A stretch of DNA of 64,000 bases, from NCBI RefSeq assembly GCF_947648125.1, contig NZ_CANSMR010000035.1, positions 1 to 64,000 of the forward strand. Reading direction: 5' to 3'. This DNA is from an uncultured Bradyrhizobium sp. GTDB taxonomy: Bacteria > Pseudomonadota > Alphaproteobacteria > Rhizobiales > Xanthobacteraceae. Made by a program: the position numbers and the translations under genes. Positions 1 to 64,000 of this stretch are shown piece by piece. Each line of letters begins with the position of its first letter. Position 1 is the stretch's first letter. The notes below the pieces were generated by a model. It had not been told where the DNA came from. It saw only the letters and a program-made list of their open reading frames with translations, and ran no database searches.

Positions 1-160
1 CGCGCGCGAGCAGCCGCAGCGGCAGCCCGACCAGGCCGGACGAATGCGCCAGCATGCGCTCGATGGCGAGATGCGTCTTGCCGGTGTTGGTCGGCCCCAG
101 CACCGCAGTGACGCCTGCGCCGGGCACGCGGTCATTTCCGAACGAAGTTGAGAAAGCCAT
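1..160 (-). CDS. SUV3-like ATP-dependent RNA/DNA helicase, N-terminal fragment
   Basis: Only the first 53 codons are inside the window; the gene runs off the left edge on the minus strand. It starts with ATG at 160 and reads MAFSTSFGNDRVPG, then a Walker A loop GPTNTGKTHLAIERML. The unusual GPTN-GKT form of the P-loop is typical of the SUV3/mitochondrial-type helicases found in many alphaproteobacteria, which unwind RNA or DNA using ATP. No convincing ribosome site is visible, so the exact start is provisional. The assignment rests on this one motif; another P-loop helicase is possible. Confidence 0.7.
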   Translation of the reverse strand, partial: MAFSTSFGNDRVPGAGVTAVLGPTNTGKTHLAIERMLAHSSGLVGLPLRLLAR

Positions 161-200
161 ATTTTGCAGGTGTTTCTTTTATTGTCCGGCAGCTGTCAGC

Positions 201-286
201 CGTCATTGCGAGCGAAGCGAAGCAATCCATTTCGCGTGCGCGTCGGCACGATGGATTGCTTCGTCGCTGCGCTCCTCGCAATGACG
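201..286. repeat. Palindromic intergenic repeat, family A copy 1
   Basis: The left arm begins CGTCATTGCGAGCGAAGCGA and the right arm ends CTCCTCGCAATGACG. The arms pair across a short GC-rich centre holding ATGGATTGCTTCG and its complement. Near-identical elements occur at 44400-44484 and 56552-56637. It lies upstream of the helicase start, and no gene is visible in it. Confidence 0.85.
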
Positions 287-633
287 CGGAAATCCGGAAA
301 CTGATCGATCATGGGCATCATCTGAGGCGAATCTGTCTCACAATGCGACGCTTTCTGCGCCGCCCTTAAGCTTCGGAACGAGTCTAGAACGAATCGCGGC
401 CGAATCGGTGACTCCATTCCAGACCTGAAACGTTCACCGCAACATCTCGGGCAGGCTGACGGCGGCGGCACTAGATCAAGTTTGAGAGGGCTCCACAAGC
501 ACAGGATATGCGGACTGAATTCCTTAAGTTCCAGGGGCCGGCGAGTCGAATCAGAAGCGGACAAGAGTCAACTGGATTCCGGTGACGTTTGTTGCATTTC
601 CTCGCGCTCGCGCAGCGCCTCCGAAGTACCCCC

Positions 634-801
634 CCTGTGGAGAGGGTGGCGCCGCAGGCGCCGGGTGAGAGGTCTGCCTCCGCGGAGAGAACCCCTCATC
701 CGGCGCGGACTGCGCATAGCCGATGCGCAGCATCGGCGTCCTTTTAACAACGGCGGCCAGTGGGCCGCCTATGGCCACCTTCACCCACAAGGGGAGAAGG
801 G
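634..801. repeat. Intergenic imperfect-palindrome repeat (family G)
   Basis: The stretch between the family A repeat and the DUF3108 gene (287-811) holds no convincing gene. Its right part has complementary outer arms (CCCTGTGGAGAGGGTGG against CCACCTTCACCCACAAGGGG), with inner segments such as CGATGCGCAGCATCG and GGCGGCCAGTGGGCCGCC. It looks like a degenerate repeat element of the type common between genes in these genomes. Only one copy is visible here, so the family assignment is inferred. Confidence 0.5.
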
Positions 802-811
802 AAGAGATCCC

Positions 812-1663
812 CTACTGCGTCTTCGCCACGCGCGGCGGCGCGGCAGTGGTGACGAACGAGGTGGCTTCCAGCATGGCCTGGCCGAGCGGGGTCGGGATCG
901 TCATGCGGAACGGCACCAAGAGGCGGGTGCCCGCGATCGGCACGAAGGCGATCTCGATGTTGCGCTGGGCGGCGAGATATTTGATGACAGGGCGATCCGG
1001 GATGTAGCCCGAGATCGGCACGAAATAGAGCGCGCAGACCAGCGCGGGGCCGTGATAGCCGCGCTCGGCTTTCACGATCTCGACCCGCTTGAAATCGAGC
1101 TTGAGGTCATAGCGCATGCGGCCGTCGAACACGCCGGCGCCGGTGCGGCAGACATCCGGGCTCATCAGTTCGGCATTGCCGGGCGCGCGCAGGAACGAGC
1201 CGGTCATCGGATCGAACACGTTCTTCTTCTGCGCGTCGGAGACCGGCAGACGGTCGGCATCGACCGGCGGCTCCGGCTCGATGGTGGATTCCTTGATGCC
1301 GCCAGCGGCCAGCACCATCCGGATCGTCTCGGATTTCTTCGAGGTGGTGGTGGTCGCGGTGTAGGAGGAGGCGACCAGCGCGCCGTTGACGACGCGGCCC
1401 TGCGAGGCACCCGCGCCGCTGCCGCCGGAGAACGCCTTCAAGAGGCCCGCGGTGCCGCCCTGCGCCGAGGCTGAGAAGGTGTCGTCGCCGATTTCGATGG
1501 TCCAGGTGCCCTTGCCGACCGGGATACCGGCGAGCGTCGCCTCATAATGGGCGTCGAGCCGCCCTTGCGCGCTCGCGCGCTCGGCGCAAAACAGCAAGAG
1601 GGCACCAGCGCACAGGCCGATGAGCCGGCCGAGCGGGGGCAAAAGGGCAATGGCGGTGGTCAC
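812..1663 (-). CDS. DUF3108 domain envelope protein
   Basis: This 283-residue protein has a hydrophobic export signal (about residues 1-33, ending ERASAQ). The mature part begins GRLDAHYEATLAGIPVGKGT, the beta-rich opening characteristic of DUF3108 proteins, followed by a Gly/Ser/Thr-rich segment. DUF3108 members are periplasmic or outer-membrane-associated proteins of unknown function, probably with a lipid-binding-like beta fold. It starts with GTG preceded by AGGTAGG. It is divergent from rpmB and looks monocistronic. The family call is confident; no catalytic residues are evident. Confidence 0.8.
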   Translation of the reverse strand: MTTAIALLPPLGRLIGLCAGALLLFCAERASAQGRLDAHYEATLAGIPVGKGTWTIEIGDDTFSASAQGGTAGLLKAFSGGSGAGASQGRVVNGALVASSYTATTTTSKKSETIRMVLAAGGIKESTIEPEPPVDADRLPVSDAQKKNVFDPMTGSFLRAPGNAELMSPDVCRTGAGVFDGRMRYDLKLDFKRVEIVKAERGYHGPALVCALYFVPISGYIPDRPVIKYLAAQRNIEIAFVPIAGTRLLVPFRMTIPTPLGQAMLEATSFVTTAAPPRVAKTQ

Positions 1664-1866
1664 TTAACCTACCTGACGGTCCTGCTATCGGCGCTCTGTT
1701 CGCTGTCCATTTGGTCCTTCAATTCGGCCGGACAACGCGCGCATCTGTTATGGAACCAAGACTTGCAGCCGAATACGCCCTTTATATGGTTGCCATATCC
1801 GCCGTTAAGTGGCTGGAAGCGCTTATGAACCGCCTTTTCCCGGGACGGTTATGCGGCGATATAATC

Positions 1867-1895
1867 TTGACGCTCGGGTATTCTCCCCCTATACA
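1867..1895 (+). promoter_or_regulatory. Predicted sigma70-type promoter for rpmB
   Basis: TTGACG at 1867-1872 and TATACA at 1890-1895 are separated by exactly 17 nt, close to the housekeeping consensus. They lie about 100 nt upstream of the rpmB start, on the correct strand, and would leave a leader of roughly 90 nt. This is a consensus match by eye, not a mapped start. Confidence 0.65.
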
Positions 1896-1995
1896 CCCGC
1901 GGTTCCTGGAAAATGGACGCGAATTCAAAACCCCCGCGCGGGCCGCGTGATCGCACGTGCTGCCGGAAGCGGGGATGCAATAAGGATTTTGTAAG

Positions 1996-2304
1996 ATGTC
2001 CCGGCGCTGCGAACTGACGGCCAAGGGCCCCCAGACGGGCCACAAGGTGAGCCACTCCAACATCAAGACCAAGCGGCGCTTCCTGCCGAACCTGGCCAAC
2101 GTGACCTTCATCTCGGATGCGCTCGGCCGCAACGTGCGCCTGCGCGTCTCGACCAATGCGCTCAAGAGCGTCGACCACAACGGCGGCCTCGATGCCTACC
2201 TGCTCAAGGCCAAGGCCGACGTGCTGTCGCCCCGCGCGCTGGATCTTAAGCGCGCGATCGAGAAGAAGGTCGGCAAGCCGGTGTTCGTGAAGAAGGCGAG
2301 CTGA
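1996..2304 (+). CDS. rpmB: 50S ribosomal protein L28
   Basis: The product has 102 residues and starts [16 protein letters not shown], with the L28 signature [12 protein letters not shown] at about residues 23-34. It is a structural protein of the large ribosomal subunit. The length is normal for alphaproteobacterial L28, which has a longer C-terminus than the E. coli protein. A purine-rich AAGGATTTTGTAAG precedes the ATG. The gene is monocistronic, with a strong promoter upstream and a strong intrinsic terminator about 37 nt downstream, fitting high constitutive expression. Confidence 0.97.
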
Positions 2305-2340
2305 GCTCAACCGAACGCGGAATACGCGGAGAGAGTTTTG

Positions 2341-2371
2341 AACGGCCGGGTCGGATGACCCGGCCGTTTTT
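2341..2371 (+). terminator. Rho-independent terminator of rpmB
   Basis: A perfect 12-bp stem AACGGCCGGGTC / GACCCGGCCGTT around a GGAT loop is followed by a run of T. It lies directly downstream of the rpmB stop and is one of the clearest terminators in the window. Confidence 0.9.
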
Positions 2372-2399
2372 GTTTGGCCAACAGGCTACCGAGATGATC

Positions 2400-3137
2400 G
2401 CTCTGTTGCATGCGTCGCACATTGATGTCGTGAGCGCTGGACCAATTTCGGAAAGCAACACGCGAGCTCTCGCGTTAAGCGACGCATCAGTGCATTTCGT
2501 CGACTCGGCATCGAAGCATCGAATTGAAATCTAGACCGCGATCGAGGCATGACGCGAAGTGGAATCTTCTTTGCGTAATGACCCACGAAGTAAAATCATC
2601 CATCGCTCTGCGTGAGGAGAGATGGATCGTTCCGCCAAGGCTTCCGCCTTTGCTAAGCTACGGCGCGACAAGCCTCGCGATGACGGCGTCGCCATGGTTG
2701 CAACACGTCCGCTGACACCTGTTGCCAATGACAGCGGTGTCATCGCTTCCATCACGCGCACATCACACGAATCTCTGCTTGGTGCGCCGTTCGCGCGTGA
2801 AGAAAGCCTTAACGCACACGCCATGCACAGCGAAGAAAGCCTCTAAATCACGGCAAAAACGGCGTGTCGCAGCGCTGTTAATCACAACCTCACGCGATCG
2901 ATCACGAGCGCATGAGGCGCATGCAAAACGCCACGATCTCTTCCAACTCATGGTGTGCAAACAAGCCGTCCGACACGAATGCGATTCGACGAGGGTCGCC
3001 CCCGCGTCGCTCGAAGACCGTGAGGGACATCACGGCCGGCACAACTGATTGTGAGGCATGTGCGCCGCACTCTTGGGAAGAAGCCTGGCCGTTCTTACAT
3101 CACGTCCAAAGAACGACCCCAATAAAGGAATTGGTCA
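2400..3137. other. Long intergenic stretch with no supported gene
   Basis: About 740 bp separate rpmB from the next likely gene. Short open frames exist on both strands, but none has a good ribosome site, a coherent protein pattern or a recognisable motif. The part near 2600-2690 (AAGGCTTCCGCCTTTGC, then CAAGCCTCGCGATGAC) resembles the degenerate repeat at 56640-56819. One frame (2722-3048) encodes a Lys/Arg-rich segment but looks like chance composition. Confidence 0.5.
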
Positions 3138-3365
3138 ATGCAAGTTCGCGCAGCCGATACGCGCGGAAGACTGGTGCCTGCGCTCGCAACCGCCGCCGTG
3201 GCGGTGCTGGCCACGGCAATCCTCGTCATCCTCGAATTCAACCCGCCCCGCGATGTGCAGGCCGCGGCCGAGCCCGGCATGATCACCTCCGCCGCCGCCA
3301 GCAGAGCCGGCGCCACCGTGCTTCCGACCGATCCGGTCACGACCGGCAGCGTGCGCTACCGCTGA
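3138..3365 (+). CDS. Small single-pass membrane or secreted protein, unknown function
   Basis: The product is 75 residues. A basic N-terminus (MQVRAADTRGRL) is followed by a hydrophobic segment at about residues 13-33 (ATAAVAVLATAILVILEF) and an Ala/Pro/Thr-rich tail ending TGSVRYR. The shape is an uncleaved signal anchor or an export signal with a short mature peptide. AAAGGAA lies about 10 nt upstream of the ATG, supporting expression. I do not recognise a family. Tails ending in a TGSV-like motif are seen in other small rhizobial envelope proteins, but I cannot assign a role. Confidence 0.6.
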   Translation: MQVRAADTRGRLVPALATAAVAVLATAILVILEFNPPRDVQAAAEPGMITSAAASRAGATVLPTDPVTTGSVRYR

Positions 3366-3376
3366 GGGCTCGTCAT

Positions 3377-3518
3377 CGTCGTCCCGGCCGAGTGCGCAAT
3401 TGCGCACGGGGGCCGGGACCCATTACCCCGGCTGTCTGTTTGGTGCGATGCTGGGGCGACATTCCATGTAGCGGCAAACATTAGTGGTTATGGGTCCCGG
3501 CCTTCGCCGGGACGACGG
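3377..3518. repeat. Long palindromic repeat, family B copy 1
   Basis: The 142-bp element begins CGTCGTCCCGGC and ends GCCGGGACGACGG, with a conserved centre (GGACCCATTACCCCG ... GGTTATGGGTCCCGG). The left arm carries a nested palindrome GTGCGCAATTGCGCAC. Related copies lie at 4877-5018, 26008-26147 and 35580-35704. It sits between a small gene and the substrate-binding protein gene. Confidence 0.85.
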
Positions 3519-3639
3519 TAGTAGTTTCACCCCGCCGCATTTTCGCATCCCTGCCCCGGCGTCTCGTCGCAAGCCTGCCTCCCTCGACCTGCGTAAGCTC
3601 TCCCTCGCGAACAATAAGAACGCCACAGGGAGGCTCACG

Positions 3640-4845
3640 ATGATCTGCAAGGCCATCACGGCAGCACTCGCGCTTGCAATCGCATCACAGGCGCACGCCG
3701 CCGAGAAGAAATACGGGCTAGGCGCCAGCGACACCGAGATCAAGCTCGGACAGACCTCGCCCTTCTCCGGCGCGGCATCGGCCTACAGCGTGATCGCGAA
3801 GACGCAGGCCGCCTACTTCAAGATGATCAACGACCAGGGTGGCGTGAACGGGCGCAAGATCAATCTGATCACGCTCGACGACGGCTACTCGCCGCCGAAG
3901 ACGGTGGAGCAGACCCGCAAGCTGGTCGAGCAGGAGGAAGTCGCCGCGATCCTCAATCCGCTGGGCACGCCGACCGGCCTTGCGGTGCGCAAATATCTCA
4001 ACGACAAGAAAGTGCCGCAGCTGTTCGTCGGCGCCGGCGCCACGCTGTGGGGCGACTATCTGCATTATCCGTGGTCGATCGGCTTCCAGCCGTCGTACCA
4101 GGCCGAGACCGCGGTCTACGCCAAATATGTGCTGACCAACAAGCCGGACGCCAAGATCGCGCTGTTCTACCAGAACGACGACGCCGGCAAGGATTACGGC
4201 AACGGGTTCAAGAAGGGCTTGGGCGCAGAGAACACCGCCAAGATGGTGGTGGCGGAGACGACCTATGAATCGACGGACCCTACGGTCGACAGCCAGATCG
4301 TGAAGCTGAAAGCCTCCGGCGCCAACGTGCTGTTCATGCACGCGATCCCCAAGCAGGCGGCGCAGGCGATCAAGAAGATCGGCGAGATCGGCTGGAAGCC
4401 CGACATGTTCTTCCTCGCGGCGACCTCGACCTCGGTGTCCTCGGTGCTGAAGCCGGCCGGCTTCGACTACTCCAAAGACATCATCTCGTCCTACTCGCTG
4501 AAGGATCCGAACGATCCGCAATGGAAGGCGGATCCGGACGTGATCGCCTGGCAGGACTTCATGAAGAAGTACTTCCCTGACGGCAATCTGCAGGATCAGC
4601 TGATCGTCTACGGCTATGTGGTGGCGGAGGCGACGGTGCAGGTCTTGAGGCAATGCGGCGACGACCTCACCCATGAGAACATCATGAAGCAGGCCGCCAA
4701 CCTCGACATCGCGCTGCCGATGTTCCTGCCCGGCATCAAGGTGAAGACCTCGCCGACCGACTACTTCCCGGTCGAAGCGATGCGGCTGCAAAAGTTCAAC
4801 GGCGAGACCTGGCAGCTGTTCGGCGACACGATCGGGAATGATTGA
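3640..4845 (+). CDS. ABC transporter periplasmic substrate-binding protein (branched-chain amino acid type)
   Basis: The frame is open from 3484, but the upstream part is family B repeat. ATG 3640 is chosen because AGGGAGG lies 6 nt upstream and a good signal peptide follows (residues 1-21, ending AHAA). The mature protein starts EKKYGLGASDTEIKLGQTSP and has the type I binding-protein (Peripla_BP_6) layout: FSGAASAYSVIAKTQAAYF, ... INDQGGVNGRKI, ... LDDGYSPPKTVEQTRKLVEQ. It would capture an amino acid or aromatic/aliphatic acid for an ABC importer in the periplasm. No permease or ATPase gene is adjacent, so it is an orphan component. It is flanked on both sides by copies of the same palindromic repeat. 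The substrate cannot be read from the sequence. Confidence 0.88.
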   Translation: MICKAITAALALAIASQAHAAEKKYGLGASDTEIKLGQTSPFSGAASAYSVIAKTQAAYFKMINDQGGVNGRKINLITLDDGYSPPKTVEQTRKLVEQEEVAAILNPLGTPTGLAVRKYLNDKKVPQLFVGAGATLWGDYLHYPWSIGFQPSYQAETAVYAKYVLTNKPDAKIALFYQNDDAGKDYGNGFKKGLGAENTAKMVVAETTYESTDPTVDSQIVKLKASGANVLFMHAIPKQAAQAIKKIGEIGWKPDMFFLAATSTSVSSVLKPAGFDYSKDIISSYSLKDPNDPQWKADPDVIAWQDFMKKYFPDGNLQDQLIVYGYVVAEATVQVLRQCGDDLTHENIMKQAANLDIALPMFLPGIKVKTSPTDYFPVEAMRLQKFNGETWQLFGDTIGND

Positions 4846-4876
4846 GGCATGTGATTGAAGGCTGAACCATCCACAT

Positions 4877-5018
4877 CGTCGTCCCGGCGCAGGCCGGGAC
4901 CCATTACCCCGACTGAATGTGTGGCGCGACGCTGGGGCCGCAGCCCGCTCCAACAACAGGCTGCGGTGGTTATGGGTCCCGGCCCCCGTGCGCAATTGCG
5001 CACTCGGCCGGAACGACG
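4877..5018. repeat. Long palindromic repeat, family B copy 2
   Basis: The element is 142 bp, the same length and central sequence as copy 1. Here the nested GTGCGCAATTGCGCAC palindrome sits in the right arm instead of the left. It lies just after the substrate-binding protein gene and may act as a transcript-end structure between convergent genes. Confidence 0.85.
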
Positions 5019-5064
5019 AGGAGGTTAGACTCCCCTTGCCAACAATGGCTGGTGCGACGGGAGA

Positions 5065-6027
5065 CTAGACTCCCTTCTCCAACAGCACCTTGAAATCCGC
5101 CCGCGCGCGTTGCGCTTCGGCGCGCGCGGCCTCCGAGGCATCGCCGAGGCCGAAGTAACCGTGAATCAGGCCTTCGCCGGTATGATACGCGACCTGCACG
5201 CCGGCCGCCTGCAACGCCTTGGCATAGGCATGGCCCTCGTCGCGCAGCGGGTCGAACCAGGCGGTGGTGACGACCGCCGGCGCGACACCGGCGAGAGACT
5301 TCGCACGCAGCGGCGAGACGCGCCAGTCGGACCCCTCAGCCTTGTTCGCGAGATAATGTCCCGCGAACCACTGCATCGTCTCGCGCGTCAGGAAGTAACC
5401 CTCGGCATTCTCGGCGCGCGACGGAAATTTCGCGTTCTCGCCCGCATCGGCATAATTGCCTGCTACGTCGGTGACGGGATAGACCAGCAATTGCCCGGCG
5501 AGCCCGATGCCGGCGTCGCGGCAGGCGAGCGCCGTGGTGGCAGCGAGATTGCCGCCCGCGGAATCGCCGGCGACGCCGATGCGGGAGAGATCGCCGCCGA
5601 ATTCGGCGAGCCGCGCGATCACGTCGCGGATCGCGGCGAAGGAATCCTCGAACGCGCCGGGAAAGCGCGTCTCCGGCGGGCGGCGGTAATCGACCGAGAT
5701 CACCACAGCGCCGGTCTCGATCACGAGGTTGCGGGCCTGGCGGTCATGGGTCTCGAGATCGCCGGCGACCCAGCCGCCGCCGTGGAAGAAGATCACGGTC
5801 GGCGCCGTGCCGCTGCCATTGCGATAGAGCCGCGCCGCGAGTTTGCCGGCAGCGCCCGCGACCTCGATGTCGCGTGCCACATCGACCGGTGGCGGCGGCA
5901 CCGCGGCGCGCGCATCGGCCAGTGCGCGCAGCGAATCGCGGCAGCTCTGCGGCGTCATGGTTGCGGGATCGCGCAGCGGCAGCAGCGGGATGATCTTCTC
6001 AATGACGGGATCGAGCGGAAGCGGCAT
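5065..6027 (-). CDS. Alpha/beta hydrolase of the hormone-sensitive lipase family
   Basis: This 320-residue cytoplasmic esterase has the oxyanion motif HGGGW at residues 82-86 and the nucleophile elbow GDSAGG with Ser156. The probable acid is Asp259 (WFDPLRDEG) and the base is His289 (LIHGYFG). This is the full catalytic set of the HSL (Abhydrolase_3) family, which cleaves short-chain carboxylic esters. It is followed on the same strand, 28 nt from its start, by the flavin monooxygenase gene, so the two may be co-transcribed. A monooxygenase plus an esterase is a common Baeyer-Villiger pairing (ketone to ester, then hydrolysis), but that link is inference. Confidence 0.88.
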   Translation of the reverse strand: MPLPLDPVIEKIIPLLPLRDPATMTPQSCRDSLRALADARAAVPPPPVDVARDIEVAGAAGKLAARLYRNGSGTAPTVIFFHGGGWVAGDLETHDRQARNLVIETGAVVISVDYRRPPETRFPGAFEDSFAAIRDVIARLAEFGGDLSRIGVAGDSAGGNLAATTALACRDAGIGLAGQLLVYPVTDVAGNYADAGENAKFPSRAENAEGYFLTRETMQWFAGHYLANKAEGSDWRVSPLRAKSLAGVAPAVVTTAWFDPLRDEGHAYAKALQAAGVQVAYHTGEGLIHGYFGLGDASEAARAEAQRARADFKVLLEKGV

Positions 6028-6055
6028 GGGAATCCTTTAGGTCAGTGCTTGCAGG

Positions 6056-7831
6056 TCAGTTCAGATGCTTGGAAAGCGTGCCGGCCTCGATCGCTGATAT
6101 TTGCAGCGCGATGAAGCGGCTGTAGATGCGGGCCTGCGAGAAGGCGCCGCCGGTGAACCAGAGGCCGGGCTGGGGCGTGCGCGTCCACATGTTGCGCAGC
6201 TCCTGCGTCGCATCGTCAAAGCCCCAGACGCGGCCAACGCGCGCTGCGACATCGTCGCCGAACAGCCTGCCGACCAGGTGGTCAGGACCCTTGTAGCCGG
6301 TGGCGAGCACGAACAGCTCGGCGTTCAGCGCAGTGCCGTCCTTCAGCGCGAGGCCAGAGGCGGTAAAGCCCGTGATGTCGGCGGCCTGGATCAGGCGGAT
6401 CTTGCCGTCGGCGATCAGCTCGGAGCAGCCGACATTGAAGTAATAGCCGCCGCCGCGGGAGCGGAACTTGAGCGGCCAGCCGGTGCCGTCCTCGCCGAAT
6501 TCGAGCCGGAAGCCGGCGCGCTCCAGCCGAGACAGCAGGGGTGCATCGAGCCGCTTCACCTCGTCGGTGATGATCTTGTGCGCGGTCTTCATGACCGGCA
6601 GCGGCACGCCGGAATTGAGGATGTCGCGCACCTCGATCGGCGGTCCGTCGCCGAGATAGGTCTTGTCGTAGAGCTGCGCCGGCTCGACATTGACCACCAT
6701 GGTCGGGCTGCGCTGGATCATGGTGACATTGGCGCCGGCGGCGTGCAGCTCCTGGCAGATGTCATGCGCGCTGGTGCCGGTGCCGAACACGACGACCGAC
6801 CGCCCTGCCCATTCACGGCCCGCCGCGAACGCGCTGGAATGCAGCACCTTGCCGCCGAACCGCTCGATGCCTGCGATGGTCGGGACGTTCGGCGTGCCGC
6901 TGACACTGGTCGCGAGCACGATGTGTTTAGGATGCAGCGTGCGCGGGCCGTCGCTCCGCTGCAGCGTCACCGTCCAGCGTTGCGTGGCTTCGTCATAGCG
7001 CGCGCCTTCGAACGAAGTCTCGGTCCAGAAGTTGAGCTCCATGATGTCGACATAGCTTTCCAGCCAGTTCGCGATCTTGTCCTTCGGGATGTAGTCCGGA
7101 AAGGTCGGCGGGAACGACAGGTAACGAAACAGATTGACCGGCGTCTTGTTGTGCAGCTTGAGGCCGCGATAGCGCAGCCGCCAATTGTCTCCGATGCGCC
7201 GCTGGCGATCGACGATCAGGGCATCGAGCCCGATCCGCTTGCACTCGACGGCGGCCGCGATGCCGGCATGGCCACCGCCGACGATCAGGACATCGGGCTC
7301 GCGATCGGCATAGGCGCGCGAGGCCCGCCGCTGCTCCAGCCAGTCGGGTGCGGCGAAATCGCGCGCGTGGGATTGCTCAGTGGCGTGTTTGCCGCGCGCG
7401 TCGCAGATGCGGTCGAAGTCAGGCATCGTGGAGAACGTCCACGCCGCGGAATTTCCGCCCCTATCATGCAACAGACGGATCGCCCCGGTACCGGGACCAT
7501 TCGATGTGTCGAAGGTGAAGACCGCCTCGATCACCTCGCGTCCGGCCACCACGGCGCGCCGCGGTATCAAGGCACGGTCATCGAGACGAAATCCACGCGC
7601 GTTGACCGCGGCGGCGCGCTCCAGCAACTCGGCGACCACGCTCCGTTGCTCGCTAAAGGTCGCGAAACACCAGGAGATGCCGAAGATGTTGCGCCAGTGG
7701 CTCTCGGGCGCAAACAGCGAGGCAAGAGCATCAAGGGAGCGGCTCGCAAGCACCGCATCCAGCGCGGCGATCCAGCGCTCGGCCAAGAGTTCAGGCGCGT
7801 CCTCTGTAGCCGGGTTCAGTTTGTCCAGCAT
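6056..7831 (-). CDS. Flavin-containing monooxygenase with N-terminal NTF2-like domain
   Basis: I chose ATG 7831 (MLDKLNPATEDAPELL); a longer open frame to 7891 has a Cys-rich, unlikely N-terminus. The 591-residue protein has an NTF2/SnoaL-like region (about 15-140), then an FAD fingerprint VLIVGGGHAGIAAA with GGGHAG at 185-190. An FGGKVLHSSAF motif at 325-335 resembles the monooxygenase fingerprint FxGxxxHxxxW with Phe in the last place. An NADPH fingerprint GTGTSAHD follows at 350-357. It would use NADPH, FAD and oxygen to hydroxylate or insert oxygen into a ketone, amine or sulfide. It lies between the fusion acyltransferase upstream and the esterase downstream, all on one strand with small gaps. 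Confidence 0.85.
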   Translation of the reverse strand: MLDKLNPATEDAPELLAERWIAALDAVLASRSLDALASLFAPESHWRNIFGISWCFATFSEQRSVVAELLERAAAVNARGFRLDDRALIPRRAVVAGREVIEAVFTFDTSNGPGTGAIRLLHDRGGNSAAWTFSTMPDFDRICDARGKHATEQSHARDFAAPDWLEQRRASRAYADREPDVLIVGGGHAGIAAAVECKRIGLDALIVDRQRRIGDNWRLRYRGLKLHNKTPVNLFRYLSFPPTFPDYIPKDKIANWLESYVDIMELNFWTETSFEGARYDEATQRWTVTLQRSDGPRTLHPKHIVLATSVSGTPNVPTIAGIERFGGKVLHSSAFAAGREWAGRSVVVFGTGTSAHDICQELHAAGANVTMIQRSPTMVVNVEPAQLYDKTYLGDGPPIEVRDILNSGVPLPVMKTAHKIITDEVKRLDAPLLSRLERAGFRLEFGEDGTGWPLKFRSRGGGYYFNVGCSELIADGKIRLIQAADITGFTASGLALKDGTALNAELFVLATGYKGPDHLVGRLFGDDVAARVGRVWGFDDATQELRNMWTRTPQPGLWFTGGAFSQARIYSRFIALQISAIEAGTLSKHLN

Positions 7832-7894
7832 GATCGTGCTTTCTCGGGAGCAGTTGCCGTCTATCTGACAACATGCTCCCGAAAAGCACAACCA

Positions 7895-10800
7895 TCATGC
7901 GACGTGTTGCTGCAGCGACGCCGGCTCGGCCTCGGGCTCTTCACTGGCGGTCTCGGCCTGCGGCGCAGGCGCGGCGGCAAGTTCCTTGGCGAGCGCGGTA
8001 GCGCCGACATAGTCCGTCTTGCCGGTGCCGAGCAGCGGCACCTTGTCGACGACGCGGATGTCGGCCGGCACCGCGAGCTCGGACGCGCCGACGCTCTTGG
8101 CCTGGCGCTGCATCGCGGCGCGGTCGGCATTCCTCTCGGTGGTGAGCAGCACGATGCGTTCGCCCTTGCGCGCATCGGGGATCGAGACCGCGACCGACAT
8201 CGCCTGCGGCCACAGCGCCGATGCCATCGTCTCCACCGCGGAGAGCGAGACCATCTCGCCCGCGATCTTGGCAAAGCGCTTGGCGCGGCCCTTGATCGCG
8301 ATGAAGCCCTGCGCGTCGACCGTGACGATGTCGCCGGTGTCGTGCCAGCCTTCGGGCAGCGGCTCGAGCACGCCGGGGTTTTCGGCGCGGAGGTAGCCGA
8401 GCATCACGTTCGGCCCCTTCACCGAAAGGCGGCCGCCTTCCTCGATGCCGGGGACCGGATCGAGGCGGTACTGCATCAGCGGCGAGATCCGGCCGACGGT
8501 GCCCTGGCGGTTCGCCATCGGCGTGTTCATCGCCAGCACCGGCGCGGTCTCGGTGACGCCGTAGCCCTCGAGAATGCGGATGCCGTAGCGTTCCATATAG
8601 ATCTGCCGTGTGCGCTCCTTCACCGCTTCCGCGCCGGCAATGACGAGCCGCAGCGTGCGGAAATCATAGGCATGCGCAGAGCGGGCGTAGCCGGTGAGGA
8701 AGGTGTCGGTGCCGAACAGGATGGTCGCGCCGGTCTGGTAGATCAGCTCGGGCACGATCCGGTAGTGCAGCGGCGACGGATACATGAAGATCGGAATGCC
8801 GCCGAGCAGCGGCATCATCATGCCACCGGTCAAACCGAACGAGTGGAACACCGGCAGGACGTTGAACACCTTGTCGTTGGCATTGGCATCGACTCGCGCC
8901 AGCGCCTGCGCCGCATTTGCGAGGATGTTGCGGTGGGACAGCACGACGCCCTTCGGGGTGCCTTCCGAACCCGAGGTGAACAGGATGACCGCGGGATCGT
9001 TGGCCTCGCGGGCGACGCGCGGCGCGATGCCGGCGCGGAAGCCTGCGATCTTGTCGGCAAGGCCAATGCCGGCCCTGACGTCCTCGAGATAAATGACGCG
9101 CGCCTGGCCCACCATCGCCGTGATCAGCTTGTCGAGCTTGCCCTTCTCGATGAAGGCCTGCGAGGTCAGCACGGTCTTCACCTGTGCCGCCTTCATCGCG
9201 GCCAGTACGTTGACTGGACCTGCCGAGAAGTTGAGCATCGCCGGCACGCGGCCGATGGTCTGCAGCGCCATGAACACCACGGCAACGCCGGCCGAATTCG
9301 GCAGCAGCACGCCGACGTTCTCGCCGACGGCGGTGCCCTGCTCGAGCTTGCGGCTCAACACCTGCGCGCCGAGGATCAGCTTGCGATAGGTCAGCTTGGT
9401 GCCGAGCGCGTCCTCAATGATCGGCTTGCCGGTGTCGCGGTCGCGATAGGCATGGCCGAGGCCCTCGAACAGCGTCTGGTCGAGCATCGCGTTCTGCACC
9501 ATGGCGTCGATCATGACGTCCTGCAGCGCGGCGCCGGCAGCGTTGCGGCGCGCCTTGCCCTTCAACGACTGGTCGATCGGCAGCTTCACCGGCGGCAGGA
9601 TCGAGATCGTCACCTTGGGGAACCAGGAGCGCTTGATCTCGCCATTCTTGAGATAGCTGAGATGTGAACGCTGCGCGCCCTCGATGCGGACCGGAACGAC
9701 GACCGCATCGGCCTTGTCGGCGATCATCGCGGTGCCGTCATAGACCTTCATCAGCGAACCGGAGACCGTGATGCGCCCTTCCGGGAAGATCACGACCGGC
9801 TCACCGGCGGCGACCAGCTTGATCAGGTCGCGCGCAGCCAGCGGCTTCGACGGATCCATCGTGTAGTGCTTGATCATCTTCAGGAACGGCTTGGCCCACC
9901 ACGCCTTGGCGATGCCGGTGTCGACCGCGAAGCTCGCGTCGATCGGCAGCATGGCGTGCAGCAGCGGGCCGTCGACCAGGCTGACATGGTTGGGCGCGAT
10001 CAGCATCCGGGTGCCTGCGGGCGGCAGGTTCTCCATGCCGCGCACCTCGAGCCGGAACAGCGCCCGGAACAGCAGCGCGCCGAAATCGCGCACGCCCTCC
10101 TTGCCCCACTTGGTCAGCACGAACCAGACGGTGCCGAAGCTCGCGATCGCCAGGCCGAAGAAGATCCAGGCGATCGGCAGGCCGGCAGCTTGCAGCGCGC
10201 CGACGAACACCGCGCCGGCAACCATGAAGCCTGCCTGCAGGATATTGCCGGCGGCGATGATGCGGGCGCGCTCGGACGGCGCGGTCCAGGCCTGCACGGC
10301 GGCAAACGACGGCACCACGAACAGACCGCCGCCGAACGCGAACAGGAAGAAATCAGCCAGCATGCGGAAGCCGCCGAACGAGGCCGCGAACGCCGCCGCG
10401 GTGACGTCCTTGCCGAGCGAGGTGGTGGCGATCGCCCAGGCGAGGTCGATGCCGATCACGCCCATCACAATGGCGCCGATCGGCACCAGCGCGAGATTCG
10501 GACGAACATGGCTGAGCTGCGCGGCGAACAGCGAACCGGCGGCAATGCCGATCGCGAAGACGGCGAGGCACAGCGTGACCACGCCTTCGGTGCCGCCGAC
10601 GCCTTCCTTGATCAGCGCGGGCAGCAGCGACAGCACGATCGCGCCGACCATCCAGAACCAGGACACGATCACCATGCCGTCCCACAGCCGCTGCTCGGCA
10701 TAGAGCGACTTCAGCAGGCGGACCGTCGAGGTCCAGGGATTCTTGGTGATCGGCAGATCGGGCGCGGAGGGCTGCGTCACCGGAATGCGCGAGGCAAATC

Positions 10801-11353
10801 CCCAGGACAGCACCGACAGGCCGACCACGGCGGCACAGATCCAGCCCATGTGGCTGGCGCCGGCGACGAACATGCCGCCCGCGATGGTGCCGATCAGGAT
10901 CGCCATGAAGGTTGCGCCCTCGACCAGCGCGTTGCCGGTCGCGAGTTCGGAGACCGACAACTGGTCAGGCAGAACAGCATATTTCACTGGGCCGAACAGC
11001 GCCGCGACGATGCCGAACAGCGCCAGCGCGATGAACAGCAGCGGGATCGAATGGGTGAAGAAGCCGGCGGCCGCGAAGGCCGCGGCGAAGATCTCGAAGA
11101 ACTTGAGCCGGCGCGCGACGATGGACTTGACGAAGCGATCGGCGAGCTCGCCGCCGAGTGCCGACAGCACGAAGAACGGGGCGATGAAGACCGCGCCGGC
11201 GAGCTGGACCAGCGCCGGCCCCTGCTCATTGGCGATGCCGTACAGCAGCATGATGACCAGCGCGTTCTTCAGCACGTTGTCGTTCAGCGCCGAGCAGAAC
11301 TGCGACCAGAACAGCGGCGCGAAGCGGCGGGACGTCATCAATTCCTTGATCAT
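7895..11353 (-). CDS. MFS / PlsC acyltransferase / AMP-ligase fusion (acyl-ACP--phospholipid O-acyltransferase type)
   Basis: This 1152-residue protein contains three parts. Residues 1-420 are a 12-helix MFS-like lipid flippase domain (LplT-like). Residues about 430-620 are a PlsC acyltransferase with NHVSLVDGPLL near 455 (the HX4D motif) and FPEGRI near 525. Residues about 640-1120 are an adenylate-forming acyl ligase with FTSGSEGTPKG near 790 and GYGVTETAP later. Such fusions take in lysophospholipid, activate a fatty acid with ATP and re-acylate the lipid at the inner membrane; the closest functional analogue is E. coli LplT plus Aas. The start at 11353 has AAGGAACC upstream. It lies downstream of a small gene whose promoter region carries TetR-type operators. 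Confidence 0.92.
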   Translation of the reverse strand: MIKELMTSRRFAPLFWSQFCSALNDNVLKNALVIMLLYGIANEQGPALVQLAGAVFIAPFFVLSALGGELADRFVKSIVARRLKFFEIFAAAFAAAGFFTHSIPLLFIALALFGIVAALFGPVKYAVLPDQLSVSELATGNALVEGATFMAILIGTIAGGMFVAGASHMGWICAAVVGLSVLSWGFASRIPVTQPSAPDLPITKNPWTSTVRLLKSLYAEQRLWDGMVIVSWFWMVGAIVLSLLPALIKEGVGGTEGVVTLCLAVFAIGIAAGSLFAAQLSHVRPNLALVPIGAIVMGVIGIDLAWAIATTSLGKDVTAAAFAASFGGFRMLADFFLFAFGGGLFVVPSFAAVQAWTAPSERARIIAAGNILQAGFMVAGAVFVGALQAAGLPIAWIFFGLAIASFGTVWFVLTKWGKEGVRDFGALLFRALFRLEVRGMENLPPAGTRMLIAPNHVSLVDGPLLHAMLPIDASFAVDTGIAKAWWAKPFLKMIKHYTMDPSKPLAARDLIKLVAAGEPVVIFPEGRITVSGSLMKVYDGTAMIADKADAVVVPVRIEGAQRSHLSYLKNGEIKRSWFPKVTISILPPVKLPIDQSLKGKARRNAAGAALQDVMIDAMVQNAMLDQTLFEGLGHAYRDRDTGKPIIEDALGTKLTYRKLILGAQVLSRKLEQGTAVGENVGVLLPNSAGVAVVFMALQTIGRVPAMLNFSAGPVNVLAAMKAAQVKTVLTSQAFIEKGKLDKLITAMVGQARVIYLEDVRAGIGLADKIAGFRAGIAPRVAREANDPAVILFTSGSEGTPKGVVLSHRNILANAAQALARVDANANDKVFNVLPVFHSFGLTGGMMMPLLGGIPIFMYPSPLHYRIVPELIYQTGATILFGTDTFLTGYARSAHAYDFRTLRLVIAGAEAVKERTRQIYMERYGIRILEGYGVTETAPVLAMNTPMANRQGTVGRISPLMQYRLDPVPGIEEGGRLSVKGPNVMLGYLRAENPGVLEPLPEGWHDTGDIVTVDAQGFIAIKGRAKRFAKIAGEMVSLSAVETMASALWPQAMSVAVSIPDARKGERIVLLTTERNADRAAMQRQAKSVGASELAVPADIRVVDKVPLLGTGKTDYVGATALAKELAAAPAPQAETASEEPEAEPASLQQHVA

Positions 11354-11640
11354 GACCGGTTCCTTGGGTTAGCGCGCAGGGCGCTGGCAGGTCTGCGAAT
11401 TCGCGTGGCAGAGAATGGTGAGCGTGGTGAAATTGACGGAGATGCCGCAGCCTTTAGTCTTTTCCGCAACGTATCGGTTCGAACCGGCGCACATCCGCTG
11501 GCGCCGGGCCGGCGAGACATTGCCCGCCAGAGATGTACGAGACCTTATCCGGACCTGGGGTTGATAAATCTCGAAACGGCTCGCGAGGGACATGGTGAGC
11601 GCTTTGTTGAGGTTTCGGCGACAATTGCGGAGTGGGCGCG

Positions 11641-11898
11641 TCAGGTCAGGTCGCTCAAGCCGCCGAACGGCGACCAGCGGCAGTTGCGTGACCTGCACCG
11701 GTTGCCACGCTGGGCCGCCTGGCGCGGCGCGCGCCGATCGGCGCGCTGCTGCTCCAGGACACCTGCGACGTCGCAGGCGCGGGCGATCCGCTCGATCGGC
11801 GCAGTCGCCAGCGCCAAGATGGCGCGGCCAAAGCCCTTCACGAGCTCGATCGCGTCATCGACAAAGGTGGTGGTCAATCGAAGTGCTAGGGTCTGCAT
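11641..11898 (-). CDS. Small protein of unknown function, divergent from the TetR gene
   Basis: The protein is 85 residues. The start at 11898 is chosen because a perfect AGGAGG lies 5 nt upstream. It begins MQTLALRLTTTFVDDAIELV and contains a predicted amphipathic or weakly hydrophobic helix (FGRAILALATAPIERIA), followed by an Arg/Gln-rich tail. I do not recognise a family. It lies head-to-head with the tetR gene, and the paired operators lie in the shared region, so it is probably the first gene of the TetR-controlled unit that continues into the acyltransferase fusion. The 287 bp between it and that fusion hold no clear gene; CGGTTCGAACCG at 11476-11487 is a perfect 12-bp palindrome of unknown role. 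Confidence 0.6.
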   Translation of the reverse strand: MQTLALRLTTTFVDDAIELVKGFGRAILALATAPIERIARACDVAGVLEQQRADRRAPRQAAQRGNRCRSRNCRWSPFGGLSDLT

Positions 11899-11916
11899 GT
11901 GGCCTCCTATGCCAAC

Positions 11917-11961
11917 TTGAGCAACGCTCAAATTAGTAGCTCGAAAATGAACATTGTTCAA
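11917..11961. promoter_or_regulatory. Paired TetR-type operators
   Basis: Two 15-bp inverted repeats of the same form lie at 11917-11931 (TTGAGCAACGCTCAA) and 11947-11961 (ATGAACATTGTTCAA). They match at 10 of 15 positions, and both follow WTGARC-N3-GYTCAA. Their centres are exactly 30 bp apart, about three helical turns, so two dimers would sit on the same face. The second overlaps the tetR start codon. They lie in the divergent region, which fits autoregulation plus control of the small gene and the acyltransferase. Confidence 0.65.
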
Positions 11962-12567
11962 GAAGAATCGCGACGGGACCGAAAAAAACTTCAGCGGCGA
12001 GTTCTGCTGATCGAGATCGCGCGCCGGTATATTGCGACTAAAGGCTTGAGATCATTGAAAGTTCGCGATGTCGCCGAGGCCGCCGGCTGCTCCATCGGCA
12101 GCGTCTATAATGAGTTCGGCGACTTCGACGGCCTGATCCTGACCGTGAACCGGGAGACCGTGCAGGCGCTGACCGCACGGCTCAAGGCAGTCCCGGCCGA
12201 CGATCCCCTGCGCCAGCTGCACGGGCTTGCGGACGCCTATCTCGGCTTCGCCACCGAGCACGCCAATCTGCTGCGCTCGCTGTTCGAGCATCGGATGGAG
12301 GACGACCGGCCGTTTCCGGAAGATATCCTGGCGATGGTGATGGATGCGTTCGCACTGATGCACGCGCCGCTGGTGCGGCTGTTGCCGGGTCGCGATCCCG
12401 ACGACGTCGCGCTGCTGTCGCGGATGATGTTCTCCGCGGTCCACGGCATCATCTCGCTCGGCCTCGAGGAGCGCATGGTCGCGGTGCCGCCGGAGATGTT
12501 GCGCGAGCGGCTCGTACAGTTCGTCGACACGCATCTTGCGGGATTGGGCGTCACGCGCGGTGCCTAG
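11947..12567 (+). CDS. TetR/AcrR family transcriptional regulator
   Basis: The product has 206 residues from ATG 11947. A GTG at 11899 would add 16 residues but would place the operators inside the gene. The N-terminal helix-turn-helix spans about residues 15-60: ARRYIATKGLRSLKVRDVAE, then AAGCSIGSVYNEFGDFDGL. The C-terminal part resembles the ligand-binding core of the TetR_C_33-like group. It probably represses its own gene and the divergent small-protein/acyltransferase unit, responding to a fatty-acid-related ligand; the ligand is inference from context. Its stop codon TAG is the border of an inserted repeat element. Confidence 0.88.
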   Translation: MNIVQEESRRDRKKLQRRVLLIEIARRYIATKGLRSLKVRDVAEAAGCSIGSVYNEFGDFDGLILTVNRETVQALTARLKAVPADDPLRQLHGLADAYLGFATEHANLLRSLFEHRMEDDRPFPEDILAMVMDAFALMHAPLVRLLPGRDPDDVALLSRMMFSAVHGIISLGLEERMVAVPPEMLRERLVQFVDTHLAGLGVTRGA

Positions 12568-12665
12568 AGCGTTTTCGAGCGAAGTGGACGCCGGTTCGCG
12601 TGAAGAAAACGCGTCAATAATAAACTGGAGCTTCGGTTCTGATGCAATCAGAACCGAAGCTCTGA
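12564..12665. repeat. MITE-like element, family C copy 1
   Basis: It begins CTAGAGCGTTTTCGAGCGAA and ends ACCGAAGCTCTGA, about 98 bp between border tetranucleotides. It contains two internal stem-loops, one of them GAGCTTCGGTTCTGAT / ATCAGAACCGAAGCTC. The TAG of the left border is the stop codon of the TetR gene. Its right end lies 1 nt before the stop of the convergent membrane-protein gene, so it also fills the space between convergent genes and may help end transcripts. Confidence 0.85.
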
Positions 12666-13085
12666 TCAGACGCGGGTGCGGGCGATCGTGCCGGCGACGA
12701 TCTGCATGGCGACGCCGAGCACCCAGCCCGCCATGATCGCCGCGGTCCAGGCGATGTCCGGCTCGCTGCGCAGCACGACGACACCAACCGAGAAGAACGC
12801 GACCATGGTCGCGAGGAAGGTGCCGATCGCGCTGAGCAGCTCCGCCGCGTCGATCTTGCGTGTCGAGCTCCCGTCCTTCGGATGGAACAGCTTTGGCGGC
12901 GTATCGATGCCGAGATAGAATCCGATCGCGCCGCTCAGCATCATGATCAGCAGGAACGCCTGCGACGTCAGCGCCGACACGCTCGAGCCGACATGGATGG
13001 CGACGAACAGACCGCTTGCAGCTCCCGCCAGGGCAAGGCCGAAGCGCTCCAGCACATGGGCAAATTTTCTGACGCGGCTGCGCAT
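12666..13085 (-). CDS. Four-helix integral membrane protein, unknown function
   Basis: The product is 139 residues. A basic start (MRSRVRKFAHVLERFG) is followed by four hydrophobic segments: about 15-35, 40-60, 83-104 (LSAIGTFLATMVAFFSVGVVVL) and 112-134 (AIMAGWVLGVAMQIVAGTIA). A short cytoplasmic-type loop (PPKLFHPKDGSSTRKID) lies between helices 2 and 3. No family is recognised. GAGGCACAGC precedes the ATG. It is convergent with tetR across a repeat element and divergent from the DUF2235 gene. Confidence 0.65.
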   Translation of the reverse strand: MRSRVRKFAHVLERFGLALAGAASGLFVAIHVGSSVSALTSQAFLLIMMLSGAIGFYLGIDTPPKLFHPKDGSSTRKIDAAELLSAIGTFLATMVAFFSVGVVVLRSEPDIAWTAAIMAGWVLGVAMQIVAGTIARTRV

Positions 13086-13307
13086 TGCTGTGCCTCATCA
13101 ATGAATTGCGCCGCTATCAGGCTAGGCCTTTTCGCAGCAGCGCGAAAGGCGTCTCGTCTCACGTGGCCGCGACCACGTGACGCTTTTTGTGCGTCAGTTC
13201 ACATCTGTCGTGGCACAGAATGACTAAATATCGATCCAAGGTAGCAATCGAATCCGCTACCACTACGTTGCGCCATCCGCTTCAGTCATTTCAGCGAGCG
13301 TCCTTCA

Positions 13308-15575
13308 ATGCCGAGCCGCAAGATCATTATCCTGTCCGACGGCACCGGCAATGCCGCTTCCAGCGTCTGGCGCACCAATGTCTGGCGGGTATTCCAGTCG
13401 CTGGATCTGCAGGGCAACACGCAGGCCGCCAAGTATGATGACGGCGTCGGCACGTCGTCCTTCGTTCCGCTAGCGTTGCTCGGCGGCGCCTTCGGCTACG
13501 GCCTCAAGCGCAATATCCTGGATGCCTACAAGTTCATCTGCCGCAACTACGACCACCAGAACGATTCGCAAATCTACCTGTTCGGGTTCAGCCGCGGCGC
13601 ATTCACCGTGCGCACGCTCGCCGCGCTCATCCTCGATCAGGGTCTGATCGTCGCTGGCACCGAAGCCGAACTGCACGACGGCGCTGTGAAAGCCTATCGC
13701 GCGTACCGGGCCGCGGGCTACCACTCGATCTGGCGCATCGAGGTGCTGTTCCGGGCGCTGCGCGACTACATCCTCGTGCCGGTGCTGGAGCGCCTTCAGC
13801 GCAACAAGCCTTATGCGGAGATCGCACGGAAGCCGGTGCCAGCGATCGAGTTCATCGGCATCTGGGACACCGTCGCGGCCTATGGCCTGCCGATCGACGA
13901 GATGACACGCGGCATCTCGAACTGGGTGTGGCCGCTCGAGCTGCCGAACCGGATTCTCAGCCCGAAGGTCAAGTGGGCGCGGCACGCGCTGGCGCTCGAC
14001 GACGAGCGCACGACCTTTCATCCGGTGCTCTGGACGGAGCAAGAGCCGGGACAGCCCGCACCGGCTGTGCCGGCAACGATCGATGGCGAGCGCCTCGTCC
14101 AGGTGTGGTTCGTCGGCATGCATGCCAATGTCGGCGGCGGCTATCCGGACGATGCCGTCGCGTTCGTGCCGCTGGCCTGGCTGGTCGACGAAGCCGTCAA
14201 GCGCGGGCTCGCGTTCAAGAGCGCGCCGATCGCCGATCCCGATGCGATCAAGGCGATCAAATCCTCCGAGGACAAGGATGGCCGCCTCTACGATTCGCGG
14301 GCCGGCCTCGGCGCCTATTACCGGTACGGTCCCCGCAAGGTCGCCGACCTCTGCAACGATCCCTATGCCGGTGTCAGCGTGCCGATGCCGAAGATCCACG
14401 AAAGTGTGTTCGAGCGGATCGACAGCGGCGCCAATGCCTATGCCCCGATCGGACTTCCCGCGAACTATGTGGTCGTCTCCCGCAGCGGCCGGGTCACACC
14501 GCTGGGCTCCACTACGTTTGAAACGCCTGTCGGCGCGCCGGCACGTTATGCCGCGCAGGAGAAGCTGTGGAATTTCGTCTGGATGCGGCGGATCGCCTAC
14601 TTCGCCACGCTGGCGGCGTCACTGCATCTGGCGACGTTCTGGCTGTTCCACAACCAGCACAAGGAGCACGAATTCAGCTCCCACGTCAGGATGATCTCGG
14701 AGCTGGTGCGCTTCATCGAATCGTTCCTGCCCGCTTCGCTTCATTGGTGGACCGACTGGTACGCCGGCAACCCGGAATGGTTCGCCGGCGGCATCATTGC
14801 CGTCGTCGTGCTGATGGCGGTGGGCAATTCGCTCAGCGCAACGATCAGCGACAGGATGCGGATTATCTGGCGCACCCGCACGAACCCGACGCCACTCTCC
14901 GGGATCGTGCACAACACGATCTATCGATTCCGCACCAGCGCGATCTATCAGTGGATCCTCAATGCCGGGAAGCGGCATGTCGTGCCGTTCGTGCTCACGG
15001 CCTTGCTGGTCTGGTTCAGCGCGACTTTGCTCAGCCATTTCCTGTTCAATGCTGCGGATTCGACGGGCGCCTTCTGCAATGGGAGCGCGGCAGACAAGCT
15101 CGTCGCCGTCGACAAGGGCATCCCGCAGGATGCGGCCGATTTCGACACCAGCGAGATCTGTGCGCCGACCGGCCTCAAGGTCCGCACCGGTTTCAAGTAT
15201 GAGATTGCGATCACGATGTCGGAGCCGTGGGAGGACGCCGGACGCGCGGTCACGCCGATCGGATACCGGACCTCGACAATCGAGGGCGCAAAACGCTGGC
15301 GTGGATACGCCACGATCTTCCTGCGGCGTATCCTGTTCCGGCCATGGTTCAGGCTGATCGCACGGGTCGGAGAAACCGGCGTCGATGAGTATTTCCTCGA
15401 TCCGCTGCCGGCGCCGAACACCGACCCGCAAGTCTACAAGGCGAGATTCACCGCCGATCGCAGCGGCGAGATCTTTCTCTACGTCAACCAGGCCGTCATC
15501 GGCCTGCCCTGGATCTACAAATGGTTCTACGGTGATCACAAGGGCAAGGCGAAGGTCACGGTGAAGTTGCTGTGA
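13308..15575 (+). CDS. DUF2235 (Tle1-like) hydrolase with C-terminal membrane segments
   Basis: This 755-residue protein has a DUF2235 alpha/beta hydrolase domain in its first ~330 residues. IIILSDGTGN (Asp11) opens the domain, and LFGFSRGAF holds the probable nucleophile Ser95. WDTVAAYG and the AWLVDEAVKRG region follow, as in T6SS phospholipase effectors of the Tle1 group. After about residue 425 come three membrane segments (IAYFATLAASLHLATFWLF, IIAVVVLMAVGNSL, VVPFVLTALLVWFSATLL), then a soluble C-terminal domain ending VTVKLL. It is likely a membrane-anchored lipase or esterase. No type VI secretion or immunity genes are nearby, so an effector role is not supported. The ribosome site is weak. 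Confidence 0.82.
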   Translation: MPSRKIIILSDGTGNAASSVWRTNVWRVFQSLDLQGNTQAAKYDDGVGTSSFVPLALLGGAFGYGLKRNILDAYKFICRNYDHQNDSQIYLFGFSRGAFTVRTLAALILDQGLIVAGTEAELHDGAVKAYRAYRAAGYHSIWRIEVLFRALRDYILVPVLERLQRNKPYAEIARKPVPAIEFIGIWDTVAAYGLPIDEMTRGISNWVWPLELPNRILSPKVKWARHALALDDERTTFHPVLWTEQEPGQPAPAVPATIDGERLVQVWFVGMHANVGGGYPDDAVAFVPLAWLVDEAVKRGLAFKSAPIADPDAIKAIKSSEDKDGRLYDSRAGLGAYYRYGPRKVADLCNDPYAGVSVPMPKIHESVFERIDSGANAYAPIGLPANYVVVSRSGRVTPLGSTTFETPVGAPARYAAQEKLWNFVWMRRIAYFATLAASLHLATFWLFHNQHKEHEFSSHVRMISELVRFIESFLPASLHWWTDWYAGNPEWFAGGIIAVVVLMAVGNSLSATISDRMRIIWRTRTNPTPLSGIVHNTIYRFRTSAIYQWILNAGKRHVVPFVLTALLVWFSATLLSHFLFNAADSTGAFCNGSAADKLVAVDKGIPQDAADFDTSEICAPTGLKVRTGFKYEIAITMSEPWEDAGRAVTPIGYRTSTIEGAKRWRGYATIFLRRILFRPWFRLIARVGETGVDEYFLDPLPAPNTDPQVYKARFTADRSGEIFLYVNQAVIGLPWIYKWFYGDHKGKAKVTVKLL

Positions 15576-15624
15576 CGCGACGCAGCCCGCGCCAGGCCAT
15601 TGCGACTGGACGATCAGTATAGAG

Positions 15625-15652
15625 CGCGGGGCAGCATTGCTGCCCCGCGTTT
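15625..15652. terminator. Hairpin terminator between convergent genes
   Basis: A 12-bp perfect inverted repeat CGCGGGGCAGCA / TGCTGCCCCGCG with a single central base is followed by TTTCC. It lies 50 nt after the DUF2235 stop and just before the stop of the convergent luciferase-like gene, so it may serve both. Confidence 0.75.
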
Positions 15653-15665
15653 CCTTAGCCTCAAC

Positions 15666-16766
15666 CTATGCCGCGCGGCCGACCGAGGCGTCGAGATGCT
15701 TCAGCTTCGGCAAGACCTCCTGCTTCAGCAGCCGCAGCGAATTGTGCCAGGCCTCGGGCTTGTGCTTGTAGTCGAAGCCGAACACCAGCAGCACGCCGAA
15801 GCCGCCGACCTCCTGATAGATCTTCTCGATCTTCTCGGTGACGGTCGCGGGCGAGCCGACGATCCAGTTATTGCGGGCGCAATACTCGACCGTGACGTCG
15901 CTATCGGGCACGTCGGGCGACGCCTTCAGATAATCCTTGAAACCAAAGTGGCCGAGCAACGGCAGGAAGTACTCGCCCATCATCCGGCCCATCATGTCGC
16001 CGGTCGACAGCCTCCACGCCTCCTCATCGGTATCAGCCACGAACACCTCGCGCACCATCCGCCAGTCCTTGCGGCTCGGCTTGCGGCCGGTCTTGGCGGC
16101 GCCGGCTTCCACCGAGTCCCAGTGGCTGCCGACATAGGCCGGGTTGAGGTTGAGGCTCATCGGGATGAAGCCGCGCTCGCCGGCGAGCTTGAGTGTGTCG
16201 GAATTCTTCGACAGGCCGGCGACGCCGATCGGCGGATGCGGTGCTTGCTTTGGCTTGATGTGGGGTTTGAGGAAATCGAACATCGTGTCCGGCTTGGTCA
16301 CCGTCCAGAACTTGCCCTTGTGGGTCCACGGAGCCGGCTCGGTCCACATCTTCAGAATGATCTCGAGCGCCTCGCGGGTCATGTCGCGGTTCTGGCCGGA
16401 CATGCCGTCGACATTGAACATCGCCCAGTCGCTCGGCAGGCCTGAGGCCGCGACGCCGAAGTTGAGCCGCCCGTTCGAGAGGTGATCGAGCATCGCAACG
16501 CGGTTCGCGAGTTCGGCCGGATGATGATACGGCAAGAGGAAGCCGCCAGGCCCGATACGGATGTTCTTGGTCTGCAGCAGCGCTTGCGCGATCAACAGAT
16601 CCGGCGACGGATGCGGCTCCCACGGCGCGGTGTGGTGCTCGCCGATCCAGGCTTCCTGATAGCCGAGTTCGTCCAGCCACCGCAGCACCTGAAGGTCCCA
16701 ATCGTGGCCCTCTTTCAGTCCGCACTCCGGCGGATGCGACGGCATCGCGAAGTATCCGAGTTCCAT
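15666..16766 (-). CDS. LLM-class flavin-dependent oxidoreductase (luciferase-like)
   Basis: The protein has 366 residues and starts MELGYFAMPSHPPE with AGAGGAAA upstream. The TIM-barrel pattern of bacterial-luciferase-like monooxygenases is clear: LGYQEAWIGEHHTAPWEPHP, IGPGGFLLPYHHPAELANRV, LDHLSNGRLNFGVAASGLP and GSPATVTEKI near the C-terminus. It would use reduced FMN and oxygen to oxidise an organic substrate such as an alkane, sulfonate or other xenobiotic. It is followed upstream on the same strand by an old-yellow-enzyme gene (106-nt gap); a flavin reductase partner is not visible. The substrate is unknown. Confidence 0.88.
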   Translation of the reverse strand: MELGYFAMPSHPPECGLKEGHDWDLQVLRWLDELGYQEAWIGEHHTAPWEPHPSPDLLIAQALLQTKNIRIGPGGFLLPYHHPAELANRVAMLDHLSNGRLNFGVAASGLPSDWAMFNVDGMSGQNRDMTREALEIILKMWTEPAPWTHKGKFWTVTKPDTMFDFLKPHIKPKQAPHPPIGVAGLSKNSDTLKLAGERGFIPMSLNLNPAYVGSHWDSVEAGAAKTGRKPSRKDWRMVREVFVADTDEEAWRLSTGDMMGRMMGEYFLPLLGHFGFKDYLKASPDVPDSDVTVEYCARNNWIVGSPATVTEKIEKIYQEVGGFGVLLVFGFDYKHKPEAWHNSLRLLKQEVLPKLKHLDASVGRAA

Positions 16767-16872
16767 GGGTTTCCTCTCTTTGTTCGATGCGTATCTTCCG
16801 CACGCGCTCCGGAGCGTACCTGCCCCGGCTACGGCAGAACAATGGCTTTGTCGCAGCCCCTCATCGCAGGTC

Positions 16873-17985
16873 TTACCGCGTCCCGAACGTGGTCTTGCCG
16901 AACAGCGCCTTCTGCGTCGAGGGCTGCGAGCGCCAGTATTGCGGCGGAGCGCTCACCTCACCGCCAAGCTCGGCGGCGGCGTGCCAGCCCCAGCGCGGGT
17001 CGTAGAGCATGCCGCGGGCGAGCGCGATCATGTCGGCCTTGCCTGAGGTAACGATCTCCTCCGCCTGCTTCGCTTCCGTGATCAGGCCGACCGCCATCGT
17101 GGTGACGCCGGTTGCCTCCTTCACCGCCTGCGCCGCCGGCACCTGGTAGCCCGGCCCGAGTGGAATCTTCTGCAGCGGCGACACGCCGCCGGAGGAGACG
17201 TCCATCCAGTCGACGCCACGCTTGTTCAGCTCCTTGGCGAATTCGATGGTCTGCGCAAGATCCCAGGCCCCCTCGACCCAGTCGGTCGCCGACACCCGCA
17301 TGCCGATCGGCTTGTGATCCGGGAATACGGCGCGCACCGCGTCGAACACTTCCAGCGGGAAGCGCATGCGGTTTTCGAGCGAGCCGCCATAGCTGTCGGT
17401 CCGCTTGTTGGCGATCGGCGACAGGAACTGGTGCAGCAGATAACCGTGCGCGCCGTGCAGCTCGAGCGCGTCGATGCCGAGCCGGTCGGCACGCTTGGCG
17501 GCCGCGACAAAGGCCTCGCGGATGCGCTTCAGGCCGGCATCATCGAGCGCCACCGGCGCGGCCTCGCTCTCCTTATGCGGGACAGCCGACGGTCCAACCG
17601 TCTGCCAGCCGCCTTCGGCGATCGGGATCAGCTGCCCGCCCTCCCATGGACGCTGGCTGGAAGCCTTGCGGCCGGCATGGGCAAGCTGCATCGCGACCGC
17701 CGCCTTCGAATGCTTGCGCACCGAGGCCAGGATCGGCTTCAGCGCCGCCTCGTTGGCATCGCTGTAGAGGCCGAGGCAGCCCGGCGTGATCCGCCCGATA
17801 TCCTCGACATGGGTGGCCTCGATGCAGAACATCGCGGCGCCCGATAGCGCCAGCATGTTGATATGGGTGAAGTGCCAATCATTGGCGGAGCCGTCGTCGG
17901 CCGAGTACTGGCACATCGGCGAGACCATGATCCGGTTGGAGAGCTTGAGGCTGCGCAGTTCGATCGGGGAAAACAGGGTGCTCAT
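16873..17985 (-). CDS. Old yellow enzyme family ene-reductase (YqjM-like)
   Basis: I chose ATG 17985 (MSTLFSPIELRSLKLSNRI) over the longer frame to 18021. This gives 370 residues, the usual size for the thermophilic-like/YqjM class. VSPMCQYSA places Cys25 and Tyr27 where YqjM has its FMN-tuning Cys and Tyr. LELHGAHGYLLHQFLSPIAN supplies the substrate-binding His pair, and a C-terminal MIALARGMLYDPRW completes the FMN phosphate site. It reduces activated C=C bonds with NAD(P)H. Probably co-transcribed with the luciferase-like gene; both are FMN-dependent. Confidence 0.9.
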   Translation of the reverse strand: MSTLFSPIELRSLKLSNRIMVSPMCQYSADDGSANDWHFTHINMLALSGAAMFCIEATHVEDIGRITPGCLGLYSDANEAALKPILASVRKHSKAAVAMQLAHAGRKASSQRPWEGGQLIPIAEGGWQTVGPSAVPHKESEAAPVALDDAGLKRIREAFVAAAKRADRLGIDALELHGAHGYLLHQFLSPIANKRTDSYGGSLENRMRFPLEVFDAVRAVFPDHKPIGMRVSATDWVEGAWDLAQTIEFAKELNKRGVDWMDVSSGGVSPLQKIPLGPGYQVPAAQAVKEATGVTTMAVGLITEAKQAEEIVTSGKADMIALARGMLYDPRWGWHAAAELGGEVSAPPQYWRSQPSTQKALFGKTTFGTR

Positions 17986-18119
17986 GCGAGGGATATCCGG
18001 GATCGGGGAAAGGGCCACCACAAGATAGAGGCGGCCGCCGTGATCACCAACTGTCGCGGTCGCCGAACGGGCCGGGGCAGATCAGCAATGCGATAGCGCC
18101 GTCCCTTGGGCGCCGCCCT

Positions 18120-19304
18120 TTACTCGACCAGCGTGAACTGCAGCAGCAAATTGCGCTGGATCAGGGAGAAATTGTCGTCGGAAACCATTGTCAGCACGGT
18201 CTCGCCCTCATCAGTGACATGGGCGTCGATGCCTTCCATGTTGTCGATCTCGTTGCCGAGATCGGCATTGAAGATCGCCGGACCATCGACGACGGCGCCG
18301 GGCGCGATGTCGGACAAAGCGAGGCGGCGGATGCGAATGCCGGCGCCGCCGAGCCAGGAGAATTTCCGCTCCAGGATCAACAGATCGCCCGACGGCAGCA
18401 GGACCGCGTCACTGATGTCGTAATTCTCGGTGCGGCGGACGCTGAACTGGCCCGGCGTCTTGCCGCCGACCAGGAAGGCGATCAGGTTGCCGCCGGCATC
18501 GAGCCCGCGTTCGGAGAGCGCGATCAACGTGCCTTCGAGCGGCAGCCCCTTCGGCACGAAGACGAGCGCCTCGAGCCCCTTGTTGATGGGTAGCTTGCGC
18601 GCCGCCGCTGGCAGCGGCACCACCTCGCCGCGCGCGCGGGTGAAGCCCTTGGCGAAATCGTAACGCAGCACCTGGTTGACCCGCTCGAGCCCGACATAGG
18701 CAATGGAGCCGTCGAGCGCGAGCGATTCCGAATCGTACCAGCCGCGGGTGGCGGTGATCGGTTTGCCGCGGGCGTCGAGCAGCGGCGCCGCCTCGACATC
18801 GTCGAGCCCGGCCATCTCCCGGCCGCGATAGACGATACGGCCGGTGAACCAGGTGCCCTGGTCGCTGACCGCAATGAAGCGTTCGCCCTTGGGATCGAGC
18901 CGCAGCGCGGAGAGGCCGCCGAACCCGGCGAATGACGAGGTCAGGATCAGGCCGCTGCGATATTCCAGCGCGCCGAACCGCACCCGCGCACGATCGCGGA
19001 TATCGAACGACGGCAGCGGCCGTGCGTTGACCTCGACCGCGGCGGGTTCATCGACGCGGTGACGGCCCGGCCTGCCGGGCGGTCCCGGCGTCAGCGCCGG
19101 CTGGCTCGCGCCCTGCGCCTGCGCGAGGCGCGGCAGCGCTGCGGCCGACAGCCCCGCCGCCACATCTCTCAGGAAATGGCGACGGCTAGAGCCTTTTCCG
19201 TTCCGATTGAATCGGAACGGGGCTCTAGATTCTTGTTTTGACGCGTTTTCTTTACGCGAACCGGTATCCACTTCGCTCGAAAACGCTCTAGGCGGTGAGC
19301 GCAT
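18120..19304 (-). CDS. Tat-exported phytase-like esterase with in-frame repeat insertion in its leader
   Basis: This 394-residue protein belongs to the esterase-like activity of phytase family (PF13449-type beta-propeller). VRFGALEYRSGLILTSSFAGF, GGLSALRLDPKGERFIAVSD and NMEGIDAHVTDEGETVLTMV are typical blocks. The leader contains a twin-arginine motif SRRHFLRD followed by VAAGLSAAALPRLAQAQG, so export is by the Tat route. Residues 6-39 are encoded by a family C repeat. Deleting that 102-nt unit gives MRSPP joined to SRRHFLRD, a normal Tat leader of about 32 residues and a 360-residue protein. The ATG lies 3 nt after the cobT stop, so it looks translationally coupled. Whether the lengthened leader is still exported is unknown. 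Confidence 0.82.
   Translation of the reverse strand: MRSPPRAFSSEVDTGSRKENASKQESRAPFRFNRNGKGSSRRHFLRDVAAGLSAAALPRLAQAQGASQPALTPGPPGRPGRHRVDEPAAVEVNARPLPSFDIRDRARVRFGALEYRSGLILTSSFAGFGGLSALRLDPKGERFIAVSDQGTWFTGRIVYRGREMAGLDDVEAAPLLDARGKPITATRGWYDSESLALDGSIAYVGLERVNQVLRYDFAKGFTRARGEVVPLPAAARKLPINKGLEALVFVPKGLPLEGTLIALSERGLDAGGNLIAFLVGGKTPGQFSVRRTENYDISDAVLLPSGDLLILERKFSWLGGAGIRIRRLALSDIAPGAVVDGPAIFNADLGNEIDNMEGIDAHVTDEGETVLTMVSDDNFSLIQRNLLLQFTLVE
19186..19291 (-). repeat. MITE-like element, family C copy 2, inside a coding sequence
   Basis: It is bounded by CTAG at 19186-19189 and CTAG at 19288-19291, with inverted ends CTAGAGC / GCTCTAG. It has two internal stems, one being TTCCGATTGAATCGGAA. 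Border-to-border distance is 102 nt, a multiple of three, and the minus-strand frame is open throughout. It lies within codons 5-40 of the phytase-like gene. Confidence 0.9.
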
Positions 19305-19307
19305 GTC

Positions 19308-21206
19308 TCACGAGTGGAGACGGCGCCGCGTGCCCGGTGCCGGCGCCGAGCCGTGGGTCTCGCTGAACAGTTCGGCGAGCTTCTCGGTGATGGCGCCGCC
19401 AAGCTCCTCGGCATCCACGATGGTGACGGCGCGGCGATAGTAGCGCGTCACGTCATGACCGATGCCGATCGCGATCAGCTCGACCGGCGAGCGAGTCTCG
19501 ATCTCCTCGATGATGTGGCGAAGGTGCCGCTCGAGATAGTTGCCGGGATTGACCGACAGCGTGGAGTCGTCGACCGGCGCGCCGTCGGAGATCATCATCA
19601 GGATGCGGCGCTGCTCGGGACGCGCGAGCAGACGCTTGTGCGCCCAGTCGAGCGCCTCGCCGTCGATGTTCTCCTTGAGCAGGCCCTCGCGCATCATCAG
19701 GCCGAGATTTTTGCGCGCACGACGCCACGGTGCGTCGGCCGACTTGTAGATGATGTGCCTGAGATCGTTGAGGCGGCCGGGATTGGCCGGCTTGCCGGCG
19801 GCAAGCCACGCCTCGCGCGACTGCCCGCCCTTCCAGGCGCGGGTGGTGAAGCCCAGGATCTCGACCTTGACGCCGCAACGCTCCAGCGTGCGCGCCAGGA
19901 TGTCGGCGCAGGTGGCGGCGACCGTGATCGGACGGCCGCGCATCGAGCCGGAGTTATCCAGCAGCAGCGTCACCACGGTGTCGCGGAAGGTCGCCTCCTT
20001 CTCATGCATGAAAGACAGCGGATGATAGGGATCGGTGACGACGCGCGACAGCCGCGCCGGATCGAGGATGCCCTCCTCGAGGTCGAAGTCCCAGGCGCGG
20101 TTCTGCTGCGCCATCAGGCGGCGCTGCAAGCGGTTGGCGAGCCGCGCCACGATGCCCTGCAAATGCGCGAGCTGCTTGTCGAGATAGGAACGCAACCGCT
20201 CGAGCTCGTCGTGGTCGCAGAGGTCTTCCGCGGCGATCACCTCGTCGAACTTCGGCGCGAACGCATGATACTCGGGGCCGCGCGGCTCGTTCTGGCCGCG
20301 GGAATTCGGCCGTGTCGCCTCGCCCGGCGTCTCGTCGTCGCCGAGTTCGCCGTCGTCGAACGTGTCCGACGTGGAGGCCTGCGCGCTCTCCATCGCGCTT
20401 TCGCTCATCTCTTCCGCTGACGTCTGGGCCTGGTCGGCGCTCATCTCCTGCGCGGCATCTGAATCGGGCGAGCCCTCGGCACCGGACTGATCGTTCTCGC
20501 CGTCCTGGTTCTCGTCCTGGTCATCATCGTCGTCGGAATCCATGTTGCGGTCGTCGCCGAGATCGAGCGCCGACAGCAGATCATGGACGAGGTCGCCGAA
20601 CCTGGCCTGGTCCTCGGTGAAACGGCTGAGCTGGTCGAGCCGCGAGCCGATCTTGTCCTCCAGCGTCGGACGCCAGAGATCGACCATCTTCTTGGCAGCC
20701 GCGGGCGGCGCCATGCCGGTCAGGCGTTCGCGCACCAGCATCGCCAGCGCATCCGACAGCGGCGCATCGGCGCGGTCGGTGATCTCGTCATACTTGCCGC
20801 GGTGGAAATGATCGTCGAGCATCGCGGTGAGATTCCTCGCAACGCCGGCCATCCGCCGCGAGCCGATCGCCTCGACGCGCGCCTGCTCGACCGCCTCGAA
20901 CACGCCGCGCGCTTGCGGATTGCCCGGCATCAGCTTGCGATGCACCTTGGGATCGTGACAGGCGATCTTGAGTGCGATCGAATCGGCGTGGCCGCGCACG
21001 ATCGCCGCATCGCGCTTGGTCATCTTGCGCGCCGGCTCCGGCAGCCGCGCCTTGCCGGGCGCAAGGCCCGGCCGCTCTGCGGCGAAGGAGACCTCGAGCT
21101 CCGGCTTCTTGGCGATCGCCTTCAGGCACGCCGACACCGAGCGCTTGAACGGCTCGGTCGGCGCTTCCTTCGAACCCGGACGGAATTTGATATTGGAGGT
21201 TGTCAT
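19308..21206 (-). CDS. cobT: Cobaltochelatase subunit CobT
   Basis: The 632-residue protein is the normal size for CobT, a subunit of the ATP-dependent aerobic cobaltochelatase CobNST that inserts Co(II) into hydrogenobyrinic acid a,c-diamide in B12 synthesis. The middle carries a strongly acidic stretch ([17 protein letters not shown] near residues 225-245). The C-terminal VWA domain has the metal-ion-dependent adhesion motif [13 protein letters not shown], as in magnesium-chelatase subunit D. The start overlaps the GNAT stop as ATGA, and cobS is two genes upstream, so cobS-GNAT-cobT are translated from one message. Confidence 0.95.
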
Positions 21207-21613
21207 AGCGATTTCGTAAACCAGTGGCGCGTGACGCCGCCGGGATACCCCTCAATCGAACCGAACTCTTTATATCCATTGGCGCGGTAGAAGCCCGGCG
21301 CCTGGAAGCTCATCGTATCCAGATAGGATTGCGTGGCTCCGAAGCGCCGCGCCTCGTCTTCGATCGCCTTGATCAGCTTCGCGCCAAAGCCCTTGTTGCG
21401 AAACTTCTGCTCCATCCAGAACAGCTGGATGAACAACACCGCGGTCCAGACCTCGCCGACGATGCCGCCGACGATCTCGTCGCCTTGCCGCAGCGAGATG
21501 GCGAAGCGCTTGTACTTCTGCTTCCCCATCTTCTCGTTGTTGTAGCGGAGCAATCCGCCGAGCACCGCCTTTTTCGTCTGTGTGACTGTGCGCTCGACGG
21601 AGATTTTCGGCAT
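21203..21613 (-). CDS. GNAT family N-acetyltransferase
   Basis: The product is 136 residues with the GNAT acetyl-CoA loop ([19 protein letters not shown], pattern R-x-x-G-x-G/A) at about residues 69-86. A typical C-terminal segment, [19 protein letters not shown], follows. It would transfer an acetyl group to an amine of a small molecule or protein; the acceptor is unknown. It sits between cobS (3-nt gap) and cobT (4-nt overlap), inside the cobaltochelatase unit. That position implies co-expression but does not prove a role in B12 synthesis. Confidence 0.9.
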
Positions 21614-21616
21614 GGA

Positions 21617-22615
21617 CTAGCTGAGCGCCACGTTGACCGAGGATTCCGGCAACTCGACGTTAAAGCAGCGCTGGTAGAACTCGGCGACCAGCGGCCGCTC
21701 CAGCTCGTCACACTTGTTGAGGAAGGTGACGCGGAACGCGAAGCCGATGTCGTTGAAGATGTCGGCGTTCTCGGCCCAGGTGATCACCGTGCGCGGGCTC
21801 ATCACCGTCGACAGGTCGCCATTGGCGAACGCGTTGCGCGTGAGATCCGCCAGCCGCACCATCTTGTTGACGATGTCGCGGCCCTCCTGGGTGCGATAGT
21901 GCTTCGCCTTCGCCAGCACGATCTCGACTTCCTCGTCATGGGCGAGGTAGTTCAGCGTGGTGACGATCGACCAGCGGTCCATCTGGCCCTGGTTGATCTG
22001 CTGGGTGCCGTGATAGAGGCCCGACGTGTCGCCAAGGCCGACCGTGTTCGCGGTCGAGAACAGGCGGAACGCCGGATGCGGCTTGATCACCTTGTTCTGG
22101 TCGAGCAGCGTCAGGCGGCCGGAGACTTCCAGCACGCGCTGAATCACGAACATCACGTCCGGACGGCCGGCATCGTATTCGTCAAACACCAGCGCGATGT
22201 TGTGCTGCAGCGCCCAGGGCAGGATGCCGTCGCGGAATTCGGTGACCTGCTTGCCTTCCTTGACCACGATGGCGTCCTTGCCGACGAGATCGATACGGCT
22301 GATATGGCTGTCGAGGTTGACGCGCACGCAGGGCCAGTTGAGACGGGCCGCAACCTGCTCGATGTGCGTCGACTTGCCGGTGCCGTGATAGCCGGTGACC
22401 ATCACACGGCGGTTCTTGGCAAAACCGGCGAGGATCGCGAGCGTGGTGGCGCGATCGAAGCGATAGTCGCTGTCGACTTCTGGCACATGCGGGTCGACTT
22501 CGGAATAGGCGGGAACTTCCAGATCGCTATCGATCCCGAAGACCTGCCGAACCGAAACCTTCATGTCGGGCAACCCGACGGGTTCTTGCGCTTTGGTCTG
22601 GACGGCCGTCGTCAT
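21617..22615 (-). CDS. cobS: Cobaltochelatase subunit CobS (AAA+ ATPase)
   Basis: The 332-residue protein is an MoxR-like AAA+ ATPase with Walker [10 protein letters not shown] (about residues 108-116) and Walker [10 protein letters not shown] (about 168-176). It also has the CobS-typical start [20 protein letters not shown] (about residue 18 on). With CobT it forms the ring that drives cobalt insertion by CobN. It starts at ATG 22615 with GGAGGAT just upstream. It is the first gene of the cobS-GNAT-cobT-phytase-like run. No cobN is in the window. Confidence 0.96.
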
Positions 22616-22907
22616 TCATCCTCCGAGGTCCCGGGCATTCCCGAAACCAGATTTAGGTCATTTGGCTGCGGATGGGGTGCTACGCACGAGCCTAGCAGAG
22701 AGCATCGGTCGGCAGAAGCCCACGGGCAAATCAAAGTTCCGTTGTTGTATCATAAAGATAGGCGCGAAACTCGGTTTTTGGAAGGCTGCTCTGCAAATCC
22801 TGCCGTACTTTCGCCGCAGCGCCACGGCGGCTTCTCCGCAGGGCACTTTTCAGCCCGGCGGGGAGTTGTTAGCTCTCGGACCTGTTTCATCGCCACCCAG
22901 GAATTCA

Positions 22908-23570
22908 GTGACTTCATTCCTTGACCCTTTGATCGCGTTCGTTTCGGCCCATGCCTGGCTCGCCTATTTGACGCTGTTTCTGGCTGCTCTGCTGGAAGCC
23001 GTCCCGGTGGTCGGCTCGCTGGTGCCGGGCTCGACCATCATCCTGGCGCTGAGCGCGCTGGTCCCGGGCGGCGAATTGAAGCTCGTGCCGGTGCTCGCCG
23101 CCGCGGCCGCTGGCGCGATGCTCGGCGACGGCACGGCCTATCTGATCGGCCACCGCAGCCAGCGCGAGATCCTGTCGGCCTGGCCGCTCTCCAACTACCC
23201 GCGCGTGGTCGCGCAGAGCGAGGCCTTCTTCAACCGCTGGGGCGTGCTCGCGGTGTTCTTCGCCCGCTTCGTGCCGCCGATTCGCGCCTTCGTGCCGATC
23301 ACCGCCGGCGCGCTCGACATGCCGCCGGCGCGCTTCTACGCGGTCAACATCCCCGCAATCCTGCTCTGGGCGCCCGCCCATGTGCTGCCGGGCGTGCTCG
23401 CCGTTACCGCGCTGCACGACTACGCCGGCCTGCCGCATCATCAGCATGTCGGCAAGCATCTGTGGATGTTCGCGGTCGCGGGCGGCGCCGTCATCCTGGC
23501 GCTGGCGATCTGGACCATTCGCCGCCGGCATGGCGGCGGCCTGATCGAACCGGCCGAGCCGGCAAAATAG
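22908..23570 (+). CDS. DedA family membrane protein
   Basis: The frame is open from 22563, but the upstream part overlaps cobS antisense. I chose GTG 22908, with AGGA 6 nt upstream, giving 220 residues. DedA features are present: FLAALLEAVPVVGSLVPGST (the E-x3-P-x-P-GE-type loop region) and VFFARFVPPIRAFVPITAGA (the re-entrant F-x-R-x-x-P-x-x-R motif). TM segments lie at the N-terminus, middle and C-terminus (FAVAGGAVILALAIW). DedA proteins act as lipid scramblases or transporters in the inner membrane. Its stop abuts, with no gap, the stop of the convergent citrate-synthase-like gene. Confidence 0.87.
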   Translation: MTSFLDPLIAFVSAHAWLAYLTLFLAALLEAVPVVGSLVPGSTIILALSALVPGGELKLVPVLAAAAAGAMLGDGTAYLIGHRSQREILSAWPLSNYPRVVAQSEAFFNRWGVLAVFFARFVPPIRAFVPITAGALDMPPARFYAVNIPAILLWAPAHVLPGVLAVTALHDYAGLPHHQHVGKHLWMFAVAGGAVILALAIWTIRRRHGGGLIEPAEPAK

Positions 23571-24794
23571 TTAGATACTGCTGGTGGTGCCGGCGCGCCC
23601 GGGTGCCGGGCCGACATAGCGGGCGCGAGGCCTGATCAGCTTGCCGAGCTGAAGCTGCTCGCTGGCATGCGCGATCCAGCCGACGCTGCGGGCCATCGCA
23701 AACAGCGCGAGCTCGCTCCCCGCCGGCATCCGCAGCGCATGCACCAGCACCGCCAGCGCGTAATCGATATTGACGAATTCGCCGGTTGCTTCCGCGATCC
23801 GCTCCGGCACTTCCCTGGTGAATTTGCGCGGTGCACCGGCCCGCGTCAGGGCATCGAGCAGCGAAATCGCGCGCGGGTCGCCCTTCTTGTAGACGCCGTG
23901 ACCGAAGCCGGCGAAGCGCTCGCCGAGCGCGACCCGCTCGCGGACCACAGGCGCAACGTCGTTGTCGATCATGGTCTTGACCAGACGCGAGGCGAGCACG
24001 CCGGCACCGCCATGCATCGGCCCTTTCAGCGCGACGAGCCCCGCAATCACGGTGTCGTACAAATTGAGGCCGGTCGATGCCGCGCAGCGCGCGGTGAAGG
24101 TCGAGGCATTCAATTCGTGATCGGCGAGCAGCACCAGCGCGCGGCGAATCAGGTCGGGCGCGTGCTTGTTGTCCGGCGTCCAGACCCGCGCCACCTGCTC
24201 ATGCAGCGGCTCGGTCGATGGTGCCGCATTCAGCATGGTCGCAACCAACAGCCGCAAGATGCGCCCGCCGACCATCGCGCGGCCATCGGGCGCGCGGGTG
24301 AAGGCGCCGGGATCGGCACTCGCCGCCAGCGCCAGCACGGCGACGGTACGGTCGATCGGCTGGGCGCGCCGCGCGGCCTCGGCGATCGCGCGCATTTCAT
24401 CCGAGACATGCGGGCAATTGTCCGGCGCGAACGGATCGACGCCGGTGACGTCCCACAGCAGTGTCGCGGTGTGCTCCAGCGTGTCGCGCTGGGCGAGATC
24501 GACGCAGTTCACGCCGCGATAGATCGGGCCCTGCTCGGTGATGGTGGCGATCGCCGAATCCATCACCGGCAGGTCGGCATCGAAATTGCGAAACCCGCGC
24601 GGCTCCGGCGACGGCACGCGGCGCTCCTTCAAACCCCGGATGTCCTCGGCGCGGTAGCGGTGGCTGCGCGAATCCGGCGACGGCTCGGAGCGGATCAGGC
24701 CGCGGCTGACATAGGCGTAGAGGGTTGCCGGCGAGATCGCGAGCTCGGCGGCGGCTTCGCGAGCGGAGAGGTAAAGCTCGGCGGATTTTTTCAT
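23571..24794 (-). CDS. Citrate synthase-like protein with N-terminal MerR-type helix-turn-helix
   Basis: This 407-residue protein begins with a MerR-like DNA-binding segment (about residues 6-60: YLSAREAAAELAISPATLYA, then YVSRGLIRSEPSPDSRSHRY). A citrate synthase fold follows. The two catalytic His lie in GPMHGGA (His261) and GFGHGVYKKGDPRA (His299), and Asp344 occurs in NIDYA. The usual Arg next to the second His (GHRVY) is Gly here. Such HTH-citrate-synthase fusions occur in alpha- and betaproteobacteria, but their role is poorly defined; a metabolite-responsive regulator or a catalytically altered synthase are both possible. It is divergent, 76 bp away, from a second citrate-synthase gene. 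Confidence 0.85.
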   Translation of the reverse strand: MKKSAELYLSAREAAAELAISPATLYAYVSRGLIRSEPSPDSRSHRYRAEDIRGLKERRVPSPEPRGFRNFDADLPVMDSAIATITEQGPIYRGVNCVDLAQRDTLEHTATLLWDVTGVDPFAPDNCPHVSDEMRAIAEAARRAQPIDRTVAVLALAASADPGAFTRAPDGRAMVGGRILRLLVATMLNAAPSTEPLHEQVARVWTPDNKHAPDLIRRALVLLADHELNASTFTARCAASTGLNLYDTVIAGLVALKGPMHGGAGVLASRLVKTMIDNDVAPVVRERVALGERFAGFGHGVYKKGDPRAISLLDALTRAGAPRKFTREVPERIAEATGEFVNIDYALAVLVHALRMPAGSELALFAMARSVGWIAHASEQLQLGKLIRPRARYVGPAPGRAGTTSSI

Positions 24795-24795
24795 A

Positions 24796-24822
24796 TTGAT
24801 TTATATAATCAAGATTGATCAA
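24796..24822. promoter_or_regulatory. AT-rich palindromes between divergent citrate-synthase genes
   Basis: TTGATT at 24796-24801 and AATCAA at 24807-24812 form an inverted repeat around TATAT. TTGATCAA at 24815-24822 is a perfect 8-bp palindrome immediately beside it. This is the most AT-rich stretch in the region and lies directly in front of the HTH-citrate-synthase start. It is a plausible operator for the HTH domain encoded next to it; that assignment is inference. Confidence 0.5.
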
Positions 24823-24870
24823 CTCGTCGAGAGGCCCGACCTTCAAGGCGTGAAGCAAGGAGATCGGGCC

Positions 24871-25965
24871 ATGAACATGATTCTCACCAAGAGCCAGATC
24901 GGTCTGGACGGCGTTCCCGCCGCCGAGACCGTGTTGAGCCATGTCGACGGCGAGCGCGGCGAGTTGATCATCGCCGGCGAGCACGTCGCCAACCTCGCCG
25001 GCAAGTCGAGCTTCGAGGGCGTCACGGCGCGGCTGTGGAACGGCGCCACCGGCAAGTCGCTGAGCGAGGCCAATGTCCGCGCCAGCCTTGGCGCCGCCCG
25101 CGAACGCGCCTTTGCCCGCCTGCCGGACCTGCTGCCGGCGACGCGCGGCATGTCGATCGTCGACGGCTTCCGCGCCGCGATCGCCGGCCTCTGCGGCGAG
25201 AACGGGCTCGAGCACGAGGCGACCATTGTCGGCGCTTTCCCGGTGATTGCGGGCGCCCTGGTCCAGCACGCCAAGGGACATGCCCCGATCGCGCCGGACC
25301 CGAATGCCAGCCACGCCGCCGACACGCTGCGGATGCTGCGGGGCGGCAAGACCGAGCCGCGTGAGGTCGCCGCGCTCGACGCCTATCTCGTCACGGTCTG
25401 CGACCACGGTATGAATGCGTCGACCTTCACCACGCGGGTGATCGCCTCGACCCAGGCCGACCTGTTCGCGGCGATCACCGGCGGCTATTGCGCGCTGACC
25501 GGTCCGCTGCATGGCGGCGCGCCGGAGCCGGTGCTCGAGATGCTGGATGCGATCGGCACGCGCGAGCGCATCCAGCCCTGGGTCGACGGCGCGCTTGCAC
25601 ACGGCGAACGGCTGATGGGGTTCGGCCATCGGGTCTATCGCGTGCGCGATCCGCGCGCCGACGTGCTGAAAGTCGCGATCGAGCGCCTCGAGGCCAGTGG
25701 TGCCGACCTGCCGTTCGCCGGCGAGGTCGAGGCCTATATCCGGCAAGCTTTGCGCAAGAAGAATCCGGAGCGGCCGCTGGAGACCAATGTCGAATTCTTC
25801 ACCGCGATCCTGCTCGATGGGCTGGCAATTCCGCGACAGGCATTCACGCCGATCTTTGCGGTGGCCCGCGCCGCCGGCTGGACCGCGCACGCGCTGGAGC
25901 AGCGCCGCACCGGCCGGTTGATCCGGCCGAGCTCGTCCTATGTCGGCGCTGTGCCGAAGGGCTGA
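24871..25965 (+). CDS. Citrate synthase / 2-methylcitrate synthase-like protein
   Basis: The product is 364 residues from ATG 24871, with AAGGAG 7 nt upstream; the frame extends to 24796 but that start overlaps the palindromes. It is shorter than type II citrate synthase (about 430) and lacks its N-terminal beta domain. Catalytic His214 (GPLHGGA) and His253 with Arg254 (GFGHRVYRVRDPRA) are present. The usual Asp in NVDFY is Glu308 (NVEFF). It would condense acetyl-CoA or propionyl-CoA with oxaloacetate, but the Glu substitution leaves activity uncertain. It forms a divergent pair with the HTH-containing homologue. Confidence 0.88.
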   Translation: MNMILTKSQIGLDGVPAAETVLSHVDGERGELIIAGEHVANLAGKSSFEGVTARLWNGATGKSLSEANVRASLGAARERAFARLPDLLPATRGMSIVDGFRAAIAGLCGENGLEHEATIVGAFPVIAGALVQHAKGHAPIAPDPNASHAADTLRMLRGGKTEPREVAALDAYLVTVCDHGMNASTFTTRVIASTQADLFAAITGGYCALTGPLHGGAPEPVLEMLDAIGTRERIQPWVDGALAHGERLMGFGHRVYRVRDPRADVLKVAIERLEASGADLPFAGEVEAYIRQALRKKNPERPLETNVEFFTAILLDGLAIPRQAFTPIFAVARAAGWTAHALEQRRTGRLIRPSSSYVGAVPKG

Positions 25966-26007
25966 GAGCTAGCCGGCGAAATCGACAGCGGAGCCACAAA
26001 CTCCGCT

Positions 26008-26147
26008 GTCGTCCCTGCGAAAGCAGGGACCCATACGCCGCGGCCCATCATTGGGGCGACCTGGCAAACATCTCGCGTGAACAATTACTGCCGGTGGTTA
26101 TGGGCCCCTGCTTTCGCAGGGGCGACGGAGGCTAGCAGGGGCGACGG
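26008..26147. repeat. Long palindromic repeat, family B copy 3
   Basis: It begins TGTCGTCCCTGCGAAAGCAG and ends CTTTCGCAGGGGCGACGG. The centre keeps GGTTATGGG and TTGGGGCGAC, as in the copies at 3377 and 4877. A partial extra arm (GCAGGGGCGACGG) follows at 26135-26147. It lies between convergent citrate synthase and J-domain genes. Confidence 0.8.
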
Positions 26148-26157
26148 AGGCAAGGGT

Positions 26158-26793
26158 TCAGGCCTCGCGCACCACGGTCTTCAGATAATTGTACGCCTTG
26201 ATGATCTCGATCAGGCGATCCTCGGTAGAGCGGTCGCCGCCATTGGCGTCGGGGTGGTGCTGCTTCACCAGCGCCTTGTACTTCGACTTGACGTCTTCGA
26301 GCGTCGCCCCGGCGCCGAGCCCCATCACCAGCAGCGCCTTGCGCTCGGCGTTCATGACCTTGCGGGTCTCGGGCTTTGGCTCCGCGCCGCCCGGCCCGGG
26401 CCGCCAGCGGCCGCGGCCGTTGAGCTCGGAGAACACGTGGAACGGATCGGCGGCGGCGTCGAGACCGCTCTCCTTCTTGCCGTTGTTGGCACCCATCTTC
26501 CAGGTCGGACGGTGGCCGGTCAGCGCGTCCTTCTGGTAGCGCGCGACGTCGTCCGGATTCATGCCCTGGAAGAAATTGTAGGACTGGTTGTATTCGCGGA
26601 CGTGATCGAGACAGAAGTGCCAATACTCGCGCGAATTCTCGCGGCCCTTCGGGGCGCGGTGCGCACCCTTGTTCTGGCAACCCGCCCACTCGCAGGCAAC
26701 AGCCTGCTCACCGGCCTGCGCCTGGCGCTTCGCACTCACCTTGGTCGGCTTGATGCGAATGGAGTCGAAGAATTTTGATGAATCGATCGGCAT
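26158..26793 (-). CDS. J-domain (DnaJ-like) protein
   Basis: I chose ATG 26793 (MPIDSSKFFDSIRIKPTK), giving 211 residues. The J domain is at the C-terminus (about residues 150-211) with KALVKQHHPDANGGDRSTED, where HPD is the Hsp70-stimulating tripeptide. The N-terminal part has a Cys pair (CEWAGCQ) and WHFCLDHVREYNQSYNFF. This layout (J domain last) is common in alphaproteobacteria. It would act as a cochaperone for DnaK in the cytoplasm. It is divergent from bolA, with a 109-bp shared upstream region. Confidence 0.88.
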   Translation of the reverse strand: MPIDSSKFFDSIRIKPTKVSAKRQAQAGEQAVACEWAGCQNKGAHRAPKGRENSREYWHFCLDHVREYNQSYNFFQGMNPDDVARYQKDALTGHRPTWKMGANNGKKESGLDAAADPFHVFSELNGRGRWRPGPGGAEPKPETRKVMNAERKALLVMGLGAGATLEDVKSKYKALVKQHHPDANGGDRSTEDRLIEIIKAYNYLKTVVREA

Positions 26794-26902
26794 GTTCTCT
26801 TTGACTACGCAATGCACAAATCTTCAAGTCTTGACATTGCGCAGACCTCGTTTCCCGCTTGCACCATTGACGAAAAGCTGTCGCGGACCTAACTCCGCCG
26901 CC

Positions 26903-27178
26903 ATGAGCACCAAAGACGCTATCATAAACAAGTTGCGTGAAGCTTTCTTGCCTGAAAGCCTCGACGTGGTCGATGAGTCACATCTGCATGAGGGCCACGC
27001 CGGCCACAGGCCAGGCGGCGAGACGCATTTCAGGGTATATATTGTGTCTCCGGCCTTCGAAGGGAAGAGCCGGATCGAACGCCATCGCATGATAAATGCG
27101 ACGCTGGCGCAGGAACTCGCCGGCTCGGTGCATGCGCTGGCGATCCACGCCCACGGCCCCGGGGAAAAGCCGCGCTAG
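26903..27178 (+). CDS. bolA: BolA family protein
   Basis: The product has 91 residues from ATG 26903. It carries the BolA fold pattern VVDESHLHEGHAGHRPGGET, then HFRVYIVSPAFEGKSRIERH, and ends VHALAIHAHGPGE. BolA proteins bind monothiol glutaredoxins through a bridging Fe-S cluster and act in iron handling and cell-shape control. The conserved His residues used as cluster ligands are present. The gene stands alone, divergent from the J-domain gene, an arrangement seen in other Bradyrhizobium-like genomes (recalled, not checked). Confidence 0.93.
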   Translation: MSTKDAIINKLREAFLPESLDVVDESHLHEGHAGHRPGGETHFRVYIVSPAFEGKSRIERHRMINATLAQELAGSVHALAIHAHGPGEKPR

Positions 27179-27266
27179 CTCGGGCTTGGCTCAAGACGAA
27201 GCAGTGGTTTTCCGTTATGAGAATGGGACCTCGGGCGACGGACCTGCGCCATCTGTGAGCAGGTGA

Positions 27267-27755
27267 ATGATGGATCGTATCGCCACGTTTGATATGGGGC
27301 CATTGATGATCCCTTGCTGGCCACGTTTCCGGTCGATTGTCGCCGCCGGCGGCCTGCTCCTGATCTGCGCGATGCGCCCGGCCTCGGCGCTGGATATGCC
27401 GAGCCCGTTCGTCCAGGAGGTGCTGATCAAGAGCATCCTGGTGTCGCTCAACGACGCGGTGGCCGCGAACAATTTCACCGTGTTCCACACCAAGATCTCA
27501 AAGCCGTTCCGCGACCAGTTTTCGCCAGACAAGCTGAAGACGATCTTCAAGGATCTGGTCGACAAGCACGCGGTGTTCGACGCCGTGGTGGCCAAGCCGA
27601 TCGTCCTCGATGAGGACGCCAAGGTCGACGACAAGGGCGTGTTGCGGCTGAAGGGCCATTTCGACACCACGCCCAAGCAGGTGAAATATCAGCTCGGCTT
27701 CATCCCCTCCGACGGCGCGTGGAAGCTGTCGGGGATCTCGATCGATATCGAGTGA
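27267..27755 (+). CDS. Secreted protein of unknown function (SnoaL/DUF-like fold)
   Basis: The product has 162 residues from ATG 27267 (AGGTGA upstream). A later ATG at residue 14 (MIPCWPRFRSIV) would leave a tidier signal peptide, which ends near RPASALD. The mature part has an alternating helix-strand pattern: LVSLNDAVAANNFTVFHTKI, FKDLVDKHAVFDAVVAKPIV, VKYQLGFIPSDGAWKLSGIS. The end GAWKLSGISIDIE is typical of secreted NTF2-like or DUF4864-type proteins. The function is unknown. It precedes a small zinc-ribbon-like gene by 12 nt, so they probably share a transcript. Confidence 0.72.
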   Translation: MMDRIATFDMGPLMIPCWPRFRSIVAAGGLLLICAMRPASALDMPSPFVQEVLIKSILVSLNDAVAANNFTVFHTKISKPFRDQFSPDKLKTIFKDLVDKHAVFDAVVAKPIVLDEDAKVDDKGVLRLKGHFDTTPKQVKYQLGFIPSDGAWKLSGISIDIE

Positions 27756-27767
27756 GGAAGGCAGCCC

Positions 27768-28055
27768 ATGGCGGAGGTGAAATGCACCATCCATGGACTT
27801 CAGCAGAGAACCTTCGTCTGTCAACACATCGCCCAAGGACTGGTGGATCGCAAGCGCGTCGGATTTTTCTGGACGAGTGACGACCCCGAGAACCCGCGCC
27901 CGGATGCCTGGTGCTCGGCTTGCCAAAGCAGGGTCGAAGCGACCGACGGCGAATGGGTGGACGCTGCCCTGAAGCATCTTGAGCCGAAGATCCTTTGCGG
28001 CGCCTGCTACGATTTCGCCAAGGCCTTCCATATGGGTGAAGACCCACGCTCCTAG
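27768..28055 (+). CDS. Small Cys-rich (zinc-ribbon-like) cytoplasmic protein
   Basis: The product has 95 residues and starts MAEVKCTIHGLQQRTFVCQH with AGGAAGG upstream. Cysteines occur as C6, C18, WCSAC (C49, C52) and LCGACYDF (C77, C80). The two CxxC pairs plus a His-rich N-terminus suggest one or two metal-binding ribbons. No signal peptide or membrane segment is visible. I do not recognise a named family; proteins of this layout are annotated only as hypothetical. It follows the secreted-protein gene and is convergent with the CorC-type gene. Confidence 0.7.
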   Translation: MAEVKCTIHGLQQRTFVCQHIAQGLVDRKRVGFFWTSDDPENPRPDAWCSACQSRVEATDGEWVDAALKHLEPKILCGACYDFAKAFHMGEDPRS

Positions 28056-28089
28056 CTCGTTGACCGCGCCGCGCCGATGGCGGCCCGCC

Positions 28090-29400
28090 TCAGAACGCCG
28101 TGCCGGCCCGCTTCGGCTTCTTCTCGTCGAGTTCGGCGGCCTCGCGCGGGACGGCGACGATGCGCAGCGCGGTGATGCGGTTGCGCTCGCGGCGGAGCAC
28201 GCGGAAGCGGAAGCCGTGGAAGGTGAAGCTCTGGCCGCGTTCGGGGATCGAGCGCGCCTCGTGGATCACGAGGCCGGCGACCGTGGTCGCCTCCTCGTCC
28301 GGCAGGCGCCAGTCCATCGCGCGGTTGAGGTCGCGGATCGGCACCGAGCCGTCGACCACGACCGAGCCGTCGGGCTGGGCACGCACGCCGGCGACCACGA
28401 CATCGTGCTCGTCGGAGATGTCGCCGACGATCTCCTCCAGGATGTCTTCCAGCGTCACCATGCCTTCGACCTCGCCATACTCATCGACCACCAGGGCGAA
28501 GTGGGTCTTGCGGCGGCGGAACGCCTTCAGCTGTTCGGAGACCGGGCGCATCTCCGGCACGAACCAGGGCGGCAGCGCGATCGCGGAGGCATCGATCGCC
28601 GACATGTTGCCCTCATTGGCGCGCATCGCCCGCAGCAGATCCTTGGCGTGGAGCACGCCGACGATGTTCTCCGGCTTCTCGCGCCACAGCGGGATGCGGG
28701 TGTACTCGCTGGCCAGCACCTCGCGCACCAGTTCCTCGGGCGGCAGGTCGGCGTTGACCATGGTCATCTCGGTGCGATGGACCATCACGTCGGAGACCTG
28801 CAGTTCGCTGAGGTCCAGCAACCCGCCGAGCATGTCGCGGTCCTGCTTCTCGACCTTGCCTTCGTGATGCAGCAGGTCGACCGCGCCGCGCAGGCGTTCG
28901 GTCGGCGACAGGATAGCCTGATGCGCGCCGATCTTGATGCCAAGCAGCCGCATCAGGGCGCGGACGATCCCTTCGATGATGGTGAGAAGCGGGCCGAGCA
29001 CGAACACCGTCAGCCGCATCGGCCGGGCTACCAGCAGCGACACCCGGTCCGGCGCATTGATGGCGACGGTCTTGGGCAGCACTTCCGCGAAGATCACCAC
29101 CAGCACCGTCATCACACCGGTGGCATAAAGCACGCCGACATCGCCGAACCAGGCGGTGAAGATGCCGGTGGCGAGCGCGGAGGCGCCGATATTGGCGATA
29201 TTGTTGCCGAGCAGCAGCGCGCCGATCATCCGCTCGCGCATCGCCATCAGGCTCGAGACCACCGTGGCCTCGCTGTTGCCCTGCTTGGACAACCGCAACA
29301 TGCTGGCGCGCGAAGCGCCGGTCAGCGCCGTCTCACTCGCCGAGAAGAAGGCGGAGACGAGCAGACAGAGCAGCACGATCGAGAAGGTCAACCATCCCAC
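28090..29400 (-). CDS. CNNM/CorC-type ion transporter (DUF21, CBS, CorC_HlyC)
   Basis: This 436-residue protein has an N-terminal DUF21 membrane domain (four helices in residues 1-180; motif FSASETALTGASRASM). A tandem CBS pair follows at about 200-330 (DVMVHRTEM, YTRIPLW, NIVGVLHAKDLL, EYGEVEGMVTLEDILEEIVG), then a C-terminal CorC_HlyC (TerC-associated) domain. Members bind nucleotide in the CBS pair and export Mg2+/Co2+ across the inner membrane. It starts with GTG. It lies immediately downstream of a repeat element and after aroB on the same strand; in related genomes it is commonly found with aroKB (recalled). Confidence 0.93.
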   Translation of the reverse strand: MGWLTFSIVLLCLLVSAFFSASETALTGASRASMLRLSKQGNSEATVVSSLMAMRERMIGALLLGNNIANIGASALATGIFTAWFGDVGVLYATGVMTVLVVIFAEVLPKTVAINAPDRVSLLVARPMRLTVFVLGPLLTIIEGIVRALMRLLGIKIGAHQAILSPTERLRGAVDLLHHEGKVEKQDRDMLGGLLDLSELQVSDVMVHRTEMTMVNADLPPEELVREVLASEYTRIPLWREKPENIVGVLHAKDLLRAMRANEGNMSAIDASAIALPPWFVPEMRPVSEQLKAFRRRKTHFALVVDEYGEVEGMVTLEDILEEIVGDISDEHDVVVAGVRAQPDGSVVVDGSVPIRDLNRAMDWRLPDEEATTVAGLVIHEARSIPERGQSFTFHGFRFRVLRRERNRITALRIVAVPREAAELDEKKPKRAGTAF

Positions 29401-29415
29401 TGGCTTGATCCGTGG

Positions 29416-29521
29416 CTAGAGCATGATCCGGAAAAGTGTGTAGCGGTTTTCCGAAAAGATCATGCTCAAATCAAAGAGATAGAGTGGGATGACGATCCGA
29501 GGGAGAGTCATCCCGCTCTAG
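29416..29521. repeat. MITE-like element, family C-related copy 3
   Basis: It is bounded by CTAG at 29416-29419 and at 29518-29521, again 102 nt apart, with ends CTAGAGC / GCTCTAG. The interior differs from the other copies: stems are AGAGCATGATC ... GATCATGCTC and GGGATGAC ... GTCATCCC. So borders and length are shared but the inner sequence belongs to another subfamily. It sits between aroB and the CorC-type gene and provides the aroB stop codon. Confidence 0.82.
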
Positions 29522-30660
29522 GCCTTCAGCTTGGCTTGCAGGAAGTCGCGCACTGGCTGTGGCTCGACATTGTTGGCAATCACGGCGCGGCCGACCGCCT
29601 CCAGCAGGATGAAGGTGAGCTTGCCGCGCTTGACCTTCTTGTCCTGCGCCATCAGCGCCAACAGAGCGTCGGCATCGGCAAGCCCTTCCTGCGTGAAGCC
29701 TGCGATATCCTGCAGGCGCGTCGGCAATCCTACCGCGGAAAGATGACGCGCGATGCGGGCTGCATCGTCGGACGAAATCATGCCGAGCTGCGCCGAGAAT
29801 TCAGCGGCGAGCACCATGCCGACCGCGACGCCCTCGCCATGGAACAGGCGGTCGGAGAAGCCGGTCGCGGCTTCCAGCGCATGGCCGAAGGTGTGGCCGA
29901 GATTGAGCAGCGCGCGCTCGCCGGTCTCGCGCTCGTCGCGGGAAACGACACCGGCCTTGGCGCGGCAGGAGGTTGCGATCGCGTGCTCACGCCCGGCGCC
30001 GCCCGAGAAGATGTCGGCGTGGTTCGTTTCGAGCCAGGCGAAGAAGGCCTCGTCACCGAGGATGCCGTATTTGGCGACCTCGGCGTAGCCGGCGCGGAAC
30101 TGGCGCGGCGACAGCGTGTCGAGCACCGAGGTGTCGGCGATGACCAGCACCGGCTGGTGGAATGCACCGATCAGGTTCTTGCCCTGCGGCGAGTTGATCC
30201 CGGTCTTGCCACCGACGGAGGAATCGACCTGCGCCAGCAGCGAGGTCGGCACCTGCACGAAATCGACGCCGCGGCGCAGGATCGCCGCTGCGAATCCGGC
30301 GAGATCGCCAACCACGCCGCCGCCGAGCGCGATCACCAGATCGTTGCGCTCGATCTTCGCCGCGATCAGCGCTTCGCTGACCTGCGTCAGGGTGGCATAG
30401 CTCTTCGAGCCCTCGCCCTCCTCGACGACGATCCGCGATGTCGGCACGCCCGCGGCCGCCAGCGACGCCTCGGCCGGCTCCAGCCAATGCTTCGCGACGG
30501 TGCGGTCTGTGACGATGGCGGTCCGCACGCCGGGCCGCAGCGCCGCGACCCGCTCGCCGAGCGAGGCCAGCACGTCGCGGCCGATGACGATGTCATAGGT
30601 GCGGTCGCCGAGTGCGACGTCGACGGTAACGGAGGCGGAATGTTTCAAGGGCGCAGTCAT
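29518..30660 (-). CDS. aroB: 3-dehydroquinate synthase
   Basis: The 380-residue enzyme converts DAHP to 3-dehydroquinate in the shikimate pathway, using NAD+ and a divalent metal. Signature blocks are NDLVIALGGGVVGDLAGFAA and QVPTSLLAQVDSSVGGKTGI, followed by LIGAFHQP. Metal ligands Glu and His appear in the following REHAIATSCRAKAGVVSRDE and GHTFGHALE segments. It overlaps the upstream aroK gene by 4 nt (ATGA), the usual aroK-aroB coupling. The stop codon TAG (29518-29520) is the border of the adjoining repeat element. Confidence 0.97.
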   Translation of the reverse strand: MTAPLKHSASVTVDVALGDRTYDIVIGRDVLASLGERVAALRPGVRTAIVTDRTVAKHWLEPAEASLAAAGVPTSRIVVEEGEGSKSYATLTQVSEALIAAKIERNDLVIALGGGVVGDLAGFAAAILRRGVDFVQVPTSLLAQVDSSVGGKTGINSPQGKNLIGAFHQPVLVIADTSVLDTLSPRQFRAGYAEVAKYGILGDEAFFAWLETNHADIFSGGAGREHAIATSCRAKAGVVSRDERETGERALLNLGHTFGHALEAATGFSDRLFHGEGVAVGMVLAAEFSAQLGMISSDDAARIARHLSAVGLPTRLQDIAGFTQEGLADADALLALMAQDKKVKRGKLTFILLEAVGRAVIANNVEPQPVRDFLQAKLKA

Positions 30661-31289
30661 GAGGTCGCGTTCAATCCATCAGGTGGTAGCTCGCCGGTCG
30701 GACGCACGCCGCACAGATGCGCGTGCAGGGCCTCGAGGCATTCGTCGACGATCCGGTCGTGCGGCACGTCGCGCGAGGCGATCGTCAGATCGGCGTTCTG
30801 GTAGAACGGTTCGCGCTCGCTGAGCAGCCGGTTGACGGTCGCCTCGGGGTCGGCAGTCTGCAGCAACGGGCGGTCGGCGCGGCGGCGGACCCGGCGCATG
30901 ATGATATCACTGTCGGCCTTGAGCCAGACCGAGATCGCCTTGTCGCGGATCTTGTTGCGGGTCTCCTCGCGCATGAAGGCGCCGCCGCCGGTCGCCAGCA
31001 CGACCGGACCGTTGTCGAGGATTCGCGCGATCACCCGCGCCTCGCCGTCGCGGAAATACGGCTCGCCATGGGTCTCGAAGATCTCGGGGATCGTCATGTC
31101 GGCCGCCGTCTCGATCTCGGTGTCGGCATCGGTGAACGCCAGTTTGAGCCGCAGCGCCATCCGTCGGCCGATGGTCGACTTGCCGGCCCCCATCATGCCG
31201 ACCAGCACGATCGACCGCGTCCCCAGCGCGGCCGTGATATCGGCCTCCAGGGTCGGGTGGGTGGGCGCCGGGACGGCTGCGTCGGACAT
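30657..31289 (-). CDS. aroK: Shikimate kinase
   Basis: The enzyme phosphorylates shikimate with ATP. Walker A is GMMGAGKSTIGRR, followed by the shikimate-binding DADTEIE, FRDGEARV and VLATGGGAF loops. I chose ATG 31289 (MSDAAVPAPTHPTLEADI), giving 210 residues. A GTG at 31334 would add 15 residues with no better ribosome site, so the start is uncertain. It is coupled to aroB through the ATGA overlap and is divergent from a small membrane-protein gene and xerD. Confidence 0.95.
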   Translation of the reverse strand: MSDAAVPAPTHPTLEADITAALGTRSIVLVGMMGAGKSTIGRRMALRLKLAFTDADTEIETAADMTIPEIFETHGEPYFRDGEARVIARILDNGPVVLATGGGAFMREETRNKIRDKAISVWLKADSDIIMRRVRRRADRPLLQTADPEATVNRLLSEREPFYQNADLTIASRDVPHDRIVDECLEALHAHLCGVRPTGELPPDGLNATS

Positions 31290-31434
31290 CAAAAAGCTCG
31301 GATATTGGGACGATTTGTTCAGAATTCGAGCCACCTATACTACCCCCGGCGATACCGTTACCAGCGACTCTTGCAACCGCGCGGGGAACATGTTGGATGA
31401 TTTCATTGGTTAATTCGCCGCCTGAGTCGCCTCC

Positions 31435-31581
31435 ATGCCCAGCCTGTTCCGCTTCCTGACGGTCGTCGCCGTGATTTTCGGGATCGGCTATGGCATCGTC
31501 TTCGCGCTGGCGAATTTCGTGCACCCGAAACCGCGGGAAATGAGCGTGACCATCCCGCCGGATAAGTTCCTCAAGAAATAG
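31435..31581 (+). CDS. 48-residue single-pass membrane protein upstream of xerD
   Basis: This short frame reads MPSLFRFLTVVAVIFGIGYG, then IVFALANFVHPKPREMSVTI, and ends PPDKFLKK. It has one strong membrane helix (about residues 6-28) and a proline-rich cytoplasmic or periplasmic tail. It lies 16 nt before xerD in the same direction, and the codon usage resembles the neighbours. The layout is the same as small conserved proteins seen upstream of xerD in Bradyrhizobium and relatives (from memory). The function is unknown. Confidence 0.7.
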   Translation: MPSLFRFLTVVAVIFGIGYGIVFALANFVHPKPREMSVTIPPDKFLKK

Positions 31582-31597
31582 GCGCTATGATTCTGGC

Positions 31598-32614
31598 ATG
31601 CCCGCTGCTGCCAAGGCTCCTGTGAAGACATCCGCCAAGACCCAAGCCAGGACCCAAGCAGGGACCCCTGCCAAGTCCTCCGACGCCAAGCTGACCGCGT
31701 TGTTCCTCGACATGCTCGCCGCGGAACAGGGCGCCGGCGTCAACACGCTCGACGCCTACCGGCGCGACCTCACCGATTTCTCCGATTACCTCGCCCATGC
31801 CGGCACCGATTTCACCAGCGCCGACACCGATGCGCTGCGCGGCTACCTCGCCGACCTGGACACGCGCGGCTTCAAGTCGACCAGCGTGGCGCGGCGGCTG
31901 TCGGCGATGCGGCATCTCTATCGTTTCCTGCTCAACGAACGTATCCGCGGCGACGATCCGGCCGCGATCCTGTCCGGGCCGAAGCGCGGCCGCGGCCTGC
32001 CCAAGGTGCTGTCGATTGCCGATGTCGACCGCATGCTGACCCGCGCCAAGGAGCTGACCCAGACCGACGTCTCGCCGGCGCAGCGGCTGCGCGCGCTGCG
32101 GCTGTACTGCCTGCTCGAGGTGCTCTATGCCACCGGCCTGCGCGTCTCCGAGCTGGTGTCGCTGCCGGTCTCCGCAGCGCGGCGCGACGCGCGGATGATC
32201 GTGGTGCGCGGCAAGGGCAACAAGGAGCGGCTGGTGCCGCTGAACGAGGCCTCGCGCCGGGCGATGGCGGATTATCTCGCCGCGCTGGAGGTGATGCAGC
32301 CGAAGGCGAAGAAGGCCGCGCCGTCGAAATGGCTGTTTCCCTCCTCCGGCGAGAGCGGCCACCTGACCCGGCAGCATTTCGCCCGCGACCTGAAGGAGCT
32401 TGCGGGCGCCGCCGGCCTCGCGCCGCGGCTGGTGTCTCCGCACGTGCTGCGCCACGCCTTCGCCAGCCATCTGCTGCACAATGGCGCGGACCTGCGCATC
32501 GTGCAGACCCTGCTCGGCCATACCGACATCTCCACCACCCAGATCTACACCCATGTGGTCGAGGAGCGGCTGAAGAGCCTTGTCCGCGACCTGCATCCGC
32601 TGGCGGAGAAGTAA
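31598..32614 (+). CDS. xerD: Tyrosine recombinase XerD
   Basis: The product has 338 residues. The N-terminal SAM-like core-binding domain spans about residues 25-115 (FLDMLAAEQGAGVNTLDAYR). The catalytic domain has ATGLRVSELVSL (first Arg), a Lys-containing VRGKGNKERLVPL hairpin, HVLRHAFASHLL (HxxR), and LLGHTDISTTQIYTHV with the second His and nucleophile Tyr. With XerC it resolves chromosome dimers at dif. The N-terminal 25 residues are Ala/Lys/Thr-rich and longer than in E. coli. The direct run with accA downstream has a 200-bp gap. Confidence 0.93.
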   Translation: MPAAAKAPVKTSAKTQARTQAGTPAKSSDAKLTALFLDMLAAEQGAGVNTLDAYRRDLTDFSDYLAHAGTDFTSADTDALRGYLADLDTRGFKSTSVARRLSAMRHLYRFLLNERIRGDDPAAILSGPKRGRGLPKVLSIADVDRMLTRAKELTQTDVSPAQRLRALRLYCLLEVLYATGLRVSELVSLPVSAARRDARMIVVRGKGNKERLVPLNEASRRAMADYLAALEVMQPKAKKAAPSKWLFPSSGESGHLTRQHFARDLKELAGAAGLAPRLVSPHVLRHAFASHLLHNGADLRIVQTLLGHTDISTTQIYTHVVEERLKSLVRDLHPLAEK

Positions 32615-32816
32615 GTCCGGTGCCCGCCGGACATCGATACCTTCACCTGATCCACCTTGACTTCCGCTGCGTCTCCGCAGAAAGAGCGTCACCTGCCTGC
32701 GATCCCGAAGCGTGCATTCCGCCCGAATGCGCGTTAACCGATTGAAGTTACAAAACTTCTCTTGCCACCGCCGAAACCGCTTCGCCCCTCGCATTGTTCC
32801 TCCCTATATTGAGTTG

Positions 32817-33779
32817 ATGCCCGACCCGATGCGCAGCTATCTCGACTTCGAAAAACCCGTCGCCGAGCTTGAATCCAAGATCGACGAGTTGCGTGCGCTT
32901 GCCGCAAGCGGCAGCGACATCGGCGACGAGGTCGCGCGGATCGAGGACAAGGCGGCGCAGGCGCTCACCGACCTGTATGCCAACCTGACGCCGTGGCAGA
33001 AGACGCTGGTGGCGCGGCATCCACAGCGGCCGCACTTCACCGATTTCATCGGCGGCCTGATCACCGAATTCACCCCGATGGCCGGCGACCGCAAATTCGC
33101 CGACGACGAGGCCCTGATCGGCGGCTTCGGCCGCTTTCGCGGCGAGAGCATCTGCGTGGTCGGCCAGGAGAAGGGCGCCACCACCGACAGCCGCATCAAG
33201 CACAATTTCGGCATGGCGCGTCCCGAAGGCTACCGCAAGGCGGTGCGCCTGATGGAGATGGCCGACCGCTTCGGCATCCCGGTGCTGTCGATCGTCGATT
33301 CCGCCGGCGCCTATCCCGGAATCGGCGCCGAGGAGCGCGGCCAGGCCGAGGCGATCGCGCGCTCGACCGACGCCTGCCTGTCGCTCGGCGTGCCCAACGT
33401 CGCGATCGTCACCGGCGAAGGCATGTCGGGCGGCGCCATCGCCATCACCACCGCCAACCGCGTCCTGATGATGGAGCACGCGATCTACAGCGTGATCTCG
33501 CCGGAGGCGGCGTCCTCGATCCTGTGGCGCGACGGCACCAAGGCGCAGGAAGCCGCGAACAGCATGAAGATCACCGCCCAGGACATGCTGCGCTTCGGCG
33601 TGATCGACCAGATATTGAAGGAGCCCTCCGGCGGCGCTCATCGCGACCCCGCCGCGATGATCACGACCACGGGCGATGCCATCGCCCAAGCGTTCAACGA
33701 CCTACGAAATCTTGATCCGGACGCGATTCGCAAACAGCGGCGCCAGAAGTTCCTGGATATCGGCCGCAAGCTCGGCTGA
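32817..33779 (+). CDS. accA: Acetyl-CoA carboxylase carboxyltransferase subunit alpha
   Basis: The 320-residue protein transfers the carboxyl group from biotin to acetyl-CoA as half of the AccA2D2 carboxyltransferase. It starts MPDPMRSYLDFEKPVAELES and carries typical blocks GFGRFRGESICVVGQEKG, NFGMARPEGYRKAVRLMEMA, PVLSIVDSAGAYPGIGAEER and ISPEAASSILWRDGTKA. I chose ATG 32817; the frame is open from 32712. A second ATG at 32829 is also possible. The length and lack of an extension fit the family. Confidence 0.97.
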   Translation: MPDPMRSYLDFEKPVAELESKIDELRALAASGSDIGDEVARIEDKAAQALTDLYANLTPWQKTLVARHPQRPHFTDFIGGLITEFTPMAGDRKFADDEALIGGFGRFRGESICVVGQEKGATTDSRIKHNFGMARPEGYRKAVRLMEMADRFGIPVLSIVDSAGAYPGIGAEERGQAEAIARSTDACLSLGVPNVAIVTGEGMSGGAIAITTANRVLMMEHAIYSVISPEAASSILWRDGTKAQEAANSMKITAQDMLRFGVIDQILKEPSGGAHRDPAAMITTTGDAIAQAFNDLRNLDPDAIRKQRRQKFLDIGRKLG

Positions 33780-33942
33780 GGCACCCAAACCGCCGGATTT
33801 TTCGACCAAATCGGCCGATTTTGCCGTAATTGGGCCCCGAGCCGGGTCTTTAACGTTCCTTGAACCATGCCTGCTACCGTGAAGGCTGTCAGCCTCGGTT
33901 CAGGTTGCGAGCAGGGGTGGTCGAAGGCTAATATTTTACACA

Positions 33943-35502
33943 ATGGCTTCAGGGCATATTCGCCGTGTTGGGGTCGCGAAAATCGCCCGGTGGGTGTGGA
34001 GCTCGGACTTGACTCATCGCACGCTCGTACGCGCGCTTCTGACTTCGGCGGTCCTCGCCGCGGGTGTCATGCTCGCCGGCTGTGACAGCGATCAGATCTC
34101 GCTCGCGCAGAACGCCAAGGCCAACCAGCCGGTCCCGCCAAAGCTCGTCGCTGCCATGACCGAAAAGGACATGGACATGCAGTCGCCGATCCTGGTGCGG
34201 CTGTTCAAGCAGGAGGCCGAGCTCGAGGTCTGGAAGCAGACCCGCTCCGGCCAGTTCGCGCTGCTCAAGACCTACCCGATCTGCCGCTGGTCGGGCGATC
34301 TCGGCCCGAAGGTCCGCGAGGGTGACCGCCAGGCGCCCGAGGGATTCTATTCGATCAACCCGAGCCAGATGAATCCGCAGTCGGCCTACTATTTGTCGTT
34401 CAACACCGGCTATCCCAACGCGTTCGACAAGTCGCTCGGCCGCACCGGCTCGGAGCTGATGGTGCACGGCGACTGCTCGTCGCGCGGCTGCTACGCGATG
34501 ACCGACGAGCAGATCGCGGAGATCTATTCGCTCGGCCGCGAGTCGTTCTTCGGTGGCCAGAAGGCCTTCCAGTTTCAGGCCTATCCGTTCCGGATGACGC
34601 CGGTGAACATGGCCAAGCACCGCAACAACCCGAACATGCCTTTCTGGAAGATGATCAAGGAAGGCAACGATCATTTCGAGGTGACGAAGCAGGAGCCGAA
34701 GGTCGACTTCTGCGAGAAGAAATACGTCTTCGACGCGGTGAAGCCGCCGGACGCGACGCGCGATCCGGTGTTCAATGCATCGGCGAAGTGCCCGGCCTAT
34801 GTCATCCCCGAGGAGATCGCGAGCGCCGTGCGCGAGAAGGAGCAGCGCGACGACGCCGAGATGGCCAAATTGGCCGCGAAGGGTACGCCCGTGGCGCGCC
34901 TCAACACCGGCATCGACGGCGGCATGAACGCGATCTTCGCCTCGAAGATTCCCGAAGGAAACACCGGTCTGTCCGAAGGCGGCGACAGCCAGGCGCTGGC
35001 ATCGATGTCGCTCGCGCGCGCCCCCGGCACGATCCCCGGCACGGTCAATCCGCCGCGGCCCAATCTCGCGGTCCAGCGGGAAGAGCCTGTCGTGGCGACA
35101 ACGTCGTCGACCTCGGTCGCGACACCGTCGTCGACCACGCCCCCGGCCAGCACCCGTGTCGCTTCCGCGAACGCGTCCGACAAGTCGGAAGGCTTCTTCT
35201 CGAGCTTTGCCCGCAAGGTCGGCATCGGTGACGCCACCGCCGACGCCAGCAAGCCGTCCGCGTCGCCGTCCGCTCCGGCCGCCGCCGCACCGGCCAAGCC
35301 GAAAATCGCCGAGGCCAAGCCGCAATCGGTGGTGCGCGTCGCCCCGAAGGCCGAGGCGAAGCAGGCCGCCAAGCCCGCAGCGAAGCCGCAGGTCACCAAC
35401 GCCGCCGCCGCGCCGGCCACGACATCGTCGACCCAACTCGCCGGCTCCGCTCCGGTCGTGCAGACCAACTCGTTCGACACCCGCTTCTCCGCGGTGAAGT
35501 GA
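33943..35502 (+). CDS. L,D-transpeptidase (YafK-like) lipoprotein
   Basis: The product has 519 residues. A long basic N-terminus precedes a signal with lipobox VMLAGC, so the mature protein is probably a lipid-anchored envelope protein. The YkuD-type catalytic region is clear: QFALLKTYPICRWSGDLGPK, ... EGFYSINPSQMNP, ... LMVHGDCSSRGCYAMTDEQ, with the HG-x-SRGC-x-AM motif holding the nucleophile Cys. Such proteins cross-link peptidoglycan or attach proteins to it. The last ~170 residues are Pro/Ala/Thr/Ser-rich, low complexity, with several short VATTSST-type repeats. A second start within the frame (34012 region) would be nearer the signal. Confidence 0.88.
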   Translation: MASGHIRRVGVAKIARWVWSSDLTHRTLVRALLTSAVLAAGVMLAGCDSDQISLAQNAKANQPVPPKLVAAMTEKDMDMQSPILVRLFKQEAELEVWKQTRSGQFALLKTYPICRWSGDLGPKVREGDRQAPEGFYSINPSQMNPQSAYYLSFNTGYPNAFDKSLGRTGSELMVHGDCSSRGCYAMTDEQIAEIYSLGRESFFGGQKAFQFQAYPFRMTPVNMAKHRNNPNMPFWKMIKEGNDHFEVTKQEPKVDFCEKKYVFDAVKPPDATRDPVFNASAKCPAYVIPEEIASAVREKEQRDDAEMAKLAAKGTPVARLNTGIDGGMNAIFASKIPEGNTGLSEGGDSQALASMSLARAPGTIPGTVNPPRPNLAVQREEPVVATTSSTSVATPSSTTPPASTRVASANASDKSEGFFSSFARKVGIGDATADASKPSASPSAPAAAAPAKPKIAEAKPQSVVRVAPKAEAKQAAKPAAKPQVTNAAAAPATTSSTQLAGSAPVVQTNSFDTRFSAVK

Positions 35503-35579
35503 GCGCGGGCGGCGCGACTGCGCACAGACAGGTCGCTGCCGCGAGTCGCAATACTGCTGTAGCGCAAACAATCTCCAAC

Positions 35580-35704
35580 CGTCGTCCTGGCGAAAGCCAG
35601 GACCCATAACCACAGAATTGTGTTGGCGAGGAAAGCTGTGGCCCCAGCGTCGCGCAACAATTGATATTTGGGGTAATGGGTCCTGGCTTTCGCCAGGACG
35701 ACGA
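35580..35704. repeat. Long palindromic repeat, family B copy 4 (inverted)
   Basis: Arms CGTCGTCCTGGCGAAAGCC / GGCTTTCGCCAGGACGACG surround a centre that reads as the reverse of copies 1-3 (CCATAACCAC first, GGGGTAATGGG last). It fills most of the gap between the L,D-transpeptidase and NTF2-like genes. Confidence 0.85.
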
Positions 35705-35806
35705 TGAGGATGGCAATCGTAGCCCCCTTCGCCGCCACATTCCCCTTGCCAATCACGCGTAGACGGTCGCCAGATCATGCACGCGGGGCACAGCCGGGAG
35801 GTTGCG

Positions 35807-36202
35807 ATGGACGATCGAGCCGTACGCACGGCGCTGGAGCGCCATTGGGAGGCTTCGGACGCGAGCGATTTCGAGCGCGAGCACGACATCTATCGCGAGG
35901 ATGCGGTGCTCGATTATCCGCAATCGGGCGAGCGGATCCGCGGCCGGCGCAACATTCAGCAGAGCCGCACGGTGCAGCCGAACAAGAAGCGCTTCGCGAT
36001 CCAGCGCATGATCGGCGGCGGCGACCTCTGGGTTACCGAGTTCGTGCTGACCTATGACGGCATCCCGTCCTACACGGTGAGCATCATGGAATTCCGCGAC
36101 GGACAGGTCGTCCACGAAACGCAGTATTTCGCCGACCGGTTCGAGCCATCGCCGTCGCGCGCGCACCTTGTCGAACACGTCGGCGGGACGCCGTCGCGTT
36201 GA
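35807..36202 (+). CDS. NTF2-like (SnoaL) superfamily protein
   Basis: The product has 131 residues from ATG 35807, with GGGAGG upstream; the frame also opens at 35777. The pattern is a short cone-shaped NTF2 fold: ALERHWEASDASDFEREHDI, YREDAVLDYPQSGERIRGR, NIQQSRT, and a C-terminal sheet SYTVSIMEFRDGQVVHETQY. These folds serve as isomerases, hydrolases or ligand binders; no catalytic residues can be assigned. It is a single cytoplasmic gene after a repeat. Confidence 0.82.
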   Translation: MDDRAVRTALERHWEASDASDFEREHDIYREDAVLDYPQSGERIRGRRNIQQSRTVQPNKKRFAIQRMIGGGDLWVTEFVLTYDGIPSYTVSIMEFRDGQVVHETQYFADRFEPSPSRAHLVEHVGGTPSR

Positions 36203-36236
36203 TCAAAAAGACTTACGCCGCACCGGCTGCTGACGG

Positions 36237-36467
36237 TTACATGCCGTGGCTTTCGAAAACCTTCTTGCAGCTTCGGCTCAGACTGGCGCGTTTCATCTGA
36301 AGGCAGCTCTGCACGGCGCCGTCATTGCCGAGGTCCTTGCGGCAGAAACGCTGTGCGTCGCGCGAGCACGCACTCTGTTCCTCTTTGGTGCCGGAATGCT
36401 GAGCAAATACGGCACCGCTGCTCAACATCGCAACGACACCGAAAGCGACGATCGAAAGATAGCGCAT
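36237..36467 (-). CDS. Small secreted Cys-rich protein
   Basis: The product has 76 residues with a clear signal peptide (MRYLSIVAFGVVAMLSSGAV, cleavage near FAQ). The mature 53 residues contain four cysteines in the pattern SACSRDAQRFCRKDLGND ... VQSCLQMKRASLSRSCKKV. This is the C-x7-C ... C-x11-C layout of the Golgi-apparatus-type Cys-rich repeat family found in many rhizobial secreted peptides. It would be disulfide-bonded in the periplasm; the role is unknown. It is bordered by the NTF2-like gene (convergent) and the rcnR-like gene (same strand, 107-nt gap). Confidence 0.8.
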   Translation of the reverse strand: MRYLSIVAFGVVAMLSSGAVFAQHSGTKEEQSACSRDAQRFCRKDLGNDGAVQSCLQMKRASLSRSCKKVFESHGM

Positions 36468-36574
36468 CGATGAATCCTCCCGCTGGCTAACGGCAGGCGG
36501 CGCCCTTCGTTCCTGGGAACCAGGGGCGTGACTTGGCTGGCTTTGGCTTGCTGGAGCCCTTGCCGGCTATCGCT

Positions 36575-36853
36575 TTACTTGAGGTAGGTGCGGACGACAT
36601 CGATCAGGTCCGCCGCGCCCTGCGCCTTCTCGGGGTTTTTCTCTTGCGCGGGATCGACGACGTGATGACGGATATGATCTTCGAGCAGCTCGGCGGTCAG
36701 CCCGTTCACCGCACCGCGCACCGAGGCGACCAGCATCAGCACGTCGGCACAGCCGAGCTCGGATTCGAGCGCACGCTCGACCGCCTCGATCTGTCCCTTG
36801 ATGCGCCTGACCCGGCCCATCAGCTTGGACTTGTGCTTGATGGTATGCGACAT
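36575..36853 (-). CDS. RcnR-type Ni/Co-responsive repressor (CsoR/RcnR/FrmR family)
   Basis: The 92-residue all-helical repressor starts MSHTIKHKSKLMGRVRRIKG. Counting from the start Met, it has His3, Cys35, His60 and His64, which is the Ni/Co ligand set of E. coli RcnR (N-terminus, His3, Cys35, His60, His64). FrmR-type sensors lack His64 and often His3. GQIEAVERALE and VRGAVNGLTAELLEDHIRHH match the family. ATG 36853 is chosen because it puts these ligands in register. It is divergent, with a 61-bp gap carrying a G-tract operator, from a probable outer-membrane protein gene. Confidence 0.9.
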   Translation of the reverse strand: MSHTIKHKSKLMGRVRRIKGQIEAVERALESELGCADVLMLVASVRGAVNGLTAELLEDHIRHHVVDPAQEKNPEKAQGAADLIDVVRTYLK

Positions 36854-36863
36854 GAATCGTAAT

Positions 36864-36880
36864 ATAGGGGGGTACCCTAT
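36864..36880. promoter_or_regulatory. RcnR/CsoR-type G-tract operator
   Basis: ATAGGGGGGTACCCTAT is a run of six G flanked by inverted AT-rich ends (ATAGGG / CCCTAT), the class of site bound by RcnR and CsoR relatives (G/C tract with flanking inverted repeats). It lies 10 nt upstream of the repressor start and 34 nt upstream of the divergent gene, so it can control both. The match is by eye. Confidence 0.7.
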
Positions 36881-36914
36881 TTTGATCAAGCGACAGTTTA
36901 CCCCAGGCAGGGCG

Positions 36915-37892
36915 ATGGCGAGCAGGCCGATAACTCTCCGCAGAGGCGCGTTCCTGATCGCGCCGCTGCTGTGGACGCAGGCGGCGCACGCGCATGGCAT
37001 CGCCGGCAATCGTTATTTCGCCGGCACGATGACATTCGACGACCCCGCCGTCGCCGACGAGCTCATCCTGCCCAATTTCAGCTACCTCGATCATCCCGCA
37101 CAGGGCAGCAATGTCGCCGAGAGCCGCATCAATGGGGCCTTTGCCCGCCTGTTGACGCCGACGCTCGCGTTCACCGTCGACAGCTCATGGCTCCACCAGA
37201 ACTGGCCAACCGGCCGCACGTCAGGCTTCGACAAGACCAATATCGGTCTCAAGTATGAGGCTTACCGCGACAATCGCCACGAAGCGCTGATGTCGGTCAG
37301 CCTCGCCTGGGGCATCGGCCACTCCGGTGCCGTCGCGGTCGGCGCGGACGCGCCCGACACGATCCAGCCGGGCATCTTCTTCGGCAAGGGGTTTGGCGAC
37401 CTCCCGGACTCGGTGTCATGGCTGCGCCCGTTTGCCGTCACCGGCGCGGTCGTCGGCGAGGTTCCCCTCGGCACGGCAGGCCGGGCACTGGCGCCCAATC
37501 CGGTGACAGGCCGGTTTGACACCATCCTTTCGCCCGCAGTCGAGACGCTGCACTGGGGCTTCTCGATCCAGTACAGCACGCTGTATCTGACAAAGCGGTT
37601 CGACGGCGGACCGCCGAAGGACGAGCCGTTGAATCAATTGGTGCCGCTGGTTGAGTTCCAGTTCGACAGCCCGCGCGGCCAGGCGACCGCCGCGACCGCA
37701 AATCCCGGCTTCGCGTATGTGGCGGTGACCTGGCAGGTCGCCGCCGAGGCGATCATCCCGCTCAGCCGCGCCGGCGGTACCGGGCCGGGCTTCCGGGCCC
37801 AGTTGCTGCTCTTCCTCGATGACCTTGTGCCATCGCTGTTCAGGAAGCCGCTGTTGAGCGACCGGCCCGAGCGCAGCCAGATTGCTTGGTAG
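36915..37892 (+). CDS. Probable outer-membrane beta-barrel protein under RcnR-like control
   Basis: The product has 325 residues from ATG 36915. A signal peptide (about 1-23, MASRPITLRRGAFLIAPLLW, ending AHAHG) is followed by amphipathic beta-strand-like segments: FARLLTPTLAFTVDSSW, TNIGLKYEAYRD, ALMSVSLAWGI, TLHWGFSIQYSTLYLT, AYVAVTWQVAAEAI. It ends with a longer tail. The pattern is that of an outer-membrane porin or transporter-like protein, but the family is not recognised. The divergent RcnR gene and operator suggest a role in Ni/Co entry, efflux or binding; that is inference. It ends just before a repeat element. Confidence 0.68.
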   Translation: MASRPITLRRGAFLIAPLLWTQAAHAHGIAGNRYFAGTMTFDDPAVADELILPNFSYLDHPAQGSNVAESRINGAFARLLTPTLAFTVDSSWLHQNWPTGRTSGFDKTNIGLKYEAYRDNRHEALMSVSLAWGIGHSGAVAVGADAPDTIQPGIFFGKGFGDLPDSVSWLRPFAVTGAVVGEVPLGTAGRALAPNPVTGRFDTILSPAVETLHWGFSIQYSTLYLTKRFDGGPPKDEPLNQLVPLVEFQFDSPRGQATAATANPGFAYVAVTWQVAAEAIIPLSRAGGTGPGFRAQLLLFLDDLVPSLFRKPLLSDRPERSQIAW

Positions 37893-37908
37893 GCGAGGCT
37901 TTCAGGCG

Positions 37909-38012
37909 CTGGAGCTTCGGTTCTGATTGAATCAGAACCGAAGCTCCAGATTCTTGTTTTGACGCGTTTTCTTCACGCGAACCGGCGTCCACTTCGCTCG
38001 AAAACGCTCTAC
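37909..38012 (-). repeat. MITE-like element, family C copy 4
   Basis: It reads from CTGGAGC at 37909 to GCTCTAC at 38012, with the same two stems as copy 2 (GCTTCGGTTCTGATTGAATC and the AAAACGC/GCGTTTTC pair); borders are about 100 nt apart. The left border has diverged to CTGG. Its right border supplies the stop codon of the livF-like gene (TAG on the minus strand at 38009-38011). Confidence 0.85.
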
Positions 38013-38710
38013 GGCGCCAGATAGCGCAGCAACTCTGGATCGTTGCGCACCTCGCTCGCCCCGCCTTGCAGCGCGACGCGGCCGCGGTCCAGCACATAGG
38101 CATAGTCGGCGACGCGTAGCGCGAGGTCGAGGTGCTGCTCGACGATCACGACCGAGATGTTCTTGGCGAGCTCGATCAGCCGCTCGGTGATCTCCTCGAT
38201 CACGCCGATCCAGACGCCTTCGGTCGGCTCGTCCAATAGCAGCAGCTTCGGATTGCCGAGCATGGCGCGGCCGATCGCCAGCATCTTGCGTTCGCCGCCG
38301 GACAGCGTGCCGGCCGGCTGGTCGAGACGCTGGCCAAGCTTGGGGAAGATCGCCAGCACGCGATCGACCGCGCCGGCGTCGGAATTGGTCAGCGAGCCGA
38401 CGGCGAGATTGTCGCGCACTGAAAGCCGGGCGAACACCGAATGCTCCTGCGGCACATAGCCGATGCCGGACCGCACGCGCTCCTCGGTACGGCGGCGCGT
38501 GATGTCGCGGCCGTCGAAGAACAGTTCGCCCTGCGAGCTCGTAAGCTCGCCGACGATGGTCTTCATCAGCGTGGTCTTGCCGGCGCCGTTGCGGCCGAGC
38601 ACGGCGACGCCGCCGCGCCAGGGAATGCCGATGTTGATATCGAACAGGACCTGGCTGCGGCCATAACCGGCATCGAGATGCCGGATATCGAGGAAGGATT
38701 GGTCAGGCAC
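38009..38710 (-). CDS. ABC transporter ATP-binding protein, LivF/UrtE type
   Basis: The product has 233 residues. Walker A GRNGAGKTTLMK lies at about 40-51, signature TLSGGERKMLAIGRAM at about 138-153, and Walker B LLLLDEPTEGVWIG follows. This is the second, shorter ATPase of the HAAT (branched-chain amino acid/urea) importer family and powers uptake together with the LivG-like ATPase. It starts 8 nt inside the end of livG, so they are translated together. The stop is donated by the adjoining repeat element. Confidence 0.92.
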   Translation of the reverse strand: MPDQSFLDIRHLDAGYGRSQVLFDINIGIPWRGGVAVLGRNGAGKTTLMKTIVGELTSSQGELFFDGRDITRRRTEERVRSGIGYVPQEHSVFARLSVRDNLAVGSLTNSDAGAVDRVLAIFPKLGQRLDQPAGTLSGGERKMLAIGRAMLGNPKLLLLDEPTEGVWIGVIEEITERLIELAKNISVVIVEQHLDLALRVADYAYVLDRGRVALQGGASEVRNDPELLRYLAP

Positions 38711-39437
38711 GGCGAAGATATATCTCCTGGACGTTTCTGTTGGCCTGGATTTCCGCGACCGTCCCCGACGCCAGCACCTTGCCCTGGTCGAGCACGGTGA
38801 GACGGTCGCAGATGTCGCGGATGAAATCGAGGTCGTGTTCGACGATGACGAGCGAGCAATGCTGTTTGATCGGCTGCAACAGCTCGCCGGTGACGCGACG
38901 CTCCTCGAGGCTCATGCCGCCGGTCGGCTCGTCCAGCAGCAACAGCCGCGGCTTGCCGGCGAGCGCCATCGCGATCTCGAGCCATTGCTGCTGGCCGTGC
39001 GACAGGGCCGCTGCGGCATCATACGCGCGATCGGCAAGCCGGAACTGGGTCAGCATCGTCATCACCTGGTCGTGCAGCCTGTTGCGGGTGCGCGACAGCA
39101 CCAGATCGAACAGCGACGAATGTGCCTGCAGCGCCAGCAGGATGTTGTCGTACAGCGTCAGCGTCGGCAGCACCGAGGTGATCTGGAATTTCAGGCTCAT
39201 GCCGGCGCGGGCGCGCTCGGTCGGCGTGAACGCCGTGATGTCGGTGTTGACGAACGAGACCTTGCCCGTGGTCGGCACCTCGGCGCCGGCGACGCATTTC
39301 ATCAGCGTGCTCTTGCCCGAGCCGTTGGGGCCGATCAGCCCATGAAACTCATTCTCCCCGACGGTCAGCGCCGCACCGTCGAGCGCGGTGAGCTTGCCGT
39401 ACACCTTGCTGATGCCTGACGCCTCAAGGAGCGGCAT
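38703..39437 (-). CDS. ABC transporter ATP-binding protein, LivG/UrtD type
   Basis: The product has 244 residues from ATG 39437 (AAAGGAGA upstream; the frame opens at 39482). Walker A GPNGSGKSTLMK, signature ALSHGQQQWLEIAMAL (LSHGQ in place of LSGGQ) and Walker B LLLLDEPTGGMSLEERR are clear. LSHGQ is common in the urea/amide subgroup (UrtD), which fits the amidase in the same run. It overlaps livM by 14 nt. Confidence 0.92.
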   Translation of the reverse strand: MPLLEASGISKVYGKLTALDGAALTVGENEFHGLIGPNGSGKSTLMKCVAGAEVPTTGKVSFVNTDITAFTPTERARAGMSLKFQITSVLPTLTLYDNILLALQAHSSLFDLVLSRTRNRLHDQVMTMLTQFRLADRAYDAAAALSHGQQQWLEIAMALAGKPRLLLLDEPTGGMSLEERRVTGELLQPIKQHCSLVIVEHDLDFIRDICDRLTVLDQGKVLASGTVAEIQANRNVQEIYLRRA

Positions 39438-40536
39438 TGCCGGTCTCCTTTGGCTTTGGCGCCTTGCTTGGTCCCTTGCCAAAGCTGCCGACCCGCTCGC
39501 GCTCGCCGAGCACGAAGGAGACCAGCCCGAGCGGGCGGAACATGATCACGAGCAGCAGCAGCACGCCGAGGATGATCGGCCAGACGTCGCGGTAATTGTC
39601 CGACAGCCAGAAGCTGACACCCTCGATAATCACGGTGCCGATCACCGCGCCGATCAGGGTGCCGGAGCCGCCGAACAACACGTAGAGCACGACCTGGGTC
39701 GAGAACACGACGCCCAGCATGTTGGGCCAGACAAATCCTTCGTGGAAGGCATAGAGGCTGCCGGCCAGACCGGCGATCGTGCCACCGACCGCGAAGATGA
39801 TCGCCTTCAGGTGTTGCGCCTTGTAGCCGAAGAAGGCGATGCGCTGTTCGTTCTCGCGCAGGCCGGCGAGCGCGAGGCCAAATTGCGAACGGATCAGGAA
39901 GCGGCACAGCAGGTAGACGACCACGAGGATGCCGAGCACCATGTAATAGTAAACCGGCCCCTCCTCGAACTCGTAGCTGCCGAGGGTGAGCGGCGGGATC
40001 GACGGGATGCCGTTCTGGCCGCCGAGATAATACCAGCCGCGCGCCAGCCGGTCCGCGGCATAGGAGCCGGTCAGGGTGCCGAGCGAGACGAAGATCACGC
40101 TCGAGGGATAGCGCCCGAGCAGCAGGAAGCCGCCGAGCAGCAGCGATGCCGTGAGGCCGATCAAGGTGCCCGCCGGCAGGATCAGGAGGATCGAGGTGAC
40201 GTTGAGATCGCGCGCGAGCAATGCCACGCCGTAGCCGGCGGCGCCGAAGAACAGCGCCTGGCCGAAGCTCATGATGCCGGCATAGCCCCACACCAGGTCA
40301 AACGACAGCGCGAACAGCGCGAGGATCACCACGCGGGTGGCGAACACCGTGAGATAATCCTGCAGCACCCATGGCAGGACCAGTGCGATCAAGAGCACCA
40401 GCCCTTCCACGATCGGCAGGACCTTCCATCCTGCCGATGCCTGTCTCGCCGGCGCGCTCGCGGCCGGTGCACCCTCACGCGTCACGACATCCGGTCCCTC
40501 ACCGATGCGTGCGACGGCCTGCTCTGCTCCACCCAT
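39424..40536 (-). CDS. ABC transporter permease, LivM/UrtC type
   Basis: The product has 370 residues from ATG 40536. About ten membrane segments follow a 45-residue hydrophilic start. The family patterns YAGIMSFGQALFFGAAGYGV and GSLYAFHEGFVWPNMLGVVF / GGSGTLIGAVIGTVIIEG are present. It is one of the two inner-membrane channels of the HAAT importer. The longer frame to 40611 runs into the binding-protein gene. Spacing to the binding-protein stop is 7 nt. Confidence 0.92.
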   Translation of the reverse strand: MGGAEQAVARIGEGPDVVTREGAPAASAPARQASAGWKVLPIVEGLVLLIALVLPWVLQDYLTVFATRVVILALFALSFDLVWGYAGIMSFGQALFFGAAGYGVALLARDLNVTSILLILPAGTLIGLTASLLLGGFLLLGRYPSSVIFVSLGTLTGSYAADRLARGWYYLGGQNGIPSIPPLTLGSYEFEEGPVYYYMVLGILVVVYLLCRFLIRSQFGLALAGLRENEQRIAFFGYKAQHLKAIIFAVGGTIAGLAGSLYAFHEGFVWPNMLGVVFSTQVVLYVLFGGSGTLIGAVIGTVIIEGVSFWLSDNYRDVWPIILGVLLLLVIMFRPLGLVSFVLGERERVGSFGKGPSKAPKPKETGNAAP

Positions 40537-40543
40537 TGACTGC

Positions 40544-41764
40544 TCAGCATTCCTTGGGATCGACGAGACCGGCGCTGCGCGCCACGATCTCATAGTTCCC
40601 GCCCTTGGCAACAGCGGTGTACATTTTCATCTTGCAGTGACGCTTGCCGGGAACCATTTCGGCGGGTCCGCCGGGGCCTTCGGCGATCTTGGCGTGATCG
40701 AGCGCGGCCGCAACCGAGTCGCGGTCGACCTTGCCGGCTTCCTTGGCCGCGGCTTCCCAGAGCTTGAGGCCGCGATAGGTTCCGGTGGCGGCGCTGCCGG
40801 CCGCGAACAGGAAGTTGCCCGGGAAATCCTTCTCATAGGCCGCCTGGATCTTGGCGTTGAACGGATCCTCCTTGGTAAGCACCTTGAAATAATCGAGGCA
40901 GCTCGCCAATCCCTCGATCTCGCTCGCCTGATTGATGTTGAGCGTGTTCTCGTCATAGTAGACGCAGGCGAGCCGCCCGCCGTTCTTGAGGAAGCCGGCT
41001 TCATAGAGCTGCTTGAAGAACGGGCCGACGCCCGGCGGGATCACGGTGTTGAAGACGACGTCGACCTTGTTGGAGATGATGCGGTTGACGGTCGCCGAGA
41101 AGTCGACTTGGTCGAGCGGGTAGTACTCCTCGAACACGACCTCGCCGCCATTGGCCTCGATCACCTTGCGGGCGTAGACGTTGAGCGTGTGCGGCCAGAC
41201 ATAGTTGGCGCTCGGCAGCGCGAACTTCTTGCCGCCGTTCTTGATCAGCCACGGGATGAACTCGTCGCATTGCTGCGCCGGCGTCGGCCCGGTGCAGAAC
41301 AGATAGGGCGTGCACTCCTTGCCCTCGTAGAGCTGCGGATAGATGTAGAGCGTCTTGCCGCGCGCCACGATCGGGTCCTTGATCGCGTTGCGCATCGACG
41401 AGGTGATGCCGCCCAGCACCATGTCGACCTTGTCGCGCTGGATCAGCTTGCGGACGTTGCCGACCGCGACCGATTCGTTCGAGGCGGTGTCCTCGATATA
41501 GAGCTCGAGCGGCCGGCCGAGCAGGCCGCCGCCCGCGTTGATCTCCTTGATCACCATCTTGGCGACATTGGCGTCGGCATTGCCGGCATAGGCGATCGGG
41601 CCGGTCAGGTCGGTCGCAATGCCGACCTTGATCGGGCCCTCGGCGGCATTGGCCCATTCGGGCCTCACCACCCAGCTGCCGACCCCGGTCGCGAGCGCCC
41701 CGGTCGCGAAGGCGAAATTGCTCATGAAGCGGCGGCGCGTGAGATTCATGCGTTCAATCGACAT
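40544..41764 (-). CDS. Amide/urea-type substrate-binding protein (Tat-exported)
   Basis: The product has 406 residues from ATG 41764. The leader MNLTRRRFMSNFAFATGAL contains a twin-arginine motif, suggesting Tat export of a folded protein. The body is of the AmiC/UrtA class (Peripla_BP_5-like): VGIATDLTGPIAYAGNADAN, EINAGGGLLGRPLELYIEDT, and LFCTGPTPAQQCDEFIPWLI, then ANYVWPHTLNVYARKVIEAN. It would deliver a short amide, urea or similar polar compound to the LivHM-type permeases. The amidase gene upstream in the same run supports an amide. The exact substrate is unknown. Confidence 0.9.
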   Translation of the reverse strand: MSIERMNLTRRRFMSNFAFATGALATGVGSWVVRPEWANAAEGPIKVGIATDLTGPIAYAGNADANVAKMVIKEINAGGGLLGRPLELYIEDTASNESVAVGNVRKLIQRDKVDMVLGGITSSMRNAIKDPIVARGKTLYIYPQLYEGKECTPYLFCTGPTPAQQCDEFIPWLIKNGGKKFALPSANYVWPHTLNVYARKVIEANGGEVVFEEYYPLDQVDFSATVNRIISNKVDVVFNTVIPPGVGPFFKQLYEAGFLKNGGRLACVYYDENTLNINQASEIEGLASCLDYFKVLTKEDPFNAKIQAAYEKDFPGNFLFAAGSAATGTYRGLKLWEAAAKEAGKVDRDSVAAALDHAKIAEGPGGPAEMVPGKRHCKMKMYTAVAKGGNYEIVARSAGLVDPKEC

Positions 41765-41769
41765 GGTGA

Positions 41770-42627
41770 TTAGACCCCTTTCCCAGCAATGAGGCCTTGC
41801 GGCCGGAATTTGATGAAGGCGATGGCGAGCACGAAGACGAGAACGTCGGCGACGACTGGAGACATGACCCATGGCAGCGCCGCGCTGAGCGTGCCGATCA
41901 CACCAGCGCCGGCGACCGGACCGATGAAGGACCCGACCCCGCCGACCATCACGGCAACGAAGCCCTGGATCAGGAAACGGATGCCGAGATCGGCAAACAG
42001 ACTGAACACCGGCACGATCAGCGCGCCGGCAAGCCCGGCCAGGGCCGCGCCGAACGCAAAGGTCGCGCCGTAGATCAACGGCGTCGAGATACCCGACGCG
42101 CGCGCCAGCGCCGGGTTCTCCAGCGTGGCGCGGACCCGAAGCCCGAAGCTCGTGCGCGCCAGCAGCAGATAGCAGCCGCCCATCACCAGTAGCGTGATCA
42201 CGATGATGGTGAAGCGCCAGGCCGAGATGTGGACGGAGCCGAGGTCGATCGAACCGCCGATCGGCTCCGGCACCGTGAGATAGAAGCCGCCAATGAGGCC
42301 ACGGACGCTTTCGCGGATGATCAGCCCGAGCGCATAGGTGCCGAGCATCGCCACGATCGGCGCGGCGTAGAAGCGCCGGATGATCAGCGCCTCGAGCACG
42401 AAGCCGATCGCGCCGACCACAAAGGGCGCGGCGACCATGCCGACCCAGACCGGCGCGCCGTGGGCGTAGGCCAGATAGGTCACATAGGCCCCGAGCAGGA
42501 CGAATTCGCCCTGCGCGAAGTTGAAGATGCCCATCATGCTGGCGATGATGCCGAGCCCGAGCACGACCAGCACGATGATCGCGCCGAAGCTCACGATCTC
42601 GAACACCGCGGCGAAGGTGCTAGCCAT
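41770..42627 (-). CDS. ABC transporter permease, LivH/UrtB type
   Basis: The product has 285 residues with eight predicted helices. Family blocks are IIVLVVLGLGIIASMMGIFN, then FAQGEFVLLGAY; and GLRVRATLENPALARASGIS, then a C-terminal GGVGSFIGPVAGAGVIGTL. It pairs with the LivM-type permease. Its stop lies 5 nt before the binding-protein start, and the amidase is 42 nt upstream, so the order amidase-livH-binding protein-livM-livG-livF is a single operon. Confidence 0.93.
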   Translation of the reverse strand: MASTFAAVFEIVSFGAIIVLVVLGLGIIASMMGIFNFAQGEFVLLGAYVTYLAYAHGAPVWVGMVAAPFVVGAIGFVLEALIIRRFYAAPIVAMLGTYALGLIIRESVRGLIGGFYLTVPEPIGGSIDLGSVHISAWRFTIIVITLLVMGGCYLLLARTSFGLRVRATLENPALARASGISTPLIYGATFAFGAALAGLAGALIVPVFSLFADLGIRFLIQGFVAVMVGGVGSFIGPVAGAGVIGTLSAALPWVMSPVVADVLVFVLAIAFIKFRPQGLIAGKGV

Positions 42628-42669
42628 GGCGTTCGATCCATCGACCCTGCGTCTGCGACAAGCGGCGCC

Positions 42670-44184
42670 TCACATCTTCTTCCAGTCGCCGGCCTGCTCG
42701 AAGGCGTGCGCGGCGCGGTAGATGGTGGATTCCTCGAACATCCGCCCGACCAGCATCAGGCCGACCGGCAGGCCGTCGACCATGCCGCAGGGCAGCGACA
42801 TCGCTGGGTGGTGGGTGATGTCGAACGGCGCGGTGTTGGAGATCATCTCAAGTGCGCGGGCGACATATTCCTCGCGGCTGGCATTGGCCTCGGGCAACTT
42901 CGTCGCCTTCATCGGCGTGGTCGGCATCAGCAGCAGATCGTAGTCCTTGAACGCCTTGTCATAGGCCGCGGCCAGCCGGCGGGAGATGTTGAGCGCCTTG
43001 CCGTAGAAGCGCGGCCCGAAATTGTTGTTGATGTAGGTGCCGAGCATCATGAACAGCTTCGTCGTCTCCGACAGCGAGTCGGCCTGGCGGCGCCAGCCGC
43101 GATGGTGATCCATCAGCGAGGTCGAATAGAGGTCACCGCGGCTGAGGCCGTAGCCGTCGCCGAACATCATGGTCTGGGTCAGGCCCTCGGTGCCGATCGG
43201 AGTCCAGATCGCGCCGCCGAGCATGTGCATCGGGATCGACACCGTCTCGACACTGGCGCCGAGATCCTTGAAGCGCTTGGCCGCCTCGTGCACGCTTTCA
43301 TTCACCGCGGCCTCCGCGGTCGGCTGCTCAAAGCCTTCCTTGACGATGCCGATCTTCATGCCCTTGACGCCCTTGCCGAGCGCCTTGGTGTAGTCGTCTA
43401 CCTTCGGCGCCTTGATCCGGGGATCATAGCCGTCGTCGCCGGCGAGCACTTCCAGCAGCAGCGCGTTGTCTTCCACGGTCGCGGTCATCGGGCCGGTGTG
43501 GTCGACATAGATCTCGATCGGCATGATGCCGGTGTAGGGCACGAGGCCCCAGGTCGGTTTCATGCCATAGGTGCCGCAGAACGAGGACGGCATGCGGATC
43601 GAGCCGCCCTGGTCGCCGCCGATCGCCATGTCGACCTCACCGAGCGCGACCACGACGCCCGAGCCCGACGACGAGCCGCCGGCCGAATAGCCCATCTTGT
43701 GCGGATTGTGCACCGGCCCGTAGGAGCCGGTGTGGCTGCCGCCGGACAGGCAGAAGTGTTCGCAGTGGGTCTTGCCGGCGATTTCGGCACCGGCATCGAG
43801 CATGCGCGTGACGATGGTGGCGTCGAAGTCGGGCATATAGCCTTCCAGCGTCGACGAGCCGTTGGTCATGGGCACGCCGGCCAGCATGATGTTGTCCTTC
43901 AGCGCCACCGTCTTGCCCTTGAGCTTGCCGGAGGCAGCGCCCTTCACCGTCGACTTGCGGTACCAGGCGTTGTGCTTGTTCTCTTCCGGCGCCGGACGAT
44001 AGCCGGGCGTGCGCGGATATTTCACTTCGGGCAGTTCGTCCGGCATCGCGGCGACGAGGTTGTAGGCCTCGACCGAGCCCTGCATCAGGCCGCGGAACGA
44101 GGCCACGTCCTCATCGGTCAGGGACAGGCCGCATTGCTCGGCGACGGCACGAAGTTGCGTTGGCGTGGGAAGGACGACGGTCAC
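42670..44184 (-). CDS. Amidase (amidase-signature family, aliphatic/nitrile-pathway type)
   Basis: The product has 504 residues, GTG start at 44184 with AGGAG 6 nt upstream. The Ser-cisSer-Lys triad is visible: TVALKDNIMLAGVPMTNGSS (Lys), GYSAGGSSSGSGVVVALGEV (cis-Ser) and DQGGSIRMPSSFCGTYGMKP (nucleophile Ser). The length and the opening TPTQLRAVAEQCGLSLTDED resemble the amidases found beside nitrile hydratases in Rhodococcus and relatives. It hydrolyses an amide to acid plus ammonia in the cytoplasm. It heads the transport operon, so uptake and hydrolysis are coupled. No nitrile hydratase is in the window. Confidence 0.92.
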   Translation of the reverse strand: MTVVLPTPTQLRAVAEQCGLSLTDEDVASFRGLMQGSVEAYNLVAAMPDELPEVKYPRTPGYRPAPEENKHNAWYRKSTVKGAASGKLKGKTVALKDNIMLAGVPMTNGSSTLEGYMPDFDATIVTRMLDAGAEIAGKTHCEHFCLSGGSHTGSYGPVHNPHKMGYSAGGSSSGSGVVVALGEVDMAIGGDQGGSIRMPSSFCGTYGMKPTWGLVPYTGIMPIEIYVDHTGPMTATVEDNALLLEVLAGDDGYDPRIKAPKVDDYTKALGKGVKGMKIGIVKEGFEQPTAEAAVNESVHEAAKRFKDLGASVETVSIPMHMLGGAIWTPIGTEGLTQTMMFGDGYGLSRGDLYSTSLMDHHRGWRRQADSLSETTKLFMMLGTYINNNFGPRFYGKALNISRRLAAAYDKAFKDYDLLLMPTTPMKATKLPEANASREEYVARALEMISNTAPFDITHHPAMSLPCGMVDGLPVGLMLVGRMFEESTIYRAAHAFEQAGDWKKM

Positions 44185-44296
44185 GGCGCTCTCCTGAAGC
44201 TTTTGATCTTTGGATTTGATTTCCTGGATCGGATCCCTTGGGCACGAAGCAGCAGCGGCGCGTTGACCCGCGCGAACCGCTCACCCCGTCGCCGTA

Positions 44297-44324
44297 TTGA
44301 AAACGGAAATATTTTCCTTTTCAA
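44297..44324. promoter_or_regulatory. Extended palindrome upstream of the amidase operon
   Basis: A 28-bp imperfect palindrome lies here: left half TTGAAAACGGAAAT, right half ATTTTCCTTTTCAA, with 12 of 14 positions pairing. It lies 113-140 nt upstream of the amidase start. On the minus strand it contains GGAAAATATT, also present in the MarR/AmiC-like divergent region at 47023-47032. It could be a regulator site for the amide locus (inference). The remaining gap 44185-44507 holds only this and the family A repeat. Confidence 0.5.
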
Positions 44325-44399
44325 GTATTATTTCGCAAAACCGCTGACTAAGGCTGCCGGAACGCGCCTCAGGACAACCGGTGCGCACAGCGCTGTCCC

Positions 44400-44484
44400 C
44401 GTCATTGCGAGCGAAGCGAAGCAATCCATAGCTCGGCATAACGGGACGATGGATTGCTTCGTCGCTATGCTCCTCGCAATGACG
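44400..44484. repeat. Palindromic intergenic repeat, family A copy 2
   Basis: It begins CGTCATTGCGAGCGAAGCGA and ends CTCCTCGCAATGACG, with the centre CAATCCATAGCTCGGC. It has the same arms as the copies at 201 and 56552 and lies between the amidase and the first AmiC-like gene. Confidence 0.85.
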
Positions 44485-44507
44485 GTGATGCAAAGCATCA
44501 CAGCCTC

Positions 44508-45692
44508 TCAGATCGCCTTGATCACCCTGAAGTCGAGGCCGTCGGCTTCGGCGAGATACATCGGCATCCTGGCGTGGCCGCTGCGCACCGTGACCGGACC
44601 GCGCGGGCCGCGATAGACCAGGTTATCCGCTGCCGCGAGCAGCGGCCGCAGGTCCAGCGTGCCGGCGCGATTGGCGGCAGCCTCCAACAGGCAGAAGCCT
44701 TCATAGGCGGACTCGCCGCACGATCCGACCGGCGGCGCGAACGCCCCGAACATCGCGCGATAGCGGTCCCTGAAATCGTCACCGGCCTGCGAGCCGACGG
44801 AAGGGAAATAGCCGGAGGCACAGAACAGGTTCTCGGTCTTGTCGGCGCCGATGCCGAGCAGCGCCGTTTCGTCGAAACAGCCGGCAAAGCGCAGCGTGGT
44901 GGCGGCGAGCCCGGCCTCGGCGAAGGCGCGGTTGAAGGTCACGCCGTCGGTGCCGATCAGCGAGATGAGCACGACATCGGGCTTCGCTGCGCGGATCCGC
45001 TCCAGATGCGCCTCGTGATCGTCCTCGCCGACCGGCACGAACTCCTCGCCGACCACGAGGCCCCCGGTCTCCTTGATGTAGCGCTTCACCGCGCGGTGCG
45101 ACTGCCATGGCCAGACATAATCGCTGCCGATCAGGTACCAGCGCCTGGCCTTCTTGATCTCGGCCAGCCAGTGGATCGACGGCCGGTTCTGCCAGCGCGG
45201 CGTCTCGCCGATCGCGATCACGCCCGGCGTCCGCTCGCCGCCCTCATAGACCGGCGTGTAGATGTAGGGGATCTTGCTGCGGGTGATGAGGTGACGCAGC
45301 GCGACACGCACCGCGCTGGTGTGCATGCCCATGATGAGATCGACCTCATCGGAGGCGATCGCCTGCTCGGCGCGGTCGATCACCGCGTCGATCGGGCCGC
45401 CGGCGTCGTAGACCTGGAACTCGATCTCGCGGCCGAGGATGCCGCCGCGCCGGTTGATGTCGGCGACCGCGAGTTGCGCGGTCGAGGTCGTAGCCGGCCC
45501 CCACATTCCGGGCGATCCGGAGCAACAGACGAAGCCGCCGATCCGCAGCCGGTTGCGCGCGCCGCGCGGACCGAACCCGCCACGATCCATCGGCGCGAGC
45601 ACGCGATCCGACGCCGCCGACGCCAGGTTCCTGAACAGCAGGGATGGCGGGAACGGGAGGTTTCTTGCCATGACGTTGGGCGTCGAATGCAC
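44508..45692 (-). CDS. AmiC-like receptor 1 (substrate-binding fold without signal peptide)
   Basis: The product has 394 residues with GTG start at 45692 and AGGAG 5 nt upstream. The first 40 residues (start VHSTPNVMARNLPFPPSLLF) have no continuous hydrophobic stretch, so the protein is probably cytoplasmic. It matches the AmiC amide receptor: MHTSAVRVALRHLITRSKIP, YIYTPVYEGGERTPGVIAIG, YLIGSDYVWPWQSHRAVKRY, and a late GPRGPVTVRSGHARMPMYLA. In Pseudomonas AmiC senses amides and silences AmiR. No AmiR-like antiterminator is present here. The next gene upstream is a 60 percent-like (by eye) tandem paralogue. Confidence 0.85.
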   Translation of the reverse strand: MHSTPNVMARNLPFPPSLLFRNLASAASDRVLAPMDRGGFGPRGARNRLRIGGFVCCSGSPGMWGPATTSTAQLAVADINRRGGILGREIEFQVYDAGGPIDAVIDRAEQAIASDEVDLIMGMHTSAVRVALRHLITRSKIPYIYTPVYEGGERTPGVIAIGETPRWQNRPSIHWLAEIKKARRWYLIGSDYVWPWQSHRAVKRYIKETGGLVVGEEFVPVGEDDHEAHLERIRAAKPDVVLISLIGTDGVTFNRAFAEAGLAATTLRFAGCFDETALLGIGADKTENLFCASGYFPSVGSQAGDDFRDRYRAMFGAFAPPVGSCGESAYEGFCLLEAAANRAGTLDLRPLLAAADNLVYRGPRGPVTVRSGHARMPMYLAEADGLDFRVIKAI

Positions 45693-45756
45693 ACCTGCTC
45701 CTGTCCGGCACCGGCACGCCGCTCACGGCATCGCCCTCGCGGGCGACGGTGCCACG

Positions 45757-46938
45757 CTAGATCGTCTTGATCACATTGAAGTCGAGACCGTCGGCCTCGG
45801 CAAGATAGATCGGCATTTCGGCGCGGCCGTCGCGAATGGTGACGGTGCCGCGGGCGCCGCTGTAGACGAGGTTCCGCGCCGCAGCGAACAACGGGCCCGT
45901 CGAGAGCGAGCGGGCCCGGTTGGCCGCCGCTTCGAGAAAGCGCATCCCCTCGTAATTGGACTGTCCGACCGAGCCGATCGGCGGCGCGTGCGGGCCGAAC
46001 ATCGCGCGATAGCTGATCTGGAACTCGTCATTGGTGCGCGAATCGACGCAGCCGAAATAGCCCGAGGCGCAGAACAGGTTCTCGGTCGCGTCCGGCCCGA
46101 TGCCGAGCAGCACGGTCTCGTCCATCGCGCCCGCATAGCGCAGCGTGGTGGCGGCGAGCCCCGCCTCGGCGAAGGCGCGGTTGAAGGTAATGCTGTCGGT
46201 GCCGATCAGGGTGATCAGCACGACATCGGGCTGGGCTGCGCGGATCCGCGCCAGATGCGGCGCGTGATCGTCCTCGCCGAGCGGGACGAACTCCTCGCCG
46301 ACCACCTGGCCGCCGGCCTCCTTGATGTAGCGCTTCACCGCGCGATGCGATTGCCAGGGCCAGACATAGTCGCTGCCGATCAGGTACCAGCGCTGCGCCT
46401 TCTTGACCTCGGTGAGCCAGTGGATCGCCGGGCGGCTTTCGGCGCGCGGCGTCTCGCCGATCGCCATCACCCCTAGCGTCCGCTCGCCGCCCTCATAGAC
46501 CGGCGTGTAGACATAGGGGATGCGGCCGGCCGTGACCTTGCGCAGCGCGAGGCGGACCGCCGAGATGTGCGAGCCCATGATCACGTCGATCTCGTCGAAC
46601 GCGATCGCCCGCTCCGCGCGGCGCACCACCTCCTCGATCGGGCCGCCGGCGTCGTACATCGACAATTCGACCTCGCGGCCGCGGATGCCGCCGCGCCGGT
46701 TGATCTCGGCAACCGCCAGCATGACGCTGTTGGCCGAGATCGGCCCCCAGATTCCGGGCGCGCCGGAGAAGGTGATGAAATTGCCGATTCTAAGCTTGCC
46801 GTCGGTGCCGCCACGACGCGAGGAGCCCGGCTTGACGGTCAAAGCGAGATCGGCCGCGCAGGACGACGGATTTCGAAACAGGTGCGGCGGCGCGACGGGC
46901 ATGCCGCCATACGCCTTGAAAGGGACCGTCGAAAGCAC
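45757..46938 (-). CDS. AmiC-like receptor 2 (tandem paralogue)
   Basis: The product has 393 residues. GTG 46938 is chosen because AGGAG lies 5 nt upstream, the same arrangement as in receptor 1; the frame is open to 47091. The N-terminus VLSTVPFKAYGGMPVAPPHL also lacks a signal peptide. It shares long blocks with receptor 1: AEINRRGGIRGREVELSMYD, YVYTPVYEGGERTLGVMAIG, WYLIGSDYVWPWQSHRAVKR, FAEAGLAATTLRYAGAMDET. The pair is a recent-looking duplication (64-nt gap). It is divergent from a marR gene across a palindromic region. Probably a cytoplasmic small-amide sensor or an atypical binding protein. Confidence 0.85.
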   Translation of the reverse strand: MLSTVPFKAYGGMPVAPPHLFRNPSSCAADLALTVKPGSSRRGGTDGKLRIGNFITFSGAPGIWGPISANSVMLAVAEINRRGGIRGREVELSMYDAGGPIEEVVRRAERAIAFDEIDVIMGSHISAVRLALRKVTAGRIPYVYTPVYEGGERTLGVMAIGETPRAESRPAIHWLTEVKKAQRWYLIGSDYVWPWQSHRAVKRYIKEAGGQVVGEEFVPLGEDDHAPHLARIRAAQPDVVLITLIGTDSITFNRAFAEAGLAATTLRYAGAMDETVLLGIGPDATENLFCASGYFGCVDSRTNDEFQISYRAMFGPHAPPIGSVGQSNYEGMRFLEAAANRARSLSTGPLFAAARNLVYSGARGTVTIRDGRAEMPIYLAEADGLDFNVIKTI

Positions 46939-47022
46939 GCCAACTCCTGTCTGGGAAGCAGTACGCAACGCAGCCAGCGGGCGGTCGCGGCATCCGCCCT
47001 TTGGTTGGGGGAATATCCTAGG

Positions 47023-47042
47023 GGAAAATATTGAATATTCAA
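47023..47042. promoter_or_regulatory. Palindromic operator candidate between AmiC-like and MarR genes
   Basis: GGAAAATATT at 47023-47032 runs into TTGAATATTCAA at 47031-47042, a perfect 12-bp palindrome, in the 178-bp divergent region. AT-rich inverted repeats of this size are typical MarR operators. The GGAAAATATT core recurs in the palindrome upstream of the amidase. Confidence 0.55.
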
Positions 47043-47116
47043 CAATTGAAGTGCATATAGAAATGGCATGAGTTGCCGGACATTCATTCACCGGGTCAGG
47101 AACCAGGTCTCACGCC

Positions 47117-47560
47117 GTGGCTAAACCGCCGAAAGAAAATTCCCCGATCACCGAACACCTCACCTACCTGCTCGCGCAAGCCAACCGGGAGATCAACCGG
47201 CAGTTGGAGACGCGGCTGGCCAAGGAAGGCGTGCCGGTCGAGCAGTGGCGCATCCTCAAAGTGCTGTCCGACGGCAACGGACACTCGATGGGCGAGCTCG
47301 CCGACGCTGTGCTGCTCAACCATCCGACGCTGACCAAGATGATCGACCGCATGGTATCGGATGCGCTGGTCTATCGCGTGCAGGATCCGAAGGATCGCCG
47401 CAAGGTGCTGATGTTCGTCTCCGACCGCGGCAAGGCGCTGTGCCGCCGGCTGAACTCGCTGGCGGTGAGCCAGGAAGAGCACATCGTCGAGAGCTATGGC
47501 GACAAGTCGACCACCGAGCTCAAGCGCCTGCTGGAAAGCCTGATCGGCAGCGCAAACTGA
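47117..47560 (+). CDS. MarR family transcriptional regulator
   Basis: The product has 147 residues. The winged-helix core reads VPVEQWRILKVLSDGNGHSM, GELADAVLLNHPTLTKMIDR (recognition helix), MVSDALVYRVQDPKDRRKVL (wing) and MFVSDRGKALCRRL. Residues 10-30 form the dimer helix. It probably controls the divergent AmiC-like pair and perhaps the amidase operon. MarR proteins are usually released by a small phenolic or acidic ligand; here the ligand is unknown. It is convergent with the large membrane protein gene (14-nt gap). Confidence 0.9.
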   Translation: MAKPPKENSPITEHLTYLLAQANREINRQLETRLAKEGVPVEQWRILKVLSDGNGHSMGELADAVLLNHPTLTKMIDRMVSDALVYRVQDPKDRRKVLMFVSDRGKALCRRLNSLAVSQEEHIVESYGDKSTTELKRLLESLIGSAN

Positions 47561-47574
47561 GGCAACAGCCTCCG

Positions 47575-50010
47575 CTACGACGCCACCTCGTCCTGCGCCA
47601 CCAGGCCGGCCGGACGGACCGGCGTGAGGGCAGCATCAGCGACCGGATGGGCCAGCCGGTTGCCGACGATCATGATCGCGCACAGCACATAGCAGCAGAC
47701 GCCGAGTGCGAATGTCGTGGTGATGCCGAACTGGATCGACAGCCCCATGCCGAGCACGGAAGCAAGCATCGAGGTGATGCCGTTGGTGCTCCAGAAGAAC
47801 GGCAGCAGCCCGTCATGCCGCCGCCAGATGCCGAGGCCCAGCGGGAACATCATGCCCATGCAGAAAGCGGGCGGTGCCAGCAGCGCGACCGATACCAGGA
47901 TGCGGATGTCGGTCGGCGCCGAGCGCGCCCAGGCGGTGACCGCCGGCGTCAGCAGGCCTGCAACCACCAGCGTTGCAACCAGCGCCACGAGGCGAGCGAT
48001 CAACATGGCCGGCCGTGCAGGCGCGGCACCCACTGTCGCACTGCCGATGCCGCCGAACAGCAGGATCGTGAACAGCACGACGCTGAGCCCGTAGACGGGG
48101 TGGCCGAGGAACACCATCAGCCGTTGCATCTGCGAAATCTCGATCAGCATGAAGCCCATGCCGATCGCGGCGAAATAGGCCACCGGCGGCACCAGTGTGG
48201 CCACCGGCATCCGCCGCATCAGGCGCCTGAAGGGAATGCCGATGTAGTAGATGCAGATGCCGAGCTGGAAGACGAGCACCCATTTGATGACGGCGAGCGC
48301 TGCGTTGTGCCGCACATCTAGGCCATTTTTGACGAACAGATCGCCAAGTCGCCCGGTATAGAAGAAGAATGGCTTGTCGTCGGTCGAGGCCGCGATGTTT
48401 TCCGGCAATGAATCAAGGAAGCTCTGGTCGGCCCTGCCCGATAGAAGAGCCGAGGTGACATTGTCATACGCGATGTCAGGCCCGAGCAGCAGCTTGAATC
48501 CCTGTGCTTCCAGCCGGTCGCGCGCGCCCTGCCATTGCGCCGCGGTGAACGCCTCGGGCCGGGTCATGACCGTGACGATGCTGCCGACATTCGCCGCAAT
48601 CACATGCTGCGACAGTTCGGTCATCGGCACGCCCTGATGCTGCAGCGCCTCGGCCGCGATCGCAATCAGGCGATAGAACTCGCCGCGATAGACCGTTGGT
48701 TCGTACCAGCGCGACACCGAGAGCATGCCGCCCGGCTTCAGCGCGCGGAAGAAATCGTCCCACGCCTCCACGGTGTAGAGCCGGTTCTCGGTCAGCGTCA
48801 GCCCGCCGGCTGCGGTGGCGGCCCAGGTGTCGATCAGCGAGATCTGGATCAGGTCGTAGCGATCGGGCGAGTGGTTGATGTAACTGCGCGCTTCGGCATT
48901 GACCAGCGACACGCCGGGCTGGCGATTGAGATGGCCCGAATAATCGGCGAACTTGTCGGTCAGCACTTCGAAGATCGCAGGATTGATTTCGATGCCGTGA
49001 ATTCGCTGCGCGCCGAAATAGAGGCCGGAGAGGATGTCCCGGCCGCCGCCGACGCCGACCACGGCCACATCGCCCGGCCGTTGCTGCACCAGATAGGGCG
49101 CGTTGATGACGTCGTCCTTGAGATAGGAAACCTTGGTCAGATCGCCGGAGAAGCGGGTGATCGGCGTCGCCGCGTCGGCATCGATGTCGAGATAGAGCTG
49201 CTCGATCCTGACATCCGGGGTGCGCGAGAAGGACCAGCCGAACGGAATCGAGAGCCCGAGATCGGTCACGCGGATGCGCGAATAGGTGTTCCAGCGCTCG
49301 AACAACGTTCCGGTCTGCTGGGTGCCCTTGGCCCAGATCACGCCAAGATGGCTGCCGCCGGTTGCGGCAAGCGCGGTGTGAACCGCGGCGAGCGCAGCGA
49401 GACCAAGCGCGGCGTTGCGGCTCAGGCGCACATCGCTTCGGCCTTCGCCGTGACGGACCACGAACCAGCCGACGGCCGCGGCGCAGGCGCCGATCCACAG
49501 CGTCGCGCTGACCGGATCGATCACCAGCAGCACGAAGATGATGCCGAGGCATCCGACCGCGGCACCGACCAGATCGGCAGCGTAAAGCCAGCCGCCGACA
49601 TAGGGCAGCCGGGTCAGGAGAATCGTGATGCAGATGCCGCCCTCGGTAAACGGAATGGTGAAAGCCAGCGCCACCAGGGCGAGCGCAGACATGGCATATG
49701 CGCCGGGCACGACCAGCGGCGCATACAGAAAGGCACACATGGCGGCGACGCCGCTGATCGCGAACCGCGCGGCGTGACGGGCAAATTCCGGCGCCACACG
49801 CTCCGGCGCATAACGGGCGGAATCCTCATAAACCTTCATTGCACCGCGCGTCAGCCCGAACATCGCGAGGGCGATCGCCCCGAAAGCGAAGTGGTAATGC
49901 ACCATCACGCTGAAAAAGCGGGTGATGAGGATCTGATAGGCCAGCGTGGCCGACGCCAGCACGAAGATCGCCGGATAGTAGCGGCCGGGCATAGTCGTCG
50001 CGGTCTGCAA
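47575..50010 (-). CDS. Large membrane protein with spermidine-synthase-like domain
   Basis: The product has 811 residues. TTG 50010 is chosen because AGGAGG lies 7 nt upstream; an ATG at 49992 (MPGRYYPAIFVLAS) is the alternative. N-terminal helices (about 1-260) are followed by a methyltransferase-like spermidine-synthase domain with VAVVGVGGGRDILSGLYFGA, GIEINPAIFEVLTDKFADYS and LIQISLIDTWAATAAGGLTL. A second set of membrane helices follows (about 580-800). Membrane-embedded spermidine-synthase-like proteins of this type are widespread but poorly characterised. The aminopropyl-transfer Asp pair is not clearly kept, so enzymatic activity is uncertain. Confidence 0.82.
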   Translation of the reverse strand: MQTATTMPGRYYPAIFVLASATLAYQILITRFFSVMVHYHFAFGAIALAMFGLTRGAMKVYEDSARYAPERVAPEFARHAARFAISGVAAMCAFLYAPLVVPGAYAMSALALVALAFTIPFTEGGICITILLTRLPYVGGWLYAADLVGAAVGCLGIIFVLLVIDPVSATLWIGACAAAVGWFVVRHGEGRSDVRLSRNAALGLAALAAVHTALAATGGSHLGVIWAKGTQQTGTLFERWNTYSRIRVTDLGLSIPFGWSFSRTPDVRIEQLYLDIDADAATPITRFSGDLTKVSYLKDDVINAPYLVQQRPGDVAVVGVGGGRDILSGLYFGAQRIHGIEINPAIFEVLTDKFADYSGHLNRQPGVSLVNAEARSYINHSPDRYDLIQISLIDTWAATAAGGLTLTENRLYTVEAWDDFFRALKPGGMLSVSRWYEPTVYRGEFYRLIAIAAEALQHQGVPMTELSQHVIAANVGSIVTVMTRPEAFTAAQWQGARDRLEAQGFKLLLGPDIAYDNVTSALLSGRADQSFLDSLPENIAASTDDKPFFFYTGRLGDLFVKNGLDVRHNAALAVIKWVLVFQLGICIYYIGIPFRRLMRRMPVATLVPPVAYFAAIGMGFMLIEISQMQRLMVFLGHPVYGLSVVLFTILLFGGIGSATVGAAPARPAMLIARLVALVATLVVAGLLTPAVTAWARSAPTDIRILVSVALLAPPAFCMGMMFPLGLGIWRRHDGLLPFFWSTNGITSMLASVLGMGLSIQFGITTTFALGVCCYVLCAIMIVGNRLAHPVADAALTPVRPAGLVAQDEVAS

Positions 50011-50040
50011 GGCGCGACCTCCTGATCGAGCCTTGACCAA

Positions 50041-50359
50041 AGAGACGCTTTGATGCGCGTTGGCGGCTCACCCAACGCGCGCTGCAATACTGAGACACAG
50101 AGCCCTAACAAGTGATTGATTGGACGAGCCAACACCGACTTTGGGTAGTGGCCGGACCGGCGGCGGGCTTAGCGCGGGGTTACCCGGGAACCCAAAATCG
50201 CGAAAATACCGCCTCGCCGACAGACAGCCATGCCGGGAGGGTCCAACAAAAAGTCCGGTCAACATGTCGGAGTGCCGGTCGCGGGCTCGTCCTCCGAATG
50301 CGCGAACACTGCGCGCGGTTCCGGTTCATCCTCCTCATCGATCACAAGGATTTCCCCTG
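50041..50359. other. Intergenic stretch, no gene visible
   Basis: About 320 bp lie between the divergent membrane protein and VOC genes. I see no open frame with a credible start, no RNA-like structure and no copy of the window's repeat families; it probably holds promoters for both neighbours. Confidence 0.5.
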
Positions 50360-50794
50360 ATGACTTCGATCACGCCGTTCCTCTGGCTCGACAACAACGT
50401 CCGCGATGCCGTCGTCTTCTACAAATCGGTGTTCCCGAACGCCGAGATCGAGACCGTCAGCGACTTCATGGCGAGTTTTGAGCTCGAGGGGCAGCGGTTC
50501 TACGCGCTCAATGGCGGGCCGCAACACAAGTTCAACGAGGCAGTGTCGTTCTTCCTCAGCGTCGAGACTCAGGAGCAAGTGGACTACTTCTGGGAGAAGC
50601 TCACCGACGGCGGCCAGGAATCGCGCTGCGGCTGGCTCAAAGACCGCTTCGGCCTGTCCTGGCAGGTGATCCCGACGGCGCTGAGCCGCTATCTCGGCGA
50701 TCCCGACCGCAAGGCGGCCGATCGCGCGATGCAGGCGATGCTGAAGATGCAGAAGATCATCATCGCCGATCTTGACAAGGCGTTCGCCGGCTGA
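50360..50794 (+). CDS. VOC family protein (PhnB/3-demethylubiquinone-like)
   Basis: The product has 144 residues from ATG 50360 (AAGGA upstream). It opens MTSITPFLWLDNNVRDAVVF and continues YKSVFPNAEIETVSDF, typical of the PhnB-like subgroup of the vicinal-oxygen-chelate fold. FELEGQRFYALNGGPQHKFN and SRCGWLKDRFGLSWQVIPTA are also family blocks. The cellular role of this subgroup is unclear; the metal ligands of glyoxalases are not obvious. A GC-rich hairpin (CGGCGGGC / GCCCGCCG, 50812-50832) follows before the convergent secA stop. Confidence 0.88.
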   Translation: MTSITPFLWLDNNVRDAVVFYKSVFPNAEIETVSDFMASFELEGQRFYALNGGPQHKFNEAVSFFLSVETQEQVDYFWEKLTDGGQESRCGWLKDRFGLSWQVIPTALSRYLGDPDRKAADRAMQAMLKMQKIIIADLDKAFAG

Positions 50795-50851
50795 GGGCGA
50801 TGGAGCCTCGACGGCGGGCCAGACGCCCGCCGCGTCAGGACCTGCGGCGGC

Positions 50852-53716
<2,865 letters not shown>

Positions 53717-54008
53717 GCGAAATTCCTGTTCTTCGGTCTCGAGTTCGGTCTTGGTTCAGTGTTGAATTTCAAGTCTTGGAATACAGCCTGAGATGGTCCG
53801 CCGGATTGCCTATCAACTCACCGTGACGCGCTACGGTTCGAGCCCCGGCCCGGAGCTCCTCCGCCAATTGAGTGGGAAACAGGCCATCCTGGGTTCAACG
53901 GCGAAAAACGCAGCAAAATAAGCGCTCTCACCGCTGACACGGTCGGCCAGAGATATGGCCCGGTCGGGGGGTTGTCAACGCCGCCAAGATGTCAAGGAAT
54001 TCATCATT

Positions 54009-54038
54009 TTGACAAGACTTTCGCGTTGCCAATGTAAC
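54009..54038 (+). promoter_or_regulatory. Predicted sigma70-type promoter for the parvulin gene
   Basis: TTGACA at 54009-54014 is followed after 18 nt by TGTAAC at 54033-54038, about 60 nt upstream of the parvulin start. It lies in the 380-bp secA/parvulin divergent region, in which no gene is visible. Confidence 0.6.
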
Positions 54039-54096
54039 ACGATTGGGCGAGTGTCCGCCCCGCTCGAGCTTCCCCCCTTTGAGACAAGGATTTTGC

Positions 54097-55035
54097 ATGA
54101 CCACCTCGCCTCCGGAAACCAAAACCGGCCTGCGCCTCGGCCTCGCCACCCTGGCCGCCACGGGCTGTCTTGTCGCAGTGCTGGCTGCCGGCCTCCCGGT
54201 CCGCGCCGCGGAATCCGACCCGGTGCTGGCGAAGGTGAACGGTTCCGAGATCCACGCCAGCGACGTGGCGCTCGCCGAGGAGGAACTCGGCCCGAGCCTG
54301 CAACAGATGGACCCCTCGACCCGCAAGGACAACGTGCTGTCCTTCCTGATCGACATGAAGATCGTGTCCAAGGCCGCCGAGGACAAGAAGATCGAGAACA
54401 ACGACGACTTCAAGAAGCGGCTCGCCTTCACCCGCAACCGCCTGTTGATGGACAGCCTGCTTGCCAGCGAAGGCAAGGCCGCGACCACCGACGACGCCAT
54501 GAAGAAGGTCTATGAAGAGGCCTCCAAGCAGATCACCGGCGAGCAGGAGGTGCGCGCCCGCCACATCCTGGTCGAGACCGAGGACGAGGCCAAGGCGATC
54601 AAGGCCGAGCTCGACAAGGGCGCCGACTTCGCCGAGCTCGCCAAGAAGAAGTCCAAGGATCCCGGCGCCTCCGACGGCGGCGACCTCGGCTTCTTCACCA
54701 AGGAGCAGATGGTGCCGGAATTCTCCGCGGTCGCCTTCACGCTCGAGCCGGGCAAGATCTCCGATCCGGTCAAGTCGCAGTTCGGCTGGCACATCATCAA
54801 GGTCGAGGAAAAGCGCAACCGCAAGGCGCCCGACTTCGAGCAGGTGAAGGCCCAGATCGAGACCTATGTGACCCGCAAGGCCCAGGCTGACTATGTCGCC
54901 AAGCTGCGCGAGGCCGCCAAGGTCGAGCGCATGGACAAGCCGGCCGAGACGGCCAAGGACGCGACGGCGCCGGCCGACGCCGCCAAGGACGCGCCGAAGC
55001 CCGCCGACAACAAGATGGCGCCGGCGAAGAAGTAA
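54097..55035 (+). CDS. Periplasmic parvulin-type peptidyl-prolyl isomerase
   Basis: The product has 312 residues from ATG 54097 (ACAAGGA upstream). A signal peptide (about 1-37, ending PVRAA) is followed by a SurA/PrsA-like N-domain (ESDPVLAKVNGSEIHASDVA). The rotamase domain (about 148-245) has RARHILVETEDEAKAIKAEL, SDGGDLGFFTKEQMVPEF and SQFGWHIIKVEE. A Lys/Ala/Pro-rich tail ends KMAPAKK. It folds exported proteins in the periplasm. Its divergent position from secA is common in these genomes. A strong terminator follows. Confidence 0.92.
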   Translation: MTTSPPETKTGLRLGLATLAATGCLVAVLAAGLPVRAAESDPVLAKVNGSEIHASDVALAEEELGPSLQQMDPSTRKDNVLSFLIDMKIVSKAAEDKKIENNDDFKKRLAFTRNRLLMDSLLASEGKAATTDDAMKKVYEEASKQITGEQEVRARHILVETEDEAKAIKAELDKGADFAELAKKKSKDPGASDGGDLGFFTKEQMVPEFSAVAFTLEPGKISDPVKSQFGWHIIKVEEKRNRKAPDFEQVKAQIETYVTRKAQADYVAKLREAAKVERMDKPAETAKDATAPADAAKDAPKPADNKMAPAKK

Positions 55036-55061
55036 GCTTCTCGAACATTGTTGCAGTTGCG

Positions 55062-55088
55062 ATGGCCGGGCATGTCCCGGCCATTTGC
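55062..55088 (+). terminator. Terminator of the parvulin gene
   Basis: Stem ATGGCCGGG / CCCGGCCAT with a CATGT loop, 9 bp, is followed by TTGCGTTTTG. It lies 26 nt after the stop. The T-tract is interrupted, so efficiency is moderate. Confidence 0.7.
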
Positions 55089-55103
55089 GTTTTGAGGCGC
55101 CCT

Positions 55104-55193
55104 CGTAGCCCGGATGGAGCGAAGCGAAATCCGGGGGCAGACCATCCGCAGTGATAGCGGCCCCGGATTGCGCTTCGCTCCATCCGGGCTACG
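55104..55193. repeat. Palindromic intergenic repeat (family E)
   Basis: The left arm CGTAGCCCGGATGGAGCGAA and right arm TTCGCTCCATCCGGGCTACG are exact complements over 20 nt, with a short GC-rich centre. It is a single copy in this window but of the kind that recurs in rhizobial genomes (recalled). Confidence 0.8.
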
Positions 55194-55290
55194 GCTTCCT
55201 TGAACAATTGATGACACCATCGCAGCCCTCTCCCGCTTCAGCCGACGAGATGTTATGCAGCGCTTCCCTCCCCGTAGCCGGAAGCCTCCC

Positions 55291-56532
55291 ATGTCCACCG
55301 CCGTCTCCCCCCTCGCCCCGCCTGACGTTCCCGAGATGCCCGTGATCGCGGGTGTGCGGCTTGCGACCGCCGCCGCCGGCATCCGCTACAAGGGCCGCAC
55401 CGACGTGCTGCTCGCGCTGATGGACAAGGGCACCACGGTGGCCGGCGTGTTCACCAAGTCGAAATGCCCGTCGGCGCCGGTCGAATGGTGCCGCGCCAAG
55501 CTGAAGGGCGGGGCTGCGCGCGCGCTGGTGGTCAATTCCGGCAACGCCAATGCCTTCACCGGCAAGACCGGCAAATCGTCCACCGCGCTGACCGCGCAGA
55601 TCGCGGCGAAGGCGGTCGGCTGTTCGACGTCGGACGTGTTCCTTGCCTCCACCGGCGTGATCGGCGAGCCGCTCGACGCCACCAAGTTCGACGGCGTGCT
55701 GGCGCAGCTCGCGGAGACCGCGACCCCCGATCTGTGGATGGACGCGGCCAAGGCGATCATGACCACCGATACCTTCCCGAAGGTCGCCACCGCGACCGTG
55801 AAGCTCGGCAAGGCCAAGGTGACGATCAACGGCATGGCCAAGGGCGCCGGCATGATCATGCCCGACATGGCGACCATGCTGTCCTTCGTCTTCACCGACG
55901 CGCCGCTGTCGGCTGGCGTGCTGCAATCCCTGCTCAAGGCCGGCGTCGAGGACACCTTCAATGCGCTGACCATCGACGGCGACACCTCGACCTCGGACAC
56001 GTTGCTCGCGTTTGCGACCGGCGCTGCGGCGGCGCACGGCGCGCCGAAGATCTCGCGCGCCAGCGACCCGCGCCTGAAGGCCTTCACCAAGGCATTCCAG
56101 CAGATCCTCGCCAATCTGTCCGAGCAGGTGGCGCGCGACGGCGAGGGCGCGCGCAAGCTGGTCGAGGTCGTGGTCGAGGGCGCCACGACAAAACCGTCGG
56201 CGCGCAGGATCGCGATGTCGATCGCCAATTCGCCGCTGGTGAAGACCGCGATCGCCGGCGAGGATGCCAATTGGGGCCGCGTGGTGATGGCGGTCGGCAA
56301 GGCCGGCGAGCCCGCCAACCGCGATAAGCTCTCGATCTCCTTCAACGGCATCCGCGTCGCCAAGAGCGGCGCGCGCGATCCGTCCTACAATGAGAAAGAA
56401 GTGTCGGAGGCGATGAAGGCGCCGAAGATCCAGATCAAGGTCGCGCTCGGCCTCGGCAAGGCGAAGGACCGCGTGCTGACGTGCGACCTCACCAAGGAAT
56501 ACGTCGCGATCAACGGCGATTACAGGTCGTAG
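55291..56532 (+). CDS. argJ: Bifunctional ornithine acetyltransferase / N-acetylglutamate synthase
   Basis: The product has 413 residues from ATG 55291. ArgJ is self-cleaved into alpha and beta chains; the cleavage region is [13 protein letters not shown] or the downstream [15 protein letters not shown] (Thr nucleophile). In this family the cut precedes the Thr of the ATML motif, which is present here in [15 protein letters not shown]. It transfers acetyl from N-acetylornithine to glutamate in arginine synthesis. Family blocks [38 protein letters not shown] and the end [10 protein letters not shown] are intact. It is preceded by a palindromic repeat and is monocistronic. Confidence 0.96.
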
Positions 56533-56551
56533 TCGCTTTCCCAATCACCTC

Positions 56552-56637
56552 CGTCATTGCGAGGAGCGAAGCGACGAAGCAATCCATCCGTCCGTATGTT
56601 CGGTGAGATGGATTGCTTCGCTTCGCTCGCAATGACG
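56552..56637. repeat. Palindromic intergenic repeat, family A copy 3 (inverted)
   Basis: It begins CGTCATTGCGAGGAGCGAAG and ends GCTTCGCTCGCAATGACG, that is, the arms are swapped relative to copies at 201 and 44400. It lies between argJ and the TadG-like gene. Confidence 0.85.
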
Positions 56638-56819
56638 GGGTTATTCCCGCCATCCCCGCGCAAAGGCTTCGCCTTTGTCGCTGGAGGTGCGAGCGAAGCG
56701 AGCCTCGAAGGATGCACGGCCACGATAGCGCTGCGTGGAGAGAGATGGGGCCGTCGCCCTTCGTGACGGCCGCTTCGCGGCCTCCTCAGGGTGACGTTGG
56801 GACAGTGTGTCGACCTTCG
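56638..56819. repeat. Degenerate repeat (family D) between argJ and tadG-like gene
   Basis: This is a GC-rich stretch with short complementary blocks such as AAAGGCTTCGCCTTT and GAGCGAAGCGAGCCTCG, plus GACGGCCGCTTCGCGGCC. It resembles the segment near 2630-2690. No gene is visible. Confidence 0.45.
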
Positions 56820-58169
56820 CTAGCTCGAGATCCGCGCGTCAGCGACTGCCTTCTTGAACAGCGCGTTCATCGCGTCTGCGATGCCCTGGGTCGGGCTGAC
56901 CTCGAAATAGAAGCCTGGCGACGCACAGGCCTGCATGTTCTGCGCGACCTGGCTGTTCGGCGACGGGCCGAATGGGCCCTGATTGAACGGATCGATCCAG
57001 GTCATGTACCAGTTGTTGGTCGGCAGCTGCAGATAGGTGGTGTAGAGCACCGCGATCTTGATATTGCGCTTCTTGATCGCATCGCAGAGTGCCGGATTGA
57101 TCGGCGACTGGCAGCGATTGCTGCCGGTGATCGGCTTCAGGCAGCTTGAATTCGGCTCGTCGGCGACCCCGTCGGATACGAAGAACAGATATTTGAGCGG
57201 CGCCGACGACGTGCCCGCGCCCGGGTTTGCGATCGCGTTGTTGATCTGGGGGAAAATCGCGGTGAACTGGCTGTCCTTGTCCGCGGTGTAGGAATCGTTG
57301 TTGCCGTAGACGCCCATCAGATCGATGTTGCCGGCCGCGGACTTTGCACTCGACAGGCTCGACGACAGCGAAAACAGGCTTCGCAAGCCGTAGGTCGCCG
57401 AGGACGCGCCGAAGTCATAGATCGCCATGCGGAACTGGCTCGAATAGGTCTGGGTCGCCGCCGCGGTATCCATCAATTGCTGGGTCGCGCTGCGAAGCAC
57501 GTCGATCCGCGTCGTGACGCCAAGCGATTTCGCCAGATTGTAGTAGTTGTTGGGGTCGTTGTAGTCGTGGCAGGCGAAGGCGCATTGGTCGTTCGGCTTG
57601 AAGCTGTTGCCGGTGGTGGCCGTGACCAGCTTGGCGACGTCCGTCGGCGTGGCGCCGACGCCCATCGACGGCGAATTATCCAGCAGCAGATAGAAATCGA
57701 TATAGAGCGGCATGTTCGCGGTCGAGGTCGAGGTGCCCGACACCGACACCTTGCTCCGCCCCAACACGCCGAGGAACATGGTCGGGACATCTGCGGTGAA
57801 TTGGACCGTCGAGGTGATGGTGCTGCCGCTCTTGGTCATGGTCGGCGTCACGCTGGTCAGCGTGAAGCCGTTCTGGTTGAAGATGTTGCCGTTGAAGATC
57901 TTCTTCGCGTCGGCCTCGCCGGCCGAAATCTCGCCGTCCGACGTCATGGCGCCGGCCGCGATGAAGCCGGGCGATGCCTTGGCGACCGATCCGACGCTCG
58001 CCGCGTCGGCGGCGGATATCAGCTTGCTGCGGATCTGGTTGGCGCGGGAGTAGTCGACCGCGCATCCGACCGCGACCATGATCGGCAGCAGGGCCAGGCC
58101 AAAGATCATCGCGATGTTGCCGGAGCGATCGCGGCGGAAACGGCTGACGGTCCGGAGCAAGGTGCGCAT
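56820..58169 (-). CDS. TadE/TadG-like pilus-assembly protein with von Willebrand A domain
   Basis: The product has 449 residues. It opens MRTLLRTVSRFRRDRSGNIA, with the prepilin-like RSGN motif followed by a hydrophobic helix (MIFGLALLPIMVAVGCAVDY), the TadE/TadG hallmark. The C-terminal VWA region has DFYLLLDNSPSMGVGATPTD (metal-binding DxSxS) and a repeated NPGAGTSSAPLKYLFFVSDG. It would be anchored in the inner membrane with the domain in the periplasm. No other tad genes are within the window, so it is an orphan or a regulator of surface attachment. Confidence 0.87.
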   Translation of the reverse strand: MRTLLRTVSRFRRDRSGNIAMIFGLALLPIMVAVGCAVDYSRANQIRSKLISAADAASVGSVAKASPGFIAAGAMTSDGEISAGEADAKKIFNGNIFNQNGFTLTSVTPTMTKSGSTITSTVQFTADVPTMFLGVLGRSKVSVSGTSTSTANMPLYIDFYLLLDNSPSMGVGATPTDVAKLVTATTGNSFKPNDQCAFACHDYNDPNNYYNLAKSLGVTTRIDVLRSATQQLMDTAAATQTYSSQFRMAIYDFGASSATYGLRSLFSLSSSLSSAKSAAGNIDLMGVYGNNDSYTADKDSQFTAIFPQINNAIANPGAGTSSAPLKYLFFVSDGVADEPNSSCLKPITGSNRCQSPINPALCDAIKKRNIKIAVLYTTYLQLPTNNWYMTWIDPFNQGPFGPSPNSQVAQNMQACASPGFYFEVSPTQGIADAMNALFKKAVADARISS

Positions 58170-58346
58170 GGGTTATATCGGCAAAGAAAATGATGGGCTG
58201 ATAAATCAGGACCTTCACCCTGCCGGCTGCGCATTAAGGCCGACTTATCGCGAATGCAGAAAAGGCGCGCAGGCACAAATCGTTTGGCTGACCGCGCGTT
58301 GCTGGTTAATGAAACCTTGCTAGACAACAAGGAACATTCGTGCTGC

Positions 58347-58757
58347 ATGGCTGAGATCAAGCTGACCCTCGTCGTCGCCTGCGCGCTGGTCGACGCCGAC
58401 AAGCGCGTGCTGCTGGCGCAGCGTCCCGAAGGCAAGGCATTGGCGGGGCTGTGGGAATTTCCCGGCGGCAAGATCGAGCCCGGCGAGCGGCCGGAACAGA
58501 CCCTGATCCGCGAGCTGCACGAGGAGATCGGCATCACCGTGAGCGAGCCGTGCCTCGCGCCGCTGACCTTCGCCAGCCATGCCTACGAGACCTTCCATTT
58601 GCTGATGCCGCTCTACATCTGCCGCCGCTGGGAGGGCATGGCGGTGGCGCGCGAGGGCCAGAACCTCGCCTGGGTCCGCGCCAGCAAGCTGCGCGACTAC
58701 CCGATGCCGCCGGCGGACATTCCGCTGCTGCCGCATCTGATCGATCTGCTGCTGTGA
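58347..58757 (+). CDS. mutT: 8-oxo-dGTP diphosphatase MutT (Nudix hydrolase)
   Basis: The product has 136 residues from ATG 58347. The Nudix box reads GGKIEPGERPEQTLIRELHE followed by EIG (G-x5-E-x7-R-E-x2-E-E-x-G). FPGGK and a C-terminal WVRASKLRDYPMPPADIPLL match MutT. It hydrolyses oxidised dGTP to prevent A:T to C:G errors. A 61-nt near-copy of its 3' end lies 300 bp downstream at 59000-59060. Confidence 0.92.
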   Translation: MAEIKLTLVVACALVDADKRVLLAQRPEGKALAGLWEFPGGKIEPGERPEQTLIRELHEEIGITVSEPCLAPLTFASHAYETFHLLMPLYICRRWEGMAVAREGQNLAWVRASKLRDYPMPPADIPLLPHLIDLLL

Positions 58758-58999
58758 TCTGAGCTTGTGGTGCGACCGACCCGTCGCCTCCCCTCTTGGG
58801 GCCGTCGCAGGGGTGCGCTGAAAAATATCGAAAACAACCCCATGCAAAGTAGCCGGCGGCGCCGGCCGGCGTTCGGCACGACGGCTTGACACGTCGGGCA
58901 ACTCACCGGCACTATTCCATTATTCCGAAATCATGCGAGCAACCGTCGCGACGGGGTCGGTCGCATATGGCATCCACGGACTTCTGCCACGGCAGCAGT

Positions 59000-59060
59000 C
59001 CCGATGCCGCCCGCGGACATCCCGCTGCTGCCGCATCTGATGGATTTGCTGCTGTGATCT
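59000..59060 (+). pseudogene. Remnant of a second mutT 3' end
   Basis: The segment matches the end of mutT (58700-58760) at 57 of 61 positions, ending at the same TGA codon plus TCT. Three of four differences are silent in the mutT frame (CCG/CCC, ATT/ATC, CTG/TTG), the fourth is Ile/Met. Upstream of 59000 there is no similarity to mutT, so only the last ~20 codons survive. It looks like the leftover of a diverged mutT allele, not a random duplicate. Confidence 0.7.
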
Positions 59061-59066
59061 CTTCAT

Positions 59067-59228
59067 CCTCCCCTGGAGGGGGAGGATCGATCCGCATGAA
59101 GCGTAGCGGAATGCGGATCGAGGTGGGGTGACGGTCTCTCAACACGGGCACTATCCGAGTCGAAAGACCGTCACCCCACCCCGCCGCTCATTTCATTCGC
59201 GTCGACCCTCCCCCTCCAGGGGAGGGTG
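59067..59228. repeat. Palindromic repeat (family F) overlapping a gene's 3' end
   Basis: Outer arms CCTCCCCTGGAGGGGGAGG and CCCTCCCCCTCCAGGGGAGG, inner arms GGTGGGGTGACGGTCT / AGACCGTCACCCCACC. It overlaps the last codons of the methyltransferase gene (59188-59228), which therefore ends with repeat-encoded residues. Confidence 0.8.
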
Positions 59229-60063
59229 AAGTGCCCTTCACCGCCGCCTCCAGACTCGCCTTCGCCGAGCCCGGCTTGAGCGGCTTCGGTTGGCTCTCGT
59301 GCGGCGCCCAGCCGGAGAGCCAGACGATGTCGAAGGTGGCGCGGATGCGGCCATCGGGATCGGCGAAGCGCTCGCCGTAGATCTGCGCCATCCGCAGCAT
59401 GGTGGCGCGGCGGGTCGGGGTGTGGCGGCGCTCGCGCAGCACATTGGTCGCGCCCATGCGCCGGAGATCGGCCATCAGCGCGAACGCGCTGGCATAGCGC
59501 ACCACGACGCGGTCGACATCGGTGACCGGCAGCGCAAAACCGGCCCGCTGCAACAGCGCGCCGATATCGCGCAGATCGGCGAACGGCGCGACCCGCGGCG
59601 ACACCCCGCCTTCGCATTCGGCTTCCGCCGCAGCAAAGCTTTGCCTGATCTCGGTCAGCGTGTCGCCGCCGAGCATCGCCGCGAGCAACAACCCATCCGG
59701 CTTCAGCGCCCGGCGGATTTGCGCCAGCACGCCCGGCAGATCGTTGACGAACTGGAGGGCGAGCGCGGAGACCACGAGATCGAGCGACTCGGGCGGCAGG
59801 CCGAGCGCTTCCGCCTCGCTGAAGCCGATCGGATCGACCGAGGCGACACGCCCGAGCAGAGCGTCCGCAAGTCCTTCGCCTGGCGTCCAGATGTCAGCCG
59901 CGGAAGAAAAGCTACGCGAGACCGCCAGCAACCGGTCCGCCATGTCCTCGGTGGCGCGCTCGAGCAGGAACGTCGCCGCCCCCTCGCGCTGCGCGCGCGC
60001 AAGCCGCGCGCCGAGCAATGCGCGATCGAACAGGATCGGGGCCGTGGCCGGGGTCGTTGCCAT
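59188..60063 (-). CDS. SAM-dependent methyltransferase-like protein (BioC/NDUFAF5-like)
   Basis: The product has 291 residues. It resembles the alphaproteobacterial homologues of complex I assembly factor NDUFAF5: LFDRALLGARLARAQREGAA, SLDLVVSALALQFVNDLPGV, RRALKPDGLLLAAMLGGDTL and FADLRDIGALLQRAGFALPV. The usual SAM-binding glycine motif (DLGxGxG) is degenerate here (FSSAADIWTPGEG), so methyl transfer is uncertain. The last ~13 residues (TSPSPGGGGSTRMK) come from the family F repeat, so the natural C-terminus was replaced or extended. It is divergent from comF. Confidence 0.83.
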   Translation of the reverse strand: MATTPATAPILFDRALLGARLARAQREGAATFLLERATEDMADRLLAVSRSFSSAADIWTPGEGLADALLGRVASVDPIGFSEAEALGLPPESLDLVVSALALQFVNDLPGVLAQIRRALKPDGLLLAAMLGGDTLTEIRQSFAAAEAECEGGVSPRVAPFADLRDIGALLQRAGFALPVTDVDRVVVRYASAFALMADLRRMGATNVLRERRHTPTRRATMLRMAQIYGERFADPDGRIRATFDIVWLSGWAPHESQPKPLKPGSAKASLEAAVKGTSPSPGGGGSTRMK

Positions 60064-60141
60064 CCGCGCTGGTTACGCCGGACGGCCGCCGCAGGCAATG
60101 CGCCTTGAGCCCGTGCGGCTCAAACGCTAGCCTCATCAGCC

Positions 60142-60951
60142 ATGGACGCCGAGGCATCACCGACACGCTCCATTTCGGGTCACATCCAGCGCGCGCTTGG
60201 CGCGGTCGGGGGCGCGTGGCTGCATACCGCACGGCTTATGCTCGACATCGCGCTGCCGACGCTGTGCGTGTCCTGCCGCGAGCCGGTTCATGGCGAGGGC
60301 GTCTGCGCGGCCTGCTGGGCCAAATTGTCGTTCATCGCGCCGCCGTACTGCCCGCGGCTCGGGATTCCCTTTGTCTACGATCCAGGTCCCGAGCTGCTGT
60401 CGATGGAGGCGATCGCCAATCCACCGTCCTACCAGCGCGCCCGCGCCGCGGTGCGCTATGACGACGTCGCACGCACCTTGGTGCACGCATTGAAATACCA
60501 GGATCGCACCGATCTGGCGCCAACAATGGGCCGCTGGATGGCGCGGGCGGGGAAGGAATTGCTGGAGGATGCCGACATGCTGGTGCCGGTTCCCTTGCAT
60601 TGGCGACGCGGCTGGAGTCGGCGCTACAACCAGTCCGGCGCGCTCGCCAAGGTGATCGCGCGCCAGAGCGGCGTCAAAATGGTCTCCGAGGCGCTGCGGC
60701 GCACCCGCGCCACCGAGCAGCAGATCGGGCTGTCGCGCAAGGACCGCGCCAGCAATGTGCAGGGCGCATTCGGGGTCGCCGATGAACGCAAGGCTGACAT
60801 CCAGGGCCGTCGTGTGGTCCTGGTCGACGACGTCCTGACCTCGGGCGCCACAGTGGATGCCTGCGCGCGGGCGCTGTTGCGCGCCAAGGCCGCGCAGGTC
60901 GACGTGCTGGTGTTTGCCCGGGTTGTCGATACCCACCGCGCTCCCATATAA
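60142..60951 (+). CDS. comF: ComF family phosphoribosyltransferase-like protein
   Basis: The product has 269 residues. The N-terminal zinc-ribbon-like part is LDIALPTLCVSCREPVHGEG, then VCAACWAKLSF (two CxxC pairs). The C-terminal PRTase domain has VVLVDDVLTSGATVDACARA with the PRPP loop. ComF proteins are linked to DNA uptake in competent bacteria; in others the role is unclear. It is followed 30 nt later by grxC, and the whole run through EamA is co-directional. Confidence 0.9.
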   Translation: MDAEASPTRSISGHIQRALGAVGGAWLHTARLMLDIALPTLCVSCREPVHGEGVCAACWAKLSFIAPPYCPRLGIPFVYDPGPELLSMEAIANPPSYQRARAAVRYDDVARTLVHALKYQDRTDLAPTMGRWMARAGKELLEDADMLVPVPLHWRRGWSRRYNQSGALAKVIARQSGVKMVSEALRRTRATEQQIGLSRKDRASNVQGAFGVADERKADIQGRRVVLVDDVLTSGATVDACARALLRAKAAQVDVLVFARVVDTHRAPI

Positions 60952-60981
60952 TCTGTAACTTCTGGTTCAACCGAGCACACC

Positions 60982-61254
60982 ATGACCGCTGCCATCGAAA
61001 TCTATACCCGCCCGGGCTGCGGTTATTGCACCGCGGCCAAATCGCTTCTGGCGCGCAAGAACGCCGCGTTCACCGAATTGAGCGTCGCCAGCAATCCGGC
61101 TTTCCGCGACGAGATGTATGATCGCGCCGGCACCGGGGCGACCTTCCCGCAGATCTTCATCGGCAAGACCCATGTCGGCGGCTGCGACGAGCTCTACGCG
61201 CTCGACCGCGAGGGCAAGCTCGACGGCCTGCTCAGCAACGGAGGCGGCGCCTGA
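60982..61254 (+). CDS. grxC: Glutaredoxin 3
   Basis: The product has 90 residues. The active site is CGYC in IYTRPGCGYCTAAKSLLARK (about residues 12-15), and TFPQIFIGKTHVGGCDELYA supplies the cis-Pro and glutathione-binding GG. It reduces disulfides and glutathionylated proteins using GSH. It overlaps the next gene by one nucleotide (TGATG), implying translational coupling. Confidence 0.95.
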   Translation: MTAAIEIYTRPGCGYCTAAKSLLARKNAAFTELSVASNPAFRDEMYDRAGTGATFPQIFIGKTHVGGCDELYALDREGKLDGLLSNGGGA

Positions 61255-62132
61255 TGAGCACGGACAACATTTTCACCGCCGCCATGGTGCAGATGCGCAC
61301 CGGATTGCTGCCCGAGCCGAGCCTCGAGCAGGGCACGCGGCTGATCCGCGAAGCCGCGGCGCAGGGCGCCAAATACGTGCTGACCCCCGAGGTCAGCAAC
61401 ATGATGCAGCTGAACCGCAAGGCGCTGTTCGAGCACCTGGCGAGCGAAGAGGACGACAAGTCGCTGCAGGCCTATCGCGCACTGGCCGCCGAACTGAAGA
61501 TCCATCTGCATATCGGCTCGCTGGCGCTGCGCTATTCGCCGGAGAAGGCGGTCAACCGCTCGTTCCTGATCGGGCCCGAGGGCAATGTGCTCGCGAGCTA
61601 CGACAAGATCCATATGTTCGACATCGATCTGCCGGGCGGCGAGAGCTATCGCGAATCGGCCAATTACCAGCCCGGCGAGACCGCCGTGATCTCCGACCTG
61701 CCCTGGGGCCGGATCGGATTGACGATCTGCTACGACGTGCGCTTCCCGGCGCTCTATCGCGCGCTTGCGGAAGCCGGCGCGTCGTTCCTCACCGTGCCGT
61801 CCGCCTTCACCCGCAAGACCGGCGAAGCGCATTGGCACACGCTGCTGCGCGCCCGCGCCATCGAGACCGGCTGCTTCGTGTTCGCCGCGGCCCAGGCCGG
61901 CCTGCATGAGAACAAGCGCGAGACCTTCGGGCATTCGCTGATCATCGACCCCTGGGGCGAGATTCTCGCCGAGGGCGGCGTCGAGCCCGGCGTGTTCCTG
62001 GCCGAGATCGATCCCTCCAAGGTCGAGACCGCGCGCAAGACTATCCCTTCACTTCAGCACGGCAGGCGTTTCGGCATCGCCGACCCCAAGGCCGGCCCGG
62101 AGCATCTGCACCTCGTCCGGGGTTCGGCATGA
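61254..62132 (+). CDS. Nitrilase-superfamily amidase (Nit/deaminated glutathione amidase type)
   Basis: The product has 292 residues. The catalytic Glu-Lys-Cys triad is visible: YVLTPEVSNMMQLNRKAL (Glu), ASYDKIHMFDIDLPGGESYR (Lys) and IGLTICYDVRFPALYRALAE (Cys). The overall size matches the Nit1/YbeM group that removes deaminated glutathione. It follows grxC directly, so a role in glutathione metabolite repair fits the context. It overlaps DUF1178 by 4 nt (ATGA). Confidence 0.93.
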   Translation: MSTDNIFTAAMVQMRTGLLPEPSLEQGTRLIREAAAQGAKYVLTPEVSNMMQLNRKALFEHLASEEDDKSLQAYRALAAELKIHLHIGSLALRYSPEKAVNRSFLIGPEGNVLASYDKIHMFDIDLPGGESYRESANYQPGETAVISDLPWGRIGLTICYDVRFPALYRALAEAGASFLTVPSAFTRKTGEAHWHTLLRARAIETGCFVFAAAQAGLHENKRETFGHSLIIDPWGEILAEGGVEPGVFLAEIDPSKVETARKTIPSLQHGRRFGIADPKAGPEHLHLVRGSA

Positions 62133-62599
62133 TCCGCTACACGCTGCGCTGCGAGCGCGGCCATCAGTTCGAGAGCTGGTTCCAGAGCTCCGCGGCCTAT
62201 GAATCGCAGGAGCGGCGTCACCTGATCGATTGCCCGGCCTGCGGCTCTGATAAGATCGAGCGCGCGATCATGGCGCCGCAAATCGTCAGCAAGAAGGGCC
62301 GCGAGCGGGCCCAGCCGGCGCCGGCCGCCCCCGTCGAGGCGACGCCTACCGAATCGACGTCGCTGATGATGGCGCAGGAGCGCGAGCTGCGTAGCAAGCT
62401 GAAGGAACTGCGCGACCACATCGTGAAGAACGCCGACAATGTCGGCGACCGCTTCCCCAACGAGGCGCGCAAGATGCATTACGGCGATATCGAGCATCGG
62501 CCGATCTATGGCGAGGCCTCGCCCGAGGAGGCGCGTGCGCTGATCGACGAAGGCGTCGAGGTCTCGCCGCTGCCGACGCTGCCGGAAGACCGGAATTGA
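62129..62599 (+). CDS. DUF1178 family protein
   Basis: The product has 156 residues. It opens MIRYTLRCERGHQFESWFQS and contains a zinc-ribbon DCPACGSDKIERAIMAPQIV. A coiled helical part (MMAQERELRSKLKELRDHIV) and an acidic C-terminus ending LPEDRN follow. DUF1178 proteins are conserved in alpha- and betaproteobacteria with unknown function, often next to the Nit-type amidase as here. The stop overlaps the start of the next gene (TTGA). Confidence 0.92.
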   Translation: MIRYTLRCERGHQFESWFQSSAAYESQERRHLIDCPACGSDKIERAIMAPQIVSKKGRERAQPAPAAPVEATPTESTSLMMAQERELRSKLKELRDHIVKNADNVGDRFPNEARKMHYGDIEHRPIYGEASPEEARALIDEGVEVSPLPTLPEDRN

Positions 62600-63024
62600 C
62601 CGCGACCTGGCAGGTCTGGGCGTTTCTCTCGGCCATTTTCGCCGCGCTGACCGCGATCTTCGCCAAGGTCGGCGTCGAGGGCATCAACTCCGATCTTGCC
62701 ACCCTGATCCGCACCGTGATCGTGCTGATCACGCTGTCGGCCATCCTGTTCGCGACCGGGCAATTCACCCAGCCCGGGCCGATCTCAGGCAAGAGCTGGC
62801 TATTCCTGCTGCTGTCCGGGCTCGGCACCGGCGCGTCGTGGATCTGCTATTTCCGCGCGCTCAAGCTCGGGCCCGCCACACTCGTCGCGCCGATCGACAA
62901 GCTCAGCGTGGTGCTGGTGGCGCTGTTCGGCGCCGTCTTCCTCGGTGAACGCCCCTCGGCCTATGGCTGGATCGGGATCGCGCTGATCTCCGCGGGCGCG
63001 GTGCTGATCGCGGTGAAGGGTTAG
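62596..63024 (+). CDS. Single-domain EamA-type membrane transporter
   Basis: The product has 142 residues starting with TTG at 62596, overlapping the DUF1178 stop. Five hydrophobic segments (WAFLSAIFAALTAIFAKVGV, LIRTVIVLITLSAILFATG, LFLLLSGLGTGASWICYFRA, LSVVLVALFGAVFLG, GWIGIALISAGAVLIAVK) fit one EamA repeat. Such half-size DMT proteins work as dimers. The stop TAG adjoins a short TTAGAGC remnant like the family C border. The substrate is unknown. Confidence 0.82.
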   Translation: MTATWQVWAFLSAIFAALTAIFAKVGVEGINSDLATLIRTVIVLITLSAILFATGQFTQPGPISGKSWLFLLLSGLGTGASWICYFRALKLGPATLVAPIDKLSVVLVALFGAVFLGERPSAYGWIGIALISAGAVLIAVKG

Positions 63025-63038
63025 AGCATTTTCGCGAA

Positions 63039-63938
63039 CTACGCGGCGATCAGCAGCGCGACGCCGATCACAATCAGGACGATGCCGATCACCTCACGCA
63101 GCGAGAACGGCTGCTTGAGCGAGAAATACGCCACGCCCTGCGCGAACAGCACCTCGATCAGCGCGAGCGTGCGCACGTTGGCGGCGGCGGTGAGCGCGAA
63201 CGCCAGGAACCAGAACTGCGAGGAGAACGCGCCCATGAAGCCCGCGAACATCGAGGGCCGCCACAGGCCGAGGATATTGCGCAGCACGTCGGGCGCGCGC
63301 AGCAACAGATAGACCGACAGAATCAGCGTCTGGACGAACAGGCTCCACATCAGCGTGTAGGAGGCTGCCGTCACAAACGAGACGCCGGGCACGGCAATGA
63401 TCGCGCCGCGAAAGCTCACCGCCGAGATCGCGAACACGGCGGCGGCGCCGAGGCCGAGCACGGTCGGCCGCAGATCGGCGAAGCTCCTCGAGCCGCCCGG
63501 CCTGAGCGCGGTGACGACGACGCCGATGGTTGCGATCACGATCGCGATCACCTTAGGCGTCGTCAGATCGTCGCCGAGGAAGATGAAGCCGAAGATCGCG
63601 GTCTGGATCGCCTCGGTCTTCATATAGGCCGTGGTCACCACGAAGGAGCGGTCATTCATCGCCAGCAGCATGAAGCCGGTGCCGACGATCTGGCTGAGCG
63701 CGCCCGACAACAGCCACGGCCAGAACGACGCCGCCGGCCACGGCACGCGATCGCCCGTCAGCAGCACCGCCAGCGCGAAGAACACCACCGCGAACGGCAG
63801 GCCGAACAGGAAGCGGATATTGGTCGCGCCCCAGGTCCCGAGCGGCCCGGTGAGATGCCGCTGCATCGCATTGCGCGCCACCTGCCCGAACGCAGCGACG
63901 ATGGTGAAGGGGATCCAGAGCGAGGCGATTGTGAACAT
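63039..63938 (-). CDS. EamA/DMT family transporter
   Basis: The product has 299 residues with ten predicted membrane helices in two EamA repeats: MFTIASLWIPFTIVAAFGQV, ... SGALSQIVGTGFMLLAMND, ... AIVIATIGVVVTALR, then TVLGLGAAAVFAISAVSFRG, ... MWSLFVQTLILSVYLLLR, ... VIGIVLIVIGVALLIAA. It exports or imports a small metabolite; the substrate is unknown. It is convergent with the single-domain EamA gene (14-nt gap), so two DMT genes of different size lie end to end. Confidence 0.88.
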   Translation of the reverse strand: MFTIASLWIPFTIVAAFGQVARNAMQRHLTGPLGTWGATNIRFLFGLPFAVVFFALAVLLTGDRVPWPAASFWPWLLSGALSQIVGTGFMLLAMNDRSFVVTTAYMKTEAIQTAIFGFIFLGDDLTTPKVIAIVIATIGVVVTALRPGGSRSFADLRPTVLGLGAAAVFAISAVSFRGAIIAVPGVSFVTAASYTLMWSLFVQTLILSVYLLLRAPDVLRNILGLWRPSMFAGFMGAFSSQFWFLAFALTAAANVRTLALIEVLFAQGVAYFSLKQPFSLREVIGIVLIVIGVALLIAA

Positions 63939-64000
63939 GCGGGATGAGTGCGCCGGGGCGGGAGTACGCGCGCAACGTGCCGATTGCGGTCGAGGCGGTC

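Follow-up and report, generated by a model that had tools for sequence, protein, structure and literature searches.

The gene of a phytase-like protein in an uncultured Bradyrhizobium sp. carries, between its conserved protein start and its twin-arginine motif, a 102-nt repeat unit that amounts to 34 extra residues. The best explanation, which we regard as very probable, is a most likely single insertion of a two-hairpin element within a small Bradyrhizobium clade, tolerated as an in-frame spacer in a protein that is probably still exported by the Tat pathway. Coordinates refer to the window, i.e., the whole analyzed stretch of 64,000 nucleotides (Table 1).

Table 1. Features of the phytase-like locus and its repeat element in the window
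Feature	Position	Strand	Description
Phytase-like protein gene	18120..19304	−	394 aa; MRSPP start, element-encoded residues, SRRHFL leader, PF13449 domain
Twin-arginine motif SRRHFL	19170..19187	−	Residues 40–45, RR at 41–42
cobT	19308..21206	−	Directly upstream; PF06213, PF11775
Two-hairpin repeat element	19186..19291	−	106 nt including the CTAG at either end; the inserted unit measures 102 nt
Left hairpin, conserved module	19240..19288	−	GCGTTTTC...GAAAACGC, inner stem GCGAA...TTCGC; from fold and conservation across 99 copies
Right hairpin, variable module	19186..19228	−	CTAGAGCCCCGTTCCGAT...ATCGGAACGG...GGCTCTAG; takes in the right-hand CTAG

Empty and filled sites at the leader

The phytase-like ORF opens with ATGCGCTCACCGCC, continues with a dispersed-repeat copy and AGCCGTCGCCATTTCCTG, and then reaches SRRHFL. 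CTAG occurs at positions 19186–19189 and 19288–19291, the unit from one to the next being 102 nt, and the ORF stays open across it—positions and frame that agree with the first-pass annotation. As judged by eye, the leader features an S/T-R-R-x-F-L motif, a hydrophobic stretch, and an A-x-A end (SRRHFLRDVAAGLSAAALPRLAQA). The Phytase-like domain (PF13449) is matched at residues 127–379 with an E-value of 2.5e-47 (Pfam). The gene follows cobS and cobT, and its ATG comes 3 nt after the cobT stop.

The leader site was aligned in 24 of 25 Bradyrhizobium genomes tried; G140 was left out because its anchor was not found. Exactly 102 extra nt are present in 4 of the 24 genomes—the own genome (G000), G108, G148, and G206, referred to as filled alleles—and the site is bare in the remaining 20. 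The distance from the ATG to AGCCG is 117 nt in the former and 15 nt in the latter. The twin Arg residues thereby move from residues 7–8 in the empty form to 41–42 in the filled form, and the reading frame through the element is open in all four filled genomes. An in-frame insertion that pushes the Tat motif about 34 residues inward, as proposed earlier, is borne out by these alleles. The empty site that an alignment of orthologues was to look for exists in 20 of 24 genomes, with CTAG in five of them and TTAG in the other 15 (YTAG in all 20). The opposite outcome, all orthologues carrying the 34 residues under purifying selection, was not encountered, with 20 of 24 sites being empty. Given the empty sites in relatives, the 102 nt represent an insertion at the leader; a loss need not be invoked for the many genomes that lie outside the clade.

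A genus-wide protein search found the phytase-like gene in 146 of 146 genomes, and a second one in 265 of 265, with some matches weak or partial. Among the matches listed in the latter search, only G000, G206, G148, and G108 align from query residue 1; the next-ranking ones begin at residues 38–40 and a few more distant ones earlier. Distant filled alleles may be missed by these figures. When 150 phytase-like loci (many being one gene represented twice, with G148 also present as Bradyrhizobium altum Pear77, L039) were scanned with an element profile, also for insertions at a second site of the gene, a leader copy came up only in the own genome, G108, G148, and G206. A profile match with a stop in G098 turned out on checking to contain no element. 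At the phytase-like locus of Nitrobacter winogradskyi (L112), two copies of the element lie close to each other 3′ of the start, at 3980–4084 and 4495–4568.

Structure and spread of the repeat element

The element is a two-hairpin, MITE/REP-like dispersed repeat. The element region has at least 53 matches in the own genome, a figure based on scoring 40 of 162 candidates. With up to three mismatches allowed, the 23-nt core of the element is found at 121 sites, compared with none for the reversed control pattern; 99 of the 121 sites were read as copies. The leader copy folds into two hairpins (−50.2 kcal/mol for the fold, z −7.89), beating 200 of 200 shuffles. The left hairpin is nearly invariant across the 99 copies. 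The right hairpin, in contrast to a shuffled control that yields it in 4 of 99 (best of 10 shuffles), is present in 63 of 99 copies at a score of at least 9, with 45 distinct arms that are still complementary. This count stems from a copy-by-copy scan, since RNAalifold on the 63 full copies failed to recover the right hairpin owing to gaps. Arms that vary yet keep pairing point to selection acting on the structure of the DNA or RNA. The first-pass reading as a dispersed palindromic element is supported by core sites, fold, and pairing. In the manner of a MITE, the element is short and multicopy (106 nt, 121 core sites) and has no transposase of its own. Its ends, TAGAGCGTTTTC and GAAAAGGCTCTA, form an inverted match of about 12 nt with one mismatch, each end also lying within its own hairpin.

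Across the order, 48 of 199 genomes, from 24 of 99 genera, contain related sequence; outside Bradyrhizobium, it is mostly the left module. The element ends are absent from all 11 transposase loci examined in three families (PF01797, PF01609, and PF13358). All nine Pfam matches to PF01609 and PF13358, together with the best PF01797 match, lie on contig C1 of the own genome, as in a mobile island. Two more core copies are located in the window at 12579–12601 (+) and 37975–37997 (−), outside any convincing coding frame. At three further loci (L151, L175, and L206), half-units stop just before a Shine–Dalgarno-like sequence and an ATG, as if forming 5′ leaders. Rfam gives no family at gathering score over the whole window. 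Three sub-threshold matches over the region were taken as chance, among them one to the Brucella sRNA CI27, which extends over the element and scores 17.9 bits (cut-off 59.8, E 0.48).

The two CTAG had been read in the first-pass annotation as a TA or CTAG target duplication, and this part is not supported. In half of the 50 parseable copies, the left dinucleotide is not TA; of these 25 copies, one shows it again at the right end, whereas 12 have TA there. Pairing between the right end and the internal arm of the right hairpin is seen in 34 of 50 copies, and in 7 of the 21 copies whose internal arm is not TA. Because of this pairing and the rarity of a repeated dinucleotide, the right-hand CTAG is largely part of the element. 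At the leader locus alone, the two readings are indistinguishable. A counter-example is the UreD allele of G148, which has CGGCA on either side of its insert, as judged by eye.

History of the leader insertion

The four filled alleles lie within a supported group of nine genomes (100/98) and are not one clade: The tree needs four changes between filled and empty, and a single clade is rejected by the AU test (p 0.001). The trees of the upstream and downstream regions need four changes as well. Together with the YTAG present at the site in 20 of 20 empty alleles, this pattern would fit a hot spot, in which YTAG before the RR codons attracts the element and several species acquired it at the leader in separate events. 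We consider this unlikely: In the upstream tree, the starred branches require no more than one change, and CCGCCT stands left of the junction in 4 of 4 filled alleles and in 0 of 20 empty ones. The elements of the filled alleles differ at 1–6 of 102 nt, with dS at 0.17–0.25. Speaking against a single origin, the right flanks of the filled alleles show as many as 11 differences in 60 nt. A single recent insertion that was spread or lost through recombination appears to fit the history of the leader best. In the favored mechanism, a dispersed nonautonomous MITE/REP-like repeat would have inserted into the phytase-like gene at YTAG, separating codons 5 and 6, mobilized by a transposase presumably supplied in trans. 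The insertion would most likely have been single and within a small Bradyrhizobium clade, its present distribution probably reflecting recombination or loss after a single origin.

In-frame copies in other genes

Frames running through the 99 copies were scored by codon usage; of the 78 ORFs that span a copy, 11 obtained a score above zero. In four or five of these 11, the element lies upstream of the likely true start (L150, L230, L204, and L197), and one (L195) has no Pfam match. Copies that look gene-internal number 6 of 99: the phytase-like gene, UreD, an ABC permease, and ApbE-like, CcmC-like, and SMP-30-like genes. The UreD, permease, and ApbE-like genes were each compared with 20 relatives, taking the distance between conserved anchors as the insert size. 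UreD carries +96 nt in G000 and G108 and +99 nt in G148, and is empty in 17 relatives, with G196 not parsed. The permease carries +102 nt in seven genomes and is empty in 14. The ApbE-like gene, whose product is UPF0280-like and whose Pfam match is below the cut-off, carries +102 nt in five genomes and is empty in 16. In the manner of the RPE palindromes of Rickettsia, the insertion is thus found in frame in four unrelated genes with empty orthologues. The 19 filled alleles of these four genes always have an insert of whole codons, and 60 nongenic copies are spread evenly over the length classes modulo 3 (20, 21, and 19); this is not an unbiased test since the search favors open frames and misses disrupted genes.

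The insert of UreD is internal, with PF01774 spanning it and domain on both sides. It falls at the break between two matched stretches in alignments to solved UreD/UreH chains, which suggests that it sits in a loop. This copy is found at 1790–1905 of locus L179 (contig C4 of the own genome at about 47404–47500). Between G000/G108 and G148, an A-T pair of the UreD right hairpin is exchanged for C-G: The pair is kept, and two residues are changed. Two further proteins contain the left half-unit. The CcmC-like protein has it in frame at its C-terminal end (locus L233, around 1828; own genome C18:100628) and the SMP-30-like secreted protein at the start (L177 around 1500, own genome C3:339839). 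At the latter locus, a variant of the core makes an ATG, so that both the start and the basic n-region of the signal peptide may come from the element.

The encoded peptide

The 102-nt unit length and a stop-free frame allow read-through as 34 residues, which are hydrophilic and net-basic and would extend the n-region in front of the RR motif. The AFSSEVD frame is used by five of six in-gene copies (P 0.016 given open-frame weights). It is also the frame most often open in the 60 nongenic copies (47, compared with 29, 3, 21, 20, and 24 for the others), and it is open in a copy of 3n length in only 14 of 60 nongenic full copies. Element changes over the four genes are synonymous in 13 of 37 cases, with 10.1 expected by chance. 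As no purifying selection on the encoded residues is detectable, the peptide looks like a tolerated spacer, with selection presumably keeping the frame and not, to a detectable degree, the sequence of residues. That the insert has acquired a function, its peptide or hairpin altering when the phytase-like protein is exported, how stable it is, or how it is translated, seems improbable. The element does begin 15 nt past the A of the ATG with the very stable fold given above, and it is less divergent between filled alleles than synonymous sites are. The peptide is, however, not visibly conserved, and the low divergence is also compatible with a recent arrival or a constraint at the level of structure. 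A broader generalization can be put forward tentatively and is on balance doubtful: Bradyrhizobium and its kin may possess a protein-coding palindrome system of their own, in which an order-wide two-hairpin element yields soluble linkers in its favored frame (AFSSEVDTGSREENASKQ...), so that working proteins would time and again retain insertions at leaders, termini, and surface loops, and these would be transferred from one species to another.

Start codon and export

The weakest alternative is a misannotated start codon, with the element upstream of the gene and translation beginning after it; passages of PMC3733652, which caution that repeats in N-terminal coding regions may for the most part be extragenic for this reason, and the four screened loci with such an arrangement speak in its favor, but it is very hard to reconcile with an ATG conserved in all 20 empty alleles 15 nt before AGCCG, with the lack of any in-frame ATG, GTG, or TTG between element and RR, and with the internal insert of UreD. 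The start ATG is common to filled and empty orthologues, and the different downstream start that the first-pass annotation had named as a refutation did not turn up. Apart from this ATG, the only codon that could serve as start is a GTG within the element, at residue 12, use of which would give a shorter extension. From SRR onward, dN/dS is 0.08–0.15 in six filled pairs and 0.11–0.20 in six empty pairs. With the low dN/dS of the rest of the protein and the conserved start, the element-bearing gene is no pseudogene: It is not decaying, and the protein is under purifying selection from SRR on.

Tat leaders average 37 residues according to passages of PMC1182353, the extra length lying mostly in the n-region. 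Very long n-regions may let Tat leaders escape recognition, as passages of PMC10924467 put it for one Streptomyces protein. Because the insertion leaves the phytase-like protein with its original start codon, RR motif, and hydrophobic stretch and with an unaltered mature enzyme, the protein is probably still exported by Tat, the extra n-region likely being tolerated before an intact RR, hydrophobic stretch, and AQA.

Comparison with known systems

RIME1, the Rhizobium-specific intergenic mosaic element attributed to Osteras (1995), is reportedly about 108 bp long, features two large palindromes, and occurs in rhizobia, with pckA said to be one of its sites. By this description, it resembles the Bradyrhizobium element with its 106 nt and two hairpins. 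No copy of the element was found around pckA in 30 loci, drawn from 30 of 92 matching genomes among which rhizobia are possibly absent.

Br-REP1 and Br-REP2 are repeated palindromes of Bradyrhizobium and Rhodopseudomonas, as stated in passages of PMC5082802. The element was not identified with either: Out of 500 shuffles each, 62 and 178, respectively, match as well as the consensus sequences do. Passages of PMC5896051 describe QMITE1 and QMITE2 of Coxiella as MITE-like, structured, and sometimes in frame in ORFs, and report QMITE2-like matches in Bradyrhizobium. QMITE2, as described there, is 150–190 bp long and holds a GTAG REP, unlike the 102-nt element, which is set apart by this description.

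Intragenic GTAG and CGTC REPs in ORFs of free-living bacteria, present also in Bradyrhizobium, are given with lists of repeat-encoded residues in passages of PMC3733652. The Bradyrhizobium element is like them in being a palindromic repeat within ORFs of a free-living bacterium. By the description in these passages, however, a REP is a single palindrome of 20–40 bp with a GTAG or CGTC tag, and the element, with 102 nt, two hairpins, and CTAG ends, is therefore not a GTAG or CGTC REP. Palindromic repeats in frame outside Rickettsia have been published before, along with such residue lists. In the literature searched, which lies mostly outside subscription journals, no paper was found that describes the element in proteins of Bradyrhizobium or within a Tat leader. 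The element in the leader is a real case, and in-frame palindromic repeats are already known as a class.

The likeness noted at the outset, that to the RPEs of Rickettsia, agrees with passages of PMC10969869 and PMC3733652: RPEs are palindromes of about 100–150 bp that lie in frame in unrelated proteins and encode a recurrent peptide. As far as these passages go, the Bradyrhizobium element shares the in-frame position in unrelated proteins and the repeat-encoded peptide, here with two hairpins. The host belongs to another order, and the likeness is one of description. Gene-borne copies make up 6 of 99 here, compared with nearly half of RPEs in ORFs according to passages of a review. Palindromic in-frame insertions are hence not limited to reduced intracellular genomes. 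The present system offers clean before-and-after pairs in sister species for a mobile element that lengthens an export signal, and the same element in the urease accessory protein UreD; with such pairs, how much a Tat leader or a folded protein can tolerate becomes directly testable.
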